From the NCBI GenBank assembly GCA_945873115.1, contig CAMCBT010000006.1, positions 1 to 64,000 on the forward strand: a DNA stretch of 64,000 bases, in the 5' to 3' direction. Made by a program: the position numbers and the translations under genes. The stretch comes from an uncultured Mitsuokella sp. (GTDB lineage Bacteria > Bacillota > Negativicutes > Selenomonadales > Selenomonadaceae). Below, in pieces: positions 1-64,000 of the stretch (the first letter of the stretch is position 1; each line of letters starts with the position of its first letter). The notes below the pieces were generated by a model, which saw only the letters and a program-made list of their open reading frames with translations, did not search any database and was not told where the DNA came from.

Positions 1-1132
<1,132 letters not shown>

Positions 1133-1137
1133 AAAGC

Positions 1138-1170
1138 AAAAGACCACGGCCGAGGTTGCCGTGGTCTTTT
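1138..1170 (+). terminator. Rho-independent terminator after the acyltransferase
   Basis: A 13-bp perfect stem (AAAAGACCACGGC at 1138-1150 with its complement at 1158-1170) encloses a 7-nt loop. It carries A's on the left and T's on the right, so it could work in both directions and also serve the minus-strand gene ending at 1268. Confidence 0.85.
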
Positions 1171-1267
1171 CTGTTAGAGATGCCAAGCGCTTGTATTTTT
1201 CGTGCAATCTGCTTGTGGCTGCCTCTTCGGCTTTGCTGATGTGAACCCGCTTTTTTGTCAAAGGCTA

Positions 1268-1810
1268 TCAGCGTACTGCATCCTTTTCGATATCGTATTC
1301 CAGGTGAGTGGCGGCCTTTTCCTTGCCTTCCTGGATGCAGAGCACGTGGCCGTCGAATATGACGAGATGGGCGCTTCTTTGATACTGCATGGTGTCACTC
1401 TGGATGGAGAGGCCCGTGCGAGTGAGCTTGCAGGGATGACCGTAGAAGGAGGCGGACTGGCCCTCCACATTCACGTAGGCTCCTTCGCCGGTGAAGGTGC
1501 AGTCATCCTCCGTGAGGGTCACAGCATTCTTTGCCCAGATGGCTCGCGTGTCGCTGGAGATCTGGGCTTCGTCGGTTGTCAGGAGGACATCTGTGCCGAT
1601 CTCGATGCGCACATGACCTTTGAGGACATAGCAGTCCTTGGCATCGTCGTAGCTACTCTCGTCCGCCGTCGCCGTCAGCATATTCTTTGTAGGGAGCGTG
1701 CCGGTGGGCGGGGGCGGCAGGGCCAGGGCGAGCTGCGCCGCTGAGACGGGAGCTGCGACAAGGCAGATGAGGGCAAGAAGAAAGAAGCAAATGCGCGAGA
1801 ATGTACGCAT
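1268..1810 (-). CDS. LptA/OstA-like periplasmic LPS-transport protein
   Basis: 180-residue protein with an N-terminal signal peptide (MRTFSRICFF, then a hydrophobic core ending Ala-Ala-Pro-Val-Ser-Ala-Ala). The rest has an OstA-like beta repeat: a TADESSYDDAKDCYVLKGHV segment, then LLTTDEAQISSDTRAIWAKN and a VTLTEDDCTFTGEG segment. This matches the LptA/OstA N-terminal domain that forms the periplasmic bridge carrying LPS in diderm bacteria. The start at 1810 is preceded by GGAGG at ideal spacing. A longer in-frame extension to 1996 has no such site and is not used. It stands alone, with its own promoter at 1856-1884. A distinct LptA-like or LptC-like role cannot be excluded. Confidence 0.75.
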   Translation of the reverse strand: MRTFSRICFFLLALICLVAAPVSAAQLALALPPPPTGTLPTKNMLTATADESSYDDAKDCYVLKGHVRIEIGTDVLLTTDEAQISSDTRAIWAKNAVTLTEDDCTFTGEGAYVNVEGQSASFYGHPCKLTRTGLSIQSDTMQYQRSAHLVIFDGHVLCIQEGKEKAATHLEYDIEKDAVR

Positions 1811-1855
1811 ATCGCACCTCCTATCCGATATGACACGAATTCCATTCTTTTCTCT

Positions 1856-1884
1856 ATTATAGCGGATACGATGATTTTTTGCAA
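1856..1884 (-). promoter_or_regulatory. Sigma-70 promoter for the LptA-like gene
   Basis: On the minus strand TTGCAA (1879-1884), a 17-nt spacer and a perfect TATAAT (1856-1861) precede the gene, giving a 5' leader of about 40 nt with a good Shine-Dalgarno. Confidence 0.75.
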
Positions 1885-1976
1885 AATTATGCCTTTTAGG
1901 CAGGAAAAAGCATGGGTGGAGGCGTATAAATAGAGAGCGAACCCATTGTAACATTATAAGGAACGGGAGGGGAACC

Positions 1977-2975
1977 ATGACCATACGGGAACGCACGGAG
2001 GAGCTGGAATATCAGATACTGTCGCCCCTGGCGGCAAAGAGCCGGGAGGCCAGGCGCAAGGAGCCCATGGAGGAGTGCCCCTTCCGCACGAAGTTCCAGC
2101 GGGATAGGGATAGGATTCTCCACTCCAAGTCCTTTCGCAGGCTGAAGCACAAGACCCAGGTCTACATCACGGCGGGGGACCACTACCGCACCCGCATGAC
2201 CCACAGCCTGGAGGTCTCACAGATATCGCGCACGATTGCGCGGGCCCTCCGGCTCAACGAGGATCTGGTGGAGGCCATCGGCCTGGGCCACGATGTGGGC
2301 CACACCCCCTTCGGCCATTCGGGGGAGGCGGCACTGGCGGAGCTCACGGGCCACTACAAGCACAACGAGCAGAGCCTCCGGGTGGTGGAGTATCTGGAAA
2401 AGGGCGGCAAGGGGCTCAATCTCACCTTCGAGGTGAAGGACGGCATCGTCAATCACACGGGCCCCCACAAGCCAAAGACCTTGGAGGGGCAGATCGTAAA
2501 GACCGCTGACCGCATCGCCTACCTCTGCCACGACTACGATGATAGCATGCGGGCGGGGCTCTTGTCGGCCGACGACCTCCCCGCCTCCGTCCGGGAGGCC
2601 CTGGGGGCGGATACCTCCCACATGATTACCAGCATGGTCTCCGATATGATCGAGAGCTCCATGGGCCGGGAGGAGATCCGCATGTCTCCTGCCATCGCAG
2701 GCGTCATGCAGACCTTCCGGGACTTCATGTTTGAGCGCATCTACCACTCGGAGCGGCTGGCCCGCGAGCGGCGGCAGGCGGTCTTCGTGCTGCGGGAACT
2801 CTATCACTACTTCACGGAGCACTTTGAGGAGCTCCCCGAGGAGTTTGCCAAGCGCCAGGAGCGCTGGGGCCGGGCGCAGATTGTGACGGACTACGTCTCC
2901 GGCCTCACGGACAGCTACGCGGTGGAGCTCTTCACGAATATCTTTATGCCGCCGGTCGGGAAGACCCTTCGGTGA
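1977..2975 (+). CDS. dgt: Deoxyguanosinetriphosphate triphosphohydrolase-like protein
   Basis: 332-residue HD-superfamily dNTPase that would hydrolyse dGTP, or dNTPs generally, to deoxynucleoside and triphosphate. The N-terminal region has the conserved CPFRTKFQRDRDRILHSKSF stretch, followed by a RLKHKTQV...HYRTRMTHSLEV metal-binding His. The HD motif is HDVGHTPFGHSGE (about residue 104), and a late TADRIAYLCHDYDD segment supplies the last metal ligand. Length fits the short Firmicutes dGTPase type. The ATG is preceded by GGGAGGGG. It lies just upstream of dnaG, a common Firmicutes order linking nucleotide-pool control to replication. Confidence 0.9.
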   Translation: MTIRERTEELEYQILSPLAAKSREARRKEPMEECPFRTKFQRDRDRILHSKSFRRLKHKTQVYITAGDHYRTRMTHSLEVSQISRTIARALRLNEDLVEAIGLGHDVGHTPFGHSGEAALAELTGHYKHNEQSLRVVEYLEKGGKGLNLTFEVKDGIVNHTGPHKPKTLEGQIVKTADRIAYLCHDYDDSMRAGLLSADDLPASVREALGADTSHMITSMVSDMIESSMGREEIRMSPAIAGVMQTFRDFMFERIYHSERLARERRQAVFVLRELYHYFTEHFEELPEEFAKRQERWGRAQIVTDYVSGLTDSYAVELFTNIFMPPVGKTLR

Positions 2976-2992
2976 CTAATAGGGAATACGTC

Positions 2993-3058
2993 CTAAATTG
3001 TATAGCGAATATCGGAAAAGAATTATTTTTTATCAAAAAAAGGATATTCGGGATTTAG
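2993..3058. repeat. Imperfect long inverted repeat between dgt and dnaG
   Basis: CTAAAT (2993-2998) and CGAATATC (3006-3013) are matched by GATATTCG (3043-3050) and ATTTAG (3053-3058) around an A/T-rich loop of about 29 nt. It may be the dgt terminator or a regulatory hairpin for dnaG-rpoD. The rest of the 179-nt gap shows nothing else recognisable. Confidence 0.45.
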
Positions 3059-3154
3059 AAGGAATACATATAGACGGAAAAAGCAGAAAAATCCTACTCT
3101 GCTGTGTCGCCTGGAGACAGGAAGAAACGGGATGGGGTGTGAGGAGTCAGCGAC

Positions 3155-4942
3155 GTGGCGGCAATGCAAAATGAGAGGCTGCAGGCCTTTGTGGACGAGG
3201 TGGCGGCCCGCACGGATCTATTGCAGGTGGTGCAGACCTATGTGCCCTTGAAGAGGAAGGGCGGGCGCTACTGGGGCTGTTGCCCCTTTCATCAGGAGAA
3301 GACCCCATCCTTTTCCGTGGAGCCGGAGAAGGGCTTATTCTACTGCTTCGGCTGCCATGCCGGGGGCAATGCCTTCAAATTTCTCTCCCTCATGGAGAAT
3401 GTCTCCTACTTCGAGGCCATAAAGCTCCAGGCAGAAAAGCTCGGCATCGAGCTGCCGAAGCGGAAGCTCACACCGGCGGAGGAGCAGCGGGAGCGGGAGC
3501 GAAAGGATCTCCTGCGGGTCAATGAGCTGGCCCGGGACTTCTTCCACAACTGCCTGACCCTGACGAAGATTGGGGAGCCGGGCAGGAGGTATCTGGCAGG
3601 CCGGGGCATCACGGAGGCCACCATAAAGGCCTTCTCCCTCGGCTTTGCGCCCCCCGCCTGGGACAAGCTCAAGACGGCCTTCCAGAAGCGGGGCGTGACG
3701 GAGAAGCTTCTTTTGGGGAGTGGCCTCTGCCTCCCTCGGCGGGAGGGGGACGGCATCTACGACCGCTTCCGGGGCCGCATGATGATACCGATTGCGGACG
3801 AGCGAGGGCGCGTCGTGGGCTTTGGCGGCCGGGTGCTGGACGATTCCGTGCCGAAGTACCTCAATACCCCGGAGACCATCCTCTTCAACAAGCGGTATCT
3901 CCTCTTCGGCCTGGATCGGGCCCACCACGCCATAGCGAGGGAGGGCTATGCCATCATCGTGGAGGGCTACATGGATGCCATCGCCGTTTTCGGTGCGGGC
4001 ATCGAGAACGTGGTGGCGACCCTTGGCACTGCCTTTACGGTGGAGCACGCGAAGAAGCTCATGCGCTACGCCAGGCGGCTCATATTCTGCTACGATAGCG
4101 ACGAGGCGGGCCAGTCAGCCACCATCCGTGCCCTCTCCATCCTCCAGAACACGGGGGCGGAGGTCTCCGTGCTCCGTGTGCCCGACGGCAAGGATCCGGA
4201 TGAATTCATTCGGAAAAACGGTGCGGATGCCTTCCGGGCGCTGACCCGCGAGGCCCTGTCCCTGGTGGACTTCCGCATGGAGTACGTGCTCGCCCACACC
4301 CGCCACGACACCCTCTCCGGCAAGGTCCAGGCCCTTCACCAGATGGCCCCTGTCTTCCAGGGGATGGGGGCGGGCGCGGCGCGGACCGAGTACGTGAAAC
4401 GCCTGGCCTCCGCCCTCATGCTGGAGGAGGACGTGGTGCGCGACGAGCTCAGACGGGGCTCCCGGGAGCGGGAGGCGGCACCGGAGCGAACGCCTCTCCG
4501 CCGGGAGATCCGAAGGTCTGACTCCGCCCTCGACAAGGCGGGGCGGGTACTGGTACGCCTTGCCACCTCAGACCCAGGGCGGCTTTCGGAGGCGGAGACC
4601 CTCGTGCCGCTCGAGAGGGTCCTGGGGATCGTCCAGCTGGAAATCCTTTCGGCCCTCAAAAAGGGCGGCTCCGAGACGGACATCCAGGCGGCGCTCAGCG
4701 ACGAGGCCGCCGCCGAGCTTTCTAGGGCCCAGGTGGACGAAGGGCTTCTCGCCGGGCGGAGCGAGGAGGCGGCCTACCAGGATGCCCTCCGAGTCCTGAA
4801 AAAGGCATACCTCAATCAGAAGTACATGGAGCACAGCCAGCTGGCAGAAAAATATTTAGAAGCAGGAAATCCGGCGTATCGCGTCGAATTGCAAAGGGTA
4901 GAAGCAATCAAACATGAATTGGAAGAAATGGAATCCGAGTGA
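3155..4942 (+). CDS. dnaG: DNA primase
   Basis: 595-residue DnaG, which makes the RNA primers for replication with the replicative helicase. The N-terminal zinc-binding domain is clear (CCPFHQEKTPSFSV...YCFGCHAGGN, CHC2 type, residues about 40-66). The TOPRIM core includes the Glu of VEGYMDAIAVF (about 270) and the Asp pair of FCYDSDEAGQ. The C-terminal helicase-binding region is less conserved, as usual. The GTG at 3155 is chosen because GAGGAG sits 8-9 nt upstream; the ATG at 3164 is too far from it. It is followed closely by rpoD, forming the classic macromolecular-synthesis operon. Confidence 0.95.
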   Translation: MAAMQNERLQAFVDEVAARTDLLQVVQTYVPLKRKGGRYWGCCPFHQEKTPSFSVEPEKGLFYCFGCHAGGNAFKFLSLMENVSYFEAIKLQAEKLGIELPKRKLTPAEEQRERERKDLLRVNELARDFFHNCLTLTKIGEPGRRYLAGRGITEATIKAFSLGFAPPAWDKLKTAFQKRGVTEKLLLGSGLCLPRREGDGIYDRFRGRMMIPIADERGRVVGFGGRVLDDSVPKYLNTPETILFNKRYLLFGLDRAHHAIAREGYAIIVEGYMDAIAVFGAGIENVVATLGTAFTVEHAKKLMRYARRLIFCYDSDEAGQSATIRALSILQNTGAEVSVLRVPDGKDPDEFIRKNGADAFRALTREALSLVDFRMEYVLAHTRHDTLSGKVQALHQMAPVFQGMGAGAARTEYVKRLASALMLEEDVVRDELRRGSREREAAPERTPLRREIRRSDSALDKAGRVLVRLATSDPGRLSEAETLVPLERVLGIVQLEILSALKKGGSETDIQAALSDEAAAELSRAQVDEGLLAGRSEEAAYQDALRVLKKAYLNQKYMEHSQLAEKYLEAGNPAYRVELQRVEAIKHELEEMESE

Positions 4943-4984
4943 GATGGAAGAGCAGGGACTATCGATAGAGAGGGGGCAGTGAGG

Positions 4985-6109
4985 ATGTCGGACGAAGCAA
5001 CGAAGGAAAAGGCGGGAGCCCCGCGCAGCGCCCAGATCATAGACAAATTGCTGTCCAAGGGAGCGAAGAACGGCGATACCCTCACCTATGGCGAGCTGAT
5101 GGAGGCCATGCAGGAGCAGGATATCACGCCGGACGAGATTGATGCCATGTACGATATCTTCAGCAAGAAGGGCATCGAGATCGTGGATGATACGAACTCC
5201 TCCAAGCATGACGAGGACGACATGGTGGATCCCCAGGACACGGAGGAGGTGGAAATCGACCTCTCCGTGCCGGAGGGCATCAGCATCGACGACCCGGTGC
5301 GCATGTACCTGAAGGAAATCGGCCGCGTCCCTCTCCTCACCGCAGAGGAGGAGGTAGCCCTCGCCAAGCGCATGGAGCAGGGCGACGAGGAGGCCCAGCG
5401 GCGTCTCGCCGAGGCGAATCTGCGCTTGGTGGTCTCCATCGCCAAGCGCTATGTGGGCCGCGGCATGCTCTTTCTCGACCTCATCCAGGAGGGCAATCTG
5501 GGTCTTATCAAGGCCGTGGAGAAATTCGACTACAACAAGGGGTATAAGTTCAGCACCTATGCCACCTGGTGGATCCGGCAGGCCATCACCCGCGCCATCG
5601 CGGATCAGGCCCGTACCATCCGCATCCCCGTCCATATGGTGGAGACTATCAACAAGCTCATCCGGGTCTCGCGGCAGCTCCTCCAGAAGCTGGGGCGCGA
5701 CCCCACGCCGGAGGAGATTGCCGAGGTCATGGAGATAAGCGTGGAGCGGGTGCGGGAGATTATGAAGATCGCCCAGGAGCCCGTGTCCCTGGAGACCCCA
5801 ATCGGCGAGGAGGAGGACTCCCACCTCGGCGACTTCATCGAGGATCAGGATGCTCCCGCACCGGCGGAGGCCGCTTCCTTCATGCTCCTCAAAGAGCAGC
5901 TGGAGGAGGTCCTCGACACGCTCACCCCTCGGGAGGAGAAGGTGCTTCGCCTGCGGTTCGGCCTGGACGACGGCCGCGCCCGGACTCTGGAGGAGGTCGG
6001 CCAGAACTTTGGCGTCACCCGGGAGCGCATCCGCCAGATCGAGGCAAAGGCCCTCAGGAAGCTGCGCCACCCAAGCCGCAGCCGCAAGCTCAAGGATTTC
6101 TTGGACTGA
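4985..6109 (+). CDS. rpoD: RNA polymerase primary sigma factor (sigma-A/RpoD)
   Basis: 374-residue housekeeping sigma factor. Region 1.1 is acidic and short. Regions 1.2-2 contain [20 protein letters not shown], then the 2.3-2.4 core [20 protein letters not shown] that recognises the -10 box. Region 3 follows. Region 4.2 carries the helix-turn-helix [20 protein letters not shown] for the -35 box. The ATG at 4985 has AGGGGG 8 nt upstream; an in-frame GTG at 4979 is too close to it. It lies 42 nt after dnaG and is followed by a strong terminator. The good TTGACA/TATAAT-like promoters elsewhere in the window fit this factor. Confidence 0.97.
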
Positions 6110-6135
6110 GGGCAATTTTAGAACTAGATACACAG

Positions 6136-6162
6136 AAGGAGCTGCGAGGCAGCTCCTTTTTT
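6136..6162 (+). terminator. Terminator of the dnaG-rpoD operon
   Basis: A 10-bp perfect stem (AAGGAGCTGC and its complement) has a 3-nt loop and a run of six T's. Confidence 0.9.
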
Positions 6163-6189
6163 CGAATGAGTTGAAGGAGGCGTGAATTT

Positions 6190-7311
6190 ATGGGAAAGCG
6201 CGTGGCACTTGTCCTTCTTTGCCTTTTGCTGCTGGTCGCCCTCGGCTGCGGCGGAAAGCAGGCGGCGAGGGAAGAGACCCTGGAGGAAAAGGCCCAGGCC
6301 ATCCTCTCGTCCATGACCCCGGCGGAGAAGGTGGGCCAGATGGTCATGATCGGCGTCCGGGGCGAGACGGCGGACGAGGACAGCCTCTACATGCTCCACC
6401 AGTACCACATCGGCGGTGTCGTTCTCTTCGACCGAAATATGAAGACGGCGGAGCAGACAAGGGCTCTGGTGGATGGCCTCCAACGGGGAGCCGGGGAAAA
6501 GGTACCCCTCTTCATCGGTGTGGACGAGGAGGGCGGCAGCGTCGTGCGGGGGAAGGACTTCCTCCCGCCGCCCCCCTCCCAAAAGGAACTGGGGGATGAG
6601 GGAGAGACCACAAAGATAGAGGCCTCCGCCTCCCGCACATCAAAGGAGCTTAAGAAGCTGGGCATCAATCTGAACTTCGCCCCCGTGGCCGATGTGGGGG
6701 AGAGCAGCCGGGCCTTTTCCAACGACCCGGAAACGGTGTTAAAATTCGTCCGAGCCGCCGCCCAGGGCTACGAGGAGAATCGGATGCTCTACGCCCTGAA
6801 GCACTTCCCCGGCATCGGCCGGGGCACCGTGGACTCCCACGAGGAGGTCTCCACCATTGACGCGACAGCAGAGGACATGGCGGCCCGCGACCTCCTGCCC
6901 TTCCAGACCATCATCGACGAAAAGCAGCCGGAGGACTATTTCATCCTCGTCTCCCATCTGAAGTATACCGCCTACGACAAGGAGAACCCGGCGAGTCTAT
7001 CGAGGGCCATCCAGACGGATCTCCTCCGGGAAAAGCTGGGCTACCGGGGCCTCATCATTACCGATGACGTGGAGATGGGCGCCCTCTCGAAGCACTACGA
7101 TTTCCGCGACATCGGCCGCCGCGCCGTAGAGGCCGGCGCCGACATCGTCCTCGTCTGCCACGAATACCCCCACGAGACGGACGTCTACCTGGGACTGCTG
7201 GAGGCCGTGGAGTCCGGCGAGATCCCCATGGAGCGCATAGATGCCTCCGTCCGTCGCATCCTCCTGGCCAAGCTCACGCATCTTTCGGGAGAGCCTCAGA
7301 AAGAATCCTAA
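6190..7311 (+). CDS. nagZ: Glycoside hydrolase family 3 lipoprotein (beta-N-acetylhexosaminidase type)
   Basis: 373-residue secreted lipoprotein that probably removes N-acetylglucosamine from peptidoglycan fragments. The signal peptide ends in a lipobox (VALGCGG, Cys about residue 20). The GH3 barrel begins at MTPAEKVGQMVMIGV. It carries IGVDEEGGSVVR for substrate binding, the KHFPGIGRGTVDSHEE catalytic loop with the His/Asp dyad (about 205-220), and IITDDVEMGAL containing the nucleophile Asp. RBS GGAGG lies upstream of the ATG at 6190. NagZ in many Gram-negatives is cytoplasmic, so this exported form fits Firmicutes usage. The stop codon abuts the repeat element at 7309-7475. Confidence 0.87.
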   Translation: MGKRVALVLLCLLLLVALGCGGKQAAREETLEEKAQAILSSMTPAEKVGQMVMIGVRGETADEDSLYMLHQYHIGGVVLFDRNMKTAEQTRALVDGLQRGAGEKVPLFIGVDEEGGSVVRGKDFLPPPPSQKELGDEGETTKIEASASRTSKELKKLGINLNFAPVADVGESSRAFSNDPETVLKFVRAAAQGYEENRMLYALKHFPGIGRGTVDSHEEVSTIDATAEDMAARDLLPFQTIIDEKQPEDYFILVSHLKYTAYDKENPASLSRAIQTDLLREKLGYRGLIITDDVEMGALSKHYDFRDIGRRAVEAGADIVLVCHEYPHETDVYLGLLEAVESGEIPMERIDASVRRILLAKLTHLSGEPQKES

Positions 7312-7475
7312 GGAACCACTGATTAATTCGGCACTCCGTCTTCACGCGTCTGCACTGTCCTCCCGTCGTCGACAAATCCTCAGCGTAGCTCTGCTACGCC
7401 TCCGGTTTGTCTCCTAGGGAGATACAGCGCATCCACGCAAATCCGAAGCACCTCATTTAATCAGCGGTTCCCTAA
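7309..7475. repeat. MITE-like long-hairpin element with terminal inverted repeats
   Basis: About 167 bp bounded by inverted ends: GGAACCACTGATTAA from 7312, and TTAATCAGCGGTTCC ending at 7471. The interior folds on itself: an inner hairpin GCGTAGC-TCT-GCTACGC (about 7383-7399) is enclosed by GACAAA/TTTGTC and CTCCC/GGGAG arms. No ORF is carried. The shape suggests a non-autonomous mobile element or REP-like unit. It lies exactly between the GH3 gene stop and the CRISPR-Cas operon. Only one copy is seen in this window. Confidence 0.7.
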
Positions 7476-7539
7476 AGAAAATTCGATTGAAAGCGAATGA
7501 GACAAGACGGTTGCCATACTTGCAGAAAGCTGGTGCAGC

Positions 7540-10410
7540 ATGGAAAATGAGGGATACACGCTGACTTCGGCAGCAAAATCACTTTGGGGCAAGCTCTCCC
7601 GGGACGGCTCCCATTGCTGGCTGCCCCTGTGGATCCATCTGGCGGATACCGCCGAGATTGCGGACCAAATCTGGCAGCATTGGCTGCCCTCCCATACGAA
7701 GAACATCATTGCGGAGGGACTTTCCCTGCCTTCTGAGCTTTCTCGGGAGGAGCGGCGGGCGTATGCACGGAAAATCTTCCGTTTTTTGGCGGCCTCCCAT
7801 GATTGTGGCAAGGCAGAGCCGGCCTTTGTGGAAAAAGCAGCAAAGGTGGGCTTTGGGGACATTGTCGATGATATCACCAGCAAGGGTCTGCCCGTAGAAA
7901 TCAGGAATCATGCCATCGCGCGGGATTTTCCCCATGCCCTGATCAGCGAATATATCCTGGAAGAATATAAGGAAGATGAGGGAGCAGATCGCAGTCTGGC
8001 GGATATTGTGGGCGGGCACCATGGAAGCCCTGTGGCCGATGCAGGACTACTCGAAAGCGTGCCAGGCTATCCAAGGACGACAGGTGCAACGAATGAACCT
8101 TGGGAAAGGGTGCAGGGCGAAATACTTCGCTATGCCCTTTCTCTGGCAGATTTTGATGGTATCCCGCAGGTCAAAGTGACTGTTCCAGCCCAGGTCCTGC
8201 TCAGCGGCCTTCTCATCATGGCGGACTGGCTGGCCAGCGATGAGAGGAAATTTCCCCTGTGCTCTAGGGACTATGGCTTGGATAAGGTCGATCCCTCCAG
8301 GCTTCGGGCAAGGAAGGCCTGGCATCAGCTTCATTTTCCAGAGCTTGCACTATTTTCCTCGGATTGCCCCTGGGAGGATCTATACCCGACCAGGTTTGGC
8401 CGTCAGCCGCGTCCTGTGCAGGAAAGTGCCCTCTCTGTCGCCCTTCAGATGAAGCAGCCCGGTCTCCTGGTCATAGAAGCCCCCATGGGAGAGGGAAAGA
8501 CGGAGGCGGCCCTCGCCGCAGCGGAGGCCTTTGCGAAGCGGTTCGGCCTTGGGGGCATCTACTTTGCCCTGCCGACCCAGGCCACAAGCGATGGGATATT
8601 CCCCAGGATAAGGGGATGGATGGAGGCCCTGCACCCAGAGAGCAGGAAATCCATTTTTCTAGCCCATGGAAAAGCTGGCTTCAACGAGGAGTATAGGGGG
8701 ATAAAGCTGGACTCCCACATCTACGATGAGGCGGAGGGCGAGGCCTCCGTCGTGGTCAATGAATGGACGCAGGGCCGCAAGAAAGGCCTCCTGGCGGATT
8801 TCGTCGTGGGGACAATCGACCATGTCCTCATGGGCGGATTGAAGACAAAGCATCTGGCCCTCCGTCACCTGGCTCTGGCCAACAAGGTCATTATCCTCGA
8901 TGAATGCCATGCCTATGATGCCTATATGAACCAGTACCTCGACCTCGTCCTGAGCTGGCTGGGGGCCTACCATGTCCCCGTCATCGTCCTGTCGGCTACG
9001 CTTCCGCCCCATCGCCGCCGGGAGCTTCTGCAGGCCTATCAAGAGAGTGCGCTTCCCAGGAAAAAGAAGCCGGCATCCTTTCTGCGACCTGCGCCTCCGG
9101 CGGATCCCCCGAGAGCCACCCAGGAAGCTCTTAAGCCTTCGGCGGTCAGTCCTTACCCGTTGATCAGCTTCACCGAAGGCCCAAAGCTATGCCAGGCCAT
9201 CCCGAAATCTGCCGGGATAGAGCACATGGTGTATTTGAAGCAGATGGACGAAGACTGCCTGGCAGGAGAGCTGGAGGGGATATTGGGCGATGGCGGGTGT
9301 GTCGGAATTATCTGCAATACCGTAAGCAAGGCCCAGGAGGTGGCGGAGCTTATGGAGATGGTTTTTGGCGAGGATACGGTGCTGCTGCTCCACTCCCGCT
9401 TCCTGAGTGTAGATCGGGCCGGCAAAGAGCAGGCGGTCCGCGAGCTCTTGGGCCCAGGGGAAGAGCAGAGGCCGGAGCGTCTCATCGTGGTGGGCACCCA
9501 GGTCATGGAGCAATCCCTGGATGTGGACTTCGATGTGCTCTTTACGGAAATCTGCCCCATGGATCTCCTGCTGCAGCGCATCGGTCGGCTGCATCGCCAT
9601 GATAGAAAACTGCGGCCGGCGGGGCTCCGGCAGCCCTGCTGCTATATCATGGGCATACAAGGCAAGTTGTCCTTTGAGGAGGGCTGTGAGGCGGTGTATG
9701 GCAAATACCTTTTGCTGAAGACCCGCGCCTTTCTGTCGGACACACTCCTCCTACCGAGGGAAATTCCCCGCCTTGTCCAGCAGGTGTACGAAAAGGAATA
9801 TGAGGAGGAAGCGCTGTCAAACCTCGGTCAGCTGGAGCCGGGTTTGGACAGAAAAGACATCCAGCAGATTTTCGAGGAAGCGGCGGAGTTTCATGAAAAT
9901 AAAATCGCGAACAAAAAGCAGAAGGCGAAAACGTACCAGATAAAGACCCCGAAGGGGCAGCGCAAGAATCTCATCGGTTGGCTCAATGCACCGATCACAG
10001 AAGACTCGTCGGGGAAAAGGGGAGAGGCTACCGTCCGGGATAGCGAGACCTCTCTGGAGGTACTCGTTATCTGCAAAAGGAGCGACGGGCATCTGTATAC
10101 CGTTCCCTGGCTTCGGGAATATGGGGAGATACGGATCGACGATGGGCTTCCGGATGAAGAAGTGGTAAAGGCTATCGCGGGTTGCTCCGTTTCCCTGCCC
10201 TCCCCCTTTGCGAAAAGGTGGAATATCGACAGGGTCATCGATGAGCTGGAGAAAATCGTACTGGAATATCATCTGGATGATTTGTATGTTTCCCATTGGC
10301 TGAAGGGAGAGCTTTTTCTGGTGTTGGATGAGGCCTATGAGACAACCCTCGTGGGGCAGGCCATAAGCTATGATGAAAAATACGGATTGCGCGTGGAAAA
10401 GGGGGAATGA
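7540..10410 (+). CDS. cas3: CRISPR-associated helicase/nuclease Cas3 (type I-E)
   Basis: 956-residue fusion of an N-terminal HD nuclease and a C-terminal superfamily-2 helicase. Cascade recruits it to unwind and degrade target DNA. The HD pair is SHDCGKAEP (His87-Asp88). Helicase motifs in order are Walker A PMGEGKTEAAL (about 315), DECH in IILDECHAYD (about 453), VLSATLP, GTQVMEQSLDVDFD and the motif VI arginines QRIGRLHRHDR (about 677). All key residues seem intact, so interference should still work. The RBS before 7540 is weak. It is the first gene of the cas operon and overlaps the ATGA before casA. The cas genes look more A/T-rich than the flanking chromosome, consistent with transfer. 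Confidence 0.95.
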   Translation: MENEGYTLTSAAKSLWGKLSRDGSHCWLPLWIHLADTAEIADQIWQHWLPSHTKNIIAEGLSLPSELSREERRAYARKIFRFLAASHDCGKAEPAFVEKAAKVGFGDIVDDITSKGLPVEIRNHAIARDFPHALISEYILEEYKEDEGADRSLADIVGGHHGSPVADAGLLESVPGYPRTTGATNEPWERVQGEILRYALSLADFDGIPQVKVTVPAQVLLSGLLIMADWLASDERKFPLCSRDYGLDKVDPSRLRARKAWHQLHFPELALFSSDCPWEDLYPTRFGRQPRPVQESALSVALQMKQPGLLVIEAPMGEGKTEAALAAAEAFAKRFGLGGIYFALPTQATSDGIFPRIRGWMEALHPESRKSIFLAHGKAGFNEEYRGIKLDSHIYDEAEGEASVVVNEWTQGRKKGLLADFVVGTIDHVLMGGLKTKHLALRHLALANKVIILDECHAYDAYMNQYLDLVLSWLGAYHVPVIVLSATLPPHRRRELLQAYQESALPRKKKPASFLRPAPPADPPRATQEALKPSAVSPYPLISFTEGPKLCQAIPKSAGIEHMVYLKQMDEDCLAGELEGILGDGGCVGIICNTVSKAQEVAELMEMVFGEDTVLLLHSRFLSVDRAGKEQAVRELLGPGEEQRPERLIVVGTQVMEQSLDVDFDVLFTEICPMDLLLQRIGRLHRHDRKLRPAGLRQPCCYIMGIQGKLSFEEGCEAVYGKYLLLKTRAFLSDTLLLPREIPRLVQQVYEKEYEEEALSNLGQLEPGLDRKDIQQIFEEAAEFHENKIANKKQKAKTYQIKTPKGQRKNLIGWLNAPITEDSSGKRGEATVRDSETSLEVLVICKRSDGHLYTVPWLREYGEIRIDDGLPDEEVVKAIAGCSVSLPSPFAKRWNIDRVIDELEKIVLEYHLDDLYVSHWLKGELFLVLDEAYETTLVGQAISYDEKYGLRVEKGE

Positions 10411-10412
10411 CA

Positions 10413-12044
10413 ATGGAAAGACAGGAGCCGGAAAAGGAATTCAACCTGCTGGAGGAGCCCTGGATTCTCGTGCGGACAAAGTCGAACGAGACGAAGGCCT
10501 GGTCCATCCTCGAGACCTTCGCCCATGCCCATGAGGCAAAGGCTCTGGCAGGGGAGCTGCCAACGCAGGATGTGGCCGTCCTGCGATTGCTGCTTGCCAT
10601 CCTGCATGGTGCTTTCAATCGTGGGAATATCCACGAGCTTGAGGATTCGATTGACCTGTGGGAAGAATTGTGGAACCTAAAAAAGTTCCCGGATAATAGG
10701 ATTGAGGAGTATCTGGAGCCCTATCGGGACAGGTTCTGGCTATTCCATCCGACAGAGCCCTTTTACCAGTCAGCCCATATCAAGGAAAATATGGATGCCT
10801 ATAAAATGGCCAAGGGGGAGAAAGCAAGCGCAGAAACAAAGTGGAAAACAGTAGCCAGGCTCGTAGGAGACCTCTTTCAGAGCGACAATAAACCAAGGCT
10901 TTTCCCCAGTCGGGCTGGGGAAGGCCAAATGGCTGTCTCCTATGCGGAAGCTGCGAGGTGGCTGCTCCATCTCAATGGCTTCGATGATGATTCCGCCAAA
11001 ATGCCAAGGCCGCAAGGCGTAGGCTATCTCGGGCAGCTTGGACTCATCTATGCGAAAGGACGGAACCTGTTTGAGACACTCATGCTGAATTTCGTTCTGG
11101 CAGATTTGCAGGATGAAATCTTTGCAGATGGGGAAGGGGAGAGCGCATACTGGGAAAAGCCGGTCTGCGAGAGAATCGAGCGGGAAATCCCGCAACCTCG
11201 GGCCCAGAAGGATCTGCTGACCCTGCAGTCGAGGCGAATCCTGCTTCATCGGGAGCAGGGACAGGTCACAGGCTATTTGCTGACGATGGGAGATTATTTT
11301 GCCAAGGGATCCAGTCTGCTCAATGAAATGATGACACTTTGGGAAAATGATGAGAAGAACGGCATCCTGCCGAAAAAACATCAATTGGACTGCCAGATCT
11401 GGCGGGATTTTACGTCCTTGCTCGGCATGTCAGAAAAGCCTTCAAATGGGAAAACCTATCCGCCTGGTGTCATTCATTGGCTACAGCTGCTTCGGCAGGA
11501 ACTTCGAAATATTCCCCGCGTACAGATTGTATCCCTAGCCGCGGCCTACAGCTGGAAAGGCGGAGGATGGCAGATTGAGGATTATATCCATGATGACTTG
11601 ACGATAAATGCCGCACTGCTCGATAAAATGAATGATAGCTGGCATCAGGAGATTGTCCGCATGCTGGAACATACAAAACAGGCTGTATCATCATACGGGG
11701 TGCTTGCCCTGCGGATAGCGGCAGCTGCTGGCTGCGATGAAAAGGGCAGCAGCAAGAATTTGCCCAAATTCGCGCAGGAACTTGCGTATCATCGCTTAGA
11801 CCAAGCTTTTCGAAGCTGGCTGATTTCCATTCATCCAGAGGAGGACACCATAGGAGACAAGATGGAGGAATGGATGCAGCTATCGAAAAGCATCCTGCTG
11901 GCTCTTGGCAATGAACTGCTGGAGCAGTGTCCGGAGGCCGCTATTACGGGGAGATCGGGAAAGGATGAAGCGGGAGCAACTGTCATGAATGCCATCAAGG
12001 CAAATCAAAGATATGAGATTCAGCTTCGTGATATCCTGGGATGA
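10413..12044 (+). CDS. casA: Cascade large subunit Cse1/Cas8e
   Basis: About 543-residue type I-E large subunit that recognises the PAM and hands target DNA to Cas3. It starts with the family's NLLEEPWILV segment and keeps the LLLAILHGAF and FWLFHPTEPFYQ stretches near residues 45-120. The ATG at 10413 has GGGGGA 6 nt upstream. The ATG at 10407, which overlaps the cas3 stop, is an alternative start two codons longer but too close to that site. Its position between cas3 and casB is standard for I-E loci. Confidence 0.93.
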   Translation: MERQEPEKEFNLLEEPWILVRTKSNETKAWSILETFAHAHEAKALAGELPTQDVAVLRLLLAILHGAFNRGNIHELEDSIDLWEELWNLKKFPDNRIEEYLEPYRDRFWLFHPTEPFYQSAHIKENMDAYKMAKGEKASAETKWKTVARLVGDLFQSDNKPRLFPSRAGEGQMAVSYAEAARWLLHLNGFDDDSAKMPRPQGVGYLGQLGLIYAKGRNLFETLMLNFVLADLQDEIFADGEGESAYWEKPVCERIEREIPQPRAQKDLLTLQSRRILLHREQGQVTGYLLTMGDYFAKGSSLLNEMMTLWENDEKNGILPKKHQLDCQIWRDFTSLLGMSEKPSNGKTYPPGVIHWLQLLRQELRNIPRVQIVSLAAAYSWKGGGWQIEDYIHDDLTINAALLDKMNDSWHQEIVRMLEHTKQAVSSYGVLALRIAAAAGCDEKGSSKNLPKFAQELAYHRLDQAFRSWLISIHPEEDTIGDKMEEWMQLSKSILLALGNELLEQCPEAAITGRSGKDEAGATVMNAIKANQRYEIQLRDILG

Positions 12045-12054
12045 GGTGAACACA

Positions 12055-12633
12055 ATGCACGTATGGAATCAAGACATTCGCCGCTTCATGCAAAGGAGGA
12101 TACATCAATTGCATCCTTCCAAAGCAGCCTTGGCGAAGCTGCGACGTGGTATCGGAAAGAAGCTGGGAGAGATGCCGGAGCTCTTGGGCTTTGTGCTTCC
12201 CGAGGAAGAAATATCCGCCTCTCCCCCCCAGGAAGCCCGGATTGAAAAGGCACTTTATACGGCACTTACGCTCTATGCACTCCACCAGCAGGGGATCGAT
12301 GCCTGTGTCAGCACAAATCAGGCGGAGGGAGAAGCCTCCGCCAGCCGCTGGAATTCCTTTGGGCACGCTGTCCGCAAGCTATGGAAAAGCACAAGCAATC
12401 AAAACGGGGTATCTAGGAGATTCGACCAAGTGCTGACGGCAAAGGATCTCCCGGAGCTCGCAAACCATGCGCGTGGCCTCATAAGCCTGATGAAGGGGCA
12501 GCAAGTATTCCTGGACTATCCTTCCTTTGCCGTGGATCTATATTGGTTCCAGCGATTGGACTCCCGGAGGGATGTGGTGCTACGCTGGGGCAAGGACTTT
12601 TACACAGAGAGAAAAGAGGATGATGCAAAATGA
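12055..12633 (+). CDS. casB: Cascade small subunit Cse2/Cas11e
   Basis: 192-residue helical small subunit, present as a dimer in the belly of Cascade, which stabilises the R-loop. It has the expected length and a basic N-terminus (RRFMQRRIHQL, LAKLRRGIGK). It also has the late FAVDLYWFQ...VVLRWGKDFY segment common to Cse2 proteins. The ATG at 12055 has GAGGTG upstream; the open frame extends back to 11989 inside casA but without a site. The last bases overlap the casC start (AATGA), implying coupled translation. Confidence 0.9.
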   Translation: MHVWNQDIRRFMQRRIHQLHPSKAALAKLRRGIGKKLGEMPELLGFVLPEEEISASPPQEARIEKALYTALTLYALHQQGIDACVSTNQAEGEASASRWNSFGHAVRKLWKSTSNQNGVSRRFDQVLTAKDLPELANHARGLISLMKGQQVFLDYPSFAVDLYWFQRLDSRRDVVLRWGKDFYTERKEDDAK

Positions 12634-13733
12634 AGAGACTTTATGTGGACTTTCATGTGATTCAGACGGTTCCACCCAGCTGTGTGAACCGTGACGATAC
12701 GGGCTCGCCAAAGACGGCACTATACGGTGGTGTTCGCCGCGCCCGCGTTTCCTCCCAGAGCTGGAAGCGGGCCATGCGGGAAATGCTTCGGGAGGATTTC
12801 CAGGAAGAGAATTTCGGCATCCGCACAAAGCGCATCGTCGGCTTGATTGCAAAAGAAATCCGCGTCCTAGAACCGTCAATAGCAGAGGACGAAGCCCTTT
12901 TTTTGGCAGCAAGAATCCTGAAGCTCTGTGGGGTATCGACAGAGAAAAAGAGTGAGGAAGAAAAGACGAGGGCCCTGTTCTTTATCAGCAGGACACAGGC
13001 CCGCAATCTGGCGAAGTATATCCTTTCCCATCAAGGGGAGGTGGATAAGGACATCAAAATAGAAGCCAAGAAATTGCTGAAAGAGAATCATAGCATCGAC
13101 ATTGCGCTTTTCGGTCGCATGGTGGCAGATCAGCCCGATTTGAACGCAGAGGCCTCTTCACAGGTTGCCCATAGCATCTCCACCCATCGTGTCGATAACG
13201 AGTACGATTATTTCACGGCCATCGACGACATGGCACCGGAGGACAATGCAGGGGCCGATATGATTGGTGTGGTGGAGTTCAACTCCTCGACCCTCTACCG
13301 ATATGCAACGGTGGCCGTCCATAATCTGGCAAGGGAATTGAACGGCGAAAAGGAGCTCACAGCCCGGGCTGTCCAGGAGTTTGCCAAGGCCTTCATCCAA
13401 TCCATGCCCACCGGCAAGCAGAACACCTTCGCAAACCGCACTCTGCCGGATGCGGTCCTCGTCACCGTCCGCCGCGATCAGCCGGTGAATCTCGTCGGCG
13501 CATTCGAGGAGCCCGTCCGTACGTCGGAGGGAGGCTATGCCGCAGAGTCCATCCGGAGGCTGGAAGCGTACGCCGAGAAGACCTACGCAGATTATGTGGA
13601 TGCTCCAGAGCATTCCTGGGCCATCGGTATGGGCGAAAAGGAGAACAACGTCAATAAAAAGGATCTCCTGCAGTCCCTCCAGGAGGCGCTTTTGAAGGAG
13701 CTCGTGGACATGGATTCTTCCGGGCAGGAGTGA
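12630..13733 (+). CDS. casC: Cascade backbone subunit Cas7e (Cse4)
   Basis: 367-residue RAMP protein that forms the six-copy spine along the crRNA. It begins YVDFHVIQTVPPSCVNRDD, the Cas7e hallmark, followed by GSPKTALYGGVRRARVSSQS with the SSQSWKRA RNA-contact stretch. VDNEYDYFTAIDD and GVVEFNSSTLYRYA are typical of the thumb and core. The C-terminus has QPVNLVGAFEEPV. The start overlaps the casB stop by 4 nt. The gene is full length with no sign of decay. Confidence 0.96.
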   Translation: MKRLYVDFHVIQTVPPSCVNRDDTGSPKTALYGGVRRARVSSQSWKRAMREMLREDFQEENFGIRTKRIVGLIAKEIRVLEPSIAEDEALFLAARILKLCGVSTEKKSEEEKTRALFFISRTQARNLAKYILSHQGEVDKDIKIEAKKLLKENHSIDIALFGRMVADQPDLNAEASSQVAHSISTHRVDNEYDYFTAIDDMAPEDNAGADMIGVVEFNSSTLYRYATVAVHNLARELNGEKELTARAVQEFAKAFIQSMPTGKQNTFANRTLPDAVLVTVRRDQPVNLVGAFEEPVRTSEGGYAAESIRRLEAYAEKTYADYVDAPEHSWAIGMGEKENNVNKKDLLQSLQEALLKELVDMDSSGQE

Positions 13734-13740
13734 TGCTGCT

Positions 13741-14499
13741 ATGAGCACGTTGTTGTTACGGCTCGCGGCTCCCATGCAGTCTTGGGGAGTGAGCAGCAAA
13801 TTCAACCGCCGCATGACGAATGGCGAGCCCACCCGGAGCGGCGTAATCGGCCTCCTGGCGGCTGCCCTGGGCAGGGAGCGTCATGAGTCGCTGGCTCCCT
13901 TCCAATCCTTGAAATTCGGTGTTCGGATTGACCAGCCTGGGACAATCCAACGGGACTTCCACATGGCCCATGGGAAGGTCGGCAGCAAGGATACGCCTTG
14001 GCTGACCCACCGCTATTACGTCGAGGATGCAGTGTTCCTGGCAGCCCTGGAGGGGGAAGCTGGATTTTTAGGAGCTCTGGAAAATGCCCTGCAGAACCCC
14101 GTATTCCCCTTGTTCCTGGGGCGACGGTCGTGTCCTCCGACAGGACCGCTCGTTCTTGGTATTCGGGAGAAGAATCTCAGGCAGGCCCTTCAGGAAGAGC
14201 CTTGGCAGGCCTCGGCTTGGTATCAAAGGAAGTCCGCGCACAAAGAAATCCGCACATTGGGTATCGTGCGGGATGCGGATTTTGAGGAAGTGAGCTATGC
14301 TGTCCGCGATGTACCCCAAAGCTTCGATCCCCATCGGCGCAGCTATGCCTTTCGCAATGTGATCCGGGAACAGATTCTATTGCAAGATGTCCAGAAGGAG
14401 GAATCGCCGGAGGGAAGAGAGGGGATCTGTGTCCCTACGCAGCATGATCCCATGGATTTATTGGAGGAATACGATGTATCTTTCAAGAGTCAGGATTAA
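13741..14499 (+). CDS. casD: Cascade subunit Cas5e
   Basis: 252-residue RAMP protein that caps the 5' handle of the crRNA. N-terminal LLLRLAAPMQSWGVSSKF is the diagnostic Cas5e opening, with the conserved APMQSWG. Then comes RMTNGEPTRSGVIGLLAAAL and the FGVRIDQPGTIQRDFHMAH motif. The ATG has CAGGAG about 9 nt upstream, which overlaps the casC end. The last 26 nt overlap casE in another frame, as usual for this gene pair. Confidence 0.94.
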   Translation: MSTLLLRLAAPMQSWGVSSKFNRRMTNGEPTRSGVIGLLAAALGRERHESLAPFQSLKFGVRIDQPGTIQRDFHMAHGKVGSKDTPWLTHRYYVEDAVFLAALEGEAGFLGALENALQNPVFPLFLGRRSCPPTGPLVLGIREKNLRQALQEEPWQASAWYQRKSAHKEIRTLGIVRDADFEEVSYAVRDVPQSFDPHRRSYAFRNVIREQILLQDVQKEESPEGREGICVPTQHDPMDLLEEYDVSFKSQD

Positions 14500-15094
14500 T
14501 CGGAGCCGTCGGGCTTCCATGAAATTTCTGGGCTCCCTGCAGGTGGCTCATGCAACCCTTGCGAGCTGCTTTCCGCCCGAGGACGAATCGAGGAAGCTAT
14601 GGCGGATCGACTATCTTCATGGAGAGCCATATCTCTTGGTTTTGAGCCAGGAAAGGCCGGACTTTGCCCCGTTGGTGGAGCAGTATGGCTATGCGGGGGA
14701 CAAAGGGGAAAGCCGGGGCTGCCAGGCCCTGTTTGATGGCCTGGCGGCAGGGAGCCGCTATCGATTTCGCTTCTGCGGCAATCCCGTCCACAGCAAGAAG
14801 ACTCCGGGGAGCAGGGATAGGGGGACGGTCGTGCCTCACGTGACCGCAGCCCAGCAGGAGGAGTGGTTCCGGAGCAAGGGCGAGCAGGCAGGCTTTGCCG
14901 TAGACGACCTGGTTCTTGTGCAGCGGGATATCCGGAAGTTCAGCCGGCGGGGCAAGACCGTCACATTACATACGGCCGTCTTTGAAGGGCTCCTGGTGGT
15001 TACGGATGCAGAGAAATTCCGCCGGGCTATCACGGAGGGGATCGGCCGGGCCAAGGCCTATGGCTGCGGTCTGCTGACCCTGGCCCGCCTATAG
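14474..15094 (+). CDS. casE: CRISPR RNA endoribonuclease Cas6e
   Basis: 206-residue Cas6e, which cuts pre-crRNA in the repeat hairpin and stays bound to the 3' stem-loop. The N-terminus MYLSRVRINRSRR is characteristic. A His falls at residue 26 (LQVAHATL), matching the catalytic His26 of the E. coli enzyme. The Gly-rich C-terminus GIGRAKAYGCGLLTLARL is the RNA-binding G-loop of the family. GGAGG precedes the ATG at 14474. The repeat stem at 16230 onward would be its substrate. Confidence 0.93.
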   Translation: MYLSRVRINRSRRASMKFLGSLQVAHATLASCFPPEDESRKLWRIDYLHGEPYLLVLSQERPDFAPLVEQYGYAGDKGESRGCQALFDGLAAGSRYRFRFCGNPVHSKKTPGSRDRGTVVPHVTAAQQEEWFRSKGEQAGFAVDDLVLVQRDIRKFSRRGKTVTLHTAVFEGLLVVTDAEKFRRAITEGIGRAKAYGCGLLTLARL

Positions 15095-15123
15095 CATTCA
15101 TCCAGCAGAAAGAGGCGATTTTC

Positions 15124-16122
15124 ATGAAGAAGCTGCCAGGTGCGGAAAAGGCAGAGCTGCAGGAGCTGCCGCAGATTAAGGAGCGCATCTCCTTCCTCTA
15201 TCTGGAGCGCTGCATCATCAATAGACAGGATAGCTCCATCAGCATCTCGGACGAGCGGGGAACCGTCCAGGTGCCTGCGGCCTCCCTAGGCATCCTGCTC
15301 CTGGGACCCGGCACGACCATCACCCATCGAGCCATGGAGCTCATCGGCGATGCCGGGACGGGCATCCTTTGGATAGGGGAGCACGGTGTGCGCTACTATG
15401 CCTTCGGAAGACCCCTGACCCACTCCGCCTCCCTTTTGCTGCGCCAGGCGAAGCTCGTCACCAATACAAAAAGCCGACTGGCTGTTGCCCGTATGATGTA
15501 CCAGATGCGATTCGGCCAAGAAGACGTCTCCCAGATGACGATGCAGCAGCGAAAAGCAGAAGAAGCCGCAGAAGCGGCGGATTCGGGCCGGGACAAATCC
15601 TATCCCGATGATTACATCGTGCTGGATATCGAGACAACCGGGCTTCGGGAAAAGACCGATGAAATCATGGAAATCGCCATGCTGAAAGTCATAGAAGGGA
15701 AGACAACAGCCTCCTTCCATACGCTGCTGCATACGAAAAAACCGATTCCCCGCCCGATAGAGAAGCTTACGGGAATCACAAATGACGACCTCGCGAAGAA
15801 AGGAAAGGAGCTGGATGAAATTCTTCCTCAGGTCGTTGATTTCGTCGAGGGCTATGCCCTGGTCGGTCATAACATAGGCTTTGACCTGGGATTCCTGAAT
15901 CAAGCCCTGGCAAAAGCCAAAAGGGCTGGACTGGATAATCCCCAATATGATACGATGGAGATGTACACGAAAGTACAGAGCACCTTGGGAAAGAAGAGTC
16001 TGGCGGATGTAGTGAGGGCCTTGCAGATATCCGAGAAGCCCAGCCATTGGGGGATGCCGGACTGCAAGGCGGAAAAGGAAGTCTATGAGATACTGAAAGC
16101 GAAATGCAAGAAGCAGCAGTAA
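15124..16122 (+). CDS. Truncated Cas1 fused to a DnaQ-like DEDDh exonuclease
   Basis: 332 residues. Positions 1 to about 142 are a clear type I-E Cas1 N-terminal domain: ERISFLYLERCIINRQDSS, LGPGTTITHRAMELIGDAG, WIGEHGVRYYAFGRP and MMYQMRFGQEDVSQMTMQQ. It stops where the conserved LRGxEG segment with the first catalytic Glu should begin. A linker of about 20 residues leads into a complete DEDDh exonuclease (from about 163): DIETTG (Asp168, Glu170), HNIGFD (His249, Asp254) and HWGMPDC (His308, Asp313). In many I-E systems this exonuclease is the C-terminal part of Cas2. Here the catalytic Cas1 domain and all of Cas2 are missing, in frame. I infer a deletion fusion; spacer acquisition should be lost. 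The start at 15124 has AAAGAGGCG upstream. Confidence 0.92.
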   Translation: MKKLPGAEKAELQELPQIKERISFLYLERCIINRQDSSISISDERGTVQVPAASLGILLLGPGTTITHRAMELIGDAGTGILWIGEHGVRYYAFGRPLTHSASLLLRQAKLVTNTKSRLAVARMMYQMRFGQEDVSQMTMQQRKAEEAAEAADSGRDKSYPDDYIVLDIETTGLREKTDEIMEIAMLKVIEGKTTASFHTLLHTKKPIPRPIEKLTGITNDDLAKKGKELDEILPQVVDFVEGYALVGHNIGFDLGFLNQALAKAKRAGLDNPQYDTMEMYTKVQSTLGKKSLADVVRALQISEKPSHWGMPDCKAEKEVYEILKAKCKKQQ

Positions 16123-16229
16123 TAAGGAGAGATTATCAACAAGGAACGATTCGATTAAGCGAAATCCAAACTGAATAAATTCGTGACAGGGATTACCGGG
16201 AAATGGCGTAACGAATGGGATCTTTTAGT
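16123..16229 (+). promoter_or_regulatory. CRISPR leader
   Basis: About 107 nt between the cas1-dnaQ stop and the first repeat, lower in GC than the flanking genes and with no ORF. This is the expected place for the leader that drives pre-crRNA transcription and spacer insertion. A TAAGGAGAG run just after the stop resembles an unused ribosome-binding site. Confidence 0.6.
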
Positions 16230-16685
16230 GTAGGCCCCGCACCCGCGGGGATGATCCCTGTCGCTCCATGTACTCGGCTGTTGAGACTCCGTAGGCCCCG
16301 CACCCGCGGGGATGATCCCTACACGCAGGACGCAATCAATGCGCAGGGAAAGTAGGCCCCGCACCCGCGGGGATGATCCCACGGCGGGCGGATATCTGCC
16401 GTAACTGCAGGAGTAGGCCCCGCACCCGCAGGGATGATCCCATCAGCGGCGAAATGAAAGTGACCGACATTCCGTAGGCCCCGCACCCGTGGGGATGATC
16501 CCGAAGATTTTTGCAAGTGCCCGGAATGTACGGCGTAGGCCCCGCACCCGCGGGGATGATCCCCAGCTCTACAAGATCTATTGCCGTCGTGGCTAGTAGG
16601 CCCCGCACCCGCGGGGATGATCCCGATTCCAGGAGACCAGACACGCCGGACCATGGGTAGGCCCCGCACCCGCGGGGATGATCCC
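16230..16685 (+). CRISPR. Type I-E CRISPR array: 8 repeats, 7 spacers
   Basis: Repeats of 29 nt start at 16230, 16291, 16352, 16413, 16474, 16535, 16596 and 16657. All seven spacers are 32 nt, giving a strict 61-nt period. Each repeat opens GTAGG, has a CCCCGC/GCGGGG stem around a 4-nt ACCC loop and closes ATGATCCC, the usual I-E form. Repeats 4 (G to A at 16430) and 5 (C to T at 16490) carry stem mutations; the others are identical. Orientation is the same as the cas genes. The last repeat is perfect, and no further repeat follows. Confidence 0.98.
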
Positions 16686-16843
16686 TTGCCGCCCGCATAG
16701 GCGCGATGCACGCAGTCCGACAGCTCCTCCGCCAAGACCCTTATACATGATTTCCTCATGGAAGGGAATGCGCCATAGACGTCGTTTGCAACGATGCGGG
16801 AAAAGAAAGGATTGCCGTACGGCAGAGTCTCTCTTTTCCACGC
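16686..16843. other. Gap between the array and the adhesin terminator, no gene recognised
   Basis: 158 nt without a supportable gene. On the minus strand a frame from 16759 runs into the last repeat, but it has no RBS and continues as array translation, so it is not accepted. The first 32 nt after the final repeat could be a terminal spacer that has lost its closing repeat. Confidence 0.4.
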
Positions 16844-16882
16844 AAAAAGAGAACCGCGTCCCCGAAGGAACGCGATCCTCTC
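16844..16882 (-). terminator. Terminator of the TPS adhesin gene
   Basis: Read on the minus strand, a GC-rich hairpin with CGCGT/ACGCG core pairing and flanking GAG/CTC ends in a run of five T's. It lies about 40 nt past the stop of the adhesin. Confidence 0.75.
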
Positions 16883-16917
16883 CTTGTGTGAGATTTTCTA
16901 TGGGAAAATTAGTAAGC

Positions 16918-19900
16918 TCAGTCGAAGTTGACGTAGACCGCGTCAATGCCTTCGAGGATAAGCCCCATATCGGCAAAACCGAGGTGCAGTGCCTGCGCCG
17001 CAAGCTCCACATTCTTCGTCGCATCGCCCGCGAGGACGGCAACCCTTGCCGCAGCGTCCATCGGCGTGATGAGGAAGCGCGAGCCGTCATACGTCATCTT
17101 GTACTCGCCCGTACCCGCCGCCGTCGTGATGGAGGCCGTGTATTCACGGTACTGTGTCTTCGGCTGGTTCGGCTCGGGGATGAGCTTCGCCACAGGGCTG
17201 AGATGCACCGTGTCAGGATCGACGGATACGTCGAAGCTGCCATAGTTCATCGTCGTGCCACTGATGTTCTTGAAGAACGGAAGCTGCGCATCCGTAAAGC
17301 CCAAGACGCGGTCAACGCCCGCGATGCCGCCGGCATTGCGATTGTCCGTGATCGATCCCGTGCCGCCGATGTTCGACGGGCTTTTCGGATTCTGATCCGG
17401 CTTGTCGATCACATCGCGCACGCCGCCGTTTTCATCGCTCTTCGGCGAAGGGATGATGCCGTTGTAATTGTAACGGTAGTTGCCGTTCGTGCCGCCCGGC
17501 GTGACTTCCTTGCCGTCGACCGTCGTGATGATCTTCGTCGAGCCGTCCGGATTTATGCCGCCCGGCGTGAAGGTAATGACCGGCGGCGTATCGCCCGGGA
17601 CGAACTGATCCTCGATCGGCGTCGTCAATCCCGGCTGGCCCGGCGTGCCGTTCGTGCCGTCGCCGTTTTTCGGCGTGACCGTGTACGTCGTATTGCCGTT
17701 CGGATCTGTGCTGCCCGTCACCGTATAATTGATGTCCTTCGGGTCGATGCGGAGCTTGCCCGTCGTCTCCGTGAACGTGTAGTTGTTCAGAAGACCGGCA
17801 CCCCCCGTGACCTTCGAAGAGACATCGTATCCGCCGTCCTTGACATTGTTCGTGCGGTACGTCGAGACATCGCTGTTCGCCGACGGATCGATTGGATTGC
17901 CGTTTGCGTCGATGTAGCCGCCGCCAAAGTCGTTGTACCGGAAGCCGACCTTGTCGAAGCTGTCGCCGTTGACGGCCGTCTTGCCGCCCGTGAAATGCGC
18001 GATGTCGCTTCCCGTGTTCGGCGCGGGAGAACCATAGGTGTTCTCGATGCCATCCGTCGTGTAGGAAACCTCGTGGGGCGTGACGCGCGCCGAATGGTCG
18101 AACGTCTTCGTCGCCGAATCGCTGCCGTCCGTCGTGCGGAAGGTGTAATTCTTCGTCCAGTCCGTCCCGTTGTCATTCGTGCGGAGCGTGACCGTCGTGT
18201 CATACCCGTTCGTGACGTTGCCGTCCTTGTCCCGCATGACATTTTCCGTCACGCGTTCGCCGTCGCCCGTCTTGCCCGTGAGCGCCGTCGTCCCCGTGAT
18301 GTCGGCCGTGAAGTCGCCGTCGCCGTTGACGCCGTGTACTGTGACGGTCTTGTCGCCGTCAATCGAGCCGTACTCCGTGGAGTACAGCGGATTGCCGTCG
18401 ACATTCGTCTTGCCGGAAATCGTCGGCTTCGTGGGATCGGCGCCGGGGTTCGACGGATCTGCCGGCAGGTCGATGACCGCCTTATGCACCGTCGAGACGC
18501 CGTTTTCGATCGTGATGTCGTAGTTCTTCAGATCATCCGCAGAGAGCCTGCCCTTCTTCTCGCCCGTGACGGCGTAGGTGCCGGCATCCTGCGTCTTCCT
18601 TCCGTTCGTTCCGAGACCGCCGTTGACCGTCTCGATGCCGCCCTTCTCGACGATCTCGTTTTCGAGATCCCGAACACTGTTGCCATTGACAACCGTGTCC
18701 GCATCGATGGCGTAGCCGGGATCGGCGGGATGGAAATCGCCGCCGTAGGAGGCCTCGGTGTCGCCCATCTTGACCGTGAGCTTCGCCTTCGTGACTTCCG
18801 CCGTATCGGCAAAGGTCTTCTTCGCGCCGTCAGAGCCGGGATCGGCATCCTCGAAGGTGTAGTTCTTCGAAAGCTCGCCGAGATCCACCGTCGTATTGTA
18901 CTTGCCGACGTCCTTCGTCGTCTCTTTCGGATTGCTCGAGTTCGTGACGAGCGCGTCCGTCGTGAAGCCGATCGTCTTGTCGCCGTCGCCGTTCACGCCG
19001 TGAAGCGTCACCGTCTTGTCTCCCTCATCCTTGCCGTACGTCGTCGAATAGATCGGCGTACCGTCCACGACGGCGACCGTCGATCCGTCCTTGCCCTGAT
19101 CCGTGATGGAAGGCGTGGAAGGATGCGAAGGATTGGCAGGATTCGTCGGCTTCGACGGGATGCGCACCTTGTCCACCGTGATGCCGCCGTCCGTCGTGAC
19201 CTCGTAGTTGTCCGCGATCGGGCTGCCGTCCTCGCCGTTTCCGGTGATTGTCGTCGTCACGGAATCCTCGTACCTGCCGGCATCGGGCGTGGTGACCTTG
19301 CTCTCGTCCCCGCCATTTTTGCGGATCTCTTCTTTCTTCTCCTTCAGCGCGGAATCGTAATCGCTGCCCGTCTTGACCGTATCGTTGTAGACGACCTTGT
19401 CCCCGTCGCCGTTGACAAAGCCTTGCCCGCCGTCGGAATGGGTGTAGGTGATGTTGCCGTCGCCGTACGTCTGTTTTCCTTCCGTCGTGATCGTGACGCT
19501 GCGCTTCGTGATCGTAAGATCCGCGCCCTTGACCGTCGTCTTGTAGCCATTTGCGCCGACGACGGAGTCCGCCTTCCCCGTGATGGAGTAGATGGCGTTC
19601 TTGCCGTCCGCCGCCGGCTTGTCGCCGCCGTTGCGTGTCGCCGAAGCGTCAAAGCCCTTGCTCTCGAAAATCGGCGTTCCCTTGTAATTCTCCGCTTCCG
19701 GTTTTTCCTGGAAGGCATCGCTGTACGCGCCGATGTCTGCGATGTCCTGCCCGGACTTCGTCTTGTAGGACGTCTTGATCGTCCGTTGGATATCGTCGGA
19801 GGTCATCGTTTCTCCGTACGTCTTCGTCGCGTCTTTTGCCTGAATCGTGATCTCGGGCTGCGCCTGGAAGATATACTTGTTTCCGGCCATATCCCCCTGA

Positions 19901-22900
19901 TACTCGATAATATCTCCGGAGCCATCCGTCGTCTCGCCCGAAGAGCTTGCGTTCCACTGCGCGTTTGTATGGCTGTTGAGATTCGTGCCGAAGGTGTTGA
20001 GCTCGGGGGATGCGGAGTAGACCTTCCATGTGCCGCCCTCACCCGTCGTGATGGCAGACGAAGCGGTCGTAAGATTTTGGAAGCTCCCACGCGACCCCTT
20101 CTCATTGATGACGACGGCATCATCCGCCGTGCTGGACGTGATGATCGCGCCGCCATCCGCGCCTTGGCCCAGCGTGATGTTTCCCTTGTCTGATGTCGTG
20201 ATCAGCTCGACGTTCCCCTTCGCTGTGATGCCATTGACAAGAACGCTGTCCACGCCTTGCACATGGACTTTGCCCGCGTCCGCCTTGATGCGGCCCGCTA
20301 CATCGACCGTGCCGCCGTTGATCGCAACGCTGTCGTCTGCGCGGACATAGCCGTCTGCACCCGGATTCGATCCGATCTTGACAGCAGCGGCCGAGTCGAT
20401 CGAGACGCTCTTCATCTGGCTCGTATCGCCAATGCTCCCGCCGACGGTGACAGAGCCGGTGCCCACTTTGATGTCGAGGGCGGAATGGGCGAGGTTCGTT
20501 TCCTGCGTAAATCCGAGCGTCGTTCCCGTCATGTTCTGCACATCGTCCCACTTGGAGCCGTAGCCATAACCGGTGGTGAGATAAGGACCCGATCCATCCG
20601 GCTGCCATGTGGTTTCCGAGGCCGCGCCATCGGTATTCCAACTCGTATAGCTGCCGCCCAGGGAACCGCCTGCGGCATCGGTGAAGCGCTTGCCAAGGGA
20701 GCTTCCCGCCTCGGCCGCCTCCGGGCCTGCCGTCCAGTAGAAGCCGTCCGTACGATCGGGATCGTGTGGCATTGCCACCGCGTCCGCCGTCGTCCCATGC
20801 TTCGCGCTGCCCTGACCGCCGACAAAGGTCGGATACTGGCTGCCCTGCGCCACGACGGAGTTCTCAAGAGCCGAAGTGAGCGTCGCGAGATAGGTATCCC
20901 CTGCCTTCGTACCGTCCCCCTTCGTCGCCATCGCCTGCGCCGCCTGATACCATGCCTGAAGCCCGCGGGCAAGAACCTTCGTCTCGATGCTGTGATCCGT
21001 ATCCCCGGCAAGCTCGAACGTCTTATCCATCAATGCACAGATATAATTAAGGCGCTTCTGCGCCGTCGCCTGTGCTGTCCCGTTTTCGTACTCTTCCTTC
21101 GTAGGCCATGCCTGCTTAATGGAAGAAATCGCGGGATCTGAAGCTGCGACTTTCACGAAATCCGTACCGCCAAAAAGCTTCGCCCTGTTTGCCGCCGACT
21201 CGTCGTCCTTGTTTCCATAGCCTGCGGCGAGCGCCCAGTAGAGCAACGCCTTCTTCGCCTGCTCTGCAGTCACGGCGTAGGTGCCGTCCGCGTTCTTCGG
21301 GAAGTTGAAATACTGCACCTCATAGGCGACCCCCGGAACAGGATCAAGGGCGGAGGGGAAGGACTGGAGGAGCTTTGCAAAGGCATCCTTGTCCGACATG
21401 AGCTTGTTGACAAGCGTCATCCACTCCGCCGACGGCTCGACGCTCCCTAAAGGACCGTACGAATACACATGATAGGAATTGCCGGAGAGAATGTTGCCGC
21501 TGACGGCGACTCTCCCATCCTGCCCGCCGGTCGTATTTATGGCAAGCGTCTTCCCGTTCAGCCCGACGGCGACATCGCCGTACACGAGGACGTTGCCCCC
21601 GTTCGTCGTGATCGTGCGGTCTCTGTACACCGTCTTGTCATCTGCTGCAAGGGGCGTCGGTCCGACATAGAGGCCCGTCGTGCCGTCCGTGAGATTCTTT
21701 CCGCTGCCGATAGCGACCGTTCCGCCATTCGTCGCAAGGTTGCCGTTAAGGATCGTCGCGCCGACCGTATCGCCGTCCGCATCCGCGTGCAGCGTGAGGC
21801 CGAGTTTCCCGCTCGTGGACGTGACGTCGCCGTTGATCGTGATATTGCGATCCGCCTTCAGCGTGAGCGTGGCATTGCCGCCGGCCGTCTTCTCGATCGC
21901 CTTGTCCGAACCCTGCTTCGCGTCGACCGTGATGGATGCCACGCCGTTCTTCTCGCGTGCCTCCACCGTGACGGATGTGCCCTTGTTGAGGGAGTTCTCA
22001 AGAGTCTGCGTCTTCACCCAGCTCTTCTGGTTGCTCGTCGTATCGTTCGAAAGCGCAAGGCTGTCCGCCGGATCATAGCCCGCCGGCTGCGTGTCGCTCA
22101 CGACGACATCAAGCGGATCGATCAGCCACTCGCCCGCTTTGCCCGTCTCGCCTGCGGCGGAGATGTTGACATTGCCGAGGCGGACGACATCGCCGCTCGT
22201 CTCGATCTTGCCGCCGTCCACGCTGCCATCGGCAAGAAGGGATGCGCCGTCCTTCACGTTCGTCAATCCGCCGAGAAGAGTAATCTTGCCGCCGTTCGTG
22301 CCTTCCGCCGCGGAGCTGGCATCCAGTGTGCCGCTGACCGCCGTCGTGCCGTTTCCGCTGTCGAGGACGATCTCGCCCGTCTTGCCGACGTGCGCTGTCT
22401 TCGCCTCGATGACGCCTTCGTTGTTGACGACGGACGCCATCGCGTCGCCCGCGCCCTTCGCCGTCATGACGACGTATCCGCTGTCCGCCTTCAGTGCGCC
22501 CGTGTTGAGGACCTTCGCGCTTGCCAATCCGCCATCCACGACGAAGTTGATCTTGCTCGCGTCGTCCGCCGAGAGAGCCACCTGCTTTGCCGCGATGAGC
22601 GCGACCTTGCCGCCTTCGTTCTCAATCGTTTTGCCGTTCTCCACCGATGCAGCGTGAAGCACGACGAGTCCGCCCTGCGCCTTGATCTGCGCCTCATTGA
22701 TGATCGGCGCGATATTGCCGTCCGAAAGCGCCAGCGAGAACGCACTCGTGCCGCGTCCGAACTCCTTCATGTCCGCATCGGAAACAAGTCCCGTCGATGC
22801 GACAAGGCCGCCCACGTCGATCTGCGCGCCCTTGCTGAACATGACGCCGTTCGGATTGACGAGGAAGATATGGCCGTTCGCCATCAGCGCACCGTCAATG

Positions 22901-23190
22901 ACGGAAGCGAGATTCCCCGTGACGCGGTTCAGAGCAATCGCGTCCAGTCCCGGCTGGTTGAAGCGGACGCTTTCGCCCGCACCGATGCCGAAGGACTTCC
23001 AGTCGATCGCCACTCGGTTCGTGGACTGGTCAATGGTCATGTGATTGCCGTCCTGATGGATCTCGGCCGCACCGGACCGGACATCGCCGCCCTGCGGCAT
23101 GGCGTTCGCCATGCTTCCTGTAATGCCTACGAGCGCCGCGCCGAGCATCGCCGAGCTGCGCTTCCAATTTCTGCGAATCCTGCGTTTCAT
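16918..23190 (-). CDS. Two-partner-secretion filamentous haemagglutinin-like adhesin with YDG/MBG-type repeats
   Basis: 2090-residue surface protein. The N-terminus has a long basic signal region and an Ala-rich cut site (GSMANAMPQ). The TPS/FHA-N domain follows (about 30-270) with TIDQSTNRVAIDWKSFGIG, FNQPGLDAIALNRVTG and NGHIFLVNPNGVMFSKGAQI, the segments a TpsB pore recognises. A beta-helix continues to about 570. A helix-rich insert follows (about 572-795), then more beta-helix. From about 1115 to 1820 there are YDG/MBG-like modules (KTYGETMTSDDI, KQTYGDGNITYT, and paired copies of YSTTYGKDEGDKTVTLHGVN and YSTEYGSIDGDKTVTVHGVN). The C-terminus ends LILEGIDAVYVNFD. The ATG at 23190 has GGGAGG 8 nt upstream; the open frame back to 23238 has none. 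No TpsB transporter lies in the window. Confidence 0.9.
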   Translation of the reverse strand: MKRRIRRNWKRSSAMLGAALVGITGSMANAMPQGGDVRSGAAEIHQDGNHMTIDQSTNRVAIDWKSFGIGAGESVRFNQPGLDAIALNRVTGNLASVIDGALMANGHIFLVNPNGVMFSKGAQIDVGGLVASTGLVSDADMKEFGRGTSAFSLALSDGNIAPIINEAQIKAQGGLVVLHAASVENGKTIENEGGKVALIAAKQVALSADDASKINFVVDGGLASAKVLNTGALKADSGYVVMTAKGAGDAMASVVNNEGVIEAKTAHVGKTGEIVLDSGNGTTAVSGTLDASSAAEGTNGGKITLLGGLTNVKDGASLLADGSVDGGKIETSGDVVRLGNVNISAAGETGKAGEWLIDPLDVVVSDTQPAGYDPADSLALSNDTTSNQKSWVKTQTLENSLNKGTSVTVEAREKNGVASITVDAKQGSDKAIEKTAGGNATLTLKADRNITINGDVTSTSGKLGLTLHADADGDTVGATILNGNLATNGGTVAIGSGKNLTDGTTGLYVGPTPLAADDKTVYRDRTITTNGGNVLVYGDVAVGLNGKTLAINTTGGQDGRVAVSGNILSGNSYHVYSYGPLGSVEPSAEWMTLVNKLMSDKDAFAKLLQSFPSALDPVPGVAYEVQYFNFPKNADGTYAVTAEQAKKALLYWALAAGYGNKDDESAANRAKLFGGTDFVKVAASDPAISSIKQAWPTKEEYENGTAQATAQKRLNYICALMDKTFELAGDTDHSIETKVLARGLQAWYQAAQAMATKGDGTKAGDTYLATLTSALENSVVAQGSQYPTFVGGQGSAKHGTTADAVAMPHDPDRTDGFYWTAGPEAAEAGSSLGKRFTDAAGGSLGGSYTSWNTDGAASETTWQPDGSGPYLTTGYGYGSKWDDVQNMTGTTLGFTQETNLAHSALDIKVGTGSVTVGGSIGDTSQMKSVSIDSAAAVKIGSNPGADGYVRADDSVAINGGTVDVAGRIKADAGKVHVQGVDSVLVNGITAKGNVELITTSDKGNITLGQGADGGAIITSSTADDAVVINEKGSRGSFQNLTTASSAITTGEGGTWKVYSASPELNTFGTNLNSHTNAQWNASSSGETTDGSGDIIEYQGDMAGNKYIFQAQPEITIQAKDATKTYGETMTSDDIQRTIKTSYKTKSGQDIADIGAYSDAFQEKPEAENYKGTPIFESKGFDASATRNGGDKPAADGKNAIYSITGKADSVVGANGYKTTVKGADLTITKRSVTITTEGKQTYGDGNITYTHSDGGQGFVNGDGDKVVYNDTVKTGSDYDSALKEKKEEIRKNGGDESKVTTPDAGRYEDSVTTTITGNGEDGSPIADNYEVTTDGGITVDKVRIPSKPTNPANPSHPSTPSITDQGKDGSTVAVVDGTPIYSTTYGKDEGDKTVTLHGVNGDGDKTIGFTTDALVTNSSNPKETTKDVGKYNTTVDLGELSKNYTFEDADPGSDGAKKTFADTAEVTKAKLTVKMGDTEASYGGDFHPADPGYAIDADTVVNGNSVRDLENEIVEKGGIETVNGGLGTNGRKTQDAGTYAVTGEKKGRLSADDLKNYDITIENGVSTVHKAVIDLPADPSNPGADPTKPTISGKTNVDGNPLYSTEYGSIDGDKTVTVHGVNGDGDFTADITGTTALTGKTGDGERVTENVMRDKDGNVTNGYDTTVTLRTNDNGTDWTKNYTFRTTDGSDSATKTFDHSARVTPHEVSYTTDGIENTYGSPAPNTGSDIAHFTGGKTAVNGDSFDKVGFRYNDFGGGYIDANGNPIDPSANSDVSTYRTNNVKDGGYDVSSKVTGGAGLLNNYTFTETTGKLRIDPKDINYTVTGSTDPNGNTTYTVTPKNGDGTNGTPGQPGLTTPIEDQFVPGDTPPVITFTPGGINPDGSTKIITTVDGKEVTPGGTNGNYRYNYNGIIPSPKSDENGGVRDVIDKPDQNPKSPSNIGGTGSITDNRNAGGIAGVDRVLGFTDAQLPFFKNISGTTMNYGSFDVSVDPDTVHLSPVAKLIPEPNQPKTQYREYTASITTAAGTGEYKMTYDGSRFLITPMDAAARVAVLAGDATKNVELAAQALHLGFADMGLILEGIDAVYVNFD

Positions 23191-23281
23191 AAGAAATCCT
23201 CCCATCACTATCCCACAGATCCCGATACAATCTAACAATTGTATAATCTAGGACTATCTGCCTTTCTAGCTATTCTGGTAA

Positions 23282-23310
23282 AGTATAGTCTAAAAGACCT
23301 AGAAAGTCAA
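23282..23310 (-). promoter_or_regulatory. Sigma-70 promoter of the TPS adhesin
   Basis: On the minus strand TTGACT (23305-23310), a 17-nt spacer and TATACT (23282-23287) give a leader of about 85 nt before the adhesin ATG. The stretch from 23311 to 23579, between this promoter and the tetR promoter, holds nothing I recognise. Confidence 0.75.
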
Positions 23311-23579
23311 CTTCTTTTTGTCAGAACAAGGCAGAAAAGAGAGAAAAAGACAGCCCGAGAACGGCAGAAAAATTTTGTCGATTGAATTGGGAAAAGGATA
23401 CGGAAGCAGGAATTGCATCAATTTTGCCGAAAGGAAGCAGAGCAGGCTTTTGGTATTCGCGAGCCCATCGGAAAAGTGCTGCACGAGGCGGTCGCGAGGA
23501 TTTTCCCTTCGGGGTGTGAAGCTCTATTAAGCGACGGTCATCGCGAGAAAAACTGAATTTTTTGGATTTCTCCCTTTAA

Positions 23580-23603
23580 AAATGAACGCCATTCATTTAT
23601 AAT
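23580..23603 (+). promoter_or_regulatory. tetR promoter with embedded palindromic operator
   Basis: A perfect TATAAT (23598-23603) is immediately preceded by an inverted repeat, AAATGAA-CGCCA-TTCATTT (23580-23598). A repressor bound here would cover the promoter. TetR-family regulators commonly autoregulate through such sites. No canonical -35 box is visible at 17 nt. Confidence 0.65.
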
Positions 23604-23634
23604 AGAGATACGAACCGTAAAGGAGGAGCGTTTT

Positions 23635-24255
23635 ATGGAAGGCACGAGGAAGGAAGAGACCCTCGGGCGGCGGGAGCGGAAGAAGCTCCAGTCCCGCAAG
23701 GCCATCATCGATGCGGCTGTCAAGGAGTTCGCGGCGAAGGGCTTCCGGGAGACGAGCGTCGCTGACATCATGAATGCGGCGGATCTCGGCATCGGCACCT
23801 TTTACAACTACTTCCAGTCGAAGGAGGACATCCTCATGAGCCTCCTTTCCTCCCTCATCGAGCAGATGGAGGAGGACGTGAAGGCACTGCGGGCAGAGGG
23901 CAAGAGCTCGCCGGAGCTCATCGCCTCCGTGACCATCCTCATGGCACGGTTCCTGGATGAAAATCGCTTCGTGCTGCCTCTTTTTCTCGCGGCATCGGAT
24001 CAGTCCGGCATGCCCGAGGGAAAGCGGGACAAGCGCATCCGGTCCCCTCGATTCAAGGATATCTTCGAGAATATCCTGCGGGAGGGGCAGGAGAAGGGGG
24101 AGATCCGCACGGATGTGCCGGTGCTCCTCATTGCGGAGCTTTTCCATTCCCTCTATCAGGCGGCGGCCTTCAGCGGCCTGGACCTCTCCTTCGAGGAGAA
24201 TATCGCCATGAAGACGCGGGTGCTCTTAGATGGCATCCGGGCAAAGGGGGAGTGA
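23635..24255 (+). CDS. TetR/AcrR family transcriptional regulator
   Basis: 206 residues. The N-terminal helix-turn-helix spans about residues 15-65: RKAIIDAAVKEFAAKGFRET, then SVADIMNAADLGIGTFYNYF with the GTFYNYF recognition helix. The C-terminal part is a helical ligand-binding domain of unknown specificity. AAAGGAGGAG precedes the ATG. The operator upstream suggests autoregulation. The two radical-SAM genes begin 123 nt downstream on the same strand and may be co-regulated, but no second site was found. Confidence 0.88.
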   Translation: MEGTRKEETLGRRERKKLQSRKAIIDAAVKEFAAKGFRETSVADIMNAADLGIGTFYNYFQSKEDILMSLLSSLIEQMEEDVKALRAEGKSSPELIASVTILMARFLDENRFVLPLFLAASDQSGMPEGKRDKRIRSPRFKDIFENILREGQEKGEIRTDVPVLLIAELFHSLYQAAAFSGLDLSFEENIAMKTRVLLDGIRAKGE

Positions 24256-24378
24256 GCAGCCCCTTTGTTCGGCTCTGGGGAGGCGACGCTTTTGGCGGCA
24301 CCCTGCCCGGGAGGGCACCCCGTTTGTGGATTCTGTGGAGCACGGATTTTCTGTGCATCTTAGGGAGATTTATCAAGA

Positions 24379-25569
24379 ATGATTAGTGTGACAAAGCTAT
24401 TATTCGCAAGAGAGTACTTCGGCGATCGCCTTCGCTATACGAAGAACGCCCATGCCATGAAGAACGGCGCAGCGGAGGGGGTGGGCCCTGTGGTAGTATG
24501 GAACTCCACGAAGACCTGCAACCTGAAGTGCATGCATTGCTACATGGGCTCCGATGCGAAGAAGTACCAGAATGAGCTCACCACCGAGGAGGCAAAGCGC
24601 TTTATCGACGATCTGGCGGAGTTCCACGTGCCGGTGCTGCTCTTCTCCGGCGGCGAGCCCCTGATTCGCGAGGACTTCTTCGAGCTGGCGGCCTATGCCC
24701 AAGAAAAGGGCATCCGCCCGACGCTCTCCACGAACGGAACCCTCATCACCCGCGAGGTGGCCCAGAAAATCAAGGACATCGGCGTGGGCTACGTGGGCAT
24801 CTCTCTCGATGGCCTCAAGGACGTCAATGACAAGTTCCGCGGCGTGGAGGGCGCCTACCGGCGGGCCATGGAGGGCATCCAGAACTGCGTGGCCGTGGGC
24901 CAGCGGGTGGGCCTCCGATTCACCATCAACCACCACAATATCAAAGAGCTCGATAAAATCTTCGATTTCATCGAGGCGGAAAACATCAACCGCGTCTGTT
25001 TCTACCACTTGGTCTATTCCGGCCGGGGCCAGCAGATGATGGATCAAGATGTGACGGCGGAGGAGTCCCGTCGGGCGCTGGACACCATCATCCGCCGCAC
25101 GAAGGACTTCGAGGCCCGGGGCCTGGAGAAGGAAATCCTCACGGTGGACAACCACTGCGACGCCATCTACATGTACCTGAAGGAAAAGGAAGCCGGGAAC
25201 GACGAGCTGGCGGCTCAGATCCTGGAGTACGTCCACAGGAACGGCGGCAATCGCTCCGGCATCGCCTTCTCGGAGGTGGATCCCTTCGGCTACGTCCACC
25301 CGGATCAGTTCACCCAGCACCATACCTTTGGCAATGTGCGGGAGCGGAAGTTCGGCGATATCTGGACGGATACGTCGAATCCCATCCTCGCGGGCCTGAA
25401 GGACAGGAAGCCCCTCCTCAAGGGCCGCTGCGCGAAATGCAAGTGGCTGGATAACTGCAACGGCAACTTCCGCACCCGGGCCGAGGCCCGGACGGGGGAC
25501 TTCTGGGAGTCGGATCCCAGCTGCTATCTGACGGATGAAGAAATCGGCCTCGGGGAGGGTGTAAAGTGA
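24379..25569 (+). CDS. nirJ1: Radical SAM/SPASM protein, NirJ1/AhbC type
   Basis: 396 residues. The opening ISVTKLLFAREYFGDRLRY is typical of NirJ1 proteins of anaerobic Firmicutes. The radical-SAM cluster motif is CNLKCMHC (about residue 50), and the SAM-binding stretch is LLFSGGEPL. The C-terminus has a SPASM-type cluster (CAKCKWLDNCNGN and a last Cys near 383). Relatives act on sirohaem-derived tetrapyrroles (AhbC removes acetate side chains; NirJ forms haem d1). The substrate here is inferred from family only. It overlaps nirJ2 by 4 nt, so the two enzymes are probably made together. Confidence 0.8.
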   Translation: MISVTKLLFAREYFGDRLRYTKNAHAMKNGAAEGVGPVVVWNSTKTCNLKCMHCYMGSDAKKYQNELTTEEAKRFIDDLAEFHVPVLLFSGGEPLIREDFFELAAYAQEKGIRPTLSTNGTLITREVAQKIKDIGVGYVGISLDGLKDVNDKFRGVEGAYRRAMEGIQNCVAVGQRVGLRFTINHHNIKELDKIFDFIEAENINRVCFYHLVYSGRGQQMMDQDVTAEESRRALDTIIRRTKDFEARGLEKEILTVDNHCDAIYMYLKEKEAGNDELAAQILEYVHRNGGNRSGIAFSEVDPFGYVHPDQFTQHHTFGNVRERKFGDIWTDTSNPILAGLKDRKPLLKGRCAKCKWLDNCNGNFRTRAEARTGDFWESDPSCYLTDEEIGLGEGVK

Positions 25570-26564
25570 AGATCATATCCTGGAACACGACGAATGCCTG
25601 CAACATGTACTGCGCCCACTGCTACCGGGACGCAGGCTGCAAGGCGGAGGAAGAACTCAATACCGAAGAGGGCAAGAAGCTGCTGGATGAAATCGCCCGG
25701 GCCGGCTTCAAGATCATGATTTTCTCCGGCGGCGAGCCCCTGACCCGGCCGGATATCTACGAGCTGGTGAGCCACGCAAGAGGCCTCGGCATGATCCCGG
25801 TCTTTGGCACGAACGGCACCCTCATCACCCGCGAGGTGGCCCAGAAGCTGAAGGACGCGGGGGCCATGGCCATGGGCATCTCCCTGGACTCCATGGACCG
25901 AGAAAAGCACGACAAGTTCCGCAGCTACCCCGGCGGCTGGCAGGGGGCCGTGGACGGCATGAAGAACTGCGCCGCCGTGGGGCTCCCCTTCCAGATCCAC
26001 ACGACGGTCATGGACTGGAACCAGCAGGAGCTGGAGGCCATCACGGACTTTGCCGTGGAGCTGGGGGCGAAGGCCCATCATTTCTTCTTCCTGGTGCCCA
26101 CGGGGCGCGCAAAGACCATCGAGGAGGAATCTCTCCGGGCGGAGCAGTACGAGGCGGTGCTCACCCGCATCATGAAGAAGCAGGAGGAAGTGGACATCGA
26201 GCTCAAGCCCACCTGCGCACCGCAATTTTTGCGCATCGTGGATCAGCTGGGCTACAAGAGCCGCTTCCACCGGGGGTGCCTGGCGGGTCTGAGCTACTGC
26301 ATCATCAGCCCGAAGGGAAAAGTCCAGCCCTGCGCCTACCTCAAGATGGAAATCGGGGACGTGCGGGAAAAGCCCTTCGACGAGATCTGGCGGGACAGCG
26401 AGGTGCTCAAAAAGCTCCGCACCCTGGAGTACTCCGGCGGCTGCGGCACCTGCGAGTACAAGGGTGCCTGCGGCGGCTGCCGCGCCCGCGCCGCCTGCTA
26501 CCATGACGGCGACTACATGAGCGAGGAGCCCTGGTGCCTCTACCACGACCGCCGTGGGGAGTAA
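25566..26564 (+). CDS. nirJ2: Radical SAM/SPASM protein, NirJ2/AhbD type
   Basis: 332 residues with the radical-SAM motif CNMYCAHCYRD (about residue 12) and IFSGGEPLTR. The C-terminal auxiliary cluster region is CGTCEYKGACGGCRARA, then EPWCLYH. This is the pattern of NirJ2 and of AhbD, which decarboxylates Fe-coproporphyrin III to haem b. It starts at a GTG overlapping the nirJ1 stop, with GGGAGG upstream. The pair suggests a sirohaem-dependent haem or haem-like pathway, but none of the earlier genes (ahbA/B, hemA-D) are nearby. Confidence 0.8.
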   Translation: MKIISWNTTNACNMYCAHCYRDAGCKAEEELNTEEGKKLLDEIARAGFKIMIFSGGEPLTRPDIYELVSHARGLGMIPVFGTNGTLITREVAQKLKDAGAMAMGISLDSMDREKHDKFRSYPGGWQGAVDGMKNCAAVGLPFQIHTTVMDWNQQELEAITDFAVELGAKAHHFFFLVPTGRAKTIEEESLRAEQYEAVLTRIMKKQEEVDIELKPTCAPQFLRIVDQLGYKSRFHRGCLAGLSYCIISPKGKVQPCAYLKMEIGDVREKPFDEIWRDSEVLKKLRTLEYSGGCGTCEYKGACGGCRARAACYHDGDYMSEEPWCLYHDRRGE

Positions 26565-26618
26565 GGAGGCGAAAGGTTTGAGTACCAAACTCTTTGTGAG
26601 AAGTTGTGCAGAAAACAT

Positions 26619-26647
26619 TTGACCGCGGTCCCTCCTTTCGCTACAAT
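26619..26647 (+). promoter_or_regulatory. Sigma-70 promoter of the polysaccharide deacetylase gene
   Basis: TTGACC (26619-26624), a 17-nt spacer and TACAAT (26642-26647) lie about 39 nt before the GTG start. Confidence 0.75.
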
Positions 26648-26685
26648 AGGAAGTAGTATGCACAGCGGTTTTGGGAGGATTACTC

Positions 26686-27546
26686 GTGCAGGAACAAAAA
26701 AATTTCAAAAAGCCTGTTCTTTTCTTCTGCGCTTTCCTGGTGCTGGCTCTCATTGCCTTTGGCACCTATACCCTTCGCCCCTCGAACAGGGCGGGGACGG
26801 CCCAGGCAGCGACGGAGGCGGCTGCGGTGAGCGTCGGCCAGACGAATGCAGCCCAGAGCATCCTCGTACTCAACTACCACAAGATTGACACCCTCATGCA
26901 CTCCCTCTCCGTGAATCCCAGCGATTTCCGCTGGCAGATGGAGTACCTGAAGAGCCACGGCTACAATACCATAACGCCCGATGACCTCATCGCCAATATG
27001 GAGGAGGGGAAGGCCCTTCCCGTCAATCCGGTGCTCATCACCTTTGACGACGGGTATCTGGATAACTACAAGAATGCCTATCCCGTGCTGAAGGAGCTGG
27101 GCATGAAGGCCACCATCTTCGTGGTGACGGATTTTATGGGGGGCAAGAAGGGGTATCTCGACTGGTCGAAGTGCCGGGAGATGGAGAAGAATGGCATCAC
27201 CATCGCCTCCCATACGGTGGACCACAAGTCCATGACGGATCTCTCGGACGAGCAGCTGCGCCACGAGCTGATAGACTCGAAGAAGGCGGCGGAGGAGGCT
27301 CTGGGCCACAGCGTGGACTACATCGCCTATCCGACGGGAGCCTACAACCTCCACATCGCCGACATGACGAAGGAGGCGGGGTACAAGGCCGCCTTTACCA
27401 TCAAGTACGGCAATGCGGACAAGGAGAGCAATGTCTACGCCATCGAGCGGGTGCCCATCTTTCATACGGAGCACACGAATCGGGACTTTGTGGAGCGCAT
27501 CAGCTACACGCCCCTCTTCCAGCAGTTCGGCTGGAAAAAGGCGTGA
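26686..27546 (+). CDS. Membrane-anchored polysaccharide deacetylase (CE4)
   Basis: 286 residues. One N-terminal membrane anchor (PVLFFCAFLVLALIAFGTYT) is followed by a short linker. The NodB/CE4 domain has ILVLNYHKI, then TFDDGYLDNY (motif 1, catalytic Asp and metal Asp), SHTVDHKSM (motif 2, metal His pair) and YPTGAYN (motif 3). It probably removes acetyl groups from peptidoglycan or an exopolysaccharide outside the membrane. GGGAGGA sits 6 nt before the GTG at 26686; an in-frame TTG at 26671 overlaps that site and is rejected. It has its own promoter and is not coupled to nirJ2. Confidence 0.87.
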   Translation: MQEQKNFKKPVLFFCAFLVLALIAFGTYTLRPSNRAGTAQAATEAAAVSVGQTNAAQSILVLNYHKIDTLMHSLSVNPSDFRWQMEYLKSHGYNTITPDDLIANMEEGKALPVNPVLITFDDGYLDNYKNAYPVLKELGMKATIFVVTDFMGGKKGYLDWSKCREMEKNGITIASHTVDHKSMTDLSDEQLRHELIDSKKAAEEALGHSVDYIAYPTGAYNLHIADMTKEAGYKAAFTIKYGNADKESNVYAIERVPIFHTEHTNRDFVERISYTPLFQQFGWKKA

Positions 27547-27572
27547 GTCTGTAACGCTGGTTACGGAATGGA

Positions 27573-27612
27573 ACGCCTTCCCCATGGTAAGCTGAAGGCG
27601 TGTATTATATTA
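27573..27612 (+). terminator. Possible terminator of the deacetylase gene
   Basis: ACGCCTT (27573-27579) and AAGGCGT (27595-27601) form a 7-bp stem with a 15-nt loop, followed by an A/T-rich but not T-only tail. A smaller GTAAC/GTTAC hairpin lies just before it. Confidence 0.4.
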
Positions 27613-27731
27613 AACTCAACGCACAAACGTCCACTTCGTGGACATTGTGCGCCCGTCCTTGCAGTAAATCCTGCCAATCACGCTGCGCCTGCGGCTTGCG
27701 TTCTTGGGGATTTACATAGTAAAAAGAGAAT
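27613..27731 (-). repeat. Dispersed repeat, copy A
   Basis: About 115 bp which, read on the minus strand, matches the plus strand at 52384-52500 at roughly 70% by eye. Shared blocks include TTTACTA, CCCAAGAA, CAAGCC, TGATTGGC and a near-identical hairpin (GCGCACAATGTCCAC, GAA loop, GTGGAC...TGTGCG). Here one arm of the hairpin differs (GTTTGTGC for ATTGTGC). It carries no convincing gene. Confidence 0.75.
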
Positions 27732-27780
27732 ACGTTCTTCGAGCAAAAGCAGCTAAAGCGATGCCATGCTGCTGCGCCGA

Positions 27781-27842
27781 GGCATTTGCCTCCGGGGCCA
27801 CGCGGGAAACGGCGTGACCTTCCATTGTGAAAAGGAGAAGCC
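27781..27842 (+). promoter_or_regulatory. Probable molybdenum-cofactor (Moco) riboswitch aptamer
   Basis: The RNA has the order of conserved pieces I recall for the Moco motif: GCCTCCGG, GCCACGC, a GGGAAAC loop closed by CACGC/GCGTG, then CCTTCC and a final GGAGAAGCC. GGC...GCC and CTCC/GGAG close the outer stem. A terminator follows 21 nt later, and the gene downstream starts a Mo transport and Moco synthesis operon. In this family Moco binding usually lowers expression. No covariance-model search was run. Confidence 0.75.
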
Positions 27843-27863
27843 AGATTTTCCATGCCCTTTTGG

Positions 27864-27896
27864 AGAGCCGTCTTTTCCATGGACGGCTCTCTTTTT
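27864..27896 (+). terminator. Intrinsic terminator, expression platform of the Moco riboswitch
   Basis: A 9-bp perfect stem (AGAGCCGTC with GACGGCTCT), a 9-nt loop and a T5 tail lie in the 5' leader of modA. This fits transcription attenuation controlled by the upstream aptamer. Confidence 0.85.
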
Positions 27897-27960
27897 GTTG
27901 CCTGTATAGGCCTCTGTAGATTCCTGCCGGGGATGGGTCTTTCTATCAGGAGGTATGGAT

Positions 27961-28749
27961 ATGAATCTCAAACGACTCTTTGGTCTGGCAGTCCTCTCGG
28001 GAGCAATGCTCGTCTCCGGCTGCGGCGGCAATACGGCGACGGCTCCCGGCGAAAAGCCGGTGGAGCTCCATGTGGCAGCGGCGGCGAGCCTGACGGATGC
28101 CATGAAGGAGCTGGCTGCTCTCTACGAGAAGGAGCATCCGAATGTGAAGCTACTCTTTAACTTCGGCTCCAGCGGCGCCCTGCAGCAGGCCATCGAGAAC
28201 GGGGCCCAGACGGATCTTTTCTTCTCCGCGGCCCAGAAGCAGATGGATGCACTGGAAAAGAGCGGCGACCTTCTGGAGGGCACCCGCAGGGATCTCTTGG
28301 AAAACGAGGTGGTGCTCATCGTGCCGAAGGAGGGCGGAATGGATATAAAGTCCTTCGAGGATCTCGCCGACCCCGAGATCGCCCATGTGGCCCTCGGGGA
28401 GCCGAAGGGGGTGCCCGTGGGCCAGTACTCGGAGGAAATCCTCACGAAGCTGGGCCTGCTGGACGCAGTGAAGGCGAAGGCCGTCTATGGCTCCGATGTG
28501 CGCCAGGTGCTCTCCTGGGTGGAGACGGGGGACGCGGATGCCGGCCTCGTCTATGCCACGGATGCGGCGGTGTCGGATAAGGTAAAGGTGGCGGCAAAGG
28601 CCCCCGCCGGCTCCCATAAGCCGGTCATCTATCCGGCGGTCGTGGTGAAGAGCTCGGCCAATGCGGAGGCGGCAAAGGAGTTCCTGGCCTTTGCCCAGAC
28701 GGAGGCGGCAAGAGCTGTATTTGCGAAATATGACTTTGTCGTAAAGTGA
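27961..28749 (+). CDS. modA: Molybdate ABC transporter substrate-binding lipoprotein
   Basis: 262-residue lipoprotein that captures molybdate or tungstate at the cell surface. The signal peptide ends in lipobox LVSGCGG. The mature protein begins LHVAAAASLTDAMKELA, the oxyanion-binding opening of ModA. It continues with NFGSSGALQQAIENGAQTDL and SVVETGDADAG-like (LSWVETGDADAGLVYATDA). The ATG at 27961 has AGGAGG at 7-nt spacing; the ATG at 27955 is only 1 nt away from it. First gene of the operon behind the Moco riboswitch. Confidence 0.95.
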   Translation: MNLKRLFGLAVLSGAMLVSGCGGNTATAPGEKPVELHVAAAASLTDAMKELAALYEKEHPNVKLLFNFGSSGALQQAIENGAQTDLFFSAAQKQMDALEKSGDLLEGTRRDLLENEVVLIVPKEGGMDIKSFEDLADPEIAHVALGEPKGVPVGQYSEEILTKLGLLDAVKAKAVYGSDVRQVLSWVETGDADAGLVYATDAAVSDKVKVAAKAPAGSHKPVIYPAVVVKSSANAEAAKEFLAFAQTEAARAVFAKYDFVVK

Positions 28750-28810
28750 GTAAGAGTGATGAAGCGTATCGTACTGACCCCGCCCTTCAGGCGTATCGGA
28801 GGGAGTCTTG

Positions 28811-29854
28811 ATGCTGGAAGTAACGCTTAAAAAAAAACTGCGGGACTTTACGCTCTCTGTGGATTTCGTGGCGGAGGATGAGGTCTTTGCGCTTCTCGGG
28901 GCCTCGGGCTGCGGCAAGAGCATGACGCTTCGCTGCATCGCCGGGCTCGAGAGACCCGATAGCGGGCGCATCGCGCTGAATGGCCGGGTGCTCTTTGACA
29001 GCAGCAGGGGCATCGACCTGCCGCCCCAGCGACGCCAGGTGGGCTATCTCTTCCAGAACTACGCCCTCTTCCCCGATATGACGGTGCGGGAAAATATCCT
29101 CTTTGCCCTCAGGGGGACGCGGACGGAGAAGGAGCGGATCCTTGAGGAAAATATCGCACGGTTTCATCTGGAGGAGCTCACGGAGGCCTATCCCGCCGCC
29201 CTCTCCGGGGGCCAGCAGCAGCGGGTAGCCCTCGCCCGGATTCTCGCCGCAGGCTCGGAGCTTTTGCTGCTGGACGAGCCCTTCTCGGCCCTGGACTCCC
29301 ATTTGAAATGGCAGCTGGAACTGGAGCTGACGGAGCTGCTCGGGAGCCTCGGCGGTGCGGCTATCCTCGTATCCCACTCCCGGAATGAGGCCTACCGCAT
29401 GGCAAGGCACATCGCCGTGATGGAGCGGGGAGAGCTTATGACCGTATCGGATAGGGAGGAGGTCTTCCGCCATCCCGCCACCCTTTCCGCCGCCCGCCTC
29501 ACGGGCTGCAAGAATGTATCAAAGGCAAGCTATGAGGAGGGGAAGCTTCTGGCGAGGGACTGGGGCCTTTCCCTAAGGCTTCCGGAGAGCGAGGAGGTCG
29601 CCTCTGCCCGCTATGTGGGCATCCGCGCCCACCATCTGGAGCGGGTGGAGGCAATGGGGGAGAATGTCTTTCCCATGGAGGTGGTGCGGGTCATCGAGGA
29701 TGTGTTTTCCTTCCGAATCCTCCTGCGCCCAGTCGGCACGGCAGGGGAGCCCCTCCTCTGGGAGCTGGCGAAGGAGGCTTGGCAGGAAGCGCAAAGCGTG
29801 AGCCCGCTCCTCATCCACCTCCCGCCGGAAAGACTGCTGCTTCTGAGGAGGTGA
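28811..29854 (+). CDS. modC: Molybdate ABC transporter ATP-binding protein
   Basis: 347-residue ATPase that powers molybdate import. It has Walker A GASGCGKS (about 33), the Q-loop FQNYALFPDM, signature LSGGQQQRVALAR, Walker B LLLLDEPFSALD and the switch His in VSHSRNEAYR. The C-terminal part (from about residue 235) is an extra beta domain that in ModC proteins can bind oxyanion; it has a YVGIRAHHLE motif. GGAGGG precedes the ATG at 28811. The order A-C-B differs from the more usual A-B-C. Confidence 0.93.
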   Translation: MLEVTLKKKLRDFTLSVDFVAEDEVFALLGASGCGKSMTLRCIAGLERPDSGRIALNGRVLFDSSRGIDLPPQRRQVGYLFQNYALFPDMTVRENILFALRGTRTEKERILEENIARFHLEELTEAYPAALSGGQQQRVALARILAAGSELLLLDEPFSALDSHLKWQLELELTELLGSLGGAAILVSHSRNEAYRMARHIAVMERGELMTVSDREEVFRHPATLSAARLTGCKNVSKASYEEGKLLARDWGLSLRLPESEEVASARYVGIRAHHLERVEAMGENVFPMEVVRVIEDVFSFRILLRPVGTAGEPLLWELAKEAWQEAQSVSPLLIHLPPERLLLLRR

Positions 29855-29858
29855 CTGC

Positions 29859-30518
29859 ATGGAGCCGGCACCCTTTTTTATCACGTTGAAGACGGCGGCG
29901 GTCTCCACCGCTTTGACCTTTTTCCTCGGCATTGGCCTGGCCTTTTTCGTCCTTCGTATGAAGCGGGGCAAGGGCCTCGCGGATGCCATCATCACGCTGC
30001 CATTGGTGCTTCCGCCGACGGTCGTAGGCTTCTTCCTGTTGCTGACATTTGGCAAGAAGAGCGCTCTCGGCTCCTTCTTGCTGGAGCAGGGAATTGCCCT
30101 GGTCTTCACCTGGAAAGCGGCGGTCATCGCCGCCGTCATCGTGTCGCTGCCCCTCATGTATCGCACGGCGCGGGGGGCCTTTGAGCAGATGGACGAAAAT
30201 ATCCTGGCGGCGGCGAGGACGCTGGGGGTATCGGAGTGGCGGATATTCTGGCACCTCCTCCTGCCGAATGCAAGGCATGGAATCCTCGCGGGTCTGGTGC
30301 TGTCCTTTACAAGGGCCCTGGGGGAGTTCGGCGCCACCATCATGTTTGCCGGCAACATCCCCGGCGTGACCCAGACCATGTCCACAGCCGTCTACGCCGC
30401 CATCCAGGCCAACGACTACGACCTGGCCTTCCAATGGGCCATCGCCCTCGTGGTCTTCTCCCTGTTCTTTGTAGTGCTGATGAACGTATGGATGGGGCAT
30501 CTTTCGCGCAATCAATAA
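29859..30518 (+). CDS. modB: Molybdate ABC transporter permease
   Basis: 219-residue integral membrane protein with about five or six hydrophobic segments. It forms the molybdate channel with ModC. It has the ModB opening LKTAAVSTALTFFLGIGLAF, the LPLVLPPTVVGFFLL stretch and the cytoplasmic EAA loop ARTLGVSEWRIFWHLLLPNA that docks on the ATPase. ALGEFGATIMFAGNIPGVTQ near the end is a strong ModB signature. It begins 4 nt after modC, with GAGGAGG inside the modC end. Confidence 0.94.
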   Translation: MEPAPFFITLKTAAVSTALTFFLGIGLAFFVLRMKRGKGLADAIITLPLVLPPTVVGFFLLLTFGKKSALGSFLLEQGIALVFTWKAAVIAAVIVSLPLMYRTARGAFEQMDENILAAARTLGVSEWRIFWHLLLPNARHGILAGLVLSFTRALGEFGATIMFAGNIPGVTQTMSTAVYAAIQANDYDLAFQWAIALVVFSLFFVVLMNVWMGHLSRNQ

Positions 30519-30535
30519 AATCCTAGGAGAGCAAA

Positions 30536-31564
30536 ATGAAAGAGATAAATGTAAGGGATGCGGTGGGGATGGCACTTTGCCATGATATCACACAGATTGT
30601 CCGCGGTGGCGTCAAGGACGCCCGGTTTCGTCGGGGTCACGTCATCACCGAGGAGGATGTGCCCGTCCTGCTGTCTCTCGGCAAGGAGCATATTTTCGTC
30701 TGGGAGGACGAGGAAAATCGGATCCATGAAAACGATGCGGCGGCCATCCTCGCGGACCTTTGCCAGGGGGCAAATATGGAGCGGGGCGAGGTCAAGGAGG
30801 GGAAAATCGAGCTTGCCTCCACAGTGGACGGTGTTTTCCGCGTCGATGCGGAGCATATCGATGCGATAAACGATATGGACGACATGTGCGTTGCGACCCT
30901 TGCAAGCAATATGCCCGTCAAGAAAGGCACGAAGCTCGCCGGCATGCGGGTCATCCCACTCACCATCGAGCTGGAGAAAATGGAGGCGGCAAGGTCGGTC
31001 GCGGGAACGGAGCCGCTTCTTCAGGTGGTGCCCTATCGGAAAATGAAGGTGGGCGTCGTCACCACCGGCTCCGAGGTGGCCCATGGACTGATAAAGGACA
31101 CCTTCACGCCGGTGCTCGCGGCGAAGCTAAAGCCCTTTGGCCTCCGGGTGGATGGACATCGCCTCTCCGACGATGCAAAGGAGCACACCCTGGCCGCCAT
31201 TCAGGAGCTTCTCGCGGAGGGCATGGACATGATTCTCTGCACCGGCGGCATGAGCGTGGATCCCGATGATCGGACGCCGGCAGCTATCCGCGATACGGGG
31301 GCGCGGATTGTCACATACGGTGCCCCGGTACTGCCGGGGGCCATGTTTCTCCTCTCCTATCTGGAGGGGAGCGGGAAATCCATTCCCATCCTGGGCCTGC
31401 CGGGCTGCGTCATGCACGATCCGGCCACCGTCTTCGACATCTTTTTGCCGCGCCTGGTGGCGGGCATCCCCATCAGCCGGCGGGATATCCGAGGGCTGGG
31501 CGTCGGAGGCCTATGCATGCGCTGCAGCACCTGCCATTACCCCATCTGCCCCTTTGGGAAGTGA
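30536..31564 (+). CDS. Molybdopterin-binding (MoeA/MogA-like) protein with a Cys-rich tail
   Basis: 342 residues. The central part (about 165-310) is a MoCF-binding domain: MKVGVVTTGSEVAHGLIKDT, then ILCTGGMSVDPDDRTPAAIR and GLPGCVMHDPATVFD. It lacks the full MoeA domain set and is distinct from the moeA next door. The N-terminal 160 residues resemble a MoeA-like scaffold. The C-terminus ends CMRCSTCHYPICPFGK, four cysteines in 16 residues, which could bind a metal or cluster. Its role may be a regulatory or handling step in Moco insertion; this is a guess from domain and context. Confidence 0.8.
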   Translation: MKEINVRDAVGMALCHDITQIVRGGVKDARFRRGHVITEEDVPVLLSLGKEHIFVWEDEENRIHENDAAAILADLCQGANMERGEVKEGKIELASTVDGVFRVDAEHIDAINDMDDMCVATLASNMPVKKGTKLAGMRVIPLTIELEKMEAARSVAGTEPLLQVVPYRKMKVGVVTTGSEVAHGLIKDTFTPVLAAKLKPFGLRVDGHRLSDDAKEHTLAAIQELLAEGMDMILCTGGMSVDPDDRTPAAIRDTGARIVTYGAPVLPGAMFLLSYLEGSGKSIPILGLPGCVMHDPATVFDIFLPRLVAGIPISRRDIRGLGVGGLCMRCSTCHYPICPFGK

Positions 31565-31568
31565 TACC

Positions 31569-32786
31569 ATGCAAGATATAACGCTCGAAACAGCCGCAGC
31601 CGCCCTCCTCTCGCGGGTGCGCCCGCCTGCCATCGAGGAGCTGCCCCTTCTCTTTCTTCTCGGACGGGTGGCGGCGGAGGATGTATTTGCCAGGATGGAC
31701 AATCCTCCCTTTGACCGGTCGCCCCTCGATGGCTATGCCCTGCGCTCTGCCGATACGGCGGGAGCCACGGCGGCAAAGCCTGCGGCCCTTGCCCTTCTGG
31801 GGGAGGAGTGCGCCGGCGATTTCTACGAGGGGACGGTGCTCCCGGGCTCCTGTCTCCGCATCATGACGGGGGCCGCCATGCCGACGGGCACGGATACGGT
31901 GGTGCGGCAGGAGGATGTGACGCTCTCTGAGGACGAGGGGATGGTGTATATTCCCTATCCTCTCAGACATCACGAGAATTACTGCTTCGCCGGGGAGGAT
32001 GTGAAGGAGGGCGTCTGCCTTGTGAAAAAGGGCAGTCGTTATTCGGCAAGCTCTGTGGCGGTGCTGGCAAGCCAGGGCTACGCGCGGGCCAGGGTCTTTG
32101 CCCGTCCCCGGGTGGCCCTGGCCAGCACGGGAGACGAGCTGGTATCGCCAGGGGAGGCCCTGGCCCCCGGGAAGATTTATAACAGCAATCTCTATCTCGC
32201 GGCAGGGCGGCTTATGGAGCTGGGGCTCACGCCGGTGCTCCTGGGTATCCTGCCGGATGACCCGACGAAGGCGGCCCAGGTGCTTCGGGAGGTGGAGGCG
32301 GATCTCCTACTCACCACCGGCGGCGTCTCCGTGGGGAAGAAGGACATCATGCACCAGGTGGTGCCCATCCTCGGTGCCAAGCGGATTTTTTGGCGGGTCT
32401 GCATGAAGCCTGGGGCTCCTGCCATCGGCTACGAGCTGCCGGACGGCAGGCTGGGTATCGCTCTCTCGGGCAATCCCTTTGCGGCCTTCGCCACCCTCGA
32501 GCTTCTGGCGAGGCCGGTGCTGCGGGCTATGGAGGGCTGCGCTCGGACAGAGCTTCCCCGCCGAAGGGTGGTGCTTCGGGACAGCTTCCCGAAGGAGAGC
32601 CGGGGCCGCCGCTTTATCAGGGCCCGGGTGGAGGGCAATGAGGCGACACTGCCTGACCAGCATGCCTCGGGGGCCCTCTTTTCCGCTGTGGGCTGCAATG
32701 CTTTTCTTGATATCCCGGCCGGGACAGGCCCCCTTTCGGCCGACGCGGAGGCAGAGGCAGTGCTTCTGGGGAGGGACTATGCTTGA
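31569..32786 (+). CDS. moeA: Molybdopterin molybdenumtransferase
   Basis: 405-residue MoeA, which inserts molybdate into adenylylated molybdopterin. Visible signatures are PPFDRSPLDGYALRS (about 45), IMTGAAMPTGTDTVVRQED, ASTGDELVSPGEALAPGKIY and LLTTGGVSVGKKD. MKPGAPAIGYELPDG and GIALSGNPFAAFATLELL make up the MogA-like third domain. The ATG at 31569 comes 5 nt after the previous gene; the open frame extends back to 31266 but lacks homology there. It overlaps moaA by 8 nt. Confidence 0.93.
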   Translation: MQDITLETAAAALLSRVRPPAIEELPLLFLLGRVAAEDVFARMDNPPFDRSPLDGYALRSADTAGATAAKPAALALLGEECAGDFYEGTVLPGSCLRIMTGAAMPTGTDTVVRQEDVTLSEDEGMVYIPYPLRHHENYCFAGEDVKEGVCLVKKGSRYSASSVAVLASQGYARARVFARPRVALASTGDELVSPGEALAPGKIYNSNLYLAAGRLMELGLTPVLLGILPDDPTKAAQVLREVEADLLLTTGGVSVGKKDIMHQVVPILGAKRIFWRVCMKPGAPAIGYELPDGRLGIALSGNPFAAFATLELLARPVLRAMEGCARTELPRRRVVLRDSFPKESRGRRFIRARVEGNEATLPDQHASGALFSAVGCNAFLDIPAGTGPLSADAEAEAVLLGRDYA

Positions 32787-33756
32787 TACATGCAAAAGAC
32801 AGCTGACGTATCTGAGAATCTCGCTGACGGACAGGTGCAACCTCCGCTGCCGCTACTGCATGCCGGCGGAGGGGGTGGCAAAGTGTAGCCATGGGGATAT
32901 CCTTTCCTATGAGGAAATCGAGCGGCTCGTGCGGATTTTCGCAGGGCTCGGGGTGCGGAAGGTGCGCCTCACGGGTGGCGAACCTCTTGTGAGGCCCGGT
33001 GCCGTGAAGCTTGCGACGCGGCTCCGGGCGATAGAGGGCATCGAGGAGCTAGCCATCACCACAAACGGGGTGCTGCTTGGAAAATATGCAAGGGCTTTGG
33101 CGGCGGCCGGGGTGAATGGGGTGAACATGAGCCTCGATACCCTGCGGGAGGCGGCCTTCGCCCGTATCAGTCGCAGGTCGGGTCTCGCGGGAGTCCGAGC
33201 GGGGCTTCAAGCAGCTATCGAGGCGGGCATACCTCGCATCAAGATAAATGTGGTGACCATCCGCGGCCTGAATGAGGAGGATATCGTGCCTCTCGCAAAG
33301 CTCGCGGAACGGGAGGCCATCGATGTGCGCTATATCGAGCTCATGCCAATCGGCGTGGCAAGGGAGGCGGGCCTTCGGGGCGTGCCTCCCCAAGAGGTGC
33401 GCCAGAGGCTGGAGGCGGCCTTTGGCAGACTCCACCCGGCCATGAAGGGAGCTCTGGAGGGGCCGGCAAGTCTCTATCATATCGCGGGCTTCCGGGGGCG
33501 CATCGGCTTTATCAGGGCCCTGGAGCATTCCTTTTGCGCCTCCTGCAACCGGCTGCGGCTGACGGCCGAGGGCTTCTTGAAGCTCTGCCTGGCCTCGCCC
33601 AAGGGGATCGACCTCCGGGCTCTTCTGCGGCGCGGAGCCGATGACGAGGAGCTGCGAGAGGCGATTTTGGAGGCGGTACGGCATAAGCCCCGGGCCCATG
33701 ATTTTGCGGGCCGAGGGGCGGAGGACAGCCGGGCCATGTATGAGGTGGGAGGATAA
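32779..33756 (+). CDS. moaA: GTP 3',8-cyclase (radical SAM)
   Basis: 325-residue MoaA, first enzyme of Moco synthesis, which with MoaC turns GTP into cyclic pyranopterin monophosphate. The N-terminal cluster motif is CNLRCRYCMP (about residue 21). Then come VRLTGGEPLVRP, ITTNGVLL and MSLDTL. The second 4Fe-4S site is FCASCNRLRLTAEGFLKLCL (about 255-275). The usual C-terminal Gly-Gly is present at the very end (YEVGG), as MoaA requires. Start overlaps the moeA stop. Confidence 0.95.
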   Translation: MLDTCKRQLTYLRISLTDRCNLRCRYCMPAEGVAKCSHGDILSYEEIERLVRIFAGLGVRKVRLTGGEPLVRPGAVKLATRLRAIEGIEELAITTNGVLLGKYARALAAAGVNGVNMSLDTLREAAFARISRRSGLAGVRAGLQAAIEAGIPRIKINVVTIRGLNEEDIVPLAKLAEREAIDVRYIELMPIGVAREAGLRGVPPQEVRQRLEAAFGRLHPAMKGALEGPASLYHIAGFRGRIGFIRALEHSFCASCNRLRLTAEGFLKLCLASPKGIDLRALLRRGADDEELREAILEAVRHKPRAHDFAGRGAEDSRAMYEVGG

Positions 33757-33757
33757 T

Positions 33758-34684
33758 ATGGGAAGGATTCATGCGCTTTGCATCAGCGAGAAGAAGGGGA
33801 CGCTCAAGAAGCCCGTCGAAAAAGCACGCTTTATCGTGGAGCATGGCATTGAGGGCGATGCCCACGCGGGACGGTGGCATCGACAGGTGAGCTTCCTGGG
33901 CCTCGGGGAAATCGAGGACTTTCGGAAGCGTGGAGCAAAGGTGGACTTCGGCGCCTTCGGGGAAAATATCGTGGCCGATGGCTTCCACTTCAAGGAGTTT
34001 CCGGTGGGCACGCGGCTCAAGGCCGGGGACGTGGTCTTTGAAATCACCCAGATTGGCAAGAAGTGCCACCAGGGCTGTGCCATCTTCCAGCAGGTGGGAG
34101 ACTGCATCATGCCCCGGGAGGGTGTCTTTGGCCGGGTGCTCCGGGGCGGCACGCTGAAGGTAGGGGACGAGCTCTCCCTCTTTACAGGAAAGCTCCCCCT
34201 CGATGCGGCCATCATCACCGCCAGCGACAAGGGCTCGAAAGGGGAGCGGGAGGATGTGAGCGGCGACACGGTGGAGAGGCTTCTAAAGGAGGCTGGCTAT
34301 ACCCTTGCTGACCGCACCATCCTGCCGGACGAGCAATCGGAGCTGGAGGCGACCCTGCGGGGCTACGCCGATCGGGGCATCGCCCTCGTGCTGACGACAG
34401 GCGGCACGGGCTTTTCGCCTCGGGATGTGACGCCGGAGGCGACGATAGCAGTCTGTGACCGGATGGCACCGGGCATCGCCGAGGCCATGCGGGTAAAGTC
34501 CCTTGCGATTACCCCCCGGGCTATGCTGAGCCGGACGGCGGCAGGTATCGCAAAGCGCACGCTCATCGTAAACCTCCCCGGCAGTCCCAAGGCGGTCACG
34601 GAGTGCCTGGGCTTCATTCTGCCGACGCTGAAGCATGGCATCGATATCCTGCGGGGGGAGACAAGCGAATGCGCGAGGAAGTAA
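33758..34684 (+). CDS. MOSC domain-MogA/MoaB molybdopterin adenylyltransferase fusion
   Basis: 308 residues with two parts. Residues 1 to about 145 form a MOSC domain ([31 protein letters not shown] and [10 protein letters not shown] with the conserved Cys), the sulphur-carrier domain seen in Moco sulphurases and in YiiM/YuaD proteins. Residues about 148-308 are a MogA/MoaB domain ([48 protein letters not shown]) that adenylylates molybdopterin before MoeA acts. The start is 1 nt after the moaA stop codon and has GGGAGG upstream. MOSC-Mog fusions exist elsewhere; in this operon the fusion would supply the Mog step. Confidence 0.88.
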
Positions 34685-36270
34685 GGGATATCGCGCTCCT
34701 CCTCATAGCCGGCGGCCGGTCCCGTCGCATGGGGGAGGACAAGCGGTTTTTGCGCCTTGGGGAGGAGATCCTGCTGGCGAGGGCGCTTCGAAGGGCGGCC
34801 GCGGTGTCCTTTCGGGAGCGGTTCCTCTGCGTGGAGGCAGAGACGGAGTCCCTGCAGGCCCTGGCCTCCCGCTATGGCTATAGGCTCCTCGTCGATGAGC
34901 GAGGGGGAGAGGGCCCCGCGGAGGGGCTGCGCCGAGGGCTCTCGGTCATGAATTCGGAGTGGGCCCTGGCCCTCTCCTGTGATATGCCCTTCTTTGACTT
35001 CGGCGTTTTGCCGAAGCTCCTGGCCCATCGAGGCAATGGTCGGGCGGTCATCCCGCTGGCAGGCGGCCGGCGGCAGATGCTGGCGGGGCTTTACCATCGG
35101 GCTGTGGCAGGTTCTCTCGAGGCGGCACTCGACAAGGGGGAGCGGAAGCTCGCCAAGATCGTGGAGGAGCCCGTTCTGGCGGAGCTGTCCGAGGAGGCGT
35201 TTTTCAACGTCAATACGCCCGCTGATCTGCGGCTTGCCCGAGGGCGGCTTGCCAACGAGGCTCGCCGGGTGCCCATGCTTTCCATCGTGGCCCCCGCCTC
35301 CGGCACGGGAAAGACCACCTTCCTAGAAAAGCTTATCGGAAGGCTGTCGGCCAGGGGGCTCCGCATTGCCGCAGTGAAGAGCGATGCCCACGGCTTTTCC
35401 CTCGATGTGGAGGGGAAGGACACGGATAGATTCCAAAAGGCCGGGGCCGTGGGGGTCGCCATATCGTCGCCTACAGGCTGGATGGTTCTGGAGCAGGCGC
35501 AGGCGAGAAAGGAGCTTTCGGAGTTGGCGGGAAAGCTGGAAAATATCGACCTCATCCTCACGGAGAGCCGCACCCATGGCACTTTCCCCGCCCTCTCCCT
35601 CTGGCGGGGGAAGGGAGAGCCCATAACAGGCTCCGATGTGGCAGCTCTCTTCGCTGGCGGCGAGGGGGCGGAGGAGGTACGCCTGGCCCAGGGGGATGCT
35701 CTCGCCACCTATGACCTAAATGATTTGGAGGAGGCGGAGCGTTTTGCCTGCTTCCTCATGGGGAAACGAAAAGAAGAAGGGGATTGTATGGAGCAGGAAA
35801 AGAGACTGACCCACTTCAATGACGCGGGAGAGGCCATCATGGTGGATGTGAGCGGAAAGGCGGAGACGGATCGGGAGGCCGTGGCCAGCGGAAAGATTAC
35901 CATGAACGAGGCGGCCTTTGCGGCTCTTCGCGAGGGAACCTCAAAGAAGGGGGATGTGCTGGGTGTGGCGCGGATCGCCGGCATCATGGCATCAAAGCGC
36001 ACCAGCGAGGCCATCCCCCTCTGCCATCCGCTGCCCCTCGCGAAGTGCAGCATTGACTTCGCAGAGGAGCCGGCGACCCGCACCGTCACGGCGCGGGCCC
36101 GTGTCAAGACCCGTGGCGTAACCGGTGTCGAGATGGAGGCCCTCCACGCCGTGAGCGTGACGCTCCTCTCTATCTACGACATGCTGAAGGCTGTGGACAA
36201 GCGGATGGAGCTAGGCGAGATCCATCTGGAGGAAAAGACCGGCGGCAAAAGCGGCACCTTCCGCCGCTAA
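34669..36270 (+). CDS. MobA-MobB-MoaC trifunctional fusion
   Basis: 533-residue single frame. Residues 1 to about 200 are MobA-like ([37 protein letters not shown]), which attaches GMP to Moco. Residues about 204-365 are MobB, with P-loop [15 protein letters not shown]. From about 374 comes a full MoaC ([50 protein letters not shown] and [11 protein letters not shown]), the partner of MoaA in the first step. The ATG at 34669 has GGGGGGAG 8 nt upstream. An internal ATG at 35788 with AGAAGGGG before it could also give free MoaC. Last gene of the operon. Fusing first- and last-step enzymes is unusual. Confidence 0.9.
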
Positions 36271-36277
36271 AAAATGG

Positions 36278-36317
36278 AGAACCCCCAGCAGTTGACTAGG
36301 CTGCTGGGGGTTCTTTT
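36278..36317 (+). terminator. Terminator of the Moco operon
   Basis: A 14-bp G/C-rich stem (AGAACCCCCAGCAG and its complement from 36301) with a 9-nt loop is followed by TTTT, 7 nt after the fusion gene stop. Confidence 0.93.
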
Positions 36318-36393
36318 GGTGCAGTTTCATGTGGCAATCATCCCACAAGAAAAATGATTGACAAAAAAATTTTCAGAATACGATGAAAAGTAC

Positions 36394-36422
36394 TTGCGCA
36401 TTCGCAGTTCCTATTGTATAAT
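36394..36422 (+). promoter_or_regulatory. Sigma-70 promoter of the galactoside operon
   Basis: TTGCGC (36394-36399), a 17-nt spacer and a perfect TATAAT (36417-36422) lie about 100 nt before the first gene, leaving room for operators in the leader. Confidence 0.75.
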
Positions 36423-36444
36423 CGGATTTGTAAGAAAGAAAGCG

Positions 36445-36503
36445 TTTACCGATAAAAATAAAAAGCGCTTTTTGTTTTTTCGGTAAAAAGTAAACGATTA
36501 CTT
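36445..36503 (+). promoter_or_regulatory. Palindromic operator region of the galactoside operon
   Basis: A 44-bp inverted repeat is centred on AGCGCT (arms 36445-36466 and 36467-36488, about 20 of 22 positions matching). It is followed by a second palindrome, AAGTAA-ACGA-TTACTT (36488-36503). An AAAGCGTTTAC block at the left edge resembles LacI/CcpA-type half-sites with a central CG. Placed between promoter and first gene, these are candidate sites for the LacI-type regulator at the end of the operon. Confidence 0.6.
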
Positions 36504-36521
36504 TTACAGGAGGGGTACAGG

Positions 36522-37124
36522 ATGGAAAATCTGATTTTGACCGTGGGCCGTCAGTATGGTGCTGGTGGCCGGGAGTTGGCGGGAATCCTCGCCAAGAAGC
36601 TGGGGGTGAAGCTCTATGACCGGCAGATTGTCCACATCGCGGCGGCGAAGCTGGGTATCAACGACCTGTCGGAGCAGGAGCTCTTAGAGATGGAGAATGA
36701 GGTGCAGCCGCTCTCCATGAGCTTTTTGCCCTTCCATTCCTTCGGCACCCGCATGGGGGGCTCCAGCAATGAGATGTTCCTGTCGGAGTCGGCAGCCATC
36801 CGTAAGATTGCAAAGGACGGTCCCTGCGTCTTTTTGGGCCGCTGCGCCGACTATGCGCTCAGGGAGGAGAAGAACCACTTCGACATCTTCGTCATGGCGG
36901 ACGACGACTTCCGGGAGGCGCGCGGGAGCGCCGTCTACGAGGGCAAGAGCCTGAAGGAGCTCGACAGGGAGGACAAGAAGCGGGCCCAGTACTACAACTA
37001 CTACACGGGCCGCACCTGGGGGGATCCCCAGCACTATGACCTGGTGGTCAACACGGGCCGGGGGGCGAGCCTCGAGCAGATTGCAGACGGCCTCCTCGCC
37101 TATATCAAGGCCGTGCGCGGCTGA
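36522..37124 (+). CDS. Cytidylate kinase-like family protein
   Basis: 200 residues with an N-terminal P-loop (TVGRQYGAGGREL, residues about 7-19). A central FLGRCADYALRE stretch and a late DREDKKRAQYYNYYTGRTWG lid-like segment follow, matching the cytidylate-kinase-like family rather than true Cmk. The substrate of this family is not known to me. It has a strong RBS (AGGAGGGG) and is the first gene behind the galactoside promoter, 44 nt before the transporter. The location implies a link with sugar use or simply shared transcription. Confidence 0.82.
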   Translation: MENLILTVGRQYGAGGRELAGILAKKLGVKLYDRQIVHIAAAKLGINDLSEQELLEMENEVQPLSMSFLPFHSFGTRMGGSSNEMFLSESAAIRKIAKDGPCVFLGRCADYALREEKNHFDIFVMADDDFREARGSAVYEGKSLKELDREDKKRAQYYNYYTGRTWGDPQHYDLVVNTGRGASLEQIADGLLAYIKAVRG

Positions 37125-37168
37125 TTCGTTTTCAAAAGATGACATTCGGCATTTAGGAGGAAATATCC

Positions 37169-38590
37169 ATGGCAGCATCAAAGGGAAGTGTCTGGCCGCG
37201 TATCGCCTATGCCTGCGGCACCTTCGGGCACGATGTATTCTATGCAATGCTCGCGACCTACTTCATGATTTTCGTCACGAGCAATCTCTTCAACTCCGGC
37301 AACAAGTCGGAGGATCAGTACATGATCGGCATTGTCACCGGCATCATCATGGTGCTCCGCATCGTGGAGCTCTTCGTCGATCCCTTCATCGGCAACCTCA
37401 TCGACAAGACGAAAACCCGCTGGGGCCGCTTCAAGCCCTGGGTCCTCGTGGGTGCCTTTGTGGCAGCCATCACGCTTGCCCTGCTCTTCACGAACTTCGG
37501 CGGGCTCACCACACAGGACCCGGAGCTCTATCTCGTGCTCTTCACCATCGTCTACTTCATCATGGATATCTTCTACAGCGCGAAGGACGTGGCCATCTGG
37601 TCAATGATTCCGGCACTGTCCTTTGACTCCCATGAGCGCAGCATCACGGCGACGGTGGCCCGTATCGGCTCTGTCTTCGGCGGCAATCTCGTCACGGTCA
37701 TCGTCATGCCCGTCGTCCTCTTCTTTTCGGTGAACCAGAATGGCGGCGCAGGCGACCCCACAGGCTGGTTTGCCTTTGCCTGCGTCGGCGGCGGCATCGC
37801 GACGCTGGGTGCCATCATCCTTGGCATCGGCACGAAGGAGCAGGATTCGGCCCTCCGCGAAAACAAGACGGACACCTCCGCAAAGGATGTCTTCAAGGTC
37901 CTGACGAAGAATGACCAGCTTCTCTGGATGGCTATCGCCTACCTCATCTACGGCATCGGCATAAACATCGTCAACAACTTCAACCTCTACTACTTCATCT
38001 ACGTCATCGGCGACTCCACTATGTTCTCCGGCCTCGGTATCATCAATACGATCATCGGCCTCATCGCCGTTGCCCTCTTCCCGGCTCTGACGGCAAAGTT
38101 CAGCCGCCGCACTCTTTTCTTTGCCTCCATCGCCATCATGGTAGTCGCGCTCCTCATCTATGCCATGAGCGGCACGAATGTCATGCTGGCTCTCATCGGC
38201 GCAGGCCTCTTCGCTCTGCCCCAGCCCCTCATCTTCCTCGTGGTGCTCATGACCATCACGGACTCCGTGGAGTACGGCCAGCTGAAGCTCGGCCATCGCG
38301 ACGAGGCGGTCTGCCTCTGCGTCCGTCCCCTCGTGGATAAGTTTGCCGGCGCCCTTTCCTCCGGCATCATTGGCTTCGTGGCTGTCTGGGTTGGCATGAC
38401 GGGCGGTGCCTCCGCTGCGGACATTACGCCTGAGAGCCTCTTCCATTTCCAGGTCATTATGTTCGCTGCTCCGATCGTCCTCGTCATCCTGGCCACAATC
38501 CTCTATCGGGCAAAGGTCACGCTGACCGAGACGGAGCATGCCCGCATCGTGGAGGAGCTGGAGCGCAACTGGGATAAGATGAGCAAGTGA
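37169..38590 (+). CDS. GPH-family galactoside:cation symporter
   Basis: 473-residue transporter with about twelve membrane helices. The family hallmark DPFIGNLIDKTKTRWGRFKPW is near residue 70, and the RDEAVCLCVRPLVDKFAG segment is in the second half. These sugar symporters (LacS, MelB, RafP type) carry lactose, melibiose or raffinose with Na+ or H+. The phosphoregulated EIIA tail of streptococcal LacS is absent. GGAGG precedes the ATG. With lacZ and an alpha-galactosidase next, it probably imports both alpha- and beta-galactosides. Confidence 0.88.
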   Translation: MAASKGSVWPRIAYACGTFGHDVFYAMLATYFMIFVTSNLFNSGNKSEDQYMIGIVTGIIMVLRIVELFVDPFIGNLIDKTKTRWGRFKPWVLVGAFVAAITLALLFTNFGGLTTQDPELYLVLFTIVYFIMDIFYSAKDVAIWSMIPALSFDSHERSITATVARIGSVFGGNLVTVIVMPVVLFFSVNQNGGAGDPTGWFAFACVGGGIATLGAIILGIGTKEQDSALRENKTDTSAKDVFKVLTKNDQLLWMAIAYLIYGIGINIVNNFNLYYFIYVIGDSTMFSGLGIINTIIGLIAVALFPALTAKFSRRTLFFASIAIMVVALLIYAMSGTNVMLALIGAGLFALPQPLIFLVVLMTITDSVEYGQLKLGHRDEAVCLCVRPLVDKFAGALSSGIIGFVAVWVGMTGGASAADITPESLFHFQVIMFAAPIVLVILATILYRAKVTLTETEHARIVEELERNWDKMSK

Positions 38591-38600
38591 GGTAAGCACT

Positions 38601-41600
38601 ATGTTCGATGAAAAGAAGCTAGCAGACCCAAGGGTCTTTCAGGAGAACCGGCTGCCGGCCCACAGCGACCATGCCTTCTACGCGGATGCCCTGGAGCTGG
38701 CGGCGGGGGAGACTAGCCTCGTGCGGAGCCTCTCGGGCATCTGGCACTTCCTCTATGCCGCCCATCCGCGGCTCCTGCCGGAAGGGGTTCTGGCGGAGGA
38801 CTTCCCGGTGGAGGCCCTAGGCACCATCCGCGTGCCCGGCCATATCCAGCTGGAGGGCTACGGCGTCCCCCAGTACACGAACATCACCTATCCCTGGGAC
38901 GGCCATGAGGAGGTAAGGCAGGGGGAGGCACCAAGGCGGGTGAATCCCGTGGCTGTCTATTTTAAGGACTTCACGCTGCCCGAGGAGTGGGAGGGGGCGA
39001 ACCTCGCCCTCCTCGGGGCGGACAGTGCCGTCGCGGTGTATCTCAATGGCGAATACGTGGGCTACAGCGAGGATTCCTTCCTGCCGGCGGAGTTTGATCT
39101 CACGAAGCACCTGCGCCCGGGGCAGAATCGTCTCGTGCTGGAGGTCTTTCGCTATAGCTCCGGCAGCTGGCTGGAGGATCAGGATTTCTGGCGGTTTTCC
39201 GGCCTCTTCCGGGAGGTGCAGCTCATCCGCCGCCATCCCCATCACGTGGAGAATCTCGCCATCACCGCAAAGCCCGTCAATGGCTATCGGGATGGGGAGC
39301 TGGAGCTCGCCGCCTGCTTCGGATTGGCAGCAAAGCGCCGCCTGAAGCTCGTCCTCTACGGGCCCTCGGGGGATCTCGTGCTGGTGCAGGAGCAGGAGGG
39401 AGTAAAGGAAAGCTTCTCCTTCGGGGCAGAGGTGACGAATGCCTCCCTCTGGAGTGCGGAGAAGCCGAATCTCTATCGCATTGTCCTTTTCATCTATGAC
39501 GAGGCGGGCGTTCTCCGGGAGGTGGTCAGCGAGCAGGCGGGCTTCCGATCCATCGCTTTGGAGGACGGTCTCGTCAAGGTAAATGGCAAGCGAGTCGTAT
39601 TCAAGGGCGTGAACCGTCACGAGTTCGACTGCGACCGGGGCAGGGCCCTGGACCAAAGCAAAATCGAGGCGGACATCCGCCTCATGAAGCAGAATAACAT
39701 CAACGCCCTGCGCTGCTCCCACTACCCGAACGCCACGGAGGTCTACCGCCTCTGCGACCGCTACGGCCTCTACGTCATCGATGAGACGAATCTCGAGACC
39801 CATGGCTCCTGGATGCGGGACGGGGCGGCGCTTCCCGATGAATACTCCTTGCCAAATGACCGGGCCGAGTGGAAGGACGCTGTTCTCGACCGGGCGAAAT
39901 CCATGCTGGAGAGGGACAAGAACCACGCCTCCATTCTCTTCTGGAGCTGCGGCAACGAGTCCTACGGCGGCTCGACGCTTGCCGCCATGAGCGACTATTT
40001 CCGCCAGGCGGACGGCAGCCGCCTCGTCCACTACGAGAGTATCTTCTGGGATCGGCGCTATCCCGCCACCAGCGATGTGGAGAGCCAGATGTATACATCT
40101 GCGAAGAATATCGAGAAGTTTCTGGCGGAAAATCCCGAGAAGCCCTTTATCTGCTGCGAGTATGCCCATTCCATGGGCAACTCCAACGGCGACCTCTCCC
40201 ACTACACGGAGCTGGCCTATCGGAATCCCCGCTATCAGGGGGGCTTTATCTGGGACTTCGTGGATCAGGCCATCCGCACAAAGAACCGCTATGGGGAGGA
40301 GTACCTGGCCTACGGCGGCGATTTCGGCGACCGGCCCACGGACTACAACTTCAGCGGAAATGGCATCGTCTTCGCCGACAGGACCCCCACGCCGAAGCTC
40401 CAGGAGGTCAAGTATTGCTACCAGAACTTCGTGCTTCAGGTCTCGCCGGAGGAAATCACCATCGAGAACCGCAGCCTCTTCACGGAGGCGGAGGAGTATG
40501 CGCTCCGCGTCACCATCGCCTTGGATGGCACGGAAATCTGGCGGGGCGAGCTCCCCATGGGGCACATCGCCCCTGGAGAGACCGGCACGGTCTCCCTTGA
40601 GAATCTCCCGGTGACGGATGCCGGGGAGGAGGCGGTGACGGCAGAGTTCCTTCTCCGCACGGACACTCTCTGGGCGAGGGCCGGCCACGCTGTGGCCTTC
40701 GGCCAGGGGGTCTGGCAGGTGGAGGAGGTGGAGCTTCCCGCAGAGGATGCGGTGGAGGCCACGGAGCTCACGGGGCCCAGCACCCTTTCCCATCGGTCGG
40801 TGGCCATGCCCCTTGAGACGGCCGTGCCCCTTCACATTGTCCAGGGGGACAACACCATCGGCATCCACGGCACAGGTTTTTCCTACCTCTTCTCCAGCGC
40901 CCAGGGGAACCTCACCTCCTTCCGGGTGGACGGGGTGGAACTGCTCGATGCCATGCCGGCCCCCAGCTTCTGGCGGGCCCCCGTGGACAACGACTACGGC
41001 GCCCGCCGGGATTTCCAGCTTGCCCAGTGGAAGCTGGCGAGCCTCTACCGCCGCTGCGTGAAGAAGGAAGTGCGGGTCGGCGAGGCCTGGCAGGAATGCC
41101 GATATTACGGCGAGCTGGGCCGGTGCGAGCAGAGGGCCGAGTCCTTTGCCCTTCGCTTCACCTACGAGCTGGCGACGAACCCCCTTTCCTCCTGCACCGT
41201 GACCTATGAGGTGGCAGCGGACGGAGTCCTATCCGTGACCCTGGGCTATGAAAAGGTCGCTGGGCTCCCGGAGGAGCTGCCGGACTTCGCGGTTGTCTTC
41301 ACCATCCCCGCCGACTACTCCCATATCCGCTTCTATGGCTACGGGCCCCAGGAGTGCTATGCAGATCGGCAGGAGGGGGCCCGCCTGGGTCTCTACGAGA
41401 CGGAGACGACGAAGGAGCTCACCCCCTATCTCCTGCCCCAGGAGTGTGGCAACCACACGGGCGTCCGCTGGCTGGAGGTCACGGATCATCGGGGCCGGGG
41501 TGTCCGGATCTTCGGCGATGTATCCTTTGAGGCCTCGGCGCTTCCCCATAGCGCCCATGAGCTGGAGACGGCGCGCCATGCCTACGAGCTGCCGCCCATC

Positions 41601-41735
41601 CACCACACGTATCTTCGGGCCTCTGCCGGACAGTCGGGGGTGGGAGGCGATGACTCCTGGGGTAGCCAGGTGCTTCCCGAGTACCGGGCAAAGAACGAAA
41701 CGAAGACCTTTACCTTCTGCATAAGGGGTATCTGA
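38601..41735 (+). CDS. lacZ: Beta-galactosidase (GH2, LacZ type)
   Basis: 1044 residues, full LacZ length. Five-domain layout: N-terminal jelly roll with HIQLEGYGVPQYTNITYPWD, then immunoglobulin-like domains and the TIM barrel. GVNRHEFDCDRGRALDQSKI leads into HASILFWSCGNESYGG, whose Glu is the acid/base. The nucleophile is in CCEYAHSMGNSNGDL. The C-terminal beta-sandwich includes FWRAPVDNDYG and the YGPQECYADR substrate-site motif. It hydrolyses lactose to glucose and galactose in the cytoplasm. It begins 10 nt after the transporter gene and ends 1 nt before the alpha-galactosidase. Confidence 0.97.
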   Translation: MFDEKKLADPRVFQENRLPAHSDHAFYADALELAAGETSLVRSLSGIWHFLYAAHPRLLPEGVLAEDFPVEALGTIRVPGHIQLEGYGVPQYTNITYPWDGHEEVRQGEAPRRVNPVAVYFKDFTLPEEWEGANLALLGADSAVAVYLNGEYVGYSEDSFLPAEFDLTKHLRPGQNRLVLEVFRYSSGSWLEDQDFWRFSGLFREVQLIRRHPHHVENLAITAKPVNGYRDGELELAACFGLAAKRRLKLVLYGPSGDLVLVQEQEGVKESFSFGAEVTNASLWSAEKPNLYRIVLFIYDEAGVLREVVSEQAGFRSIALEDGLVKVNGKRVVFKGVNRHEFDCDRGRALDQSKIEADIRLMKQNNINALRCSHYPNATEVYRLCDRYGLYVIDETNLETHGSWMRDGAALPDEYSLPNDRAEWKDAVLDRAKSMLERDKNHASILFWSCGNESYGGSTLAAMSDYFRQADGSRLVHYESIFWDRRYPATSDVESQMYTSAKNIEKFLAENPEKPFICCEYAHSMGNSNGDLSHYTELAYRNPRYQGGFIWDFVDQAIRTKNRYGEEYLAYGGDFGDRPTDYNFSGNGIVFADRTPTPKLQEVKYCYQNFVLQVSPEEITIENRSLFTEAEEYALRVTIALDGTEIWRGELPMGHIAPGETGTVSLENLPVTDAGEEAVTAEFLLRTDTLWARAGHAVAFGQGVWQVEEVELPAEDAVEATELTGPSTLSHRSVAMPLETAVPLHIVQGDNTIGIHGTGFSYLFSSAQGNLTSFRVDGVELLDAMPAPSFWRAPVDNDYGARRDFQLAQWKLASLYRRCVKKEVRVGEAWQECRYYGELGRCEQRAESFALRFTYELATNPLSSCTVTYEVAADGVLSVTLGYEKVAGLPEELPDFAVVFTIPADYSHIRFYGYGPQECYADRQEGARLGLYETETTKELTPYLLPQECGNHTGVRWLEVTDHRGRGVRIFGDVSFEASALPHSAHELETARHAYELPPIHHTYLRASAGQSGVGGDDSWGSQVLPEYRAKNETKTFTFCIRGI

Positions 41736-41736
41736 T

Positions 41737-43986
41737 ATGATTACATTCGACAAGGAAACGGGCATCTTCCACCTGAAGAACGACCGCTACAGCTATGTGC
41801 TGCAAATCGCAAAGGGGAAATATCTTCTCCATCGCTACTGGGGAAAGCCCCTCAGGGCCTTCCGGGACAGCCGGCCCCTACAGGCCCTGGATCGGGCCTT
41901 CTCCCCTCAGCCGGAGGCGGAGCGGGGGGAGCGCACCTTCTCCCTGGATGTGCTGCCCCAGGAGTACCCAGCGGCAGGCCATGTGGACTACCGCATTCCC
42001 GCCTACAGTGTGCGCCTTTCAGACGGCACCACCTCCACGGAGCTTCGCTATGCCACCCATCGCATCGAGAAGGGAAAGCCGCGCCTTTTGGGCCTGCCCT
42101 CGGCCCTCGCAGAGGAGACGGAGGCGGAGACCCTCGTCATCCGTCTGGAGGATACGGCAGGGGTGCTGGCAGCAGAGCTTTCCTACTCGGTCTTTGCCGA
42201 CAGCGCAATCCTCGCCCGCAGCGTGCGGCTGGAAAATACGGGAAAGGAGCCACTGGATCTCACGGGGGCGGCAAGCTTTGCCTTGGACTTCCCGGAGCAG
42301 GACTACGACCATGTGGCCCTCTTCGGCGGCCATGCGTCGGAGCGCAATGTGGAGCGCATGCCGGTGACCCACGGGGTCTATTCCGTGGAGAGTCGCCGGG
42401 GAGCTAGCTCCCATCAGGCCTCCCCTTTCTTCGCTCTGGCGCGAAAGACGGCGGATGAGCGACAGGGGGAGGTCTTCGGCTTTTCCCTTGTCTGGAGCGG
42501 GGAATTCGCCTTCCGGACGGAGGCGGAGCAGTTCGGCACCCTGCGCCTGGTGGGGGGCATCAATCCCGAGGGCTTTCGGTGGCACCTGGCACCGGGAGAG
42601 ACCTTCCAGACGCCGGAGGCGCTCCTCGCCTACAGCAGCGAGGGGTTTGACGGCATGAGCCAGGCCTTCCACACCGTCGTGCGCCACCACATCCTCCGGG
42701 GATCCTGGCGGGACAGGGGCCGGCCCATTCTCGTGAACAACTGGGAGGCCACCTACTTTGACTTTGACGCGGAAAAGCTCGACCATCTCGCCGAGTGCGC
42801 CAAGAACCTGGGAATCGAGCTGATGGTGCTGGACGATGGCTGGTTCGGCAAGCGAAACGACGACAATTCCTCCCTCGGCGACTGGGTTTGCAATGAGTCG
42901 AAGCTGGCGGGAGGCCTGAAGGCCGTAGCCGAGAGCGCCCATAGGCGGGGGCTGAAGTTCGGCCTTTGGTTCGAGCCGGAGATGGTGAGCACCGAGTCTG
43001 ACCTCTATAGGGCCCATCCCGACTGGGCGCTGCGGTCACCCCATTATCCCATGACCTTCGGCCGGAACCAGCTGGTGCTGGACCTCTCGCGCCGGGAGGT
43101 CTGCGACTACATCGTGGAGTCCGTGTCGAAGGTGCTCACGGAATCCGGTGTGGACTATGTGAAGTGGGACTTCAACCGCCATCTGACGGATGCCTTCTCG
43201 GCGGCCCTGCCGCCAGAGCGGCAGGGAGAGGTCAAGACCCGCTTCTACTATGGCCTCTACGATGTGCTAGAAAGGCTCACGAGCCGCCACCCGGAGGTGC
43301 TCTTTGAGAGTTGCTCCGGCGGCGGTGGCCGCTTTGATCTTGGCATCCTCCACTATATGCCCCAGACCTGGACCAGCGACGATACGGACGCTATCGAGCG
43401 GCTGAAGATCCAGACGGGCACCAGCATGGTGTTCCCGCCCATCACCATGGGAGCCCACGTCTCCGTGGTGCCAAACCATCAGGTGGGCCGGGTGACGCCC
43501 ATGCAGACGAGGGCGTTTTGCGCCATGATGGGCTGCTATGGCTACGAGTTGGATATCACGAGGTTTACAGAGGAGGAGCAGGCGGAGGTAAGGGCGCATA
43601 TCGCCCTCTACAAGAGGCTCCGGAAGACCATGCAGTTGGGCACCTTCCACCGACTGGTTTCGCCCTTCGAAGGCTCGGGCAATGAGACGGCCTGGGAGTT
43701 CGTGAGCGCGGATGGGCGGGAGGTTGTCCTCCTGTACTTCAAGACGCTGGCAACGCCGAAGACGGAGCTTCGCCGGTTCTTCCCGGTGGGGCTTGCGGCG
43801 GACGCGGAGTACGAGGTGGCGGAGTATTACCCGGCAAAGGGGCTGTCCCACGACGGGGCAGGCAACAAGGGCACGAGCCTCAAGGGGTGCGCGTTCTACG
43901 GGGACGAGCTCATGCAGAGCGGCATCGAGCCCGAAAAGATCGACACCGACTTCGCCGCATATCTCTGGGTGCTTCGCCGCAAGTGA
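41737..43986 (+). CDS. Alpha-galactosidase (GH36)
   Basis: 749-residue cytoplasmic GH36 enzyme that releases galactose from melibiose- and raffinose-type sugars. The N-terminal beta-sandwich is followed by a catalytic barrel. Motifs are VLDDGWFGKRNDDNSSLGDW, GLKFGLWFEPEMVS, DYVKWDFNRH with the nucleophile Asp (about 480) and ESCSGGGGRFD. The acid/base Asp lies in TWTSDDTDAIERL (about 545). Length and order fit the bacterial tetrameric AgaA/RafA group. The ATG directly follows the lacZ stop, so translation is probably coupled. Confidence 0.95.
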   Translation: MITFDKETGIFHLKNDRYSYVLQIAKGKYLLHRYWGKPLRAFRDSRPLQALDRAFSPQPEAERGERTFSLDVLPQEYPAAGHVDYRIPAYSVRLSDGTTSTELRYATHRIEKGKPRLLGLPSALAEETEAETLVIRLEDTAGVLAAELSYSVFADSAILARSVRLENTGKEPLDLTGAASFALDFPEQDYDHVALFGGHASERNVERMPVTHGVYSVESRRGASSHQASPFFALARKTADERQGEVFGFSLVWSGEFAFRTEAEQFGTLRLVGGINPEGFRWHLAPGETFQTPEALLAYSSEGFDGMSQAFHTVVRHHILRGSWRDRGRPILVNNWEATYFDFDAEKLDHLAECAKNLGIELMVLDDGWFGKRNDDNSSLGDWVCNESKLAGGLKAVAESAHRRGLKFGLWFEPEMVSTESDLYRAHPDWALRSPHYPMTFGRNQLVLDLSRREVCDYIVESVSKVLTESGVDYVKWDFNRHLTDAFSAALPPERQGEVKTRFYYGLYDVLERLTSRHPEVLFESCSGGGGRFDLGILHYMPQTWTSDDTDAIERLKIQTGTSMVFPPITMGAHVSVVPNHQVGRVTPMQTRAFCAMMGCYGYELDITRFTEEEQAEVRAHIALYKRLRKTMQLGTFHRLVSPFEGSGNETAWEFVSADGREVVLLYFKTLATPKTELRRFFPVGLAADAEYEVAEYYPAKGLSHDGAGNKGTSLKGCAFYGDELMQSGIEPEKIDTDFAAYLWVLRRK

Positions 43987-44058
43987 AGACAGGTACGTTC
44001 CATACTGCGCGTGGACTAACCTTAGAATAAGAATTTTTCATGGTATAGAAGGGTTTCG

Positions 44059-45243
44059 GTGAAACTTATGGAAATCATACAGGAGATGCGCTCTGTCTTT
44101 GAAAAGACCTTTGGCAAAGAGCCTGCGCGGGCGTATTTTTCGCCGGGGCGCGTCAATCTCATCGGGGAGCATACGGACTACAACGGGGGGCATGTGTTTC
44201 CCTGCGCCATTACCCTGGGGACGTACGCCCTGGTGGCGGACCGGGAGGACAATGTGACGCGGATGTACTCCATGAACCTGCCGAAGGCGGGGGTGGTGGA
44301 GTTCCCCATGACGGGGCTCAGGAAGGATCCGGCGAAGGACTGGGCGAACTACCCCATGGGTGTCGTCGATGTCTTTGAGAAGGCAGGCCACAGAGCGAGC
44401 CACGGCTTTGACATCCTCGTGTACGGCACGCTGCCGGCGGGGGCGGGGCTTTCGTCTTCGGCTTCCATCGAGGTGCTCATGTCCGTGATTCTCAACGAGG
44501 CCTTCGGCCTTGATCTCGACATGGTGGAGATGGTGAAGCTCTCCCAGCGGGCGGAGAACCAGTTCGTGGGGGTCAACTGCGGCATCATGGATCAGTTCGC
44601 CGTGGGCATGGGGAAGAAGGATCATGCCATCCTTCTCGACTGCAATACGCTGGAGTATCGCTACAGCAAGCTAGTCCTTACGGGAACGTCCATCGTCATC
44701 ACGAATACAAACAAGCCCCACAGCCTGGCATCGAGCGCCTACAATGTGCGCCGGGCCCAGTGCGAGCACGCACTGAACGAGCTGAAGGAAATCCGCCCGG
44801 AGCTTGGTGCCCTTGGCGAGCTCTCGAATGAGGAGTTCGAGCAGCTGGCGGGCCATGTGACGGAGGTGCTGGAGCGCCACCGGGCACGCCATGCGGTGTT
44901 CGAGAATACCCGGACGCTGGAGGCGGTGAAGGCACTGGAGGCGAATGACGTGGCAGCCTTTGGCCGGCTTATGAATGCGTCCCACTATTCCCTCCGGGAT
45001 GACTATGAGGTGACGGGAGTGGAGCTTGACACCCTGGCGGAAATCGCCTGGGGCGTGGAGGGGGTCATAGGCTCCCGCATGACCGGCGCCGGCTTCGGCG
45101 GCTCCACGGTGAGCCTCGTGAAGAATGAGGCGATTGAGGGCTTCAAGCAGCAGGTGGAGGCGGAGTACACGAAGAAAATCGGCTACGCCCCCAGCTTCGT
45201 AGTAGCCGGCATCTCCGACGGCACACGCAGAATAGAACTTTAA
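44059..45243 (+). CDS. galK: Galactokinase
   Basis: 394-residue GHMP kinase that phosphorylates galactose to galactose-1-phosphate. The family signature PGRVNLIGEHTDYNGGHVFP (about 33) is followed by the ATP loop LPAGAGLSSSASIEV and GVNCGIMDQFAVGMG with the catalytic Asp. The C-terminal GHMP motif MTGAGFGGSTVSLV is also present. The GTG at 44059 has GAAGGG 6 nt upstream; an ATG three codons later (44068) is the alternative. A 72-nt gap after the alpha-galactosidase contains no terminator. Confidence 0.96.
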   Translation: MKLMEIIQEMRSVFEKTFGKEPARAYFSPGRVNLIGEHTDYNGGHVFPCAITLGTYALVADREDNVTRMYSMNLPKAGVVEFPMTGLRKDPAKDWANYPMGVVDVFEKAGHRASHGFDILVYGTLPAGAGLSSSASIEVLMSVILNEAFGLDLDMVEMVKLSQRAENQFVGVNCGIMDQFAVGMGKKDHAILLDCNTLEYRYSKLVLTGTSIVITNTNKPHSLASSAYNVRRAQCEHALNELKEIRPELGALGELSNEEFEQLAGHVTEVLERHRARHAVFENTRTLEAVKALEANDVAAFGRLMNASHYSLRDDYEVTGVELDTLAEIAWGVEGVIGSRMTGAGFGGSTVSLVKNEAIEGFKQQVEAEYTKKIGYAPSFVVAGISDGTRRIEL

Positions 45244-45262
45244 CGCGAAAGGAAGCAAAACC

Positions 45263-46252
45263 ATGGCAATCCTTGTTTGCGGTGGGGCGGGCTATATTGG
45301 CTCCCATGCCGTGCATCAGTTTATCGAAAAGGGCGAAGACGTCGTCATTGTGGACAACCTCCAGACGGGGCATCGGTCGGCAATCCATCCGAAGGCCCGG
45401 TTCTACGAGGCGGATATCCGGGATGGTGCGGCCCTCGATAAGATTTTTACGGAGAACAAGATTGACGCCGTCGTCCACTTTGCGGCCAACTCCCTGGTGG
45501 GGGAGAGCGTGGAGAAGCCGCTGAAGTATTTCAACAACAACGTCTACGGCATGCAGATTCTCCTGGAGTCCATGGTACGGAACGGCGTGGATAAGATTGT
45601 CTTTTCCTCCACGGCGGCCGTCTACGGCGAGCCGAAGCGCATCCCCATCCAGGAGGACGACGAGACGGACCCGACGAATCCCTACGGCGAGTCGAAGCGC
45701 ATGATGGAGAAGATGATGAAGTGGGTGAGCCGGGCCAATGGCATCCGCTATGTGTCGCTCCGCTATTTCAATGCGGCGGGCGCCCTGCCGGACGGAACCC
45801 TCGGCGAGGATCACAATCCGGAGACCCACCTCATCCCCCTCATCCTCCAGGTGCCCCAGGGCCGCCGGGAGAGCATCACGGTCTTCGGCACGGACTACCC
45901 GACGCCGGACGGCACCTGCCTCCGGGACTACATCCACGTGCTGGATCTGGCAGATGCCCATCTTCTCGCCATCGACTACCTCCGGAAGGGCGGCGAGAGC
46001 AATATCTTCAACCTCGGCAATGGCAAGGGCTTTTCCGTCAACGAGATGATACAGGCCGCCGAGAAGGCCACGGGGGAGAAAATCGCCGTGACGAAGGGCG
46101 CTCGCCGCGCCGGCGACCCGGCCCAGCTCATCGCCTCCAGCGACAAGGCAAAGAAAATCCTCGGGTGGCAGCCGAAGTTCACGGATGTGGAGGAGGTCAT
46201 TGGCACTGCCTGGGCCTTTGCGAAGAAGCATCCGACGGGATATGGTGATTGA
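45263..46252 (+). CDS. galE: UDP-glucose 4-epimerase
   Basis: 329-residue short-chain dehydrogenase/reductase fold enzyme that interconverts UDP-galactose and UDP-glucose. The NAD-binding loop is GGAGYIGSHAVHQF. VVHFAANSLVGES and SSTAAVYG (catalytic Ser/Thr) come before NPYGESKRMMEKM with the YxxxK pair, and then LRYFNAAGA. The C-terminal substrate residues SDKAKKILGWQP are typical. AAAGGAAG precedes the ATG. The stop lies next to galT. Confidence 0.97.
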   Translation: MAILVCGGAGYIGSHAVHQFIEKGEDVVIVDNLQTGHRSAIHPKARFYEADIRDGAALDKIFTENKIDAVVHFAANSLVGESVEKPLKYFNNNVYGMQILLESMVRNGVDKIVFSSTAAVYGEPKRIPIQEDDETDPTNPYGESKRMMEKMMKWVSRANGIRYVSLRYFNAAGALPDGTLGEDHNPETHLIPLILQVPQGRRESITVFGTDYPTPDGTCLRDYIHVLDLADAHLLAIDYLRKGGESNIFNLGNGKGFSVNEMIQAAEKATGEKIAVTKGARRAGDPAQLIASSDKAKKILGWQPKFTDVEEVIGTAWAFAKKHPTGYGD

Positions 46253-46253
46253 T

Positions 46254-47759
46254 ATGGATATCCGGCATGAGATAAACAGGCTCCTGGGCTTTGCTCGGGC
46301 CCAAGAGCTCATCAGCGAGGACGACACCTACTACGCCGCGAACCGCCTCATCGATATGCTGGGCGTGGCAGAGTATGTGCCCGAGGAAGTGGATGAGCAG
46401 CTCACGTCCCCAGCGCCTATCCTCGAGAACATCCTGTCCTTCGCGGCAGAAAAGGGAATCATCGAGGACACGCAGAACGAGCGGGATCTCTTCGACACCC
46501 GCCTCATGGATGCGGTCATGCCCCGGCCCTTGGAGGTGGTGCGCCGCTTCCAGAACGACTACGCCCGGGCCCCGAAGGCGGCCACGGACCGGTTCTACAA
46601 GCTGAGCATCGCCTCCAACTACATCCGCAGCGACCGCATCGCGAAAAATATCGTGTGGCAGACGAGGACGGAGTATGGCGATCTCGATATCACCATCAAC
46701 CTCTCCAAGCCAGAGAAGGACCCCCGGGACATCGCCAAGGCCAAGAGTGCCCCCAGCTCCGGCTACCCCAAGTGCCTTCTCTGTCGGGAGAACGAGGGCT
46801 TCGCGGGAAATGCCCACCACCCGGCTCGCGAGACCCATCGTCTCATCCCCGTGCGCCTCTCCGGCCATCGGTGGTTCCTCCAGTATTCGCCCTACACCTA
46901 CTACAACGAACACTGCATCGTGCTGAACAGGAAGCACGTCCCCATGCAGGTGACCCGGAGGAGCTTCGAGAACCTTCTCGACTTCGTCACCATCTTCCCC
47001 CATTACTTTTTGGGGTCGAATGCGGATCTTCCCATCGTGGGGGGATCCATCCTTTCCCACGACCACTACCAGGGGGGTCGGTACGAGTTCGCCATGGCAA
47101 AGGCCCCGGTGGAAAAGACCTACAACTTCGAGGGCTTCGCGGGTGTGACCGCCGGCCGGGTCAAGTGGCCCATGTCCGCACTCCGGCTTTCCGGAGAGGA
47201 CTGGGAGGAGCTGGTGCCCCTCGCCACGAAAATCCTCGGGAAATGGCGCACCTACAGCGATGAGAGCGTGGGGGTGCTCGCGGAGACAGACCATACGCCC
47301 CACAACACCATCACCCCCATCGCCCGTCGCCGGGGAAGCAAATACGAGCTAGATCTCGTCCTCCGGAACAACCGCACTAGCGCCGAGCATCCCCTTGGCA
47401 TCTTCCACCCCCACGCAGAGGTGCACCACATCAAGAAGGAAAACATCGGCCTCATCGAGGTCATGGGCCTCGCCGTCCTCCCTGGCCGACTGAAGGAAGA
47501 AATGCGTCTCGTGGGAGAGGCCCTTACCCGAGGCGACGCATCCATCCGCGAAACCGAAAAAATCGCCGCCCACGCCGACTGGTATGACATGCTCCACAAG
47601 AAATACGGCAAGGTGGCAGAAGACACGGTCCAGGCCATCCTCCGGGATGAAATCGGCCAGGTCTTTTCGAAGGTTCTCGAGCACGCTGGCGTCTTCAAGC
47701 GCGATGAGGCCGGGCTCGCCGCCTTTGACCGATTTGTTGCTTCCTGCGGAGCGAAATAA
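46254..47759 (+). CDS. galT: Galactose-1-phosphate uridylyltransferase (Firmicutes GalT class)
   Basis: About 501 residues, much longer than E. coli GalT and typical of the Firmicutes class. It exchanges UMP between UDP-glucose and galactose-1-phosphate. Visible are FYKLSIASNYIRSDRIAKN, YPKCLLCRENEGFAG, FQYSPYTYYNEHCIV-like (LQYSPYTYYNEHCIVLNRKH), GSILSHDHYQGGRYEFAMAK with the active His and HNTITPIARRRGSKYELDLV. The ATG at 46254 immediately follows galE; an in-frame ATG at 46242 overlapping galE is also possible. It completes the Leloir set K-E-T. Confidence 0.93.
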   Translation: MDIRHEINRLLGFARAQELISEDDTYYAANRLIDMLGVAEYVPEEVDEQLTSPAPILENILSFAAEKGIIEDTQNERDLFDTRLMDAVMPRPLEVVRRFQNDYARAPKAATDRFYKLSIASNYIRSDRIAKNIVWQTRTEYGDLDITINLSKPEKDPRDIAKAKSAPSSGYPKCLLCRENEGFAGNAHHPARETHRLIPVRLSGHRWFLQYSPYTYYNEHCIVLNRKHVPMQVTRRSFENLLDFVTIFPHYFLGSNADLPIVGGSILSHDHYQGGRYEFAMAKAPVEKTYNFEGFAGVTAGRVKWPMSALRLSGEDWEELVPLATKILGKWRTYSDESVGVLAETDHTPHNTITPIARRRGSKYELDLVLRNNRTSAEHPLGIFHPHAEVHHIKKENIGLIEVMGLAVLPGRLKEEMRLVGEALTRGDASIRETEKIAAHADWYDMLHKKYGKVAEDTVQAILRDEIGQVFSKVLEHAGVFKRDEAGLAAFDRFVASCGAK

Positions 47760-47783
47760 CGTGACGAACAACAGAAGTTAAGA

Positions 47784-47812
47784 TTGACTTAGGACGTTTG
47801 ACATGGTATTCT
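47784..47812 (+). promoter_or_regulatory. Candidate promoter of the LacI-type regulator
   Basis: TTGACT (47784-47789), a 17-nt spacer and TATTCT (47807-47812) lie so close to the ATG at 47822 that transcription would start at or next to the start codon. Confidence 0.4.
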
Positions 47813-47821
47813 TTTAGCATT

Positions 47822-48835
47822 ATGGAAGAAAAGAAAAACGCAACCGTCGTTGACGTGGCGGAGGCTGCTGGCGTATCTGTCGCCACCGTCTCCCGCGTCG
47901 TCAACGGAAACTACCCCGTCCGGCCCGCCACCCGCGCCCGGGTCGAGGAAGCCATCCGACAGCTCCACTACGTGCCAAACGTCCAGGCCAGGGAACTCAA
48001 TACCAGGCGATCCTCCGCCATCGGCGTCGTCGTCCCCGGCCTCTACAACATGTTCTTCGCCGAGGTCATCGGTGGCATCGAGGAGGGCGTCCGGAGTGCC
48101 GGCCTCTCGCTCCTCCTCAACTGCGCCCAGAATGATCCCATGCAGGAAATGGACTGCGTGCGCCAGCTCGTCACTCGGAATATCGCGGGCCTCATCATCA
48201 TCAGCCCCAATACGAAGGACATCGACGAGAACTTCTACAGTAGCATCGCCCGTCGCCTCCCCCTCGTCTTCATCAACGGCTACCATCGGGTCCCCGGCGT
48301 CTCCTACGTGGCAAACGACGAGGCCGGCGGTACGAGAAAGGCCCTTCGCCACCTCTACGAGGGGGGCCATCGGCAGATCCTCTTCCTCTGCGGCGAGCAC
48401 TCCGACTCCTACACCGTGAAGGAGGAGGCCTACCGGGCCTTCTGCGAGGAATACGAGCTTACGCAGCGCATTGTCAACATCGGCGAGGGCAACAGCGTGG
48501 AGACCGTCCAGGCCGCAGAGAAGACCATGGCGGAGGAGCTCCGGCGGGAGGCCCCCACGGCCATCCTCTGCTGCAACGACCTCATGGCCTCCGGCGCCCT
48601 CCGGGCAGCCTCGGGGGCGGGCCTCTCCGTCCCAGAGGACATCTCCATCGTGGGCTTTGACAACGTCCTCCTCTCCCGCCTCATCGACCCGCCGCTCACC
48701 ACGGTGGACCAAAACATGAAAAAGCTCGGCCTCGCCGCCGCCCACGTCCTCTGCCAGTCCATCCAGGGCGAATCCGTCCAGGATGTGGAGCTCGAGAACA
48801 CCCTCGTACTGCGGAAGACCACAGCTCCCCTATAG
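47822..48835 (+). CDS. LacI/GalR family transcriptional regulator
   Basis: 337 residues. The N-terminal helix-turn-helix TVVDVAEAAGVSVATVSRVV (about 8-27) and hinge (RARVEEAIRQLHYVPN) precede a periplasmic-binding-like sugar domain. That domain has IGVVVPGLYNMFFAEVIGGI and the late ISIVGFDNVLLSRLIDPPLT. It probably represses the upstream galactoside operon; the palindromes at 36445-36503 are candidate targets. No Shine-Dalgarno precedes the ATG. A TTG at 47798 is the alternative start, adding eight residues, with a weak AGGA before it. Confidence 0.9.
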   Translation: MEEKKNATVVDVAEAAGVSVATVSRVVNGNYPVRPATRARVEEAIRQLHYVPNVQARELNTRRSSAIGVVVPGLYNMFFAEVIGGIEEGVRSAGLSLLLNCAQNDPMQEMDCVRQLVTRNIAGLIIISPNTKDIDENFYSSIARRLPLVFINGYHRVPGVSYVANDEAGGTRKALRHLYEGGHRQILFLCGEHSDSYTVKEEAYRAFCEEYELTQRIVNIGEGNSVETVQAAEKTMAEELRREAPTAILCCNDLMASGALRAASGAGLSVPEDISIVGFDNVLLSRLIDPPLTTVDQNMKKLGLAAAHVLCQSIQGESVQDVELENTLVLRKTTAPL

Positions 48836-48866
48836 GAAAGAGAATAAGCGGCACCGCCACGCAAAA

Positions 48867-48908
48867 CCCCTGCTGTCCAGGAACCACCTGGGCGGCAGGG
48901 GCTTTTTA
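48867..48908 (+). terminator. Terminator of the galactoside operon/regulator
   Basis: CCCCTGC (48867-48873) pairs with GCAGGGG (48895-48901), with an inner CCAGG/CCTGG stem, followed by CTTTTT. Confidence 0.88.
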
Positions 48909-49079
48909 TTGGGCAAGGGAAATTTCCTCAAAAAGATTTTTGGGAGTTGTGGCATATTTGAAAGAGTGTGATATAATAGATAAAATGGTAAATGTGTCCC
49001 CCCAGGCGTTGGATTTCCATGCAGGCACGGAGGCGTGCGTTGGGGCTGGGGAAGCTCGGATTGCGGAAGGATGAAAGAA

Positions 49080-51098
49080 ATGGCGAGATTTCGTATCGAG
49101 GAAATCAGTGGGATGCTGAATCGGCTGTCCCTCATCTATGATATAGCGCGCATCGTAAATCCCGCGAAGTGCGTGGTGCTTCAGTGCGGCGAGGATGGCA
49201 TGGTGCATGAGGCGGCTTCCTGCTACGGCTTTTGGGGCAAGCAGACCCGCTGCCGCCACTGCTCCAGCTCCTGCGCCATGGCAGCGGCCCACAACATGGA
49301 AAAGGATGAGGTCCGGGAGGGGAGGATCTGCCATATCCTCTCCGCGCCTGTCGATGTGGAGCAGGCGGATGGATCCGTCTATTCCTGCGTCATGGAGATG
49401 GTCTCCAGCAATGTGCGCAGCGAGGAGATGCGGGTCATGCGGGACCGGGAGCTCATCCAGCTCCTGGTGGCGAAGATGGGGGACGTGCGCCGGGGTGTCG
49501 TCTGCTTCAATATCGAGGATGAGTGCGTCTATGCCAATCCGGAGGTCTTCCAGCTCTTCCAGGTCCCCCAGGGAGAGCTGGCCCTCTTGAAGGAGTTCTT
49601 CCGGACCTGGGTGGATGACTCCCGCATGGAGGAAAGCGGCGATATCGCACTGCTCTCCGATGCCGAGTGGAAGCAGGAGTGCAACCTGGGCAAGAGGACG
49701 CGGCTCTGCGACGTGGGCTACCACAAGCTCTTTGACGGCGAGGGACGCTTTTCCGGCTATTTCTACGAAATCTACGACGACTCCATGCCGCTGAGGACGG
49801 GGCTTCCCCTGGAGGAGGAGAGCTTCTTGGATCCTTTGACGGAGCTCATGCCTCGGGAGCGGTTCTTCCAGACGGTGGGGGAGGTGCTTCGCTGCGCCGT
49901 CCATCCAGAGTACGTGCTCATCGCGTCGAATATCAAGGATTTCAAGTTCGTCAACAGCCTCTTCGGCAAGGAAAAGGGCGATGAGATCCTCATGCTCCTG
50001 GGGGGCCTCTATCGGGAGCTGGCGGGCAGCAAGGGAGTGGCCGGACGCCTCCACGGGGATAAGTTCGTCCTCTTCATGCCCCGGGATGCCTTCCAGCCCA
50101 ATGAGATCATGGAGCGGGTCACGGAGATTACCACCCGCTTCGACAACTCCTCCTTCAAGCTCTGCGTCCACCTGGGCGTCTATGAAATCGTGGACGTGAG
50201 CCTACCGGTCTCCCTCATGTGCGACCGGGCAAATCTCGCCATTGAGACCATCCAGAACGTGCGGGTCAACCAGATAGCCGTCTACAAGGATACGCTTCTG
50301 AAGAAGGCACTCCACGACTCGGAGATTTTGAGCTCCTTCGCCAGTGCCCTGGAGAATCATGAGTTCGAGGTGTACCTCCAGCCCCAAATCGCGAGGGACA
50401 GTACGCTCTGCGGGGCAGAAGCCCTCGTCCGGTGGAATCATCCGACCCGGGGCCTCCTCATGCCGGGCCAGTTCATCCCCCTTCTCGAGAATGCCGGCCT
50501 CATCTATCAGCTGGATGCCTACATGTGGGGGGCGGCGGCGTCCCTCATCTCCGCCTGGAAGAACACCCCTATGGCGGAGCTGCCGCTCTCGGTGAATATC
50601 TCGGCGCGGGATACCTTCTACATCGACATCTACCAGACCATCACCACCTATGTGGAGAAGCTGGGCATAGATCCCGCGAAGCTCCACCTGGAAATCACGG
50701 AGACGGCCCTCATGTCGGACCGGGTCCAGTACAATACCCTCATCGACAAGTTCCGGGAAAGGGGCTTCGTAGTGGAAATCGACGACTTCGGCAGCGGCTA
50801 TTCGTCGCTGGCCATGCTGAAGGACATTCACGCGGATATCCTGAAGCTGGATTTGGGCTTCTTGATGCCCTCGAAGGAGGATGAGCGGGGCGCCCTCATA
50901 CTGAAGTCCGTCATCGACATGGCAAAGACCCTGGGCATGATCACCATCACCGAGGGCGTGGAGCACGAGGAGCAGGTGAAGCTCCTGACGAAGCTGGGAA
51001 CGGATGCCTTCCAGGGCTTCTATTTCGACCGGCCCATGCCGGTGCAGAACTTCGTGGAGAAGTATTATGGGGCGGGGTGCATCGAGCGCAACGCATGA
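49080..51098 (+). CDS. c-di-GMP phosphodiesterase with degenerate GGDEF and intact EAL domains
   Basis: 672 residues. The N-terminal 130 residues have a Cys cluster (CYGFWGKQTRCRHCSSSCAM, about 45-65) that may bind metal or sense redox. A PAS-like region follows (about 130-240). The GGDEF domain (about 260-415) has lost its catalytic signature: RLHGDKFVLFM replaces GGDEF. The EAL domain (about 430-670) keeps the key residues: GAEALVRWNHP, NISARD, LEITETALM, DDFGSGYSSLAML and TEGVEHEEQ. It should therefore degrade c-di-GMP. The ATG at 49080 has GGAAGG 9 nt upstream; the ATG at 49071 sits against it. The flagellin-methylase-like gene follows at 19 nt. Confidence 0.88.
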   Translation: MARFRIEEISGMLNRLSLIYDIARIVNPAKCVVLQCGEDGMVHEAASCYGFWGKQTRCRHCSSSCAMAAAHNMEKDEVREGRICHILSAPVDVEQADGSVYSCVMEMVSSNVRSEEMRVMRDRELIQLLVAKMGDVRRGVVCFNIEDECVYANPEVFQLFQVPQGELALLKEFFRTWVDDSRMEESGDIALLSDAEWKQECNLGKRTRLCDVGYHKLFDGEGRFSGYFYEIYDDSMPLRTGLPLEEESFLDPLTELMPRERFFQTVGEVLRCAVHPEYVLIASNIKDFKFVNSLFGKEKGDEILMLLGGLYRELAGSKGVAGRLHGDKFVLFMPRDAFQPNEIMERVTEITTRFDNSSFKLCVHLGVYEIVDVSLPVSLMCDRANLAIETIQNVRVNQIAVYKDTLLKKALHDSEILSSFASALENHEFEVYLQPQIARDSTLCGAEALVRWNHPTRGLLMPGQFIPLLENAGLIYQLDAYMWGAAASLISAWKNTPMAELPLSVNISARDTFYIDIYQTITTYVEKLGIDPAKLHLEITETALMSDRVQYNTLIDKFRERGFVVEIDDFGSGYSSLAMLKDIHADILKLDLGFLMPSKEDERGALILKSVIDMAKTLGMITITEGVEHEEQVKLLTKLGTDAFQGFYFDRPMPVQNFVEKYYGAGCIERNA

Positions 51099-51117
51099 GT
51101 GACAAGGAGGAGTAGGC

Positions 51118-52359
51118 GTGCTGTTTGGGGAGAAGCGGGATGTAGACCGGGTGGTCCTGGAGCCCTCCTATGTGGCAGGCTTTTCCTGCGACGGGGAGGC
51201 CTGCGGCTCCCTTTGCTGCAGGTTCTGGGGAGCCGTCGTGGATGAGGACACCCTCTCCCGGTACCGGAATGCTGGCGGCGCCCTGGGGGAGGAGCTCCGG
51301 GCGGCCATCGTGCGGGAGTCCGCCTCCGGTGCCTGGGTGATACGTCAGAAGGAGGGAAGCTGCCTCTTCCTCCAGAAGGACGGGCTCTGCTCCCTGCAGA
51401 AGCGCTTCGGCGCTGTGGCGCTTTCCGATGTGTGTGCCGAGTATCCTCGCCGGACGCTACTGGCGGGGGAGTGCGCGGAGCGGACCCTGTGCATGACCTG
51501 CCCCGTGGCCGAGCGGCTTGCCCTTCTCCCGAAGGAGCCCATGACCTTTCGGCAGTGCCTGGAGCCGCTGGATAGGCCCCATTACTATCAGAGAGTGGAG
51601 ATGGCCCCGGAGCTTCGGGAGACCTTCCCTCTTCTTAGGAATGCCTGCGTATTCATCCTGCAGGAGCGGAGCCTATCCCTCGATGACCGGATTGTGGCCC
51701 TCGGCCTCTTCCTGAGCGACATCTCCCGGGAGCTGGATCTCTGGGAGCTCGAGGAACGAGAGTCCCAGATTGTCCGGCTGGCCTCCCAGGCAATCCTGAA
51801 GGCGGGGGAGGTCCGGGCCAAGTTTCCCTTTGACGAGGAGGCATCGCTCACCTTCTTCGCCCAGCTCCTGCCGTATCTAGCCAGGGTACGGGAGGACAAG
51901 CATCCCCTGACCCGCATGTATGTGACCCAGATTCACGCCATCTTCGGCGATGGGACGGGGGAGGAGATGCTTCGTTCCTTCCGGGAGCGGCGCGTCGCCT
52001 ACGAGGAAAATGTGCTGGGGACGGGCACCCATATCCTGGAGAATTTCCTGGTGCAGGAGCTCTGGGCGGGGCCCTATCTCAGCCGGGAGGGGCAGGACTC
52101 CATGGCGGGCTATGAGGCCCTGGTGCTCCTCGCCAAGCTCATGAAGCTCCTCGTCCTGACGGATGTACGGGTGCTGGTGTCCCCCGAGACAGAGGAGGCC
52201 TACGGAGAGGAGCCCACGCCGAGCCAGCAGGCGGTGCTGGACGCCATCCGGTACCTGGCAATCCAGATGAACCACACGGAGGGCTTCGGCGAGGCGCTCC
52301 TCGCCTCCCTTCACGACCTGGGCACCGATAATCGCTTCTACGAAATCGTCATGCTGTAA
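51118..52359 (+). CDS. fliB: FliB-like flagellin lysine N-methylase
   Basis: 413 residues. The N-terminal half has cysteines spaced as in the FliB family: ACGSLCCRFWGAVVDEDTL (about 25-43), GSCLFLQKDGLCSLQKRFG (about 80-98), LSDVCAEYPRR and LCMTCPVAERL. These probably hold an iron-sulphur cluster. FliB methylates surface lysines of flagellin. The C-terminal half is helical without clear motifs. It starts with GTG behind AAGGAGGAG and follows the EAL gene at 19 nt, so both are likely co-transcribed. No flagellin gene is in the window, so the target is inferred from family. Confidence 0.78.
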   Translation: MLFGEKRDVDRVVLEPSYVAGFSCDGEACGSLCCRFWGAVVDEDTLSRYRNAGGALGEELRAAIVRESASGAWVIRQKEGSCLFLQKDGLCSLQKRFGAVALSDVCAEYPRRTLLAGECAERTLCMTCPVAERLALLPKEPMTFRQCLEPLDRPHYYQRVEMAPELRETFPLLRNACVFILQERSLSLDDRIVALGLFLSDISRELDLWELEERESQIVRLASQAILKAGEVRAKFPFDEEASLTFFAQLLPYLARVREDKHPLTRMYVTQIHAIFGDGTGEEMLRSFRERRVAYEENVLGTGTHILENFLVQELWAGPYLSREGQDSMAGYEALVLLAKLMKLLVLTDVRVLVSPETEEAYGEEPTPSQQAVLDAIRYLAIQMNHTEGFGEALLASLHDLGTDNRFYEIVML

Positions 52360-52361
52360 AT

Positions 52362-52387
52362 AAAAAACGGGCTTTTGCCCGTTTTTT
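52362..52387. terminator. Terminator, bidirectional
   Basis: A6CGGGC and its complement form an 11-bp stem with a TTTT loop and T6. Being symmetrical, it can serve the plus-strand fliB gene and the minus-strand cupin gene. Confidence 0.9.
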
Positions 52388-52500
52388 ATTTACTACGAGA
52401 ACCCAAGAATCAAGCCCTGTGTGCGCAGATGATTGGCTGTTCTCTTGTAAGGGAGGCGCACAATGTCCACGAAGTGGACATTGTGCGTGTAGTTTTGTGC
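52384..52500 (+). repeat. Dispersed repeat, copy B
   Basis: This is the plus-strand counterpart of the element at 27613-27731. Its hairpin is a perfect 14-bp palindrome (CGCACAATGTCCAC, GAA loop, complement to about 52486). The first part overlaps the tail of the fliB terminator. No supportable gene is inside, although a weak frame gives the same His-Asn-Val-His-Glu-Val-Asp peptide in both copies. Confidence 0.75.
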
Positions 52501-52514
52501 CTGATTTATGGATT

Positions 52515-52862
52515 TCAGTCGTTCTTGATGATAAGTGCCATAAAGACGAGGTTATCCGTCTTGGAGGCGTTGGCGATGCCGTGCGTTTCGCCGTCGGGGC
52601 AGAAGGTGGTGACGCCGGGGCCTATCTCCACCTTCTTCCCGTTGTCGTTGTAGAGGGCGCGGCCCGAGAGGATGTGATACGTCTCCGTATTCCCTTTGTG
52701 GACGTGGTCGCCGATGGAGGTGGTGGGCGGGAGGATGACCTTTGCGTACATGTCGCACTTGCCGGCAAGCTCCGGCGGTGCCAGGAGCTTTACGATGGTG
52801 ATGGTGCCGTTGCCGCCGGCCTTTTTCTCTGCTTGGATGACTTCGGGTTCGAGTACTGCCAT
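52515..52862 (-). CDS. Small single-domain cupin protein
   Basis: 115 residues forming one cupin barrel. The first motif is GDHVHKGNTETYHILSG (metal-binding His, His, Glu) at about residues 51-67. The second is PGVTTFCPDGETHGIAN with a third His. Such proteins act as small metal-dependent enzymes or sugar/acid binders; the substrate is unknown. On the minus strand GGAGA precedes the ATG at 52862. It stands alone and is divergent from the YdcF-like gene, with a palindrome between them. Confidence 0.85.
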   Translation of the reverse strand: MAVLEPEVIQAEKKAGGNGTITIVKLLAPPELAGKCDMYAKVILPPTTSIGDHVHKGNTETYHILSGRALYNDNGKKVEIGPGVTTFCPDGETHGIANASKTDNLVFMALIIKND

Positions 52863-52913
52863 GATGATTCTCCTTTTCTTTTTCGTGGAAGTCTGATAGA
52901 ATACACCTTGCTT

Positions 52914-52930
52914 GCCGCAATGGTTGCGGC
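52914..52930. promoter_or_regulatory. Palindrome in the cupin/ydcF divergent region
   Basis: A perfect 7-bp inverted repeat GCCGCAA-TGG-TTGCGGC lies midway between two divergent genes, a typical operator location. No regulator is assigned. Confidence 0.35.
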
Positions 52931-53002
52931 TATATTTTGTAATATTCGATATTTCTTACGGGAATCCTTTTTTTGGAATGGGCCAAAATGAGGGGGAGAC
53001 AT

Positions 53003-53761
53003 ATGGTATATCTTCTGAAATTTGGTGCCAGCTGGGTGCTGCCACCGGGCATCTTCTATGTGGCGTTCTTCGCCCTCGCCTGGTATCTCTGGAACAGGCG
53101 GGGGGAGAAGCGGGCGGCAAAGGTGCTGGCGGGGCTGACGCTCGCGCTCTATCTTTTTTCCACGAGCCTCGTGGCAGAGCTCACCCTGGGGAGCCTGGAG
53201 GCCGCCTACGACCCGCCGGCGGAGCCTCAGGGCGATGTCATCATCATGCTGGGGGGCGGGGCCTTTCCCGATACGCCGGATGTGGACGGGGCGGGGACCC
53301 TCTGCGCGAGCCCGGCAAACCGGCTTCTCGCCACGGCTAGGCTCCAGCGGAAGCTCGGCGTGCCGGTGCTCCTCTCCGGGGGCCAGGTCTACGGCGACAC
53401 GGGGGAGGAGGCGAAGATCGCAAAGCGGGTTCTCATGAGCCTCGGCATCCCGGAGAAGAAGATTCTCGTGGAGACGCGGAGCATCAACACGAGCCAGAAT
53501 GCCCGCTTCTCGGCGGAGATTCTCCGGGAGAGGGGGCTAAGCCATCCCATCCTCGTCACCAGCGCCTTTCACATGAAGCGCTCCGTGCTGAACTTCGAAA
53601 AGCAGGGGATTGACGTGACGCCGTATCCCACGGACTACCAGGTGCCCCGGCACCCCGCCTTCCACTATACGAAGCTGCGGCCCAGCGCCGATGCGCTGCT
53701 GCAAAATGCCATTGTATTGCAGGAGTCCCTCAGGACCCTTGTAACCCGTTATTTAGAGTGA
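53003..53761 (+). CDS. YdcF/ElyC-SanA family (DUF218) membrane protein
   Basis: 252 residues with two N-terminal membrane helices (about 5-25 and 37-58). The DUF218 domain then has DVIIMLGGGAF, LLSGGQVYGDTGEEA, ETRSINTSQNARFSAEIL and LVTSAFHMKRSV. Family members such as ElyC and SanA affect envelope integrity and peptidoglycan or lipid-carrier metabolism, but the biochemical function is unclear. AGGGGGAG precedes the ATG at 53003; an ATG at 52988 lacks such a site. It ends 4 nt before the MATE gene. Confidence 0.83.
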   Translation: MVYLLKFGASWVLPPGIFYVAFFALAWYLWNRRGEKRAAKVLAGLTLALYLFSTSLVAELTLGSLEAAYDPPAEPQGDVIIMLGGGAFPDTPDVDGAGTLCASPANRLLATARLQRKLGVPVLLSGGQVYGDTGEEAKIAKRVLMSLGIPEKKILVETRSINTSQNARFSAEILRERGLSHPILVTSAFHMKRSVLNFEKQGIDVTPYPTDYQVPRHPAFHYTKLRPSADALLQNAIVLQESLRTLVTRYLE

Positions 53762-53765
53762 GCTT

Positions 53766-55100
53766 ATGGTCAAGAATATGACGGAAGGGAGCCCGGCGCG
53801 GCTCATCTTCTTCTTCACGCTACCGCTTCTGGCGGGCAATATCATGCAGCAGCTCTTCGCCTTCGTGGACACTCTCATCGTGGGGCGGTTCCTGGGGGTG
53901 GAGGCTCTGGCAGCTGTGGGCTGCACGGGTGCCCTCATGTTCCTCATGCTGGGCTTCATCATCGGCTTCACCAGCGGCATCTCCATCTATACGGGCCAGC
54001 GGTTCGGCGCCGGGGATATGGCGGGGGTACGCCAGAGCGGAGCCACCTGCGCGGTGCTGGCACTCCTCGCCTCGGTGGTGCTGACGGCCCTCGGCGTCCT
54101 CTCCTGCCGCCAGCTTCTCATCCTCATGGAAACGCCCCCGGAGATTCTTGAGGGGGCCTATTCCTTCATCTCCCTCGTCTATGGGGGCATTGCTGCCTTC
54201 GTCTTCATCCAGACAGGGGCGAATCTTATCCGGGCTCTCGGGGACAGCAAGGGACCCCTCGTGCTCCAGGCCATCGGCCTCGGGCTCAACATCCTCTTTG
54301 AGCCCATTGCCATCCTGGTGCTGGAATGGGGCATCCCGGGGGCGGCACTGGCCACCATCGCGGCCCAGCTATGTGCCAATGCCTGCTGCTTTTTCTACAT
54401 CCGTCGCTGCGTGTCCCAGCTTGAGATCGGCCTCCGGGATTTTCACATTCCACTTCGCATTTATTGGGAGCACCTGCGCCTTGGCCTTCCCATGGGCTTT
54501 CAGGGCTCCATCATCGCCATCGGCGCCGTCATATTGCAGATTGCCCTGAACGGCCTTGGCCCCACGGCGGTGGCCTCCTATGCAGCGTCCCAGAAAATAG
54601 AGTCCATCGCCATGATGCCCATGATGTCCTTCGGCATCGCCATGGCGGCCTATACGGCCCAGAACTACGGGGCGCGGAAGCTCCACCGCATCCGGGAGGG
54701 GGTGCGGAAGTGCTGCTATATGAGCGTTTCCTTCAGCCTGGCGGCGGGAGCACTCCTCATCGCCTTCGGCCCCGCTATGCTGCGCCTCTTCGTGGGGGAG
54801 GGCCACCCGGAGGTCATCGAATACGGCCACACCTACCTCATCGTGAACGGCGTCTGCTACTGGATTCTCTCCTTCCTCTTCATTTTCCGCTACACCCTCC
54901 AGGGCCTGGGGCAGAGCGTGGTGCCTACGGTGGCGGGGGTCATGGAGCTCCTCATGCGCTCCGGGGCCGCTATATTCCTCTGCAGCTGGCTGGGGTACCT
55001 GGGGGCGTGTCTGGCAAACCCCATGGCCTGGCTGGGCTCCTGTGTGCCGCTGGCCCTTGCCTACGGCTGGACCCGCCGACGGCTGCGGCAGGAGGAATGA
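53766..55100 (+). CDS. MATE family efflux transporter
   Basis: 444-residue membrane protein with about twelve helices arranged in two similar halves. It opens MTEGSPARLIFFFTLPLLAG, followed by NIMQQLFAFVDTLIVGRFLG, the usual MATE/NorM N-terminus. The second-half repeat LGLPMGFQGSIIAIGAVILQ is also visible. It exports drugs or metabolites in exchange for Na+ or H+; the substrate cannot be told. No good RBS precedes the ATG, so translation may be coupled to the YdcF-like gene 4 nt upstream. Confidence 0.92.
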   Translation: MVKNMTEGSPARLIFFFTLPLLAGNIMQQLFAFVDTLIVGRFLGVEALAAVGCTGALMFLMLGFIIGFTSGISIYTGQRFGAGDMAGVRQSGATCAVLALLASVVLTALGVLSCRQLLILMETPPEILEGAYSFISLVYGGIAAFVFIQTGANLIRALGDSKGPLVLQAIGLGLNILFEPIAILVLEWGIPGAALATIAAQLCANACCFFYIRRCVSQLEIGLRDFHIPLRIYWEHLRLGLPMGFQGSIIAIGAVILQIALNGLGPTAVASYAASQKIESIAMMPMMSFGIAMAAYTAQNYGARKLHRIREGVRKCCYMSVSFSLAAGALLIAFGPAMLRLFVGEGHPEVIEYGHTYLIVNGVCYWILSFLFIFRYTLQGLGQSVVPTVAGVMELLMRSGAAIFLCSWLGYLGACLANPMAWLGSCVPLALAYGWTRRRLRQEE

Positions 55101-55284
55101 ATTGCCTTTCTGCCGAAATTTTCCCCCGGAGAAAAAGGAAATGGCGGCAACCGTGACGAATAAAAAAGGATAGAAGATATCCCACATGCCAATACGGCAG
55201 AAATCCTGTCGGAGGGCAATGATGTGCGGAGGGGCAAGCGCCTCTCCCCTTGCGTATTTGTCTTGTTTGGAAAGGGTGTTTTGC

Positions 55285-56649
55285 ATGAAGGTAAGCAACA
55301 AAGGCTTCGGTGCCTATGACATTCGCGGCGTGTACCCGGAGGATGTGAACGAGGAACTGGCATACCGCATTGGCCGCTCCTTCCCCGAGCTCTTCTCCGC
55401 GAAGAAGGTGGCGGTGGGCCACGATATCCGTCTCTCGGGCCCGGCCATCCGCGATGCCCTGGTGAAAGGCCTCACGGAGGCCGGTTGCGACGTGGTGGAC
55501 ATCGGCCAGTGTGGCACGGAGATGATCTACTTCACCACCGCCCACTACAAGCTGGACGGCGGCATCATGATTACCGCCAGCCACAATCCGAAGGCCTACA
55601 ACGGCATGAAGTTCGTCCGCAAGGAGTCTCGCCCCATCTCCAGTGATACCGGCCTGAAGGACCTGGAGAAGGCTGTCATGGAAGGGGATTTCAAGCCCAC
55701 GGGGGCGGCCACGGGCAAGGTGGAGAAGAAGGACGTGCTCAAGGACTATGTGGAGCATATCCTGACCTACGTGGACGTGGAAAAGCTCAAGCCCTTCAAG
55801 GTGGTGGCCAATACCGGAAACGGTTCCGCCGGCCCCATCATCAACGAGCTGGCGAAGCACCTGCCCTTTGAAATCATCAAGGTGTACAATGAGCCGGACG
55901 GAAACTTCCCCAATGGTGTGCCGAACCCCATCCTCCAGGAGAACCGGGAGGCCACGGCAAAGGTTGTCCGGGAGCAGCACGCCGATGTGGGCGTCGCCTG
56001 GGATGGCGACTTCGACCGCTGCTTCCTCTTTGACGAGAAGGGCGGATTCATCGAGGGCTACTACATGGTGGGCTTCCTCGCCCATGCCTTCCTCCAGAAG
56101 AACAAGGGCGCGAAAATCATCTACGACCCGCGCCTCATCTGGAACACCATCGAAATCTGCGAGGAACTGGGCGGCGAGGCCGTCATGTGCAAGAGCGGGC
56201 ATGCCTTCATCAAGGACAAGATGCGTGCCGTCAACGCCATCTATGGCGGCGAGATGAGCGCCCATCACTATTTCCGTGACTTCTCCTACTGCGACAGCGG
56301 CATGATTCCCTGGCTTCTCGTGCTGGAGCTCATGTCCCAGGCAGGCGGCAAGACCCTCTCGGAGCTCATGCAGGAGCGCATGAACCGCTATCCCATCTCC
56401 GGCGAGATCAACAGCAAGGTCGCCGATGCCCAGGCCGTCATGGACGCTATCGAGAAGAAGTATGGCCCCGAGGGCCTCGGCGGCAAGGTGACGAAGGTGG
56501 ACGGCGTGTCCATCGAGTTTGACAACTGGCGCTTCAACCTCCGGAAGTCCAACACGGAGCCGGTCATCCGCCTCAATGTGGAGACCCGCCAGGACAAGGC
56601 ACTCTGTGACGAGAAGACGAAGGAGCTCCTGGCCATCATCCGCGGCTAA
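55285..56649 (+). CDS. Phosphomannomutase/phosphoglucomutase
   Basis: 454-residue alpha-D-phosphohexomutase that moves phosphate between C1 and C6 of mannose or glucose. The four domain motifs are present: GAYDIRGVYPEDVN, the active phosphoserine loop MITASHNPKAYNGMKF (about 98), the metal loop VAWDGDFDRCFLFDE (about 240) and the sugar-binding GEMSAHHYFRDF (about 325). The phosphate-binding RKSNTEPVIRLNVE is near the end. The ATG at 55285 has GGAAAGGG 8 nt upstream. pgi follows after a hairpin, so the two may jointly supply hexose phosphates for surface sugars. The 184-nt upstream gap shows no clear promoter. Confidence 0.94.
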   Translation: MKVSNKGFGAYDIRGVYPEDVNEELAYRIGRSFPELFSAKKVAVGHDIRLSGPAIRDALVKGLTEAGCDVVDIGQCGTEMIYFTTAHYKLDGGIMITASHNPKAYNGMKFVRKESRPISSDTGLKDLEKAVMEGDFKPTGAATGKVEKKDVLKDYVEHILTYVDVEKLKPFKVVANTGNGSAGPIINELAKHLPFEIIKVYNEPDGNFPNGVPNPILQENREATAKVVREQHADVGVAWDGDFDRCFLFDEKGGFIEGYYMVGFLAHAFLQKNKGAKIIYDPRLIWNTIEICEELGGEAVMCKSGHAFIKDKMRAVNAIYGGEMSAHHYFRDFSYCDSGMIPWLLVLELMSQAGGKTLSELMQERMNRYPISGEINSKVADAQAVMDAIEKKYGPEGLGGKVTKVDGVSIEFDNWRFNLRKSNTEPVIRLNVETRQDKALCDEKTKELLAIIRG

Positions 56650-56668
56650 CATCTAATTTTGTATAGAG

Positions 56669-56710
56669 TGTCCCCGTTTTTCCAAGGGATTTACGGAAGC
56701 GGGGACATTT
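56669..56710 (+). terminator. Hairpin/terminator between phosphohexomutase and pgi genes
   Basis: TGTCCCCG (56669-56676) pairs with CGGGGACA (56700-56707), with a further TTCC/GGAA inner stem. The tail is only TTTG, so termination may be partial. Confidence 0.6.
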
Positions 56711-56750
56711 GATATTTCCTGCTTTACCCAAAAGGAGTGTATGAATTCAA

Positions 56751-58217
56751 ATGAGTCTTAAGCTGAAATCTGGTTTTACATTCGACTACGACAATCTCTA
56801 CGGCGAGGGCAAGGTCACGGAGGCTGACCTGAAGGCTCTCGAGGGTGACCTGAAGGCGGCCCACGAGGCCATGAAGGTCATGCGGGAGAAGGGCTTCATC
56901 CGGGCCCATCTCTCGAAGGACGGGGAGCCGGAGAAGGTGCTTTTCTCCCAGCTCCCCTATGTGGAGGAGAGGCATCTCAACTCCCCTGCGTCTCTTGCGA
57001 AGCTCCAGAAGCTCCAGGACCATGTGAAGGACAATGTGGACGTGGTGGTCTCCCTCGGCATCGGCGGCTCCTTCCTTGGCAACAAGGTGCTCTTCGACGT
57101 CCAGTGCGGTGCCTACTGGAATGAGCTGCCGAAGGCAGAGCGGAAGGGCTTCCCGAAGGTCTACTTCAGCGGCAATAACATCGACCCCCGCTCCACCGGC
57201 GACCTCATCCATCATCTGAAGAACATGGCCCGCATCTCCTGCACCCATGCGGACAAGAACGGCAAGCTGAAGGTGTTGCTCCTCGTCATCTCCAAGTCCG
57301 GCGGCACCCTTGACACCATGTCGAACTTCATGGTCATCTACGATGCCCTGACGAAGGAAGAGAATATCGATGTGGAGGTCGTGGCCGTCACCGACCCGAA
57401 TATGGAAAATCAGACGCTCCTCAAGAAGCTCGCCATCGAAAAGGGATGGGAGCAGTTCGCCGTCCCCGACGGCGTCGGCGGCCGCTTCTCCGTCTTCTGC
57501 GAGGTGGGCCTGACGCTGGCGGCCTGCATCGGCTTCGATATCAAGGGCTTCCTGGACGGCGCAAAGGCCATGGATGAGGCCTGCCAGACGGAAGACCTCT
57601 GGCAGAACCCTGCCATGCTGAATGCAGCCCTGAAGTTCGCAGCCTCCGAGAAGCACGGCCGGGACATCGAGGTCATGATGCCCTATGGCGACTATCTGAA
57701 GTCCGTCTCCGAGTGGTACATCCAGCTCCTCGCGGAGTCCCTCGGCAAGCAGTATAACAAGGAGGGCAAGGAGGTCTGCTACGGCCGCACGCCGGTCGTA
57801 GCCGTCGGCACCACGGACATGCATGCCCAGACCCAGCAGCATCAGGAGGGCAAGCTCAACAAGGTCATCCAGTTCGTTCGCGTCGAGAACTGGAAGGATG
57901 ACCTCTCCATCCCCAATGTCTTCCCGGAGGCAAAGAAGCTGGCGGATATCTCCGGCGTCACCATGGGCCAGGCTCTGGAAGTCGCCCGGGAGTCGAATGC
58001 GGATGCCCTTTCCTCCAACAAGCGCTACAACGCCTGCTTCACGCTGCCGGAGCTCAATGCCTTCCACCTGGGCGAGCTCCTCTACATGCTGGCCATGAGC
58101 ATCGCCTACGAGGGCGAGCTGGCGGATGTGGACGCCTTCAACCAGCCGGGCGTCGAGTCCTACAAGCGCATCATGGGCCCGAAGCTCCAGGCGCTGAAGG
58201 CTACCAATGCAAAGTAA
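56751..58217 (+). CDS. pgi: Glucose-6-phosphate isomerase
   Basis: 488 residues, a glycolytic and gluconeogenic enzyme converting glucose-6-P and fructose-6-P. Visible are VVVSLGIGGSFLGNKVLFD, VYFSGNNIDPRST, the LLVISKSGGTLDTM sugar-phosphate loop (about 180), VPDGVGGRFSVF, the late catalytic HQEGKLNKVIQF and QPGVESYKRIMG. AAAGGAG lies 13 nt before the ATG, which is long; a seven-codon ORF sits between (56741-56761) and overlaps the start. The family fits GPI in full length. Confidence 0.96.
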   Translation: MSLKLKSGFTFDYDNLYGEGKVTEADLKALEGDLKAAHEAMKVMREKGFIRAHLSKDGEPEKVLFSQLPYVEERHLNSPASLAKLQKLQDHVKDNVDVVVSLGIGGSFLGNKVLFDVQCGAYWNELPKAERKGFPKVYFSGNNIDPRSTGDLIHHLKNMARISCTHADKNGKLKVLLLVISKSGGTLDTMSNFMVIYDALTKEENIDVEVVAVTDPNMENQTLLKKLAIEKGWEQFAVPDGVGGRFSVFCEVGLTLAACIGFDIKGFLDGAKAMDEACQTEDLWQNPAMLNAALKFAASEKHGRDIEVMMPYGDYLKSVSEWYIQLLAESLGKQYNKEGKEVCYGRTPVVAVGTTDMHAQTQQHQEGKLNKVIQFVRVENWKDDLSIPNVFPEAKKLADISGVTMGQALEVARESNADALSSNKRYNACFTLPELNAFHLGELLYMLAMSIAYEGELADVDAFNQPGVESYKRIMGPKLQALKATNAK

Positions 58218-58238
58218 TTGACTGACACGCCGGCATAG

Positions 58239-58270
58239 AAAAAACCGCTCTTTTCGAAGGGCGGTTTTTT
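58239..58270 (+). terminator. Terminator of pgi
   Basis: AAAAAACCGCTCTT pairs with the complementary arm across a TTCG tetraloop and ends in T6-7. Confidence 0.9.
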
Positions 58271-58299
58271 TGCGCTTCCATTCTCCTGTATGGTATAAT
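58270..58299 (+). promoter_or_regulatory. Sigma-70 promoter of the carboxynorspermidine operon
   Basis: TTGCGC (58270-58275), an 18-nt spacer and TATAAT (58294-58299) lie 32 nt before the first ATG, directly after the pgi terminator. Confidence 0.75.
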
Positions 58300-58330
58300 A
58301 GATTTACGAACGATTTTAGGAGGGATACCC

Positions 58331-59533
58331 ATGGGAAAAGCTTTGATTATCGGAGCCGGCGGCGTGGCGAGTGTGGCTATCCATAAGTGCTGCCAGAACT
58401 CCGAGGTCTTTGAGGAGATTATGATTGCCTCCCGCACGAAGGCGAAATGCGACAAGCTGAAGGCGGAGCTTGCTGGCAAGACGAAGACGAGGATCGAGAC
58501 GGCGGCCATCGACGCGGACGACGTGGCGGCGCTCACGAAGCTCATCGAGTCCTACAAGCCGGACGTGGTGCTCAATCTCGCCCTGCCGTACCAGGATCTT
58601 CATATCATGGAGGCCTGTCTCAATGCAAAGACGAACTACGTGGACACGGCCAACTACGAGCCGGAGGATACGGCGAAGTTCGAGTATAAGTGGCAGTGGG
58701 ACTACCGGGAGCGCTTTGAAAAGGCGGGCATCACGGCCCTCCTGGGCTCCGGCTTTGATCCCGGTGTCACGGGGGTCTTCTCCGCCTATGCGCTGAAGCA
58801 TCATTTTGACGAAATCAACTACATCGATATCCTGGACTGCAACGCCGGCGACCACGGCTACCCCTTCGCCACGAATTTCAACCCGGAAATCAACATCCGG
58901 GAGGTATCGGCCAAGGGCAGCTACTGGGAGGATGGCCACTGGGTGGAGACGGAGCCCATGGAGATAAAGCGGGTCTACGACTTCCCGGAAATCGGGCCGA
59001 AGGACATGTACCTCTTGCACCATGAGGAGCTGGAGAGCCTGGCGCTCAATATCCCGGGTATCAAGCGCATCCGCTTCTTCATGACGTTCGGGGAGAGCTA
59101 CCTCACCCACCTCCGCTGCCTTGAGGATGTGGGCATGACCTCCATCGAGCCCATCGACTTCGAGGGAAAGAAAATCATCCCCCTCCAGTTCCTGAAGGCG
59201 GTGCTGCCGGATCCGGCGAGCCTGGGCCCCCGGACGAAGGGCAAGACGAATATCGGCTGCATCTTCCGCGGGAAGAAGGCCGGCAAGGAGAAGACCTACT
59301 ATCTCTACAATGTCTGCGACCACGAGGAATGCTACCGGGAGGTGGGCTCCCAGGCCATCTCCTACACCACGGGCGTGCCGGCCATGATCGGCGCCATGAT
59401 GCTCCTGACGGGCAAGTGGAAGGGCCCCGGCGTCAAGAACATCGAGGAGTTCGACCCGGATCCCTTCATGGAGGCACTCAATAAGTGGGGCCTCCCCTGG
59501 AAGGAGAGCTTCTCCCCGGAGCTGGTGGACTGA
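58331..59533 (+). CDS. Carboxynorspermidine/carboxyspermidine dehydrogenase (saccharopine dehydrogenase family)
   Basis: 400 residues. The N-terminal Rossmann loop is ALIIGAGGVASVAIHKC. Next come ASRTKAKCDKL, NLALPYQDLHIMEACL and DTANYEPEDTAKFEYKWQW, with GSGFDPGVTGVFSAYAL as the saccharopine-dehydrogenase-like hinge. The final part has GVPAMIGAMMLLTGKW. The enzyme reductively joins aspartate semialdehyde with putrescine or diaminopropane. Its stop overlaps the start of nspC, which performs the next step, and this strongly supports the assignment over lysine-pathway saccharopine dehydrogenase. GGAGGG precedes the ATG. Confidence 0.9.
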   Translation: MGKALIIGAGGVASVAIHKCCQNSEVFEEIMIASRTKAKCDKLKAELAGKTKTRIETAAIDADDVAALTKLIESYKPDVVLNLALPYQDLHIMEACLNAKTNYVDTANYEPEDTAKFEYKWQWDYRERFEKAGITALLGSGFDPGVTGVFSAYALKHHFDEINYIDILDCNAGDHGYPFATNFNPEINIREVSAKGSYWEDGHWVETEPMEIKRVYDFPEIGPKDMYLLHHEELESLALNIPGIKRIRFFMTFGESYLTHLRCLEDVGMTSIEPIDFEGKKIIPLQFLKAVLPDPASLGPRTKGKTNIGCIFRGKKAGKEKTYYLYNVCDHEECYREVGSQAISYTTGVPAMIGAMMLLTGKWKGPGVKNIEEFDPDPFMEALNKWGLPWKESFSPELVD

Positions 59534-60660
59534 TGGAGCGGCTGAGAAAAATCTTCCAGGAGGTGCCCACCCCCTCCTATGTGGTGGACGAGGTGCTCCT
59601 GCGCAAGAACCTCACGAGCCTTCACGCTCTGGAGGAGGAGACGGGGGCCCACGTGCTCCTGGCCCAGAAGTGCTTTTCCATGTACTCTCTCTATCCCATG
59701 ATGGGGGAGTACCTCTCCGGTACGGCGGCCAGCGGCCTCTACGAGGCACGCCTCGGCCATGAGGAGATGGGGAAGGAAAACCACGTGTTTTCTCCTGCCT
59801 ACCGGGCAGAGGATATGGAGGAAATCTCTGAGCTTGCCGACCATGTGATATTCAACTCCTTCGACCAATTCGAGTCCTTTGGAGCCATTGCGCGGCGGCA
59901 CGGGGCCTCCTGCGGTATGCGGATAAATCCCGAGCGTTCCACCCAGGACCACGCCATCTATGACCCCTGCGCCCCGGGCTCCAGGCTCGGCGTCCGGGCG
60001 AAGGATTTCCGCTTTGACGCGATGGAGGGGCTCGATGGCCTCCACTTCCACACCCTTTGCGAGCAGGACTCGGACGCCCTTGAGGTGACGCTCACCGCGG
60101 TGGAGGAGAGATTCGCCCCCGCCCTCGGGAAAATCAAGTGGATTAATTTCGGCGGCGGCCACCATATCACCCGGGAGGGCTACGACCGGGGACGGCTCCT
60201 TCGCTGCATCCGCCGGATGCAGGAGAAATATGGACTCACGGTCTATATCGAGCCCGGGGAGGCGGTGGCACTCAATGCGGGCTTTCTCGTAAGCACCGTC
60301 CTCGACGTGCAGGGGGGAAATGTCATCCTCGATACGTCGGCCGCCTGCCATATGCCGGACGTCATCGAGATGCCCTATCGCCCGCCGGTGCTGGGCTCGG
60401 GAGAGCCCGGGGAGAAGGCCCACACCTACACCTTCGGCGGCCCCACCTGCCTGGCCGGCGACATCATCGGCACCTATTCCTTTGACGCGCCGCTTCGGCC
60501 GGGGGATAGGGTCATTTTCGGCGATATGGCCATCTACACCATGGTGAAGACGAACACCTTCAACGGCATGCCGCTTCCTGCCATCGTCTATTCCAAGGCG
60601 GAGGGCACCTGGGAGACGGTGCGCACCTTTGGCTATGAGGATTTCAAAATGCGCCTTTGA
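59533..60660 (+). CDS. nspC: Carboxynorspermidine decarboxylase
   Basis: 375-residue PLP-dependent, alanine-racemase-fold decarboxylase that turns carboxyspermidine into spermidine (or carboxynorspermidine into norspermidine). It opens VPTPSYVVDEVLLRKNL and has the PLP lysine in LLAQKCFSM (about 47). GLHFHTLCEQDSDAL and NFGGGHHITREGYD bind the phosphate. The active Cys is in FGGPTCLAGDIIGTY (about 315). Start overlaps the preceding stop (TGATG), so expression is coupled. This route makes spermidine without S-adenosylmethionine decarboxylase. Confidence 0.92.
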   Translation: MERLRKIFQEVPTPSYVVDEVLLRKNLTSLHALEEETGAHVLLAQKCFSMYSLYPMMGEYLSGTAASGLYEARLGHEEMGKENHVFSPAYRAEDMEEISELADHVIFNSFDQFESFGAIARRHGASCGMRINPERSTQDHAIYDPCAPGSRLGVRAKDFRFDAMEGLDGLHFHTLCEQDSDALEVTLTAVEERFAPALGKIKWINFGGGHHITREGYDRGRLLRCIRRMQEKYGLTVYIEPGEAVALNAGFLVSTVLDVQGGNVILDTSAACHMPDVIEMPYRPPVLGSGEPGEKAHTYTFGGPTCLAGDIIGTYSFDAPLRPGDRVIFGDMAIYTMVKTNTFNGMPLPAIVYSKAEGTWETVRTFGYEDFKMRL

Positions 60661-60686
60661 GGCGCATATTTCGAGGAGGACGTCCC

Positions 60687-61244
60687 ATGAAAAAGCTGCT
60701 GCTTCCATTGCTGCTAGTCCTATGCCTTCTGGCCGCCTCGGTGGCAAGCGCCGCAGACCCCAGCGAGGCTGAGACAAAGGTGCAGCTAAATGATACTGTC
60801 ACCATCGAGGATTTCCTCAAGGCCTACGACGAGGCGGCGGGGGAGGACAAGGTGCAGGGCTCCGTCCAGAAGCGGGACATGGCGGACTACACCTCCTATA
60901 TGGCCTCCCTCGACGGGGATACGGCTCTCATCATCAATGCCAATCGGGAAGGCCACCTCTCGAATATTTCCTTCCTCACCCGCAGCAATATCAGCCCGGA
61001 GAAGAAGGAGCAGCTCCATCGGATTTATCTCGGTGTGCTGGGGGCCCTCGGCATGAAACTGGATGAAAATGGCCTCTTCTTTGCCAACCAGGCCTTTAAT
61101 CGGCTCGATGTGGAAAGCAATGTGATTATGGCGGCCCGGCTCCCCCAGGAGGACATCCACCGCACCTGGACGCTCCTGAAGGTCCGGGGAGGCAATGGAG
61201 TGCTCTCCATCCTCCTGGAGGCCGTCGTCCCGGCTGCAAACTGA
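60687..61244 (+). CDS. Exported protein of unknown function
   Basis: 185 residues with a clear signal peptide (LLLPLLLVLCLLAASVASAA, cut near residue 23). The mature part is mixed alpha/beta with no motif I recognise; segments such as KRDMADYTSYMASLDGDTAL and ISPEKKEQLHRIYLGVLGAL suggest a small periplasmic domain. GAGGAGGA lies 6 nt before the ATG at 60687. It is the third gene after nspC, 26 nt downstream, so probably in the same transcript, ending at the next terminator. A role with polyamines or the envelope is only suggested by position. Confidence 0.75.
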   Translation: MKKLLLPLLLVLCLLAASVASAADPSEAETKVQLNDTVTIEDFLKAYDEAAGEDKVQGSVQKRDMADYTSYMASLDGDTALIINANREGHLSNISFLTRSNISPEKKEQLHRIYLGVLGALGMKLDENGLFFANQAFNRLDVESNVIMAARLPQEDIHRTWTLLKVRGGNGVLSILLEAVVPAAN

Positions 61245-61260
61245 ATTAGAATCTTTCGAG

Positions 61261-61294
61261 AACTTCTGCTGAGATGGCAGGAGTTTTCTTTTTT
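61261..61294 (+). terminator. Terminator of the carboxynorspermidine operon
   Basis: AACTTCTGC pairs with GCAGGAGTT (one G-U pair), with a 7-nt loop and a TTTCTTTTTT tail. Confidence 0.87.
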
Positions 61295-61360
61295 GAGGAC
61301 GAATAGAGGAATATATGCAAGACCTCCGCAATACACGTGTGACCCAAGGGAGGGAAAGCC

Positions 61361-61921
61361 ATGCCCATGTACAAGAAATCCCTGCTGGTGCTGCTGGTGC
61401 TCATCCTGGCGGCCCTGGGCGGGACGGCCTATGGCCTCTACATGAGGGAGGACGCAAAGCCTCTCGATGCCGCCACGGTGGAGACGGCTCCGAAGGCGGA
61501 TATCAAGGTCTATGTGACAGGCGCCGTCAATCATCCCGGCATCGTGACGGTGGAGGAGGGCGCGAGGGCCGTGGATGCCGTGGACGCCGCCGGCGGACTG
61601 CTCCCCACGGCAGATGCTGAGGTCGTGAATATGGCCCAGATCTTGAAGGACGGCCAGCAGCTCCAGGTGCCGGAGAAGGAGACGGCCCAGAAGACGGCAG
61701 ATAGCGGGACCGCCGCCCCTGCGGCAGATGGCACCGTCAATATCAACACGGCGGACGAAAAGGCCCTCGACACGCTCCCTGGCATCGGCCCCGCCATGGC
61801 AAAGCGCATCATCGACTACCGCATGGAGAACGGCCCCTTCCAGTCCATCGAGGACATCAAGAACGTCAAGGGCATCGGCGAGGCGAAGTTCGAGAAGATG
61901 AAGGACAAGCTGCGTATCTGA
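61361..61921 (+). CDS. comEA: ComEA-type DNA-binding competence protein
   Basis: 186 residues. One N-terminal membrane anchor (SLLVLLVLILAALGGTAYGL) leads to an SLBB domain (IKVYVTGAVNHPGIVTVEEG, about 47-110). An Ala-rich linker precedes two helix-hairpin-helix motifs (VNINTADEKALDTLPGIGPA and FQSIEDIKNVKGIGEAKFEK, about 125-180). ComEA binds incoming double-stranded DNA at the cell surface for ComEC. No comEC gene is next to it. AGGGAGG lies upstream of the ATG at 61361. An ATG two codons later is possible. Confidence 0.92.
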   Translation: MPMYKKSLLVLLVLILAALGGTAYGLYMREDAKPLDAATVETAPKADIKVYVTGAVNHPGIVTVEEGARAVDAVDAAGGLLPTADAEVVNMAQILKDGQQLQVPEKETAQKTADSGTAAPAADGTVNINTADEKALDTLPGIGPAMAKRIIDYRMENGPFQSIEDIKNVKGIGEAKFEKMKDKLRI

Positions 61922-61964
61922 GCACGGCACCCATGAATTTTTAGAGGTTTCCGCAGAAAAGCTA

Positions 61965-61993
61965 TTGACAGCCCCGATGGTTTTGCGTATACT
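61965..61993 (+). promoter_or_regulatory. Promoter of the tRNA-Tyr-tRNA-Met operon
   Basis: A consensus TTGACA (61965-61970), a 17-nt spacer and TATACT (61988-61993) lie 35 nt before the first tRNA. Confidence 0.88.
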
Positions 61994-62028
61994 GTTTCTT
62001 GTCGCTACGCAAAGGCGAGCGACAATCT

Positions 62029-62114
62029 GGGTAGGTGGCCGAGTGGTTAAAGGCAACAGACTGTAAATCTGTCATCTTCGGATTACGATGGTTCGAATCC
62101 ATCCCTGCCCACCA
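62029..62114 (+). tRNA. tRNA-Tyr (GTA)
   Basis: Acceptor stem GGGTAGG pairs with CCTGCCC. Anticodon loop CTGTAAA gives GTA. It has the long variable arm expected of bacterial tRNA-Tyr, T-loop GGTTCGAATCC and an encoded CCA (62112-62114). Confidence 0.96.
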
Positions 62115-62118
62115 CCAT

Positions 62119-62195
62119 GGCGGCATAGCTCAGTTGGCTAGAGCATGCGGTTCATACCCGCAGTGTCCGGAGTTCAAATCTCTGTGCCGCCACCA
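62119..62195 (+). tRNA. tRNA-Met (CAT), elongator type
   Basis: Acceptor stem GGCGGCA pairs with TGCCGCC. Anticodon loop TTCATAC gives CAT. The body resembles the elongator Met tRNA of Bacillus, including the GGTTCATACCC anticodon arm. It has an encoded CCA and lies 4 nt after tRNA-Tyr. An Ile2 (lysidine) tRNA is less likely. Confidence 0.93.
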
Positions 62196-62207
62196 AACGG
62201 AATACCC

Positions 62208-62244
62208 AAGACCGCAGAAGTCGATTCTTCTGCGGTCTTTCTTT
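62208..62244 (+). terminator. Terminator of the tRNA operon
   Basis: A 13-bp perfect stem (AAGACCGCAGAAG and its complement), a 6-nt loop and TCTTT. It may also end the convergent dehydrogenase transcript. Confidence 0.9.
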
Positions 62245-62269
62245 ATGTGCGATCATAAATCGAGTGCCA

Positions 62270-63223
62270 TTATTTCCAGAAGGCTTCTGCCTTGGCGATG
62301 TTCTTGCGGATGGTCTCGCAGCAGGCCTTGAATTTTTCCAGCTCCTCGGGTAGAAGGTCATACTCGATGACCTTCTCGAGGCCGTTTGCGCCGAGAACGG
62401 AGGGGACGCCGCAGAAGATGCCATTTTCGCCGTATTCGCCGTCGAGGGGAGCACTGGCGGCCATGATTTTCTTTTCGTCATGGAGCACGGCGCGGGCCAT
62501 GGTGGCGGCGGTCATGCTGACGCCGTACTCGGTGCAGCCTTTTCCGGAGTAGGTGACCCAGCCGCCACCGATGGCTTTTTTCTCCATGTCCTCCCGGTCA
62601 AAAGCAAAGCGCGGATCATCTGCGAGGTCGGACAGGGGCTTGCCACTGAAGTTCACGAGGGACCAGGGGGCCATCTGGGCACTGCCGTGCTCGCCCAGCA
62701 TGTAAGCTGTGAAGGAATGGTGGTCGAGGCCCGTCTGCTTGGAGAGGACGTGCATGAGGCGGGAGGTGTCGAGGCCCGTGCCCGTGCCGAAGACATGCCC
62801 TTTGGGGAGGCCGCTCTTCTTGGCGATGAGGTCCGTGATGACATCGCAGGGGTTTGTGATATTGATGAAGATGCCCGAAAAGCCCCCTGCCATGACCTTG
62901 GGGATGATTTCTGCCACCTGGGGGACAGTGAAGTGCATCTCGTCATCCCGATTGCCGGAGGCGCAGAGGGTGATTTTGCCGATGGCATTCACGATGACAT
63001 CGCAGTCGGCCAGCTCTTCGTAGCTGGCCGTCGTATAGACGACCCGGTGGGGCATGAAAAGGACGGCATCCATGAGATCCTGCCGCTCGCTGGCAAGCTT
63101 CTTTTCATCAACATCACAGAGCCGGACTTCATCTGCGATGCCCAGCACGCCGAGATTGAAGGCCACATGAGCTCCCACATGGCCGAGACCAATGACACCG
63201 ACGATTCGTTTCTTCACACCCAT
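62270..63223 (-). CDS. L-lactate/L-2-hydroxyacid dehydrogenase
   Basis: 317-residue NAD-dependent member of the lactate/malate dehydrogenase family. The Rossmann loop is GVIGLGHVGAHVAFNLG. INITNPCDVITDLIAKKSG and GTGTGLDTSRL follow, and the catalytic His is in MLGEHGSAQMAPWS (about 188). The mobile loop, however, reads AIGKITLCASGNRDDEMHF rather than the usual lactate dehydrogenase pattern. It looks closer to L-2-hydroxyisocaproate dehydrogenase, so larger 2-oxoacids may be the substrate. AAGGAGG precedes the ATG at 63223 on the minus strand. Its gene ends toward the tRNA terminator. Confidence 0.87.
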   Translation of the reverse strand: MGVKKRIVGVIGLGHVGAHVAFNLGVLGIADEVRLCDVDEKKLASERQDLMDAVLFMPHRVVYTTASYEELADCDVIVNAIGKITLCASGNRDDEMHFTVPQVAEIIPKVMAGGFSGIFINITNPCDVITDLIAKKSGLPKGHVFGTGTGLDTSRLMHVLSKQTGLDHHSFTAYMLGEHGSAQMAPWSLVNFSGKPLSDLADDPRFAFDREDMEKKAIGGGWVTYSGKGCTEYGVSMTAATMARAVLHDEKKIMAASAPLDGEYGENGIFCGVPSVLGANGLEKVIEYDLLPEELEKFKACCETIRKNIAKAEAFWK

Positions 63224-63321
63224 ACAATTTCCTCCTTATCCAGTGTGGATATGTTTGCTATCGGGTCTATCTTAGCAGGGGAGGGGAGGCTTGTCCATCG
63301 GAAATACAAAAAAGTTCTATC

Positions 63322-63350
63322 TTTTTTTCGATGATAAATTGCGCTATACT
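63322..63350 (+). promoter_or_regulatory. Weak candidate promoter before the last genes
   Basis: TATACT (63345-63350) has only a T-run at the -35 position (63322-63327). It sits in the divergent gap opposite the dehydrogenase start. Confidence 0.35.
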
Positions 63351-63388
63351 AGAATAAAGAACGCTGTTCCGTTTAGGAGGAGGGGCGT

Positions 63389-63559
63389 ATGGGAATCTAT
63401 TTGAATCCGGGCGGCAGGCAGTTTCGGGAGGCGCGGGATTTTGCACTTTATTTACGTAGAGCAGGAAGGAATTTACCATGGCGCGATTATCAAAACCACG
63501 GAAGAATAAAAGGAAGAAGACACCGGATTTCTTGCCCGAGGAACTCAAGGAGCTCCTGA
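63389..63559 (+). pseudogene. Short ORF resembling the start of an AAA-ATPase/PD-(D/E)XK-type protein, probable remnant
   Basis: 56 codons behind a very strong RBS (AGGAGGAGG). The first residues, MGIYLNPGGRQFREARDF, recall the MGIYLNPGN...F opening of a widespread family of AAA-ATPase-like proteins with a C-terminal nuclease fold. After about 22 residues the similarity ends, and the frame closes inside the next gene. It could be the broken start of such a gene, or a leader peptide that couples translation to the TPR gene overlapping it in another frame. Confidence 0.45.
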
Positions 63560-64000
63560 CACCGGAGGAGCAAAAGGCATATCTGGCGGAGATGAAGAAG
63601 CGATTTGGTTGCGGGATAGAAGACGGGGCGGAGCCGGTAGATGCCGCGGACTGCCTGGAGCGGGCAGAATACGCTAGGACAGAGAAGGAGCGCCTCGCAT
63701 GGATACGGCGCGCAAGAGAGCTGGATCCGGAGGATATCGATGCGGCGGCACAGGAAATCCTAGCCACCTGCGAAGATGTGCACGAGACGCTTCAGGCCTT
63801 GAAGCCACTGATCAAAACGGCCGAGGCACAGCTGGAAAAGAAGGGCTTCTTCCAGCCGGAGTATATCGGAGACTTCTGGAGCGTTTTGGAGACGAGGCCT
63901 TATATGCGCCTAAGATACGCCTATCTCGAACACCTTGTCACTGTGTATCATCTACGCCCCGCCATCGCGGAGTGCAGGAAGCTCCTGCGGCTTTGCAAAA
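63478..64000 (+). CDS. TPR-containing protein (3' partial)
   Basis: The frame is open from the ATG at 63478 (AAGGAATTTACC upstream) to the window end, at least 174 codons. The basic start (ARLSKPRKNKRKKTPDFLPE) leads to an acidic helical region. The segment FFQPEYIGDFWSVLETRPYM (about residues 124-143) matches a conserved stretch in a family of bacterial TPR proteins, and the following residues continue as a helical TPR hairpin ending in RKLLRLCK. Function unknown, probably protein-protein interaction. Confidence 0.72.
   Translation, partial: MARLSKPRKNKRKKTPDFLPEELKELLTPEEQKAYLAEMKKRFGCGIEDGAEPVDAADCLERAEYARTEKERLAWIRRARELDPEDIDAAAQEILATCEDVHETLQALKPLIKTAEAQLEKKGFFQPEYIGDFWSVLETRPYMRLRYAYLEHLVTVYHLRPAIAECRKLLRLCK

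Follow-up and report, generated by a model that had tools for sequence, protein, structure and literature searches.

The window, that is, the whole 64,000-nucleotide stretch of DNA analysed here, carries a Moco riboswitch followed by an intrinsic terminator and by eight reading frames for molybdate transport and Moco synthesis, which overlap or lie no more than 61 bases apart and are predicted to be co-transcribed (Table 1). The eight-gene operon of transport and synthesis genes described in the original prediction was found as such, with one switch ahead of both functions, and its assignments of ModABC, MoaA, MoaC, Mog, MoeA and MobA hold by profile matches, modC being assigned by context. 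The ten domains claimed for the operon were an undercount: eleven domain units are present, and the orphan MoeA-like protein (MoCFx), the MOSC domain and MobB had been overlooked. The MobA-MobB-MoaC triple fusion is also a single frame in the sister species (L034); in L038 a stop follows MobB, MoaC lies in another frame and there is no triple fusion. The hairpin that probably ends the operon was not listed by the terminator pattern scan.

Table 1. Features of the riboswitch leader and the molybdenum operon in the window; the aptamer, P3, the terminator and the gene order were computed.
Feature	Position	Strand	Evidence and remarks
Palindrome GTAACGCTGGTTAC	27551..27564		Possible regulator site or remnant
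Probable -10 region TATTATATTA	27603..27612	+	Proposed from comparison with the sister species
~111-bp genome-wide repeat	27613..27724	+	Between probable promoter and aptamer; would be in the transcribed leader
Moco riboswitch aptamer (RF01055)	27725..27853	+	cmscan
P1 5' strand UUCUUC	27735..27740	+	Partner 27834-27839 GGAGAA; CM alignment, folds, pair list
P3 hairpin GAGGC-AUUU-GCCUC	27779..27792	+	CM alignment, sequence; Moco-type marker by the published rule
P1 3' strand GGAGAA	27834..27839	+	CM alignment, folds
Possible antiterminator, version A: UUGGAGAGC, start of terminator 5' arm	27860..27868	+	Can pair with 27734-27742 GUUCUUCGA; growing-transcript folds
Intrinsic terminator hairpin, 12 pairs	27862..27892	+	Terminator scan; T-rich tail 27893-27899 (TTTTGTT)
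Possible antiterminator, version B: CUUUUCC at terminator top	27872..27878	+	Can pair with 27834-27840 GGAGAAG
modA, molybdate-binding protein	27961..28749 (alternative start 27955)	+	TIGR01256 217.6 bits, cut-off 62.5
modC, ABC ATPase	28811..29854	+	TIGR02142 205.6 bits, below equivalog cut-off 285.05; ABC_tran; assigned by context
modB, permease	29859..30518	+	TIGR02141 235.4 bits, cut-off 182.6
Orphan MoeA-like protein (MoCFx)	30536..31564	+	PF00994 MoCF_biosynth and four invariant C-terminal cysteines
moeA	31569..32786	+	MoeA_N, MoCF_biosynth, MoeA_C
moaA	32779..33756	+	TIGR02666 358.8 bits, cut-off 284.05
MOSC-Mog fusion	33758..34684	+	PF03473 and PF00994
MobA-MobB-MoaC fusion, 533 residues	34669..36270	+	PF12804, PF03205, PF01967; no internal stop
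Operon-end hairpin, probable terminator	36278..36314	+	16-pair stem, -30.4 kcal/mol

Scanning the whole window against Rfam with cmscan yielded three matches above the gathering score, namely two tRNAs and one RF01055 (Moco riboswitch) match at 27725-27853 on the + strand, which scores 66.5 bits (E 8.5e-14) against a gathering score of 36 and spans model positions 1-135 of 135 without truncation. The Moco riboswitch predicted ahead of a molybdenum operon, for which a run of the Rfam covariance model had been proposed as the check, is thus present at full length and well above threshold. All five core motifs that had been quoted for it were located (GCCTCCGG at 27788, GCCACGC at 27797, GGGAAAC at 27804, CCTTCC at 27818 and GGAGAAGCC at 27834). 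The range originally assigned to the element, 27781-27896, has to be corrected: the aptamer starts 56 bases further upstream, so that the P1 5' strand, P2 and the opening two bases of P3 fall outside it. In the genome of origin (G000; 2.2 Mb, 99.4% complete) no second RF01055 match was found among the 150 of 218 first-look candidates that were scored. The riboswitch is therefore real, correctly named and an ordinary member of a class that, together with its platform types, is already published. The CM alignment contains several non-standard pairs within the aptamer, a point counted against the switching model developed below; in the hairpin at 27799-27816, sequence comparison and folding reveal an A-U to G-C change in the sister species that keeps the pairing, which was counted in its favour.

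The type of ligand is suggested by the P3 stem. In the accessible text of PMC2408646 (2008), RNAs with a P3 are linked to MPT/Moco synthesis and to Moco enzymes, tungsten-cofactor metabolism genes are reported in 17 of 19 organisms with P3-lacking RNAs, the E. coli moaA RNA is described as mediating repression when Moco is made, and the ligand evidence for the class is genetic. From the order of the helices, we read the helix at 27779-27792 as the P3 of that work. Its presence marks the RNA as Moco-type and not tungsten-type, and Moco is the likely ligand; a response to it is predicted from the family and the architecture.

The region upstream of the aptamer differs from that of the sister species by an insertion. 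In the sister (L011/L034), TATTATATAAAAAAGAGAATACG runs directly into the aptamer with no repeat between them, while here the ~111-bp repeat, absent from the sister leader and matched 47 times in the genome of origin, with some copies adjacent to each other, separates the probable -10 region from the aptamer. The promoter scan of 27400-28100 found no consensus sigma-70 promoter on the + strand. As the -10-like element lies upstream of the repeat, the inserted sequence is probably transcribed with the leader, the switch staying intact. Further upstream, the sister species carries GTAACGCAGGTTAC at the place matching the palindrome, with one change in the centre. As a genome-wide operator this palindrome was rejected, since GTAACGCWGGTTAC has a single exact match in its own genome, that at 27551-27564.

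The terminator hairpin begins eight bases past the end of the aptamer match and is followed by its T-rich tail, which agrees with the original placement of an intrinsic terminator between the aptamer and modA. Shuffled versions of the terminator region yield 0.8 such hairpin hits on average, so that by itself the hairpin counts for little and the evidence lies in its position after the aptamer. In ligand-free folds of the growing transcript, P1 is partly formed until about 27854 and is then displaced; it has all but vanished (probability about 0) at transcript ends 27869-27884, where the terminator arm 27860-27868 is paired with the P1 5' strand 27734-27742 (version A of a possible antiterminator). 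The energetic penalty for a forced P1 is 4.8 kcal/mol at 27872, 5.6 at 27880 and 4.5 at 27884, a modelled range of 4.5-5.6 kcal/mol that the energy of ligand binding could cover. The terminator prevails from about 27890 on, with a pairing of 0.79 at 27890, 0.97 at 27893 and 0.68 at 27899. An alternative helix was also computed between the top of the terminator and the P1 3' strand (version B), assisted by the linker 27846-27852 UUUUCCA, which can pair with 27861-27867 UGGAGAG; in the equilibrium fold of this locus it is scarcely populated, with at most 1.4 pairs.

Both versions were compared across the terminator-type loci of the family. From 81 such loci, L183 and L184 were dropped for want of a recognisable core, leaving 79, and merging eight duplicates gave 71 distinct cases, among which L153, L156 and L174 were kept despite a very short P1 3' segment ahead of the terminator. 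For version B, the terminator top and the P1 3' strand or linker are complementary beyond dinucleotide shuffles at p<=0.05 in 36 of these 71 cases, which include related sequences and are thus not independent, and at p<=0.01 in 16 (median p 0.04); in the same duplex test this locus gives p=0.010. For version A, pairing with the P1 5' strand is significant at p<=0.05 in a single case of the 71, which is this locus itself (p=0.045), and in none at p<=0.01, and over the 79 cases its mean duplex energy is -5.2 kcal/mol against -5.7 for mismatched loci. The two versions therefore disagree: A dominates the local fold without family support, and for B the reverse is true. As a family rule, the P1 5' strand antiterminator is unsupported across the relatives and was set aside, to be kept as a possibility for this locus alone; its attraction stems from the terminator arm GGAGAGCC, which mimics the P1 3' strand GGAGAAGCC.

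Whichever version operates, a P1 strand would be used against the terminator, so that P1 stabilised by Moco would remove the antiterminator strand and turn expression off. The element is probably a transcriptional OFF switch of the Moco type, with P1 and an antiterminator as the predicted competitors. In the proposed mechanism, RNA polymerase would transcribe the leader and the aptamer would fold; with Moco bound, P1 (27735-27740 with 27834-27839) would be held, the stretch from 27862 would be left free and the terminator would form before modA. When Moco is missing, a P1 strand would instead pair with the 5' arm or the top of the terminator, allowing read-through into all eight genes. Molybdate uptake and cofactor synthesis would thereby be shut down together, a feedback that is likely given the family and the architecture.

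Switches of the same aptamer class also occur among relatives. Altogether, 118 RF01055 matches, one of them below the gathering score, come from 68 of 151 family genomes, and the gene that follows is modA in 52, MoCFx in 33 and another gene in 33; the targets are modA or MoeA-like/moeA/moaA genes in 85 of the 118. The terminator test is positive for 20/52 modA, 31/33 MoCFx and 30/33 other matches. In all 32 modA cases that lack a terminator, a start codon stands at Shine-Dalgarno distance after the GGA of the P1 3' strand, and in all 20 that have one, the modA match starts more than 40 bases past the aptamer; both arrangements predict OFF. The former group resembles the translational switch of E. 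coli. With the E. coli moaABCDE leader (RF01055), as far as the accessible text of PMC2408646 describes it, the switch studied here has in common a full-length match, P3, targets in Mo transport or Moco synthesis and the predicted OFF logic, whereas in E. coli P1 appears to hold the ribosome binding site and to act on translation, and here the aptamer precedes an intrinsic terminator, an arrangement of which that text already gives examples for the class. Of the 68 genomes, 19 have one switch for modA and another for synthesis, 32 have a switch at modA but none at the synthesis genes, 14 show the opposite pattern and three have neither. By contrast, this locus and the sister L034 have one switch ahead of a fused mod and synthesis operon, whose gene order is the same in L038, and the claim of one switch over both transport and synthesis appears right for this lineage.

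Some of the family matches precede genes of other kinds. In L144 the match lies before a [NiFe]-hydrogenase small subunit (Pfam NiFe_hyd_SSU_C, 106.3 bits), and by eye the products in L135, L173, L178, L180, L187, L188, L189, L191, L193 and L198 share the N-terminus of the L144 gene product. The [NiFe]-hydrogenase does not use Moco, and its placement under a Moco switch possibly follows an alternative-enzyme logic when Moco is short; the word 'hydrogenase' is absent from the main text of PMC2408646. Matches also precede a FecCD-type permease in L153 (280.3 bits) and a TonB-dependent receptor in L012 (plug 74 bits), with similar downstream genes, by eye, in L156, L159, L182 and L115; these genes perhaps serve molybdate or metallophore uptake. 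Further matches precede a NapC/NirT-type cytochrome in L018, whose N-terminus is shared by the product in L116, and a second type of ABC solute-binding protein (SBP_bac_11) in L139.

These data also bear on readings other than a Moco-dependent OFF switch. Tungsten can be used by related anaerobes, which counts for an RNA responsive to the tungsten cofactor (Tuco), alone or along with Moco, and for an operon that answers to W as well as Mo. The P3 rule is, moreover, a correlation, and the accessible text of PMC2408646 mentions W use in Clostridia and a P3 deletion in E. coli that abolished regulation instead of altering specificity. Such a sensor is nevertheless very unlikely here, as P3 is present in the CM alignment, ModA and ModB score above the molybdate equivalog cut-offs, the WtpA similarity of ModA falls far under the WtpA cut-offs, and the genome encodes a NarG with nitrate-reductase and molybdopterin domains. 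Even less probable is an ON switch, in which Moco binding would block the terminator and raise expression: both alternative helices use P1 strands against the terminator, so that a stabilised P1 frees it, the P1 3' strand bears the GGA ahead of the start codon in every terminator-less modA case (32/32), and feedback on uptake and synthesis suits OFF. Nothing specific to this locus speaks for an ON switch, although the 33 of 118 family matches with downstream genes other than modA and the MoeA-like gene, including the [NiFe]-hydrogenase small subunit, suggest that the direction need not be uniform.

A degenerate leader, in which the repeat insertion has cut off the promoter from the switch, leaving the operon constitutive or read from elsewhere, would account for the position of the repeat between the -10-like element and the aptamer and for a promoter scan of 27400-28100 without a + strand consensus. 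We give this reading the least credence, given that the aptamer, the terminator and all eight reading frames are intact, that the -10-like element still lies upstream of the insert, and that the insert may merely lengthen the leader. A Moco-responsive OFF switch is thus the reading retained for the operon.

The first gene of the synthesis part of this operon, directly preceded by a Moco riboswitch match in 33 of the 118 family cases, encodes MoCFx. Ahead of its MoCF_biosynth domain lies an N-terminal part that no Pfam model matches, and its tail reads CxxCxxC-x-YPxC, with C327, C330, C333 and C338 invariant in 21/21 aligned sequences. Its nearest named relatives come from an uncultured Mitsuokella sp. 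MAG (87% identity) and, next, from Selenomonas felix (68%), which makes a Mitsuokella-like member of the Selenomonadaceae (Bacillota) the probable source of the window. Foldseek searches with an AlphaFold2 model (pLDDT 90.4) place gephyrin-E and Cnx1E first among PDB entries and E. coli MoeA below them; these matches span several domains with poor overall superposition (rmsd ~21), and the match to MoaB covers ~140 residues at an rmsd of ~2.7. MoCFx is best read as a MoeA relative, and its MoeA/gephyrin-E-like fold points to a possible role in metal insertion.

With MoaA, MoaC, Mog, MoeA, MobA and MobB, the operon shares most steps with the MoaD/MoaE pathway, and, as judged from profile matches, it has everything for Moco but molybdopterin synthase. 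MoaE (PF02391) has no match in the 99.4% complete genome, and neither has MoaD (ThiS family, PF02597) at E<=0.001, whereas each model is positive in 11 of 14 control genomes, although the MoaE model might fail to pick up a very divergent MoaE. The operon instead contains a MOSC domain, and NarG as well as a second molybdopterin oxidoreductase are encoded in the genome despite the lack of MoaE and MoaD matches. MoaE is likewise without a match in 149 of the 151 family genomes. As far as their accessible texts go, this gap has been noted for MoaD/MoaE in Dehalobacter, where MOSC proteins were suggested as a substitute (PMC4751268), for MoaD/MoaE in acetogens (PMC5039349) and for moaE only in Geobacter metallireducens (PMC2700814). 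In the literature searched, no paper testing MOSC as molybdopterin synthase was found. The gap itself is therefore already in print, and what is new here is the phylum-wide count of MoaE and MOSC together with a cysteine signature.

For this count, 249 genomes of the phylum, each at least 90% complete, were surveyed, in which MoaC was found in 175, MOSC in 170, MoCFx in 91 and MoaE in 29, the last divided by us into 15 strong (E 3.2e-23 or better) and 14 weak (5.8e-10 or worse) cases. MoaC occurs without a MoaE match in 146 of the 175 genomes, and 144 of these 146 encode MOSC, which is found in 3 of the 74 genomes without MoaC. MoCFx was considered as the best MoaE substitute and rejected: it is present in 81 of the 146 MoaC-positive, MoaE-negative genomes and also in 8/14 weak-MoaE and 1/15 strong-MoaE genomes, so that MOSC is the better candidate. 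MOSC is, however, also encoded in 12/15 strong-MoaE and 11/14 weak-MoaE genomes, and may simply accompany Mo use.

The MOSC domains of the two groups differ in location and in sequence. In genomes with both MoaC and MOSC among the matches listed, MOSC lies within 3 kb of MoaC in 85/107 MoaE-less, 5/6 weak-MoaE and 0/6 strong-MoaE genomes. Residues C103, H104, C107 and C116 (window numbering) are aligned in 20/20 MOSC domains from MoaE-less genomes, which were hand-picked from the upper part of the list, one per genome and spread over families, whereas in all 18 domains from strong-MoaE genomes among the matches listed (12 of the 15 genomes) the first cysteine alone is kept. The resulting CHx(2-3)C...C signature is present in 20/20 MoaE-less and 0/18 strong-MoaE domains, the two groups that the comparison covered; a strict regular expression misses 2 of the 20, which carry a one-residue insertion, and the aligned columns hold all four residues in each. 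The same four residues are invariant in 41 aligned MOSC domains, comprising that of the window and those encoded beside MoCFx. Phylogeny is a confounder, since lineage may account for the distribution of both strong MoaE and the other MOSC type.

We tentatively propose, as a possible if rather doubtful reading, that the operon makes molybdopterin without MoaD/MoaE, and that the dithiolene sulfurs reach cPMP by insertion or delivery through the Cys-His-x(2-3)-Cys...Cys MOSC subtype, which is encoded alongside Mog and MoaC and may act together with the four-cysteine MoeA-like protein. As a case of single-point feedback, the locus offers one Moco riboswitch that would cover both uptake and synthesis, and the switch is useful for read-through assays because its relatives provide translational as well as terminator platforms. 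Its larger value lies in a riboswitch-controlled operon that represents a compact Moco pathway without MoaD/MoaE, which makes the documented gap in these anaerobes, the sulfuration of cPMP, directly testable. If the proposal is true, most Mo-using members of the phylum would rely on the MOSC route as their general solution for molybdopterin synthase.
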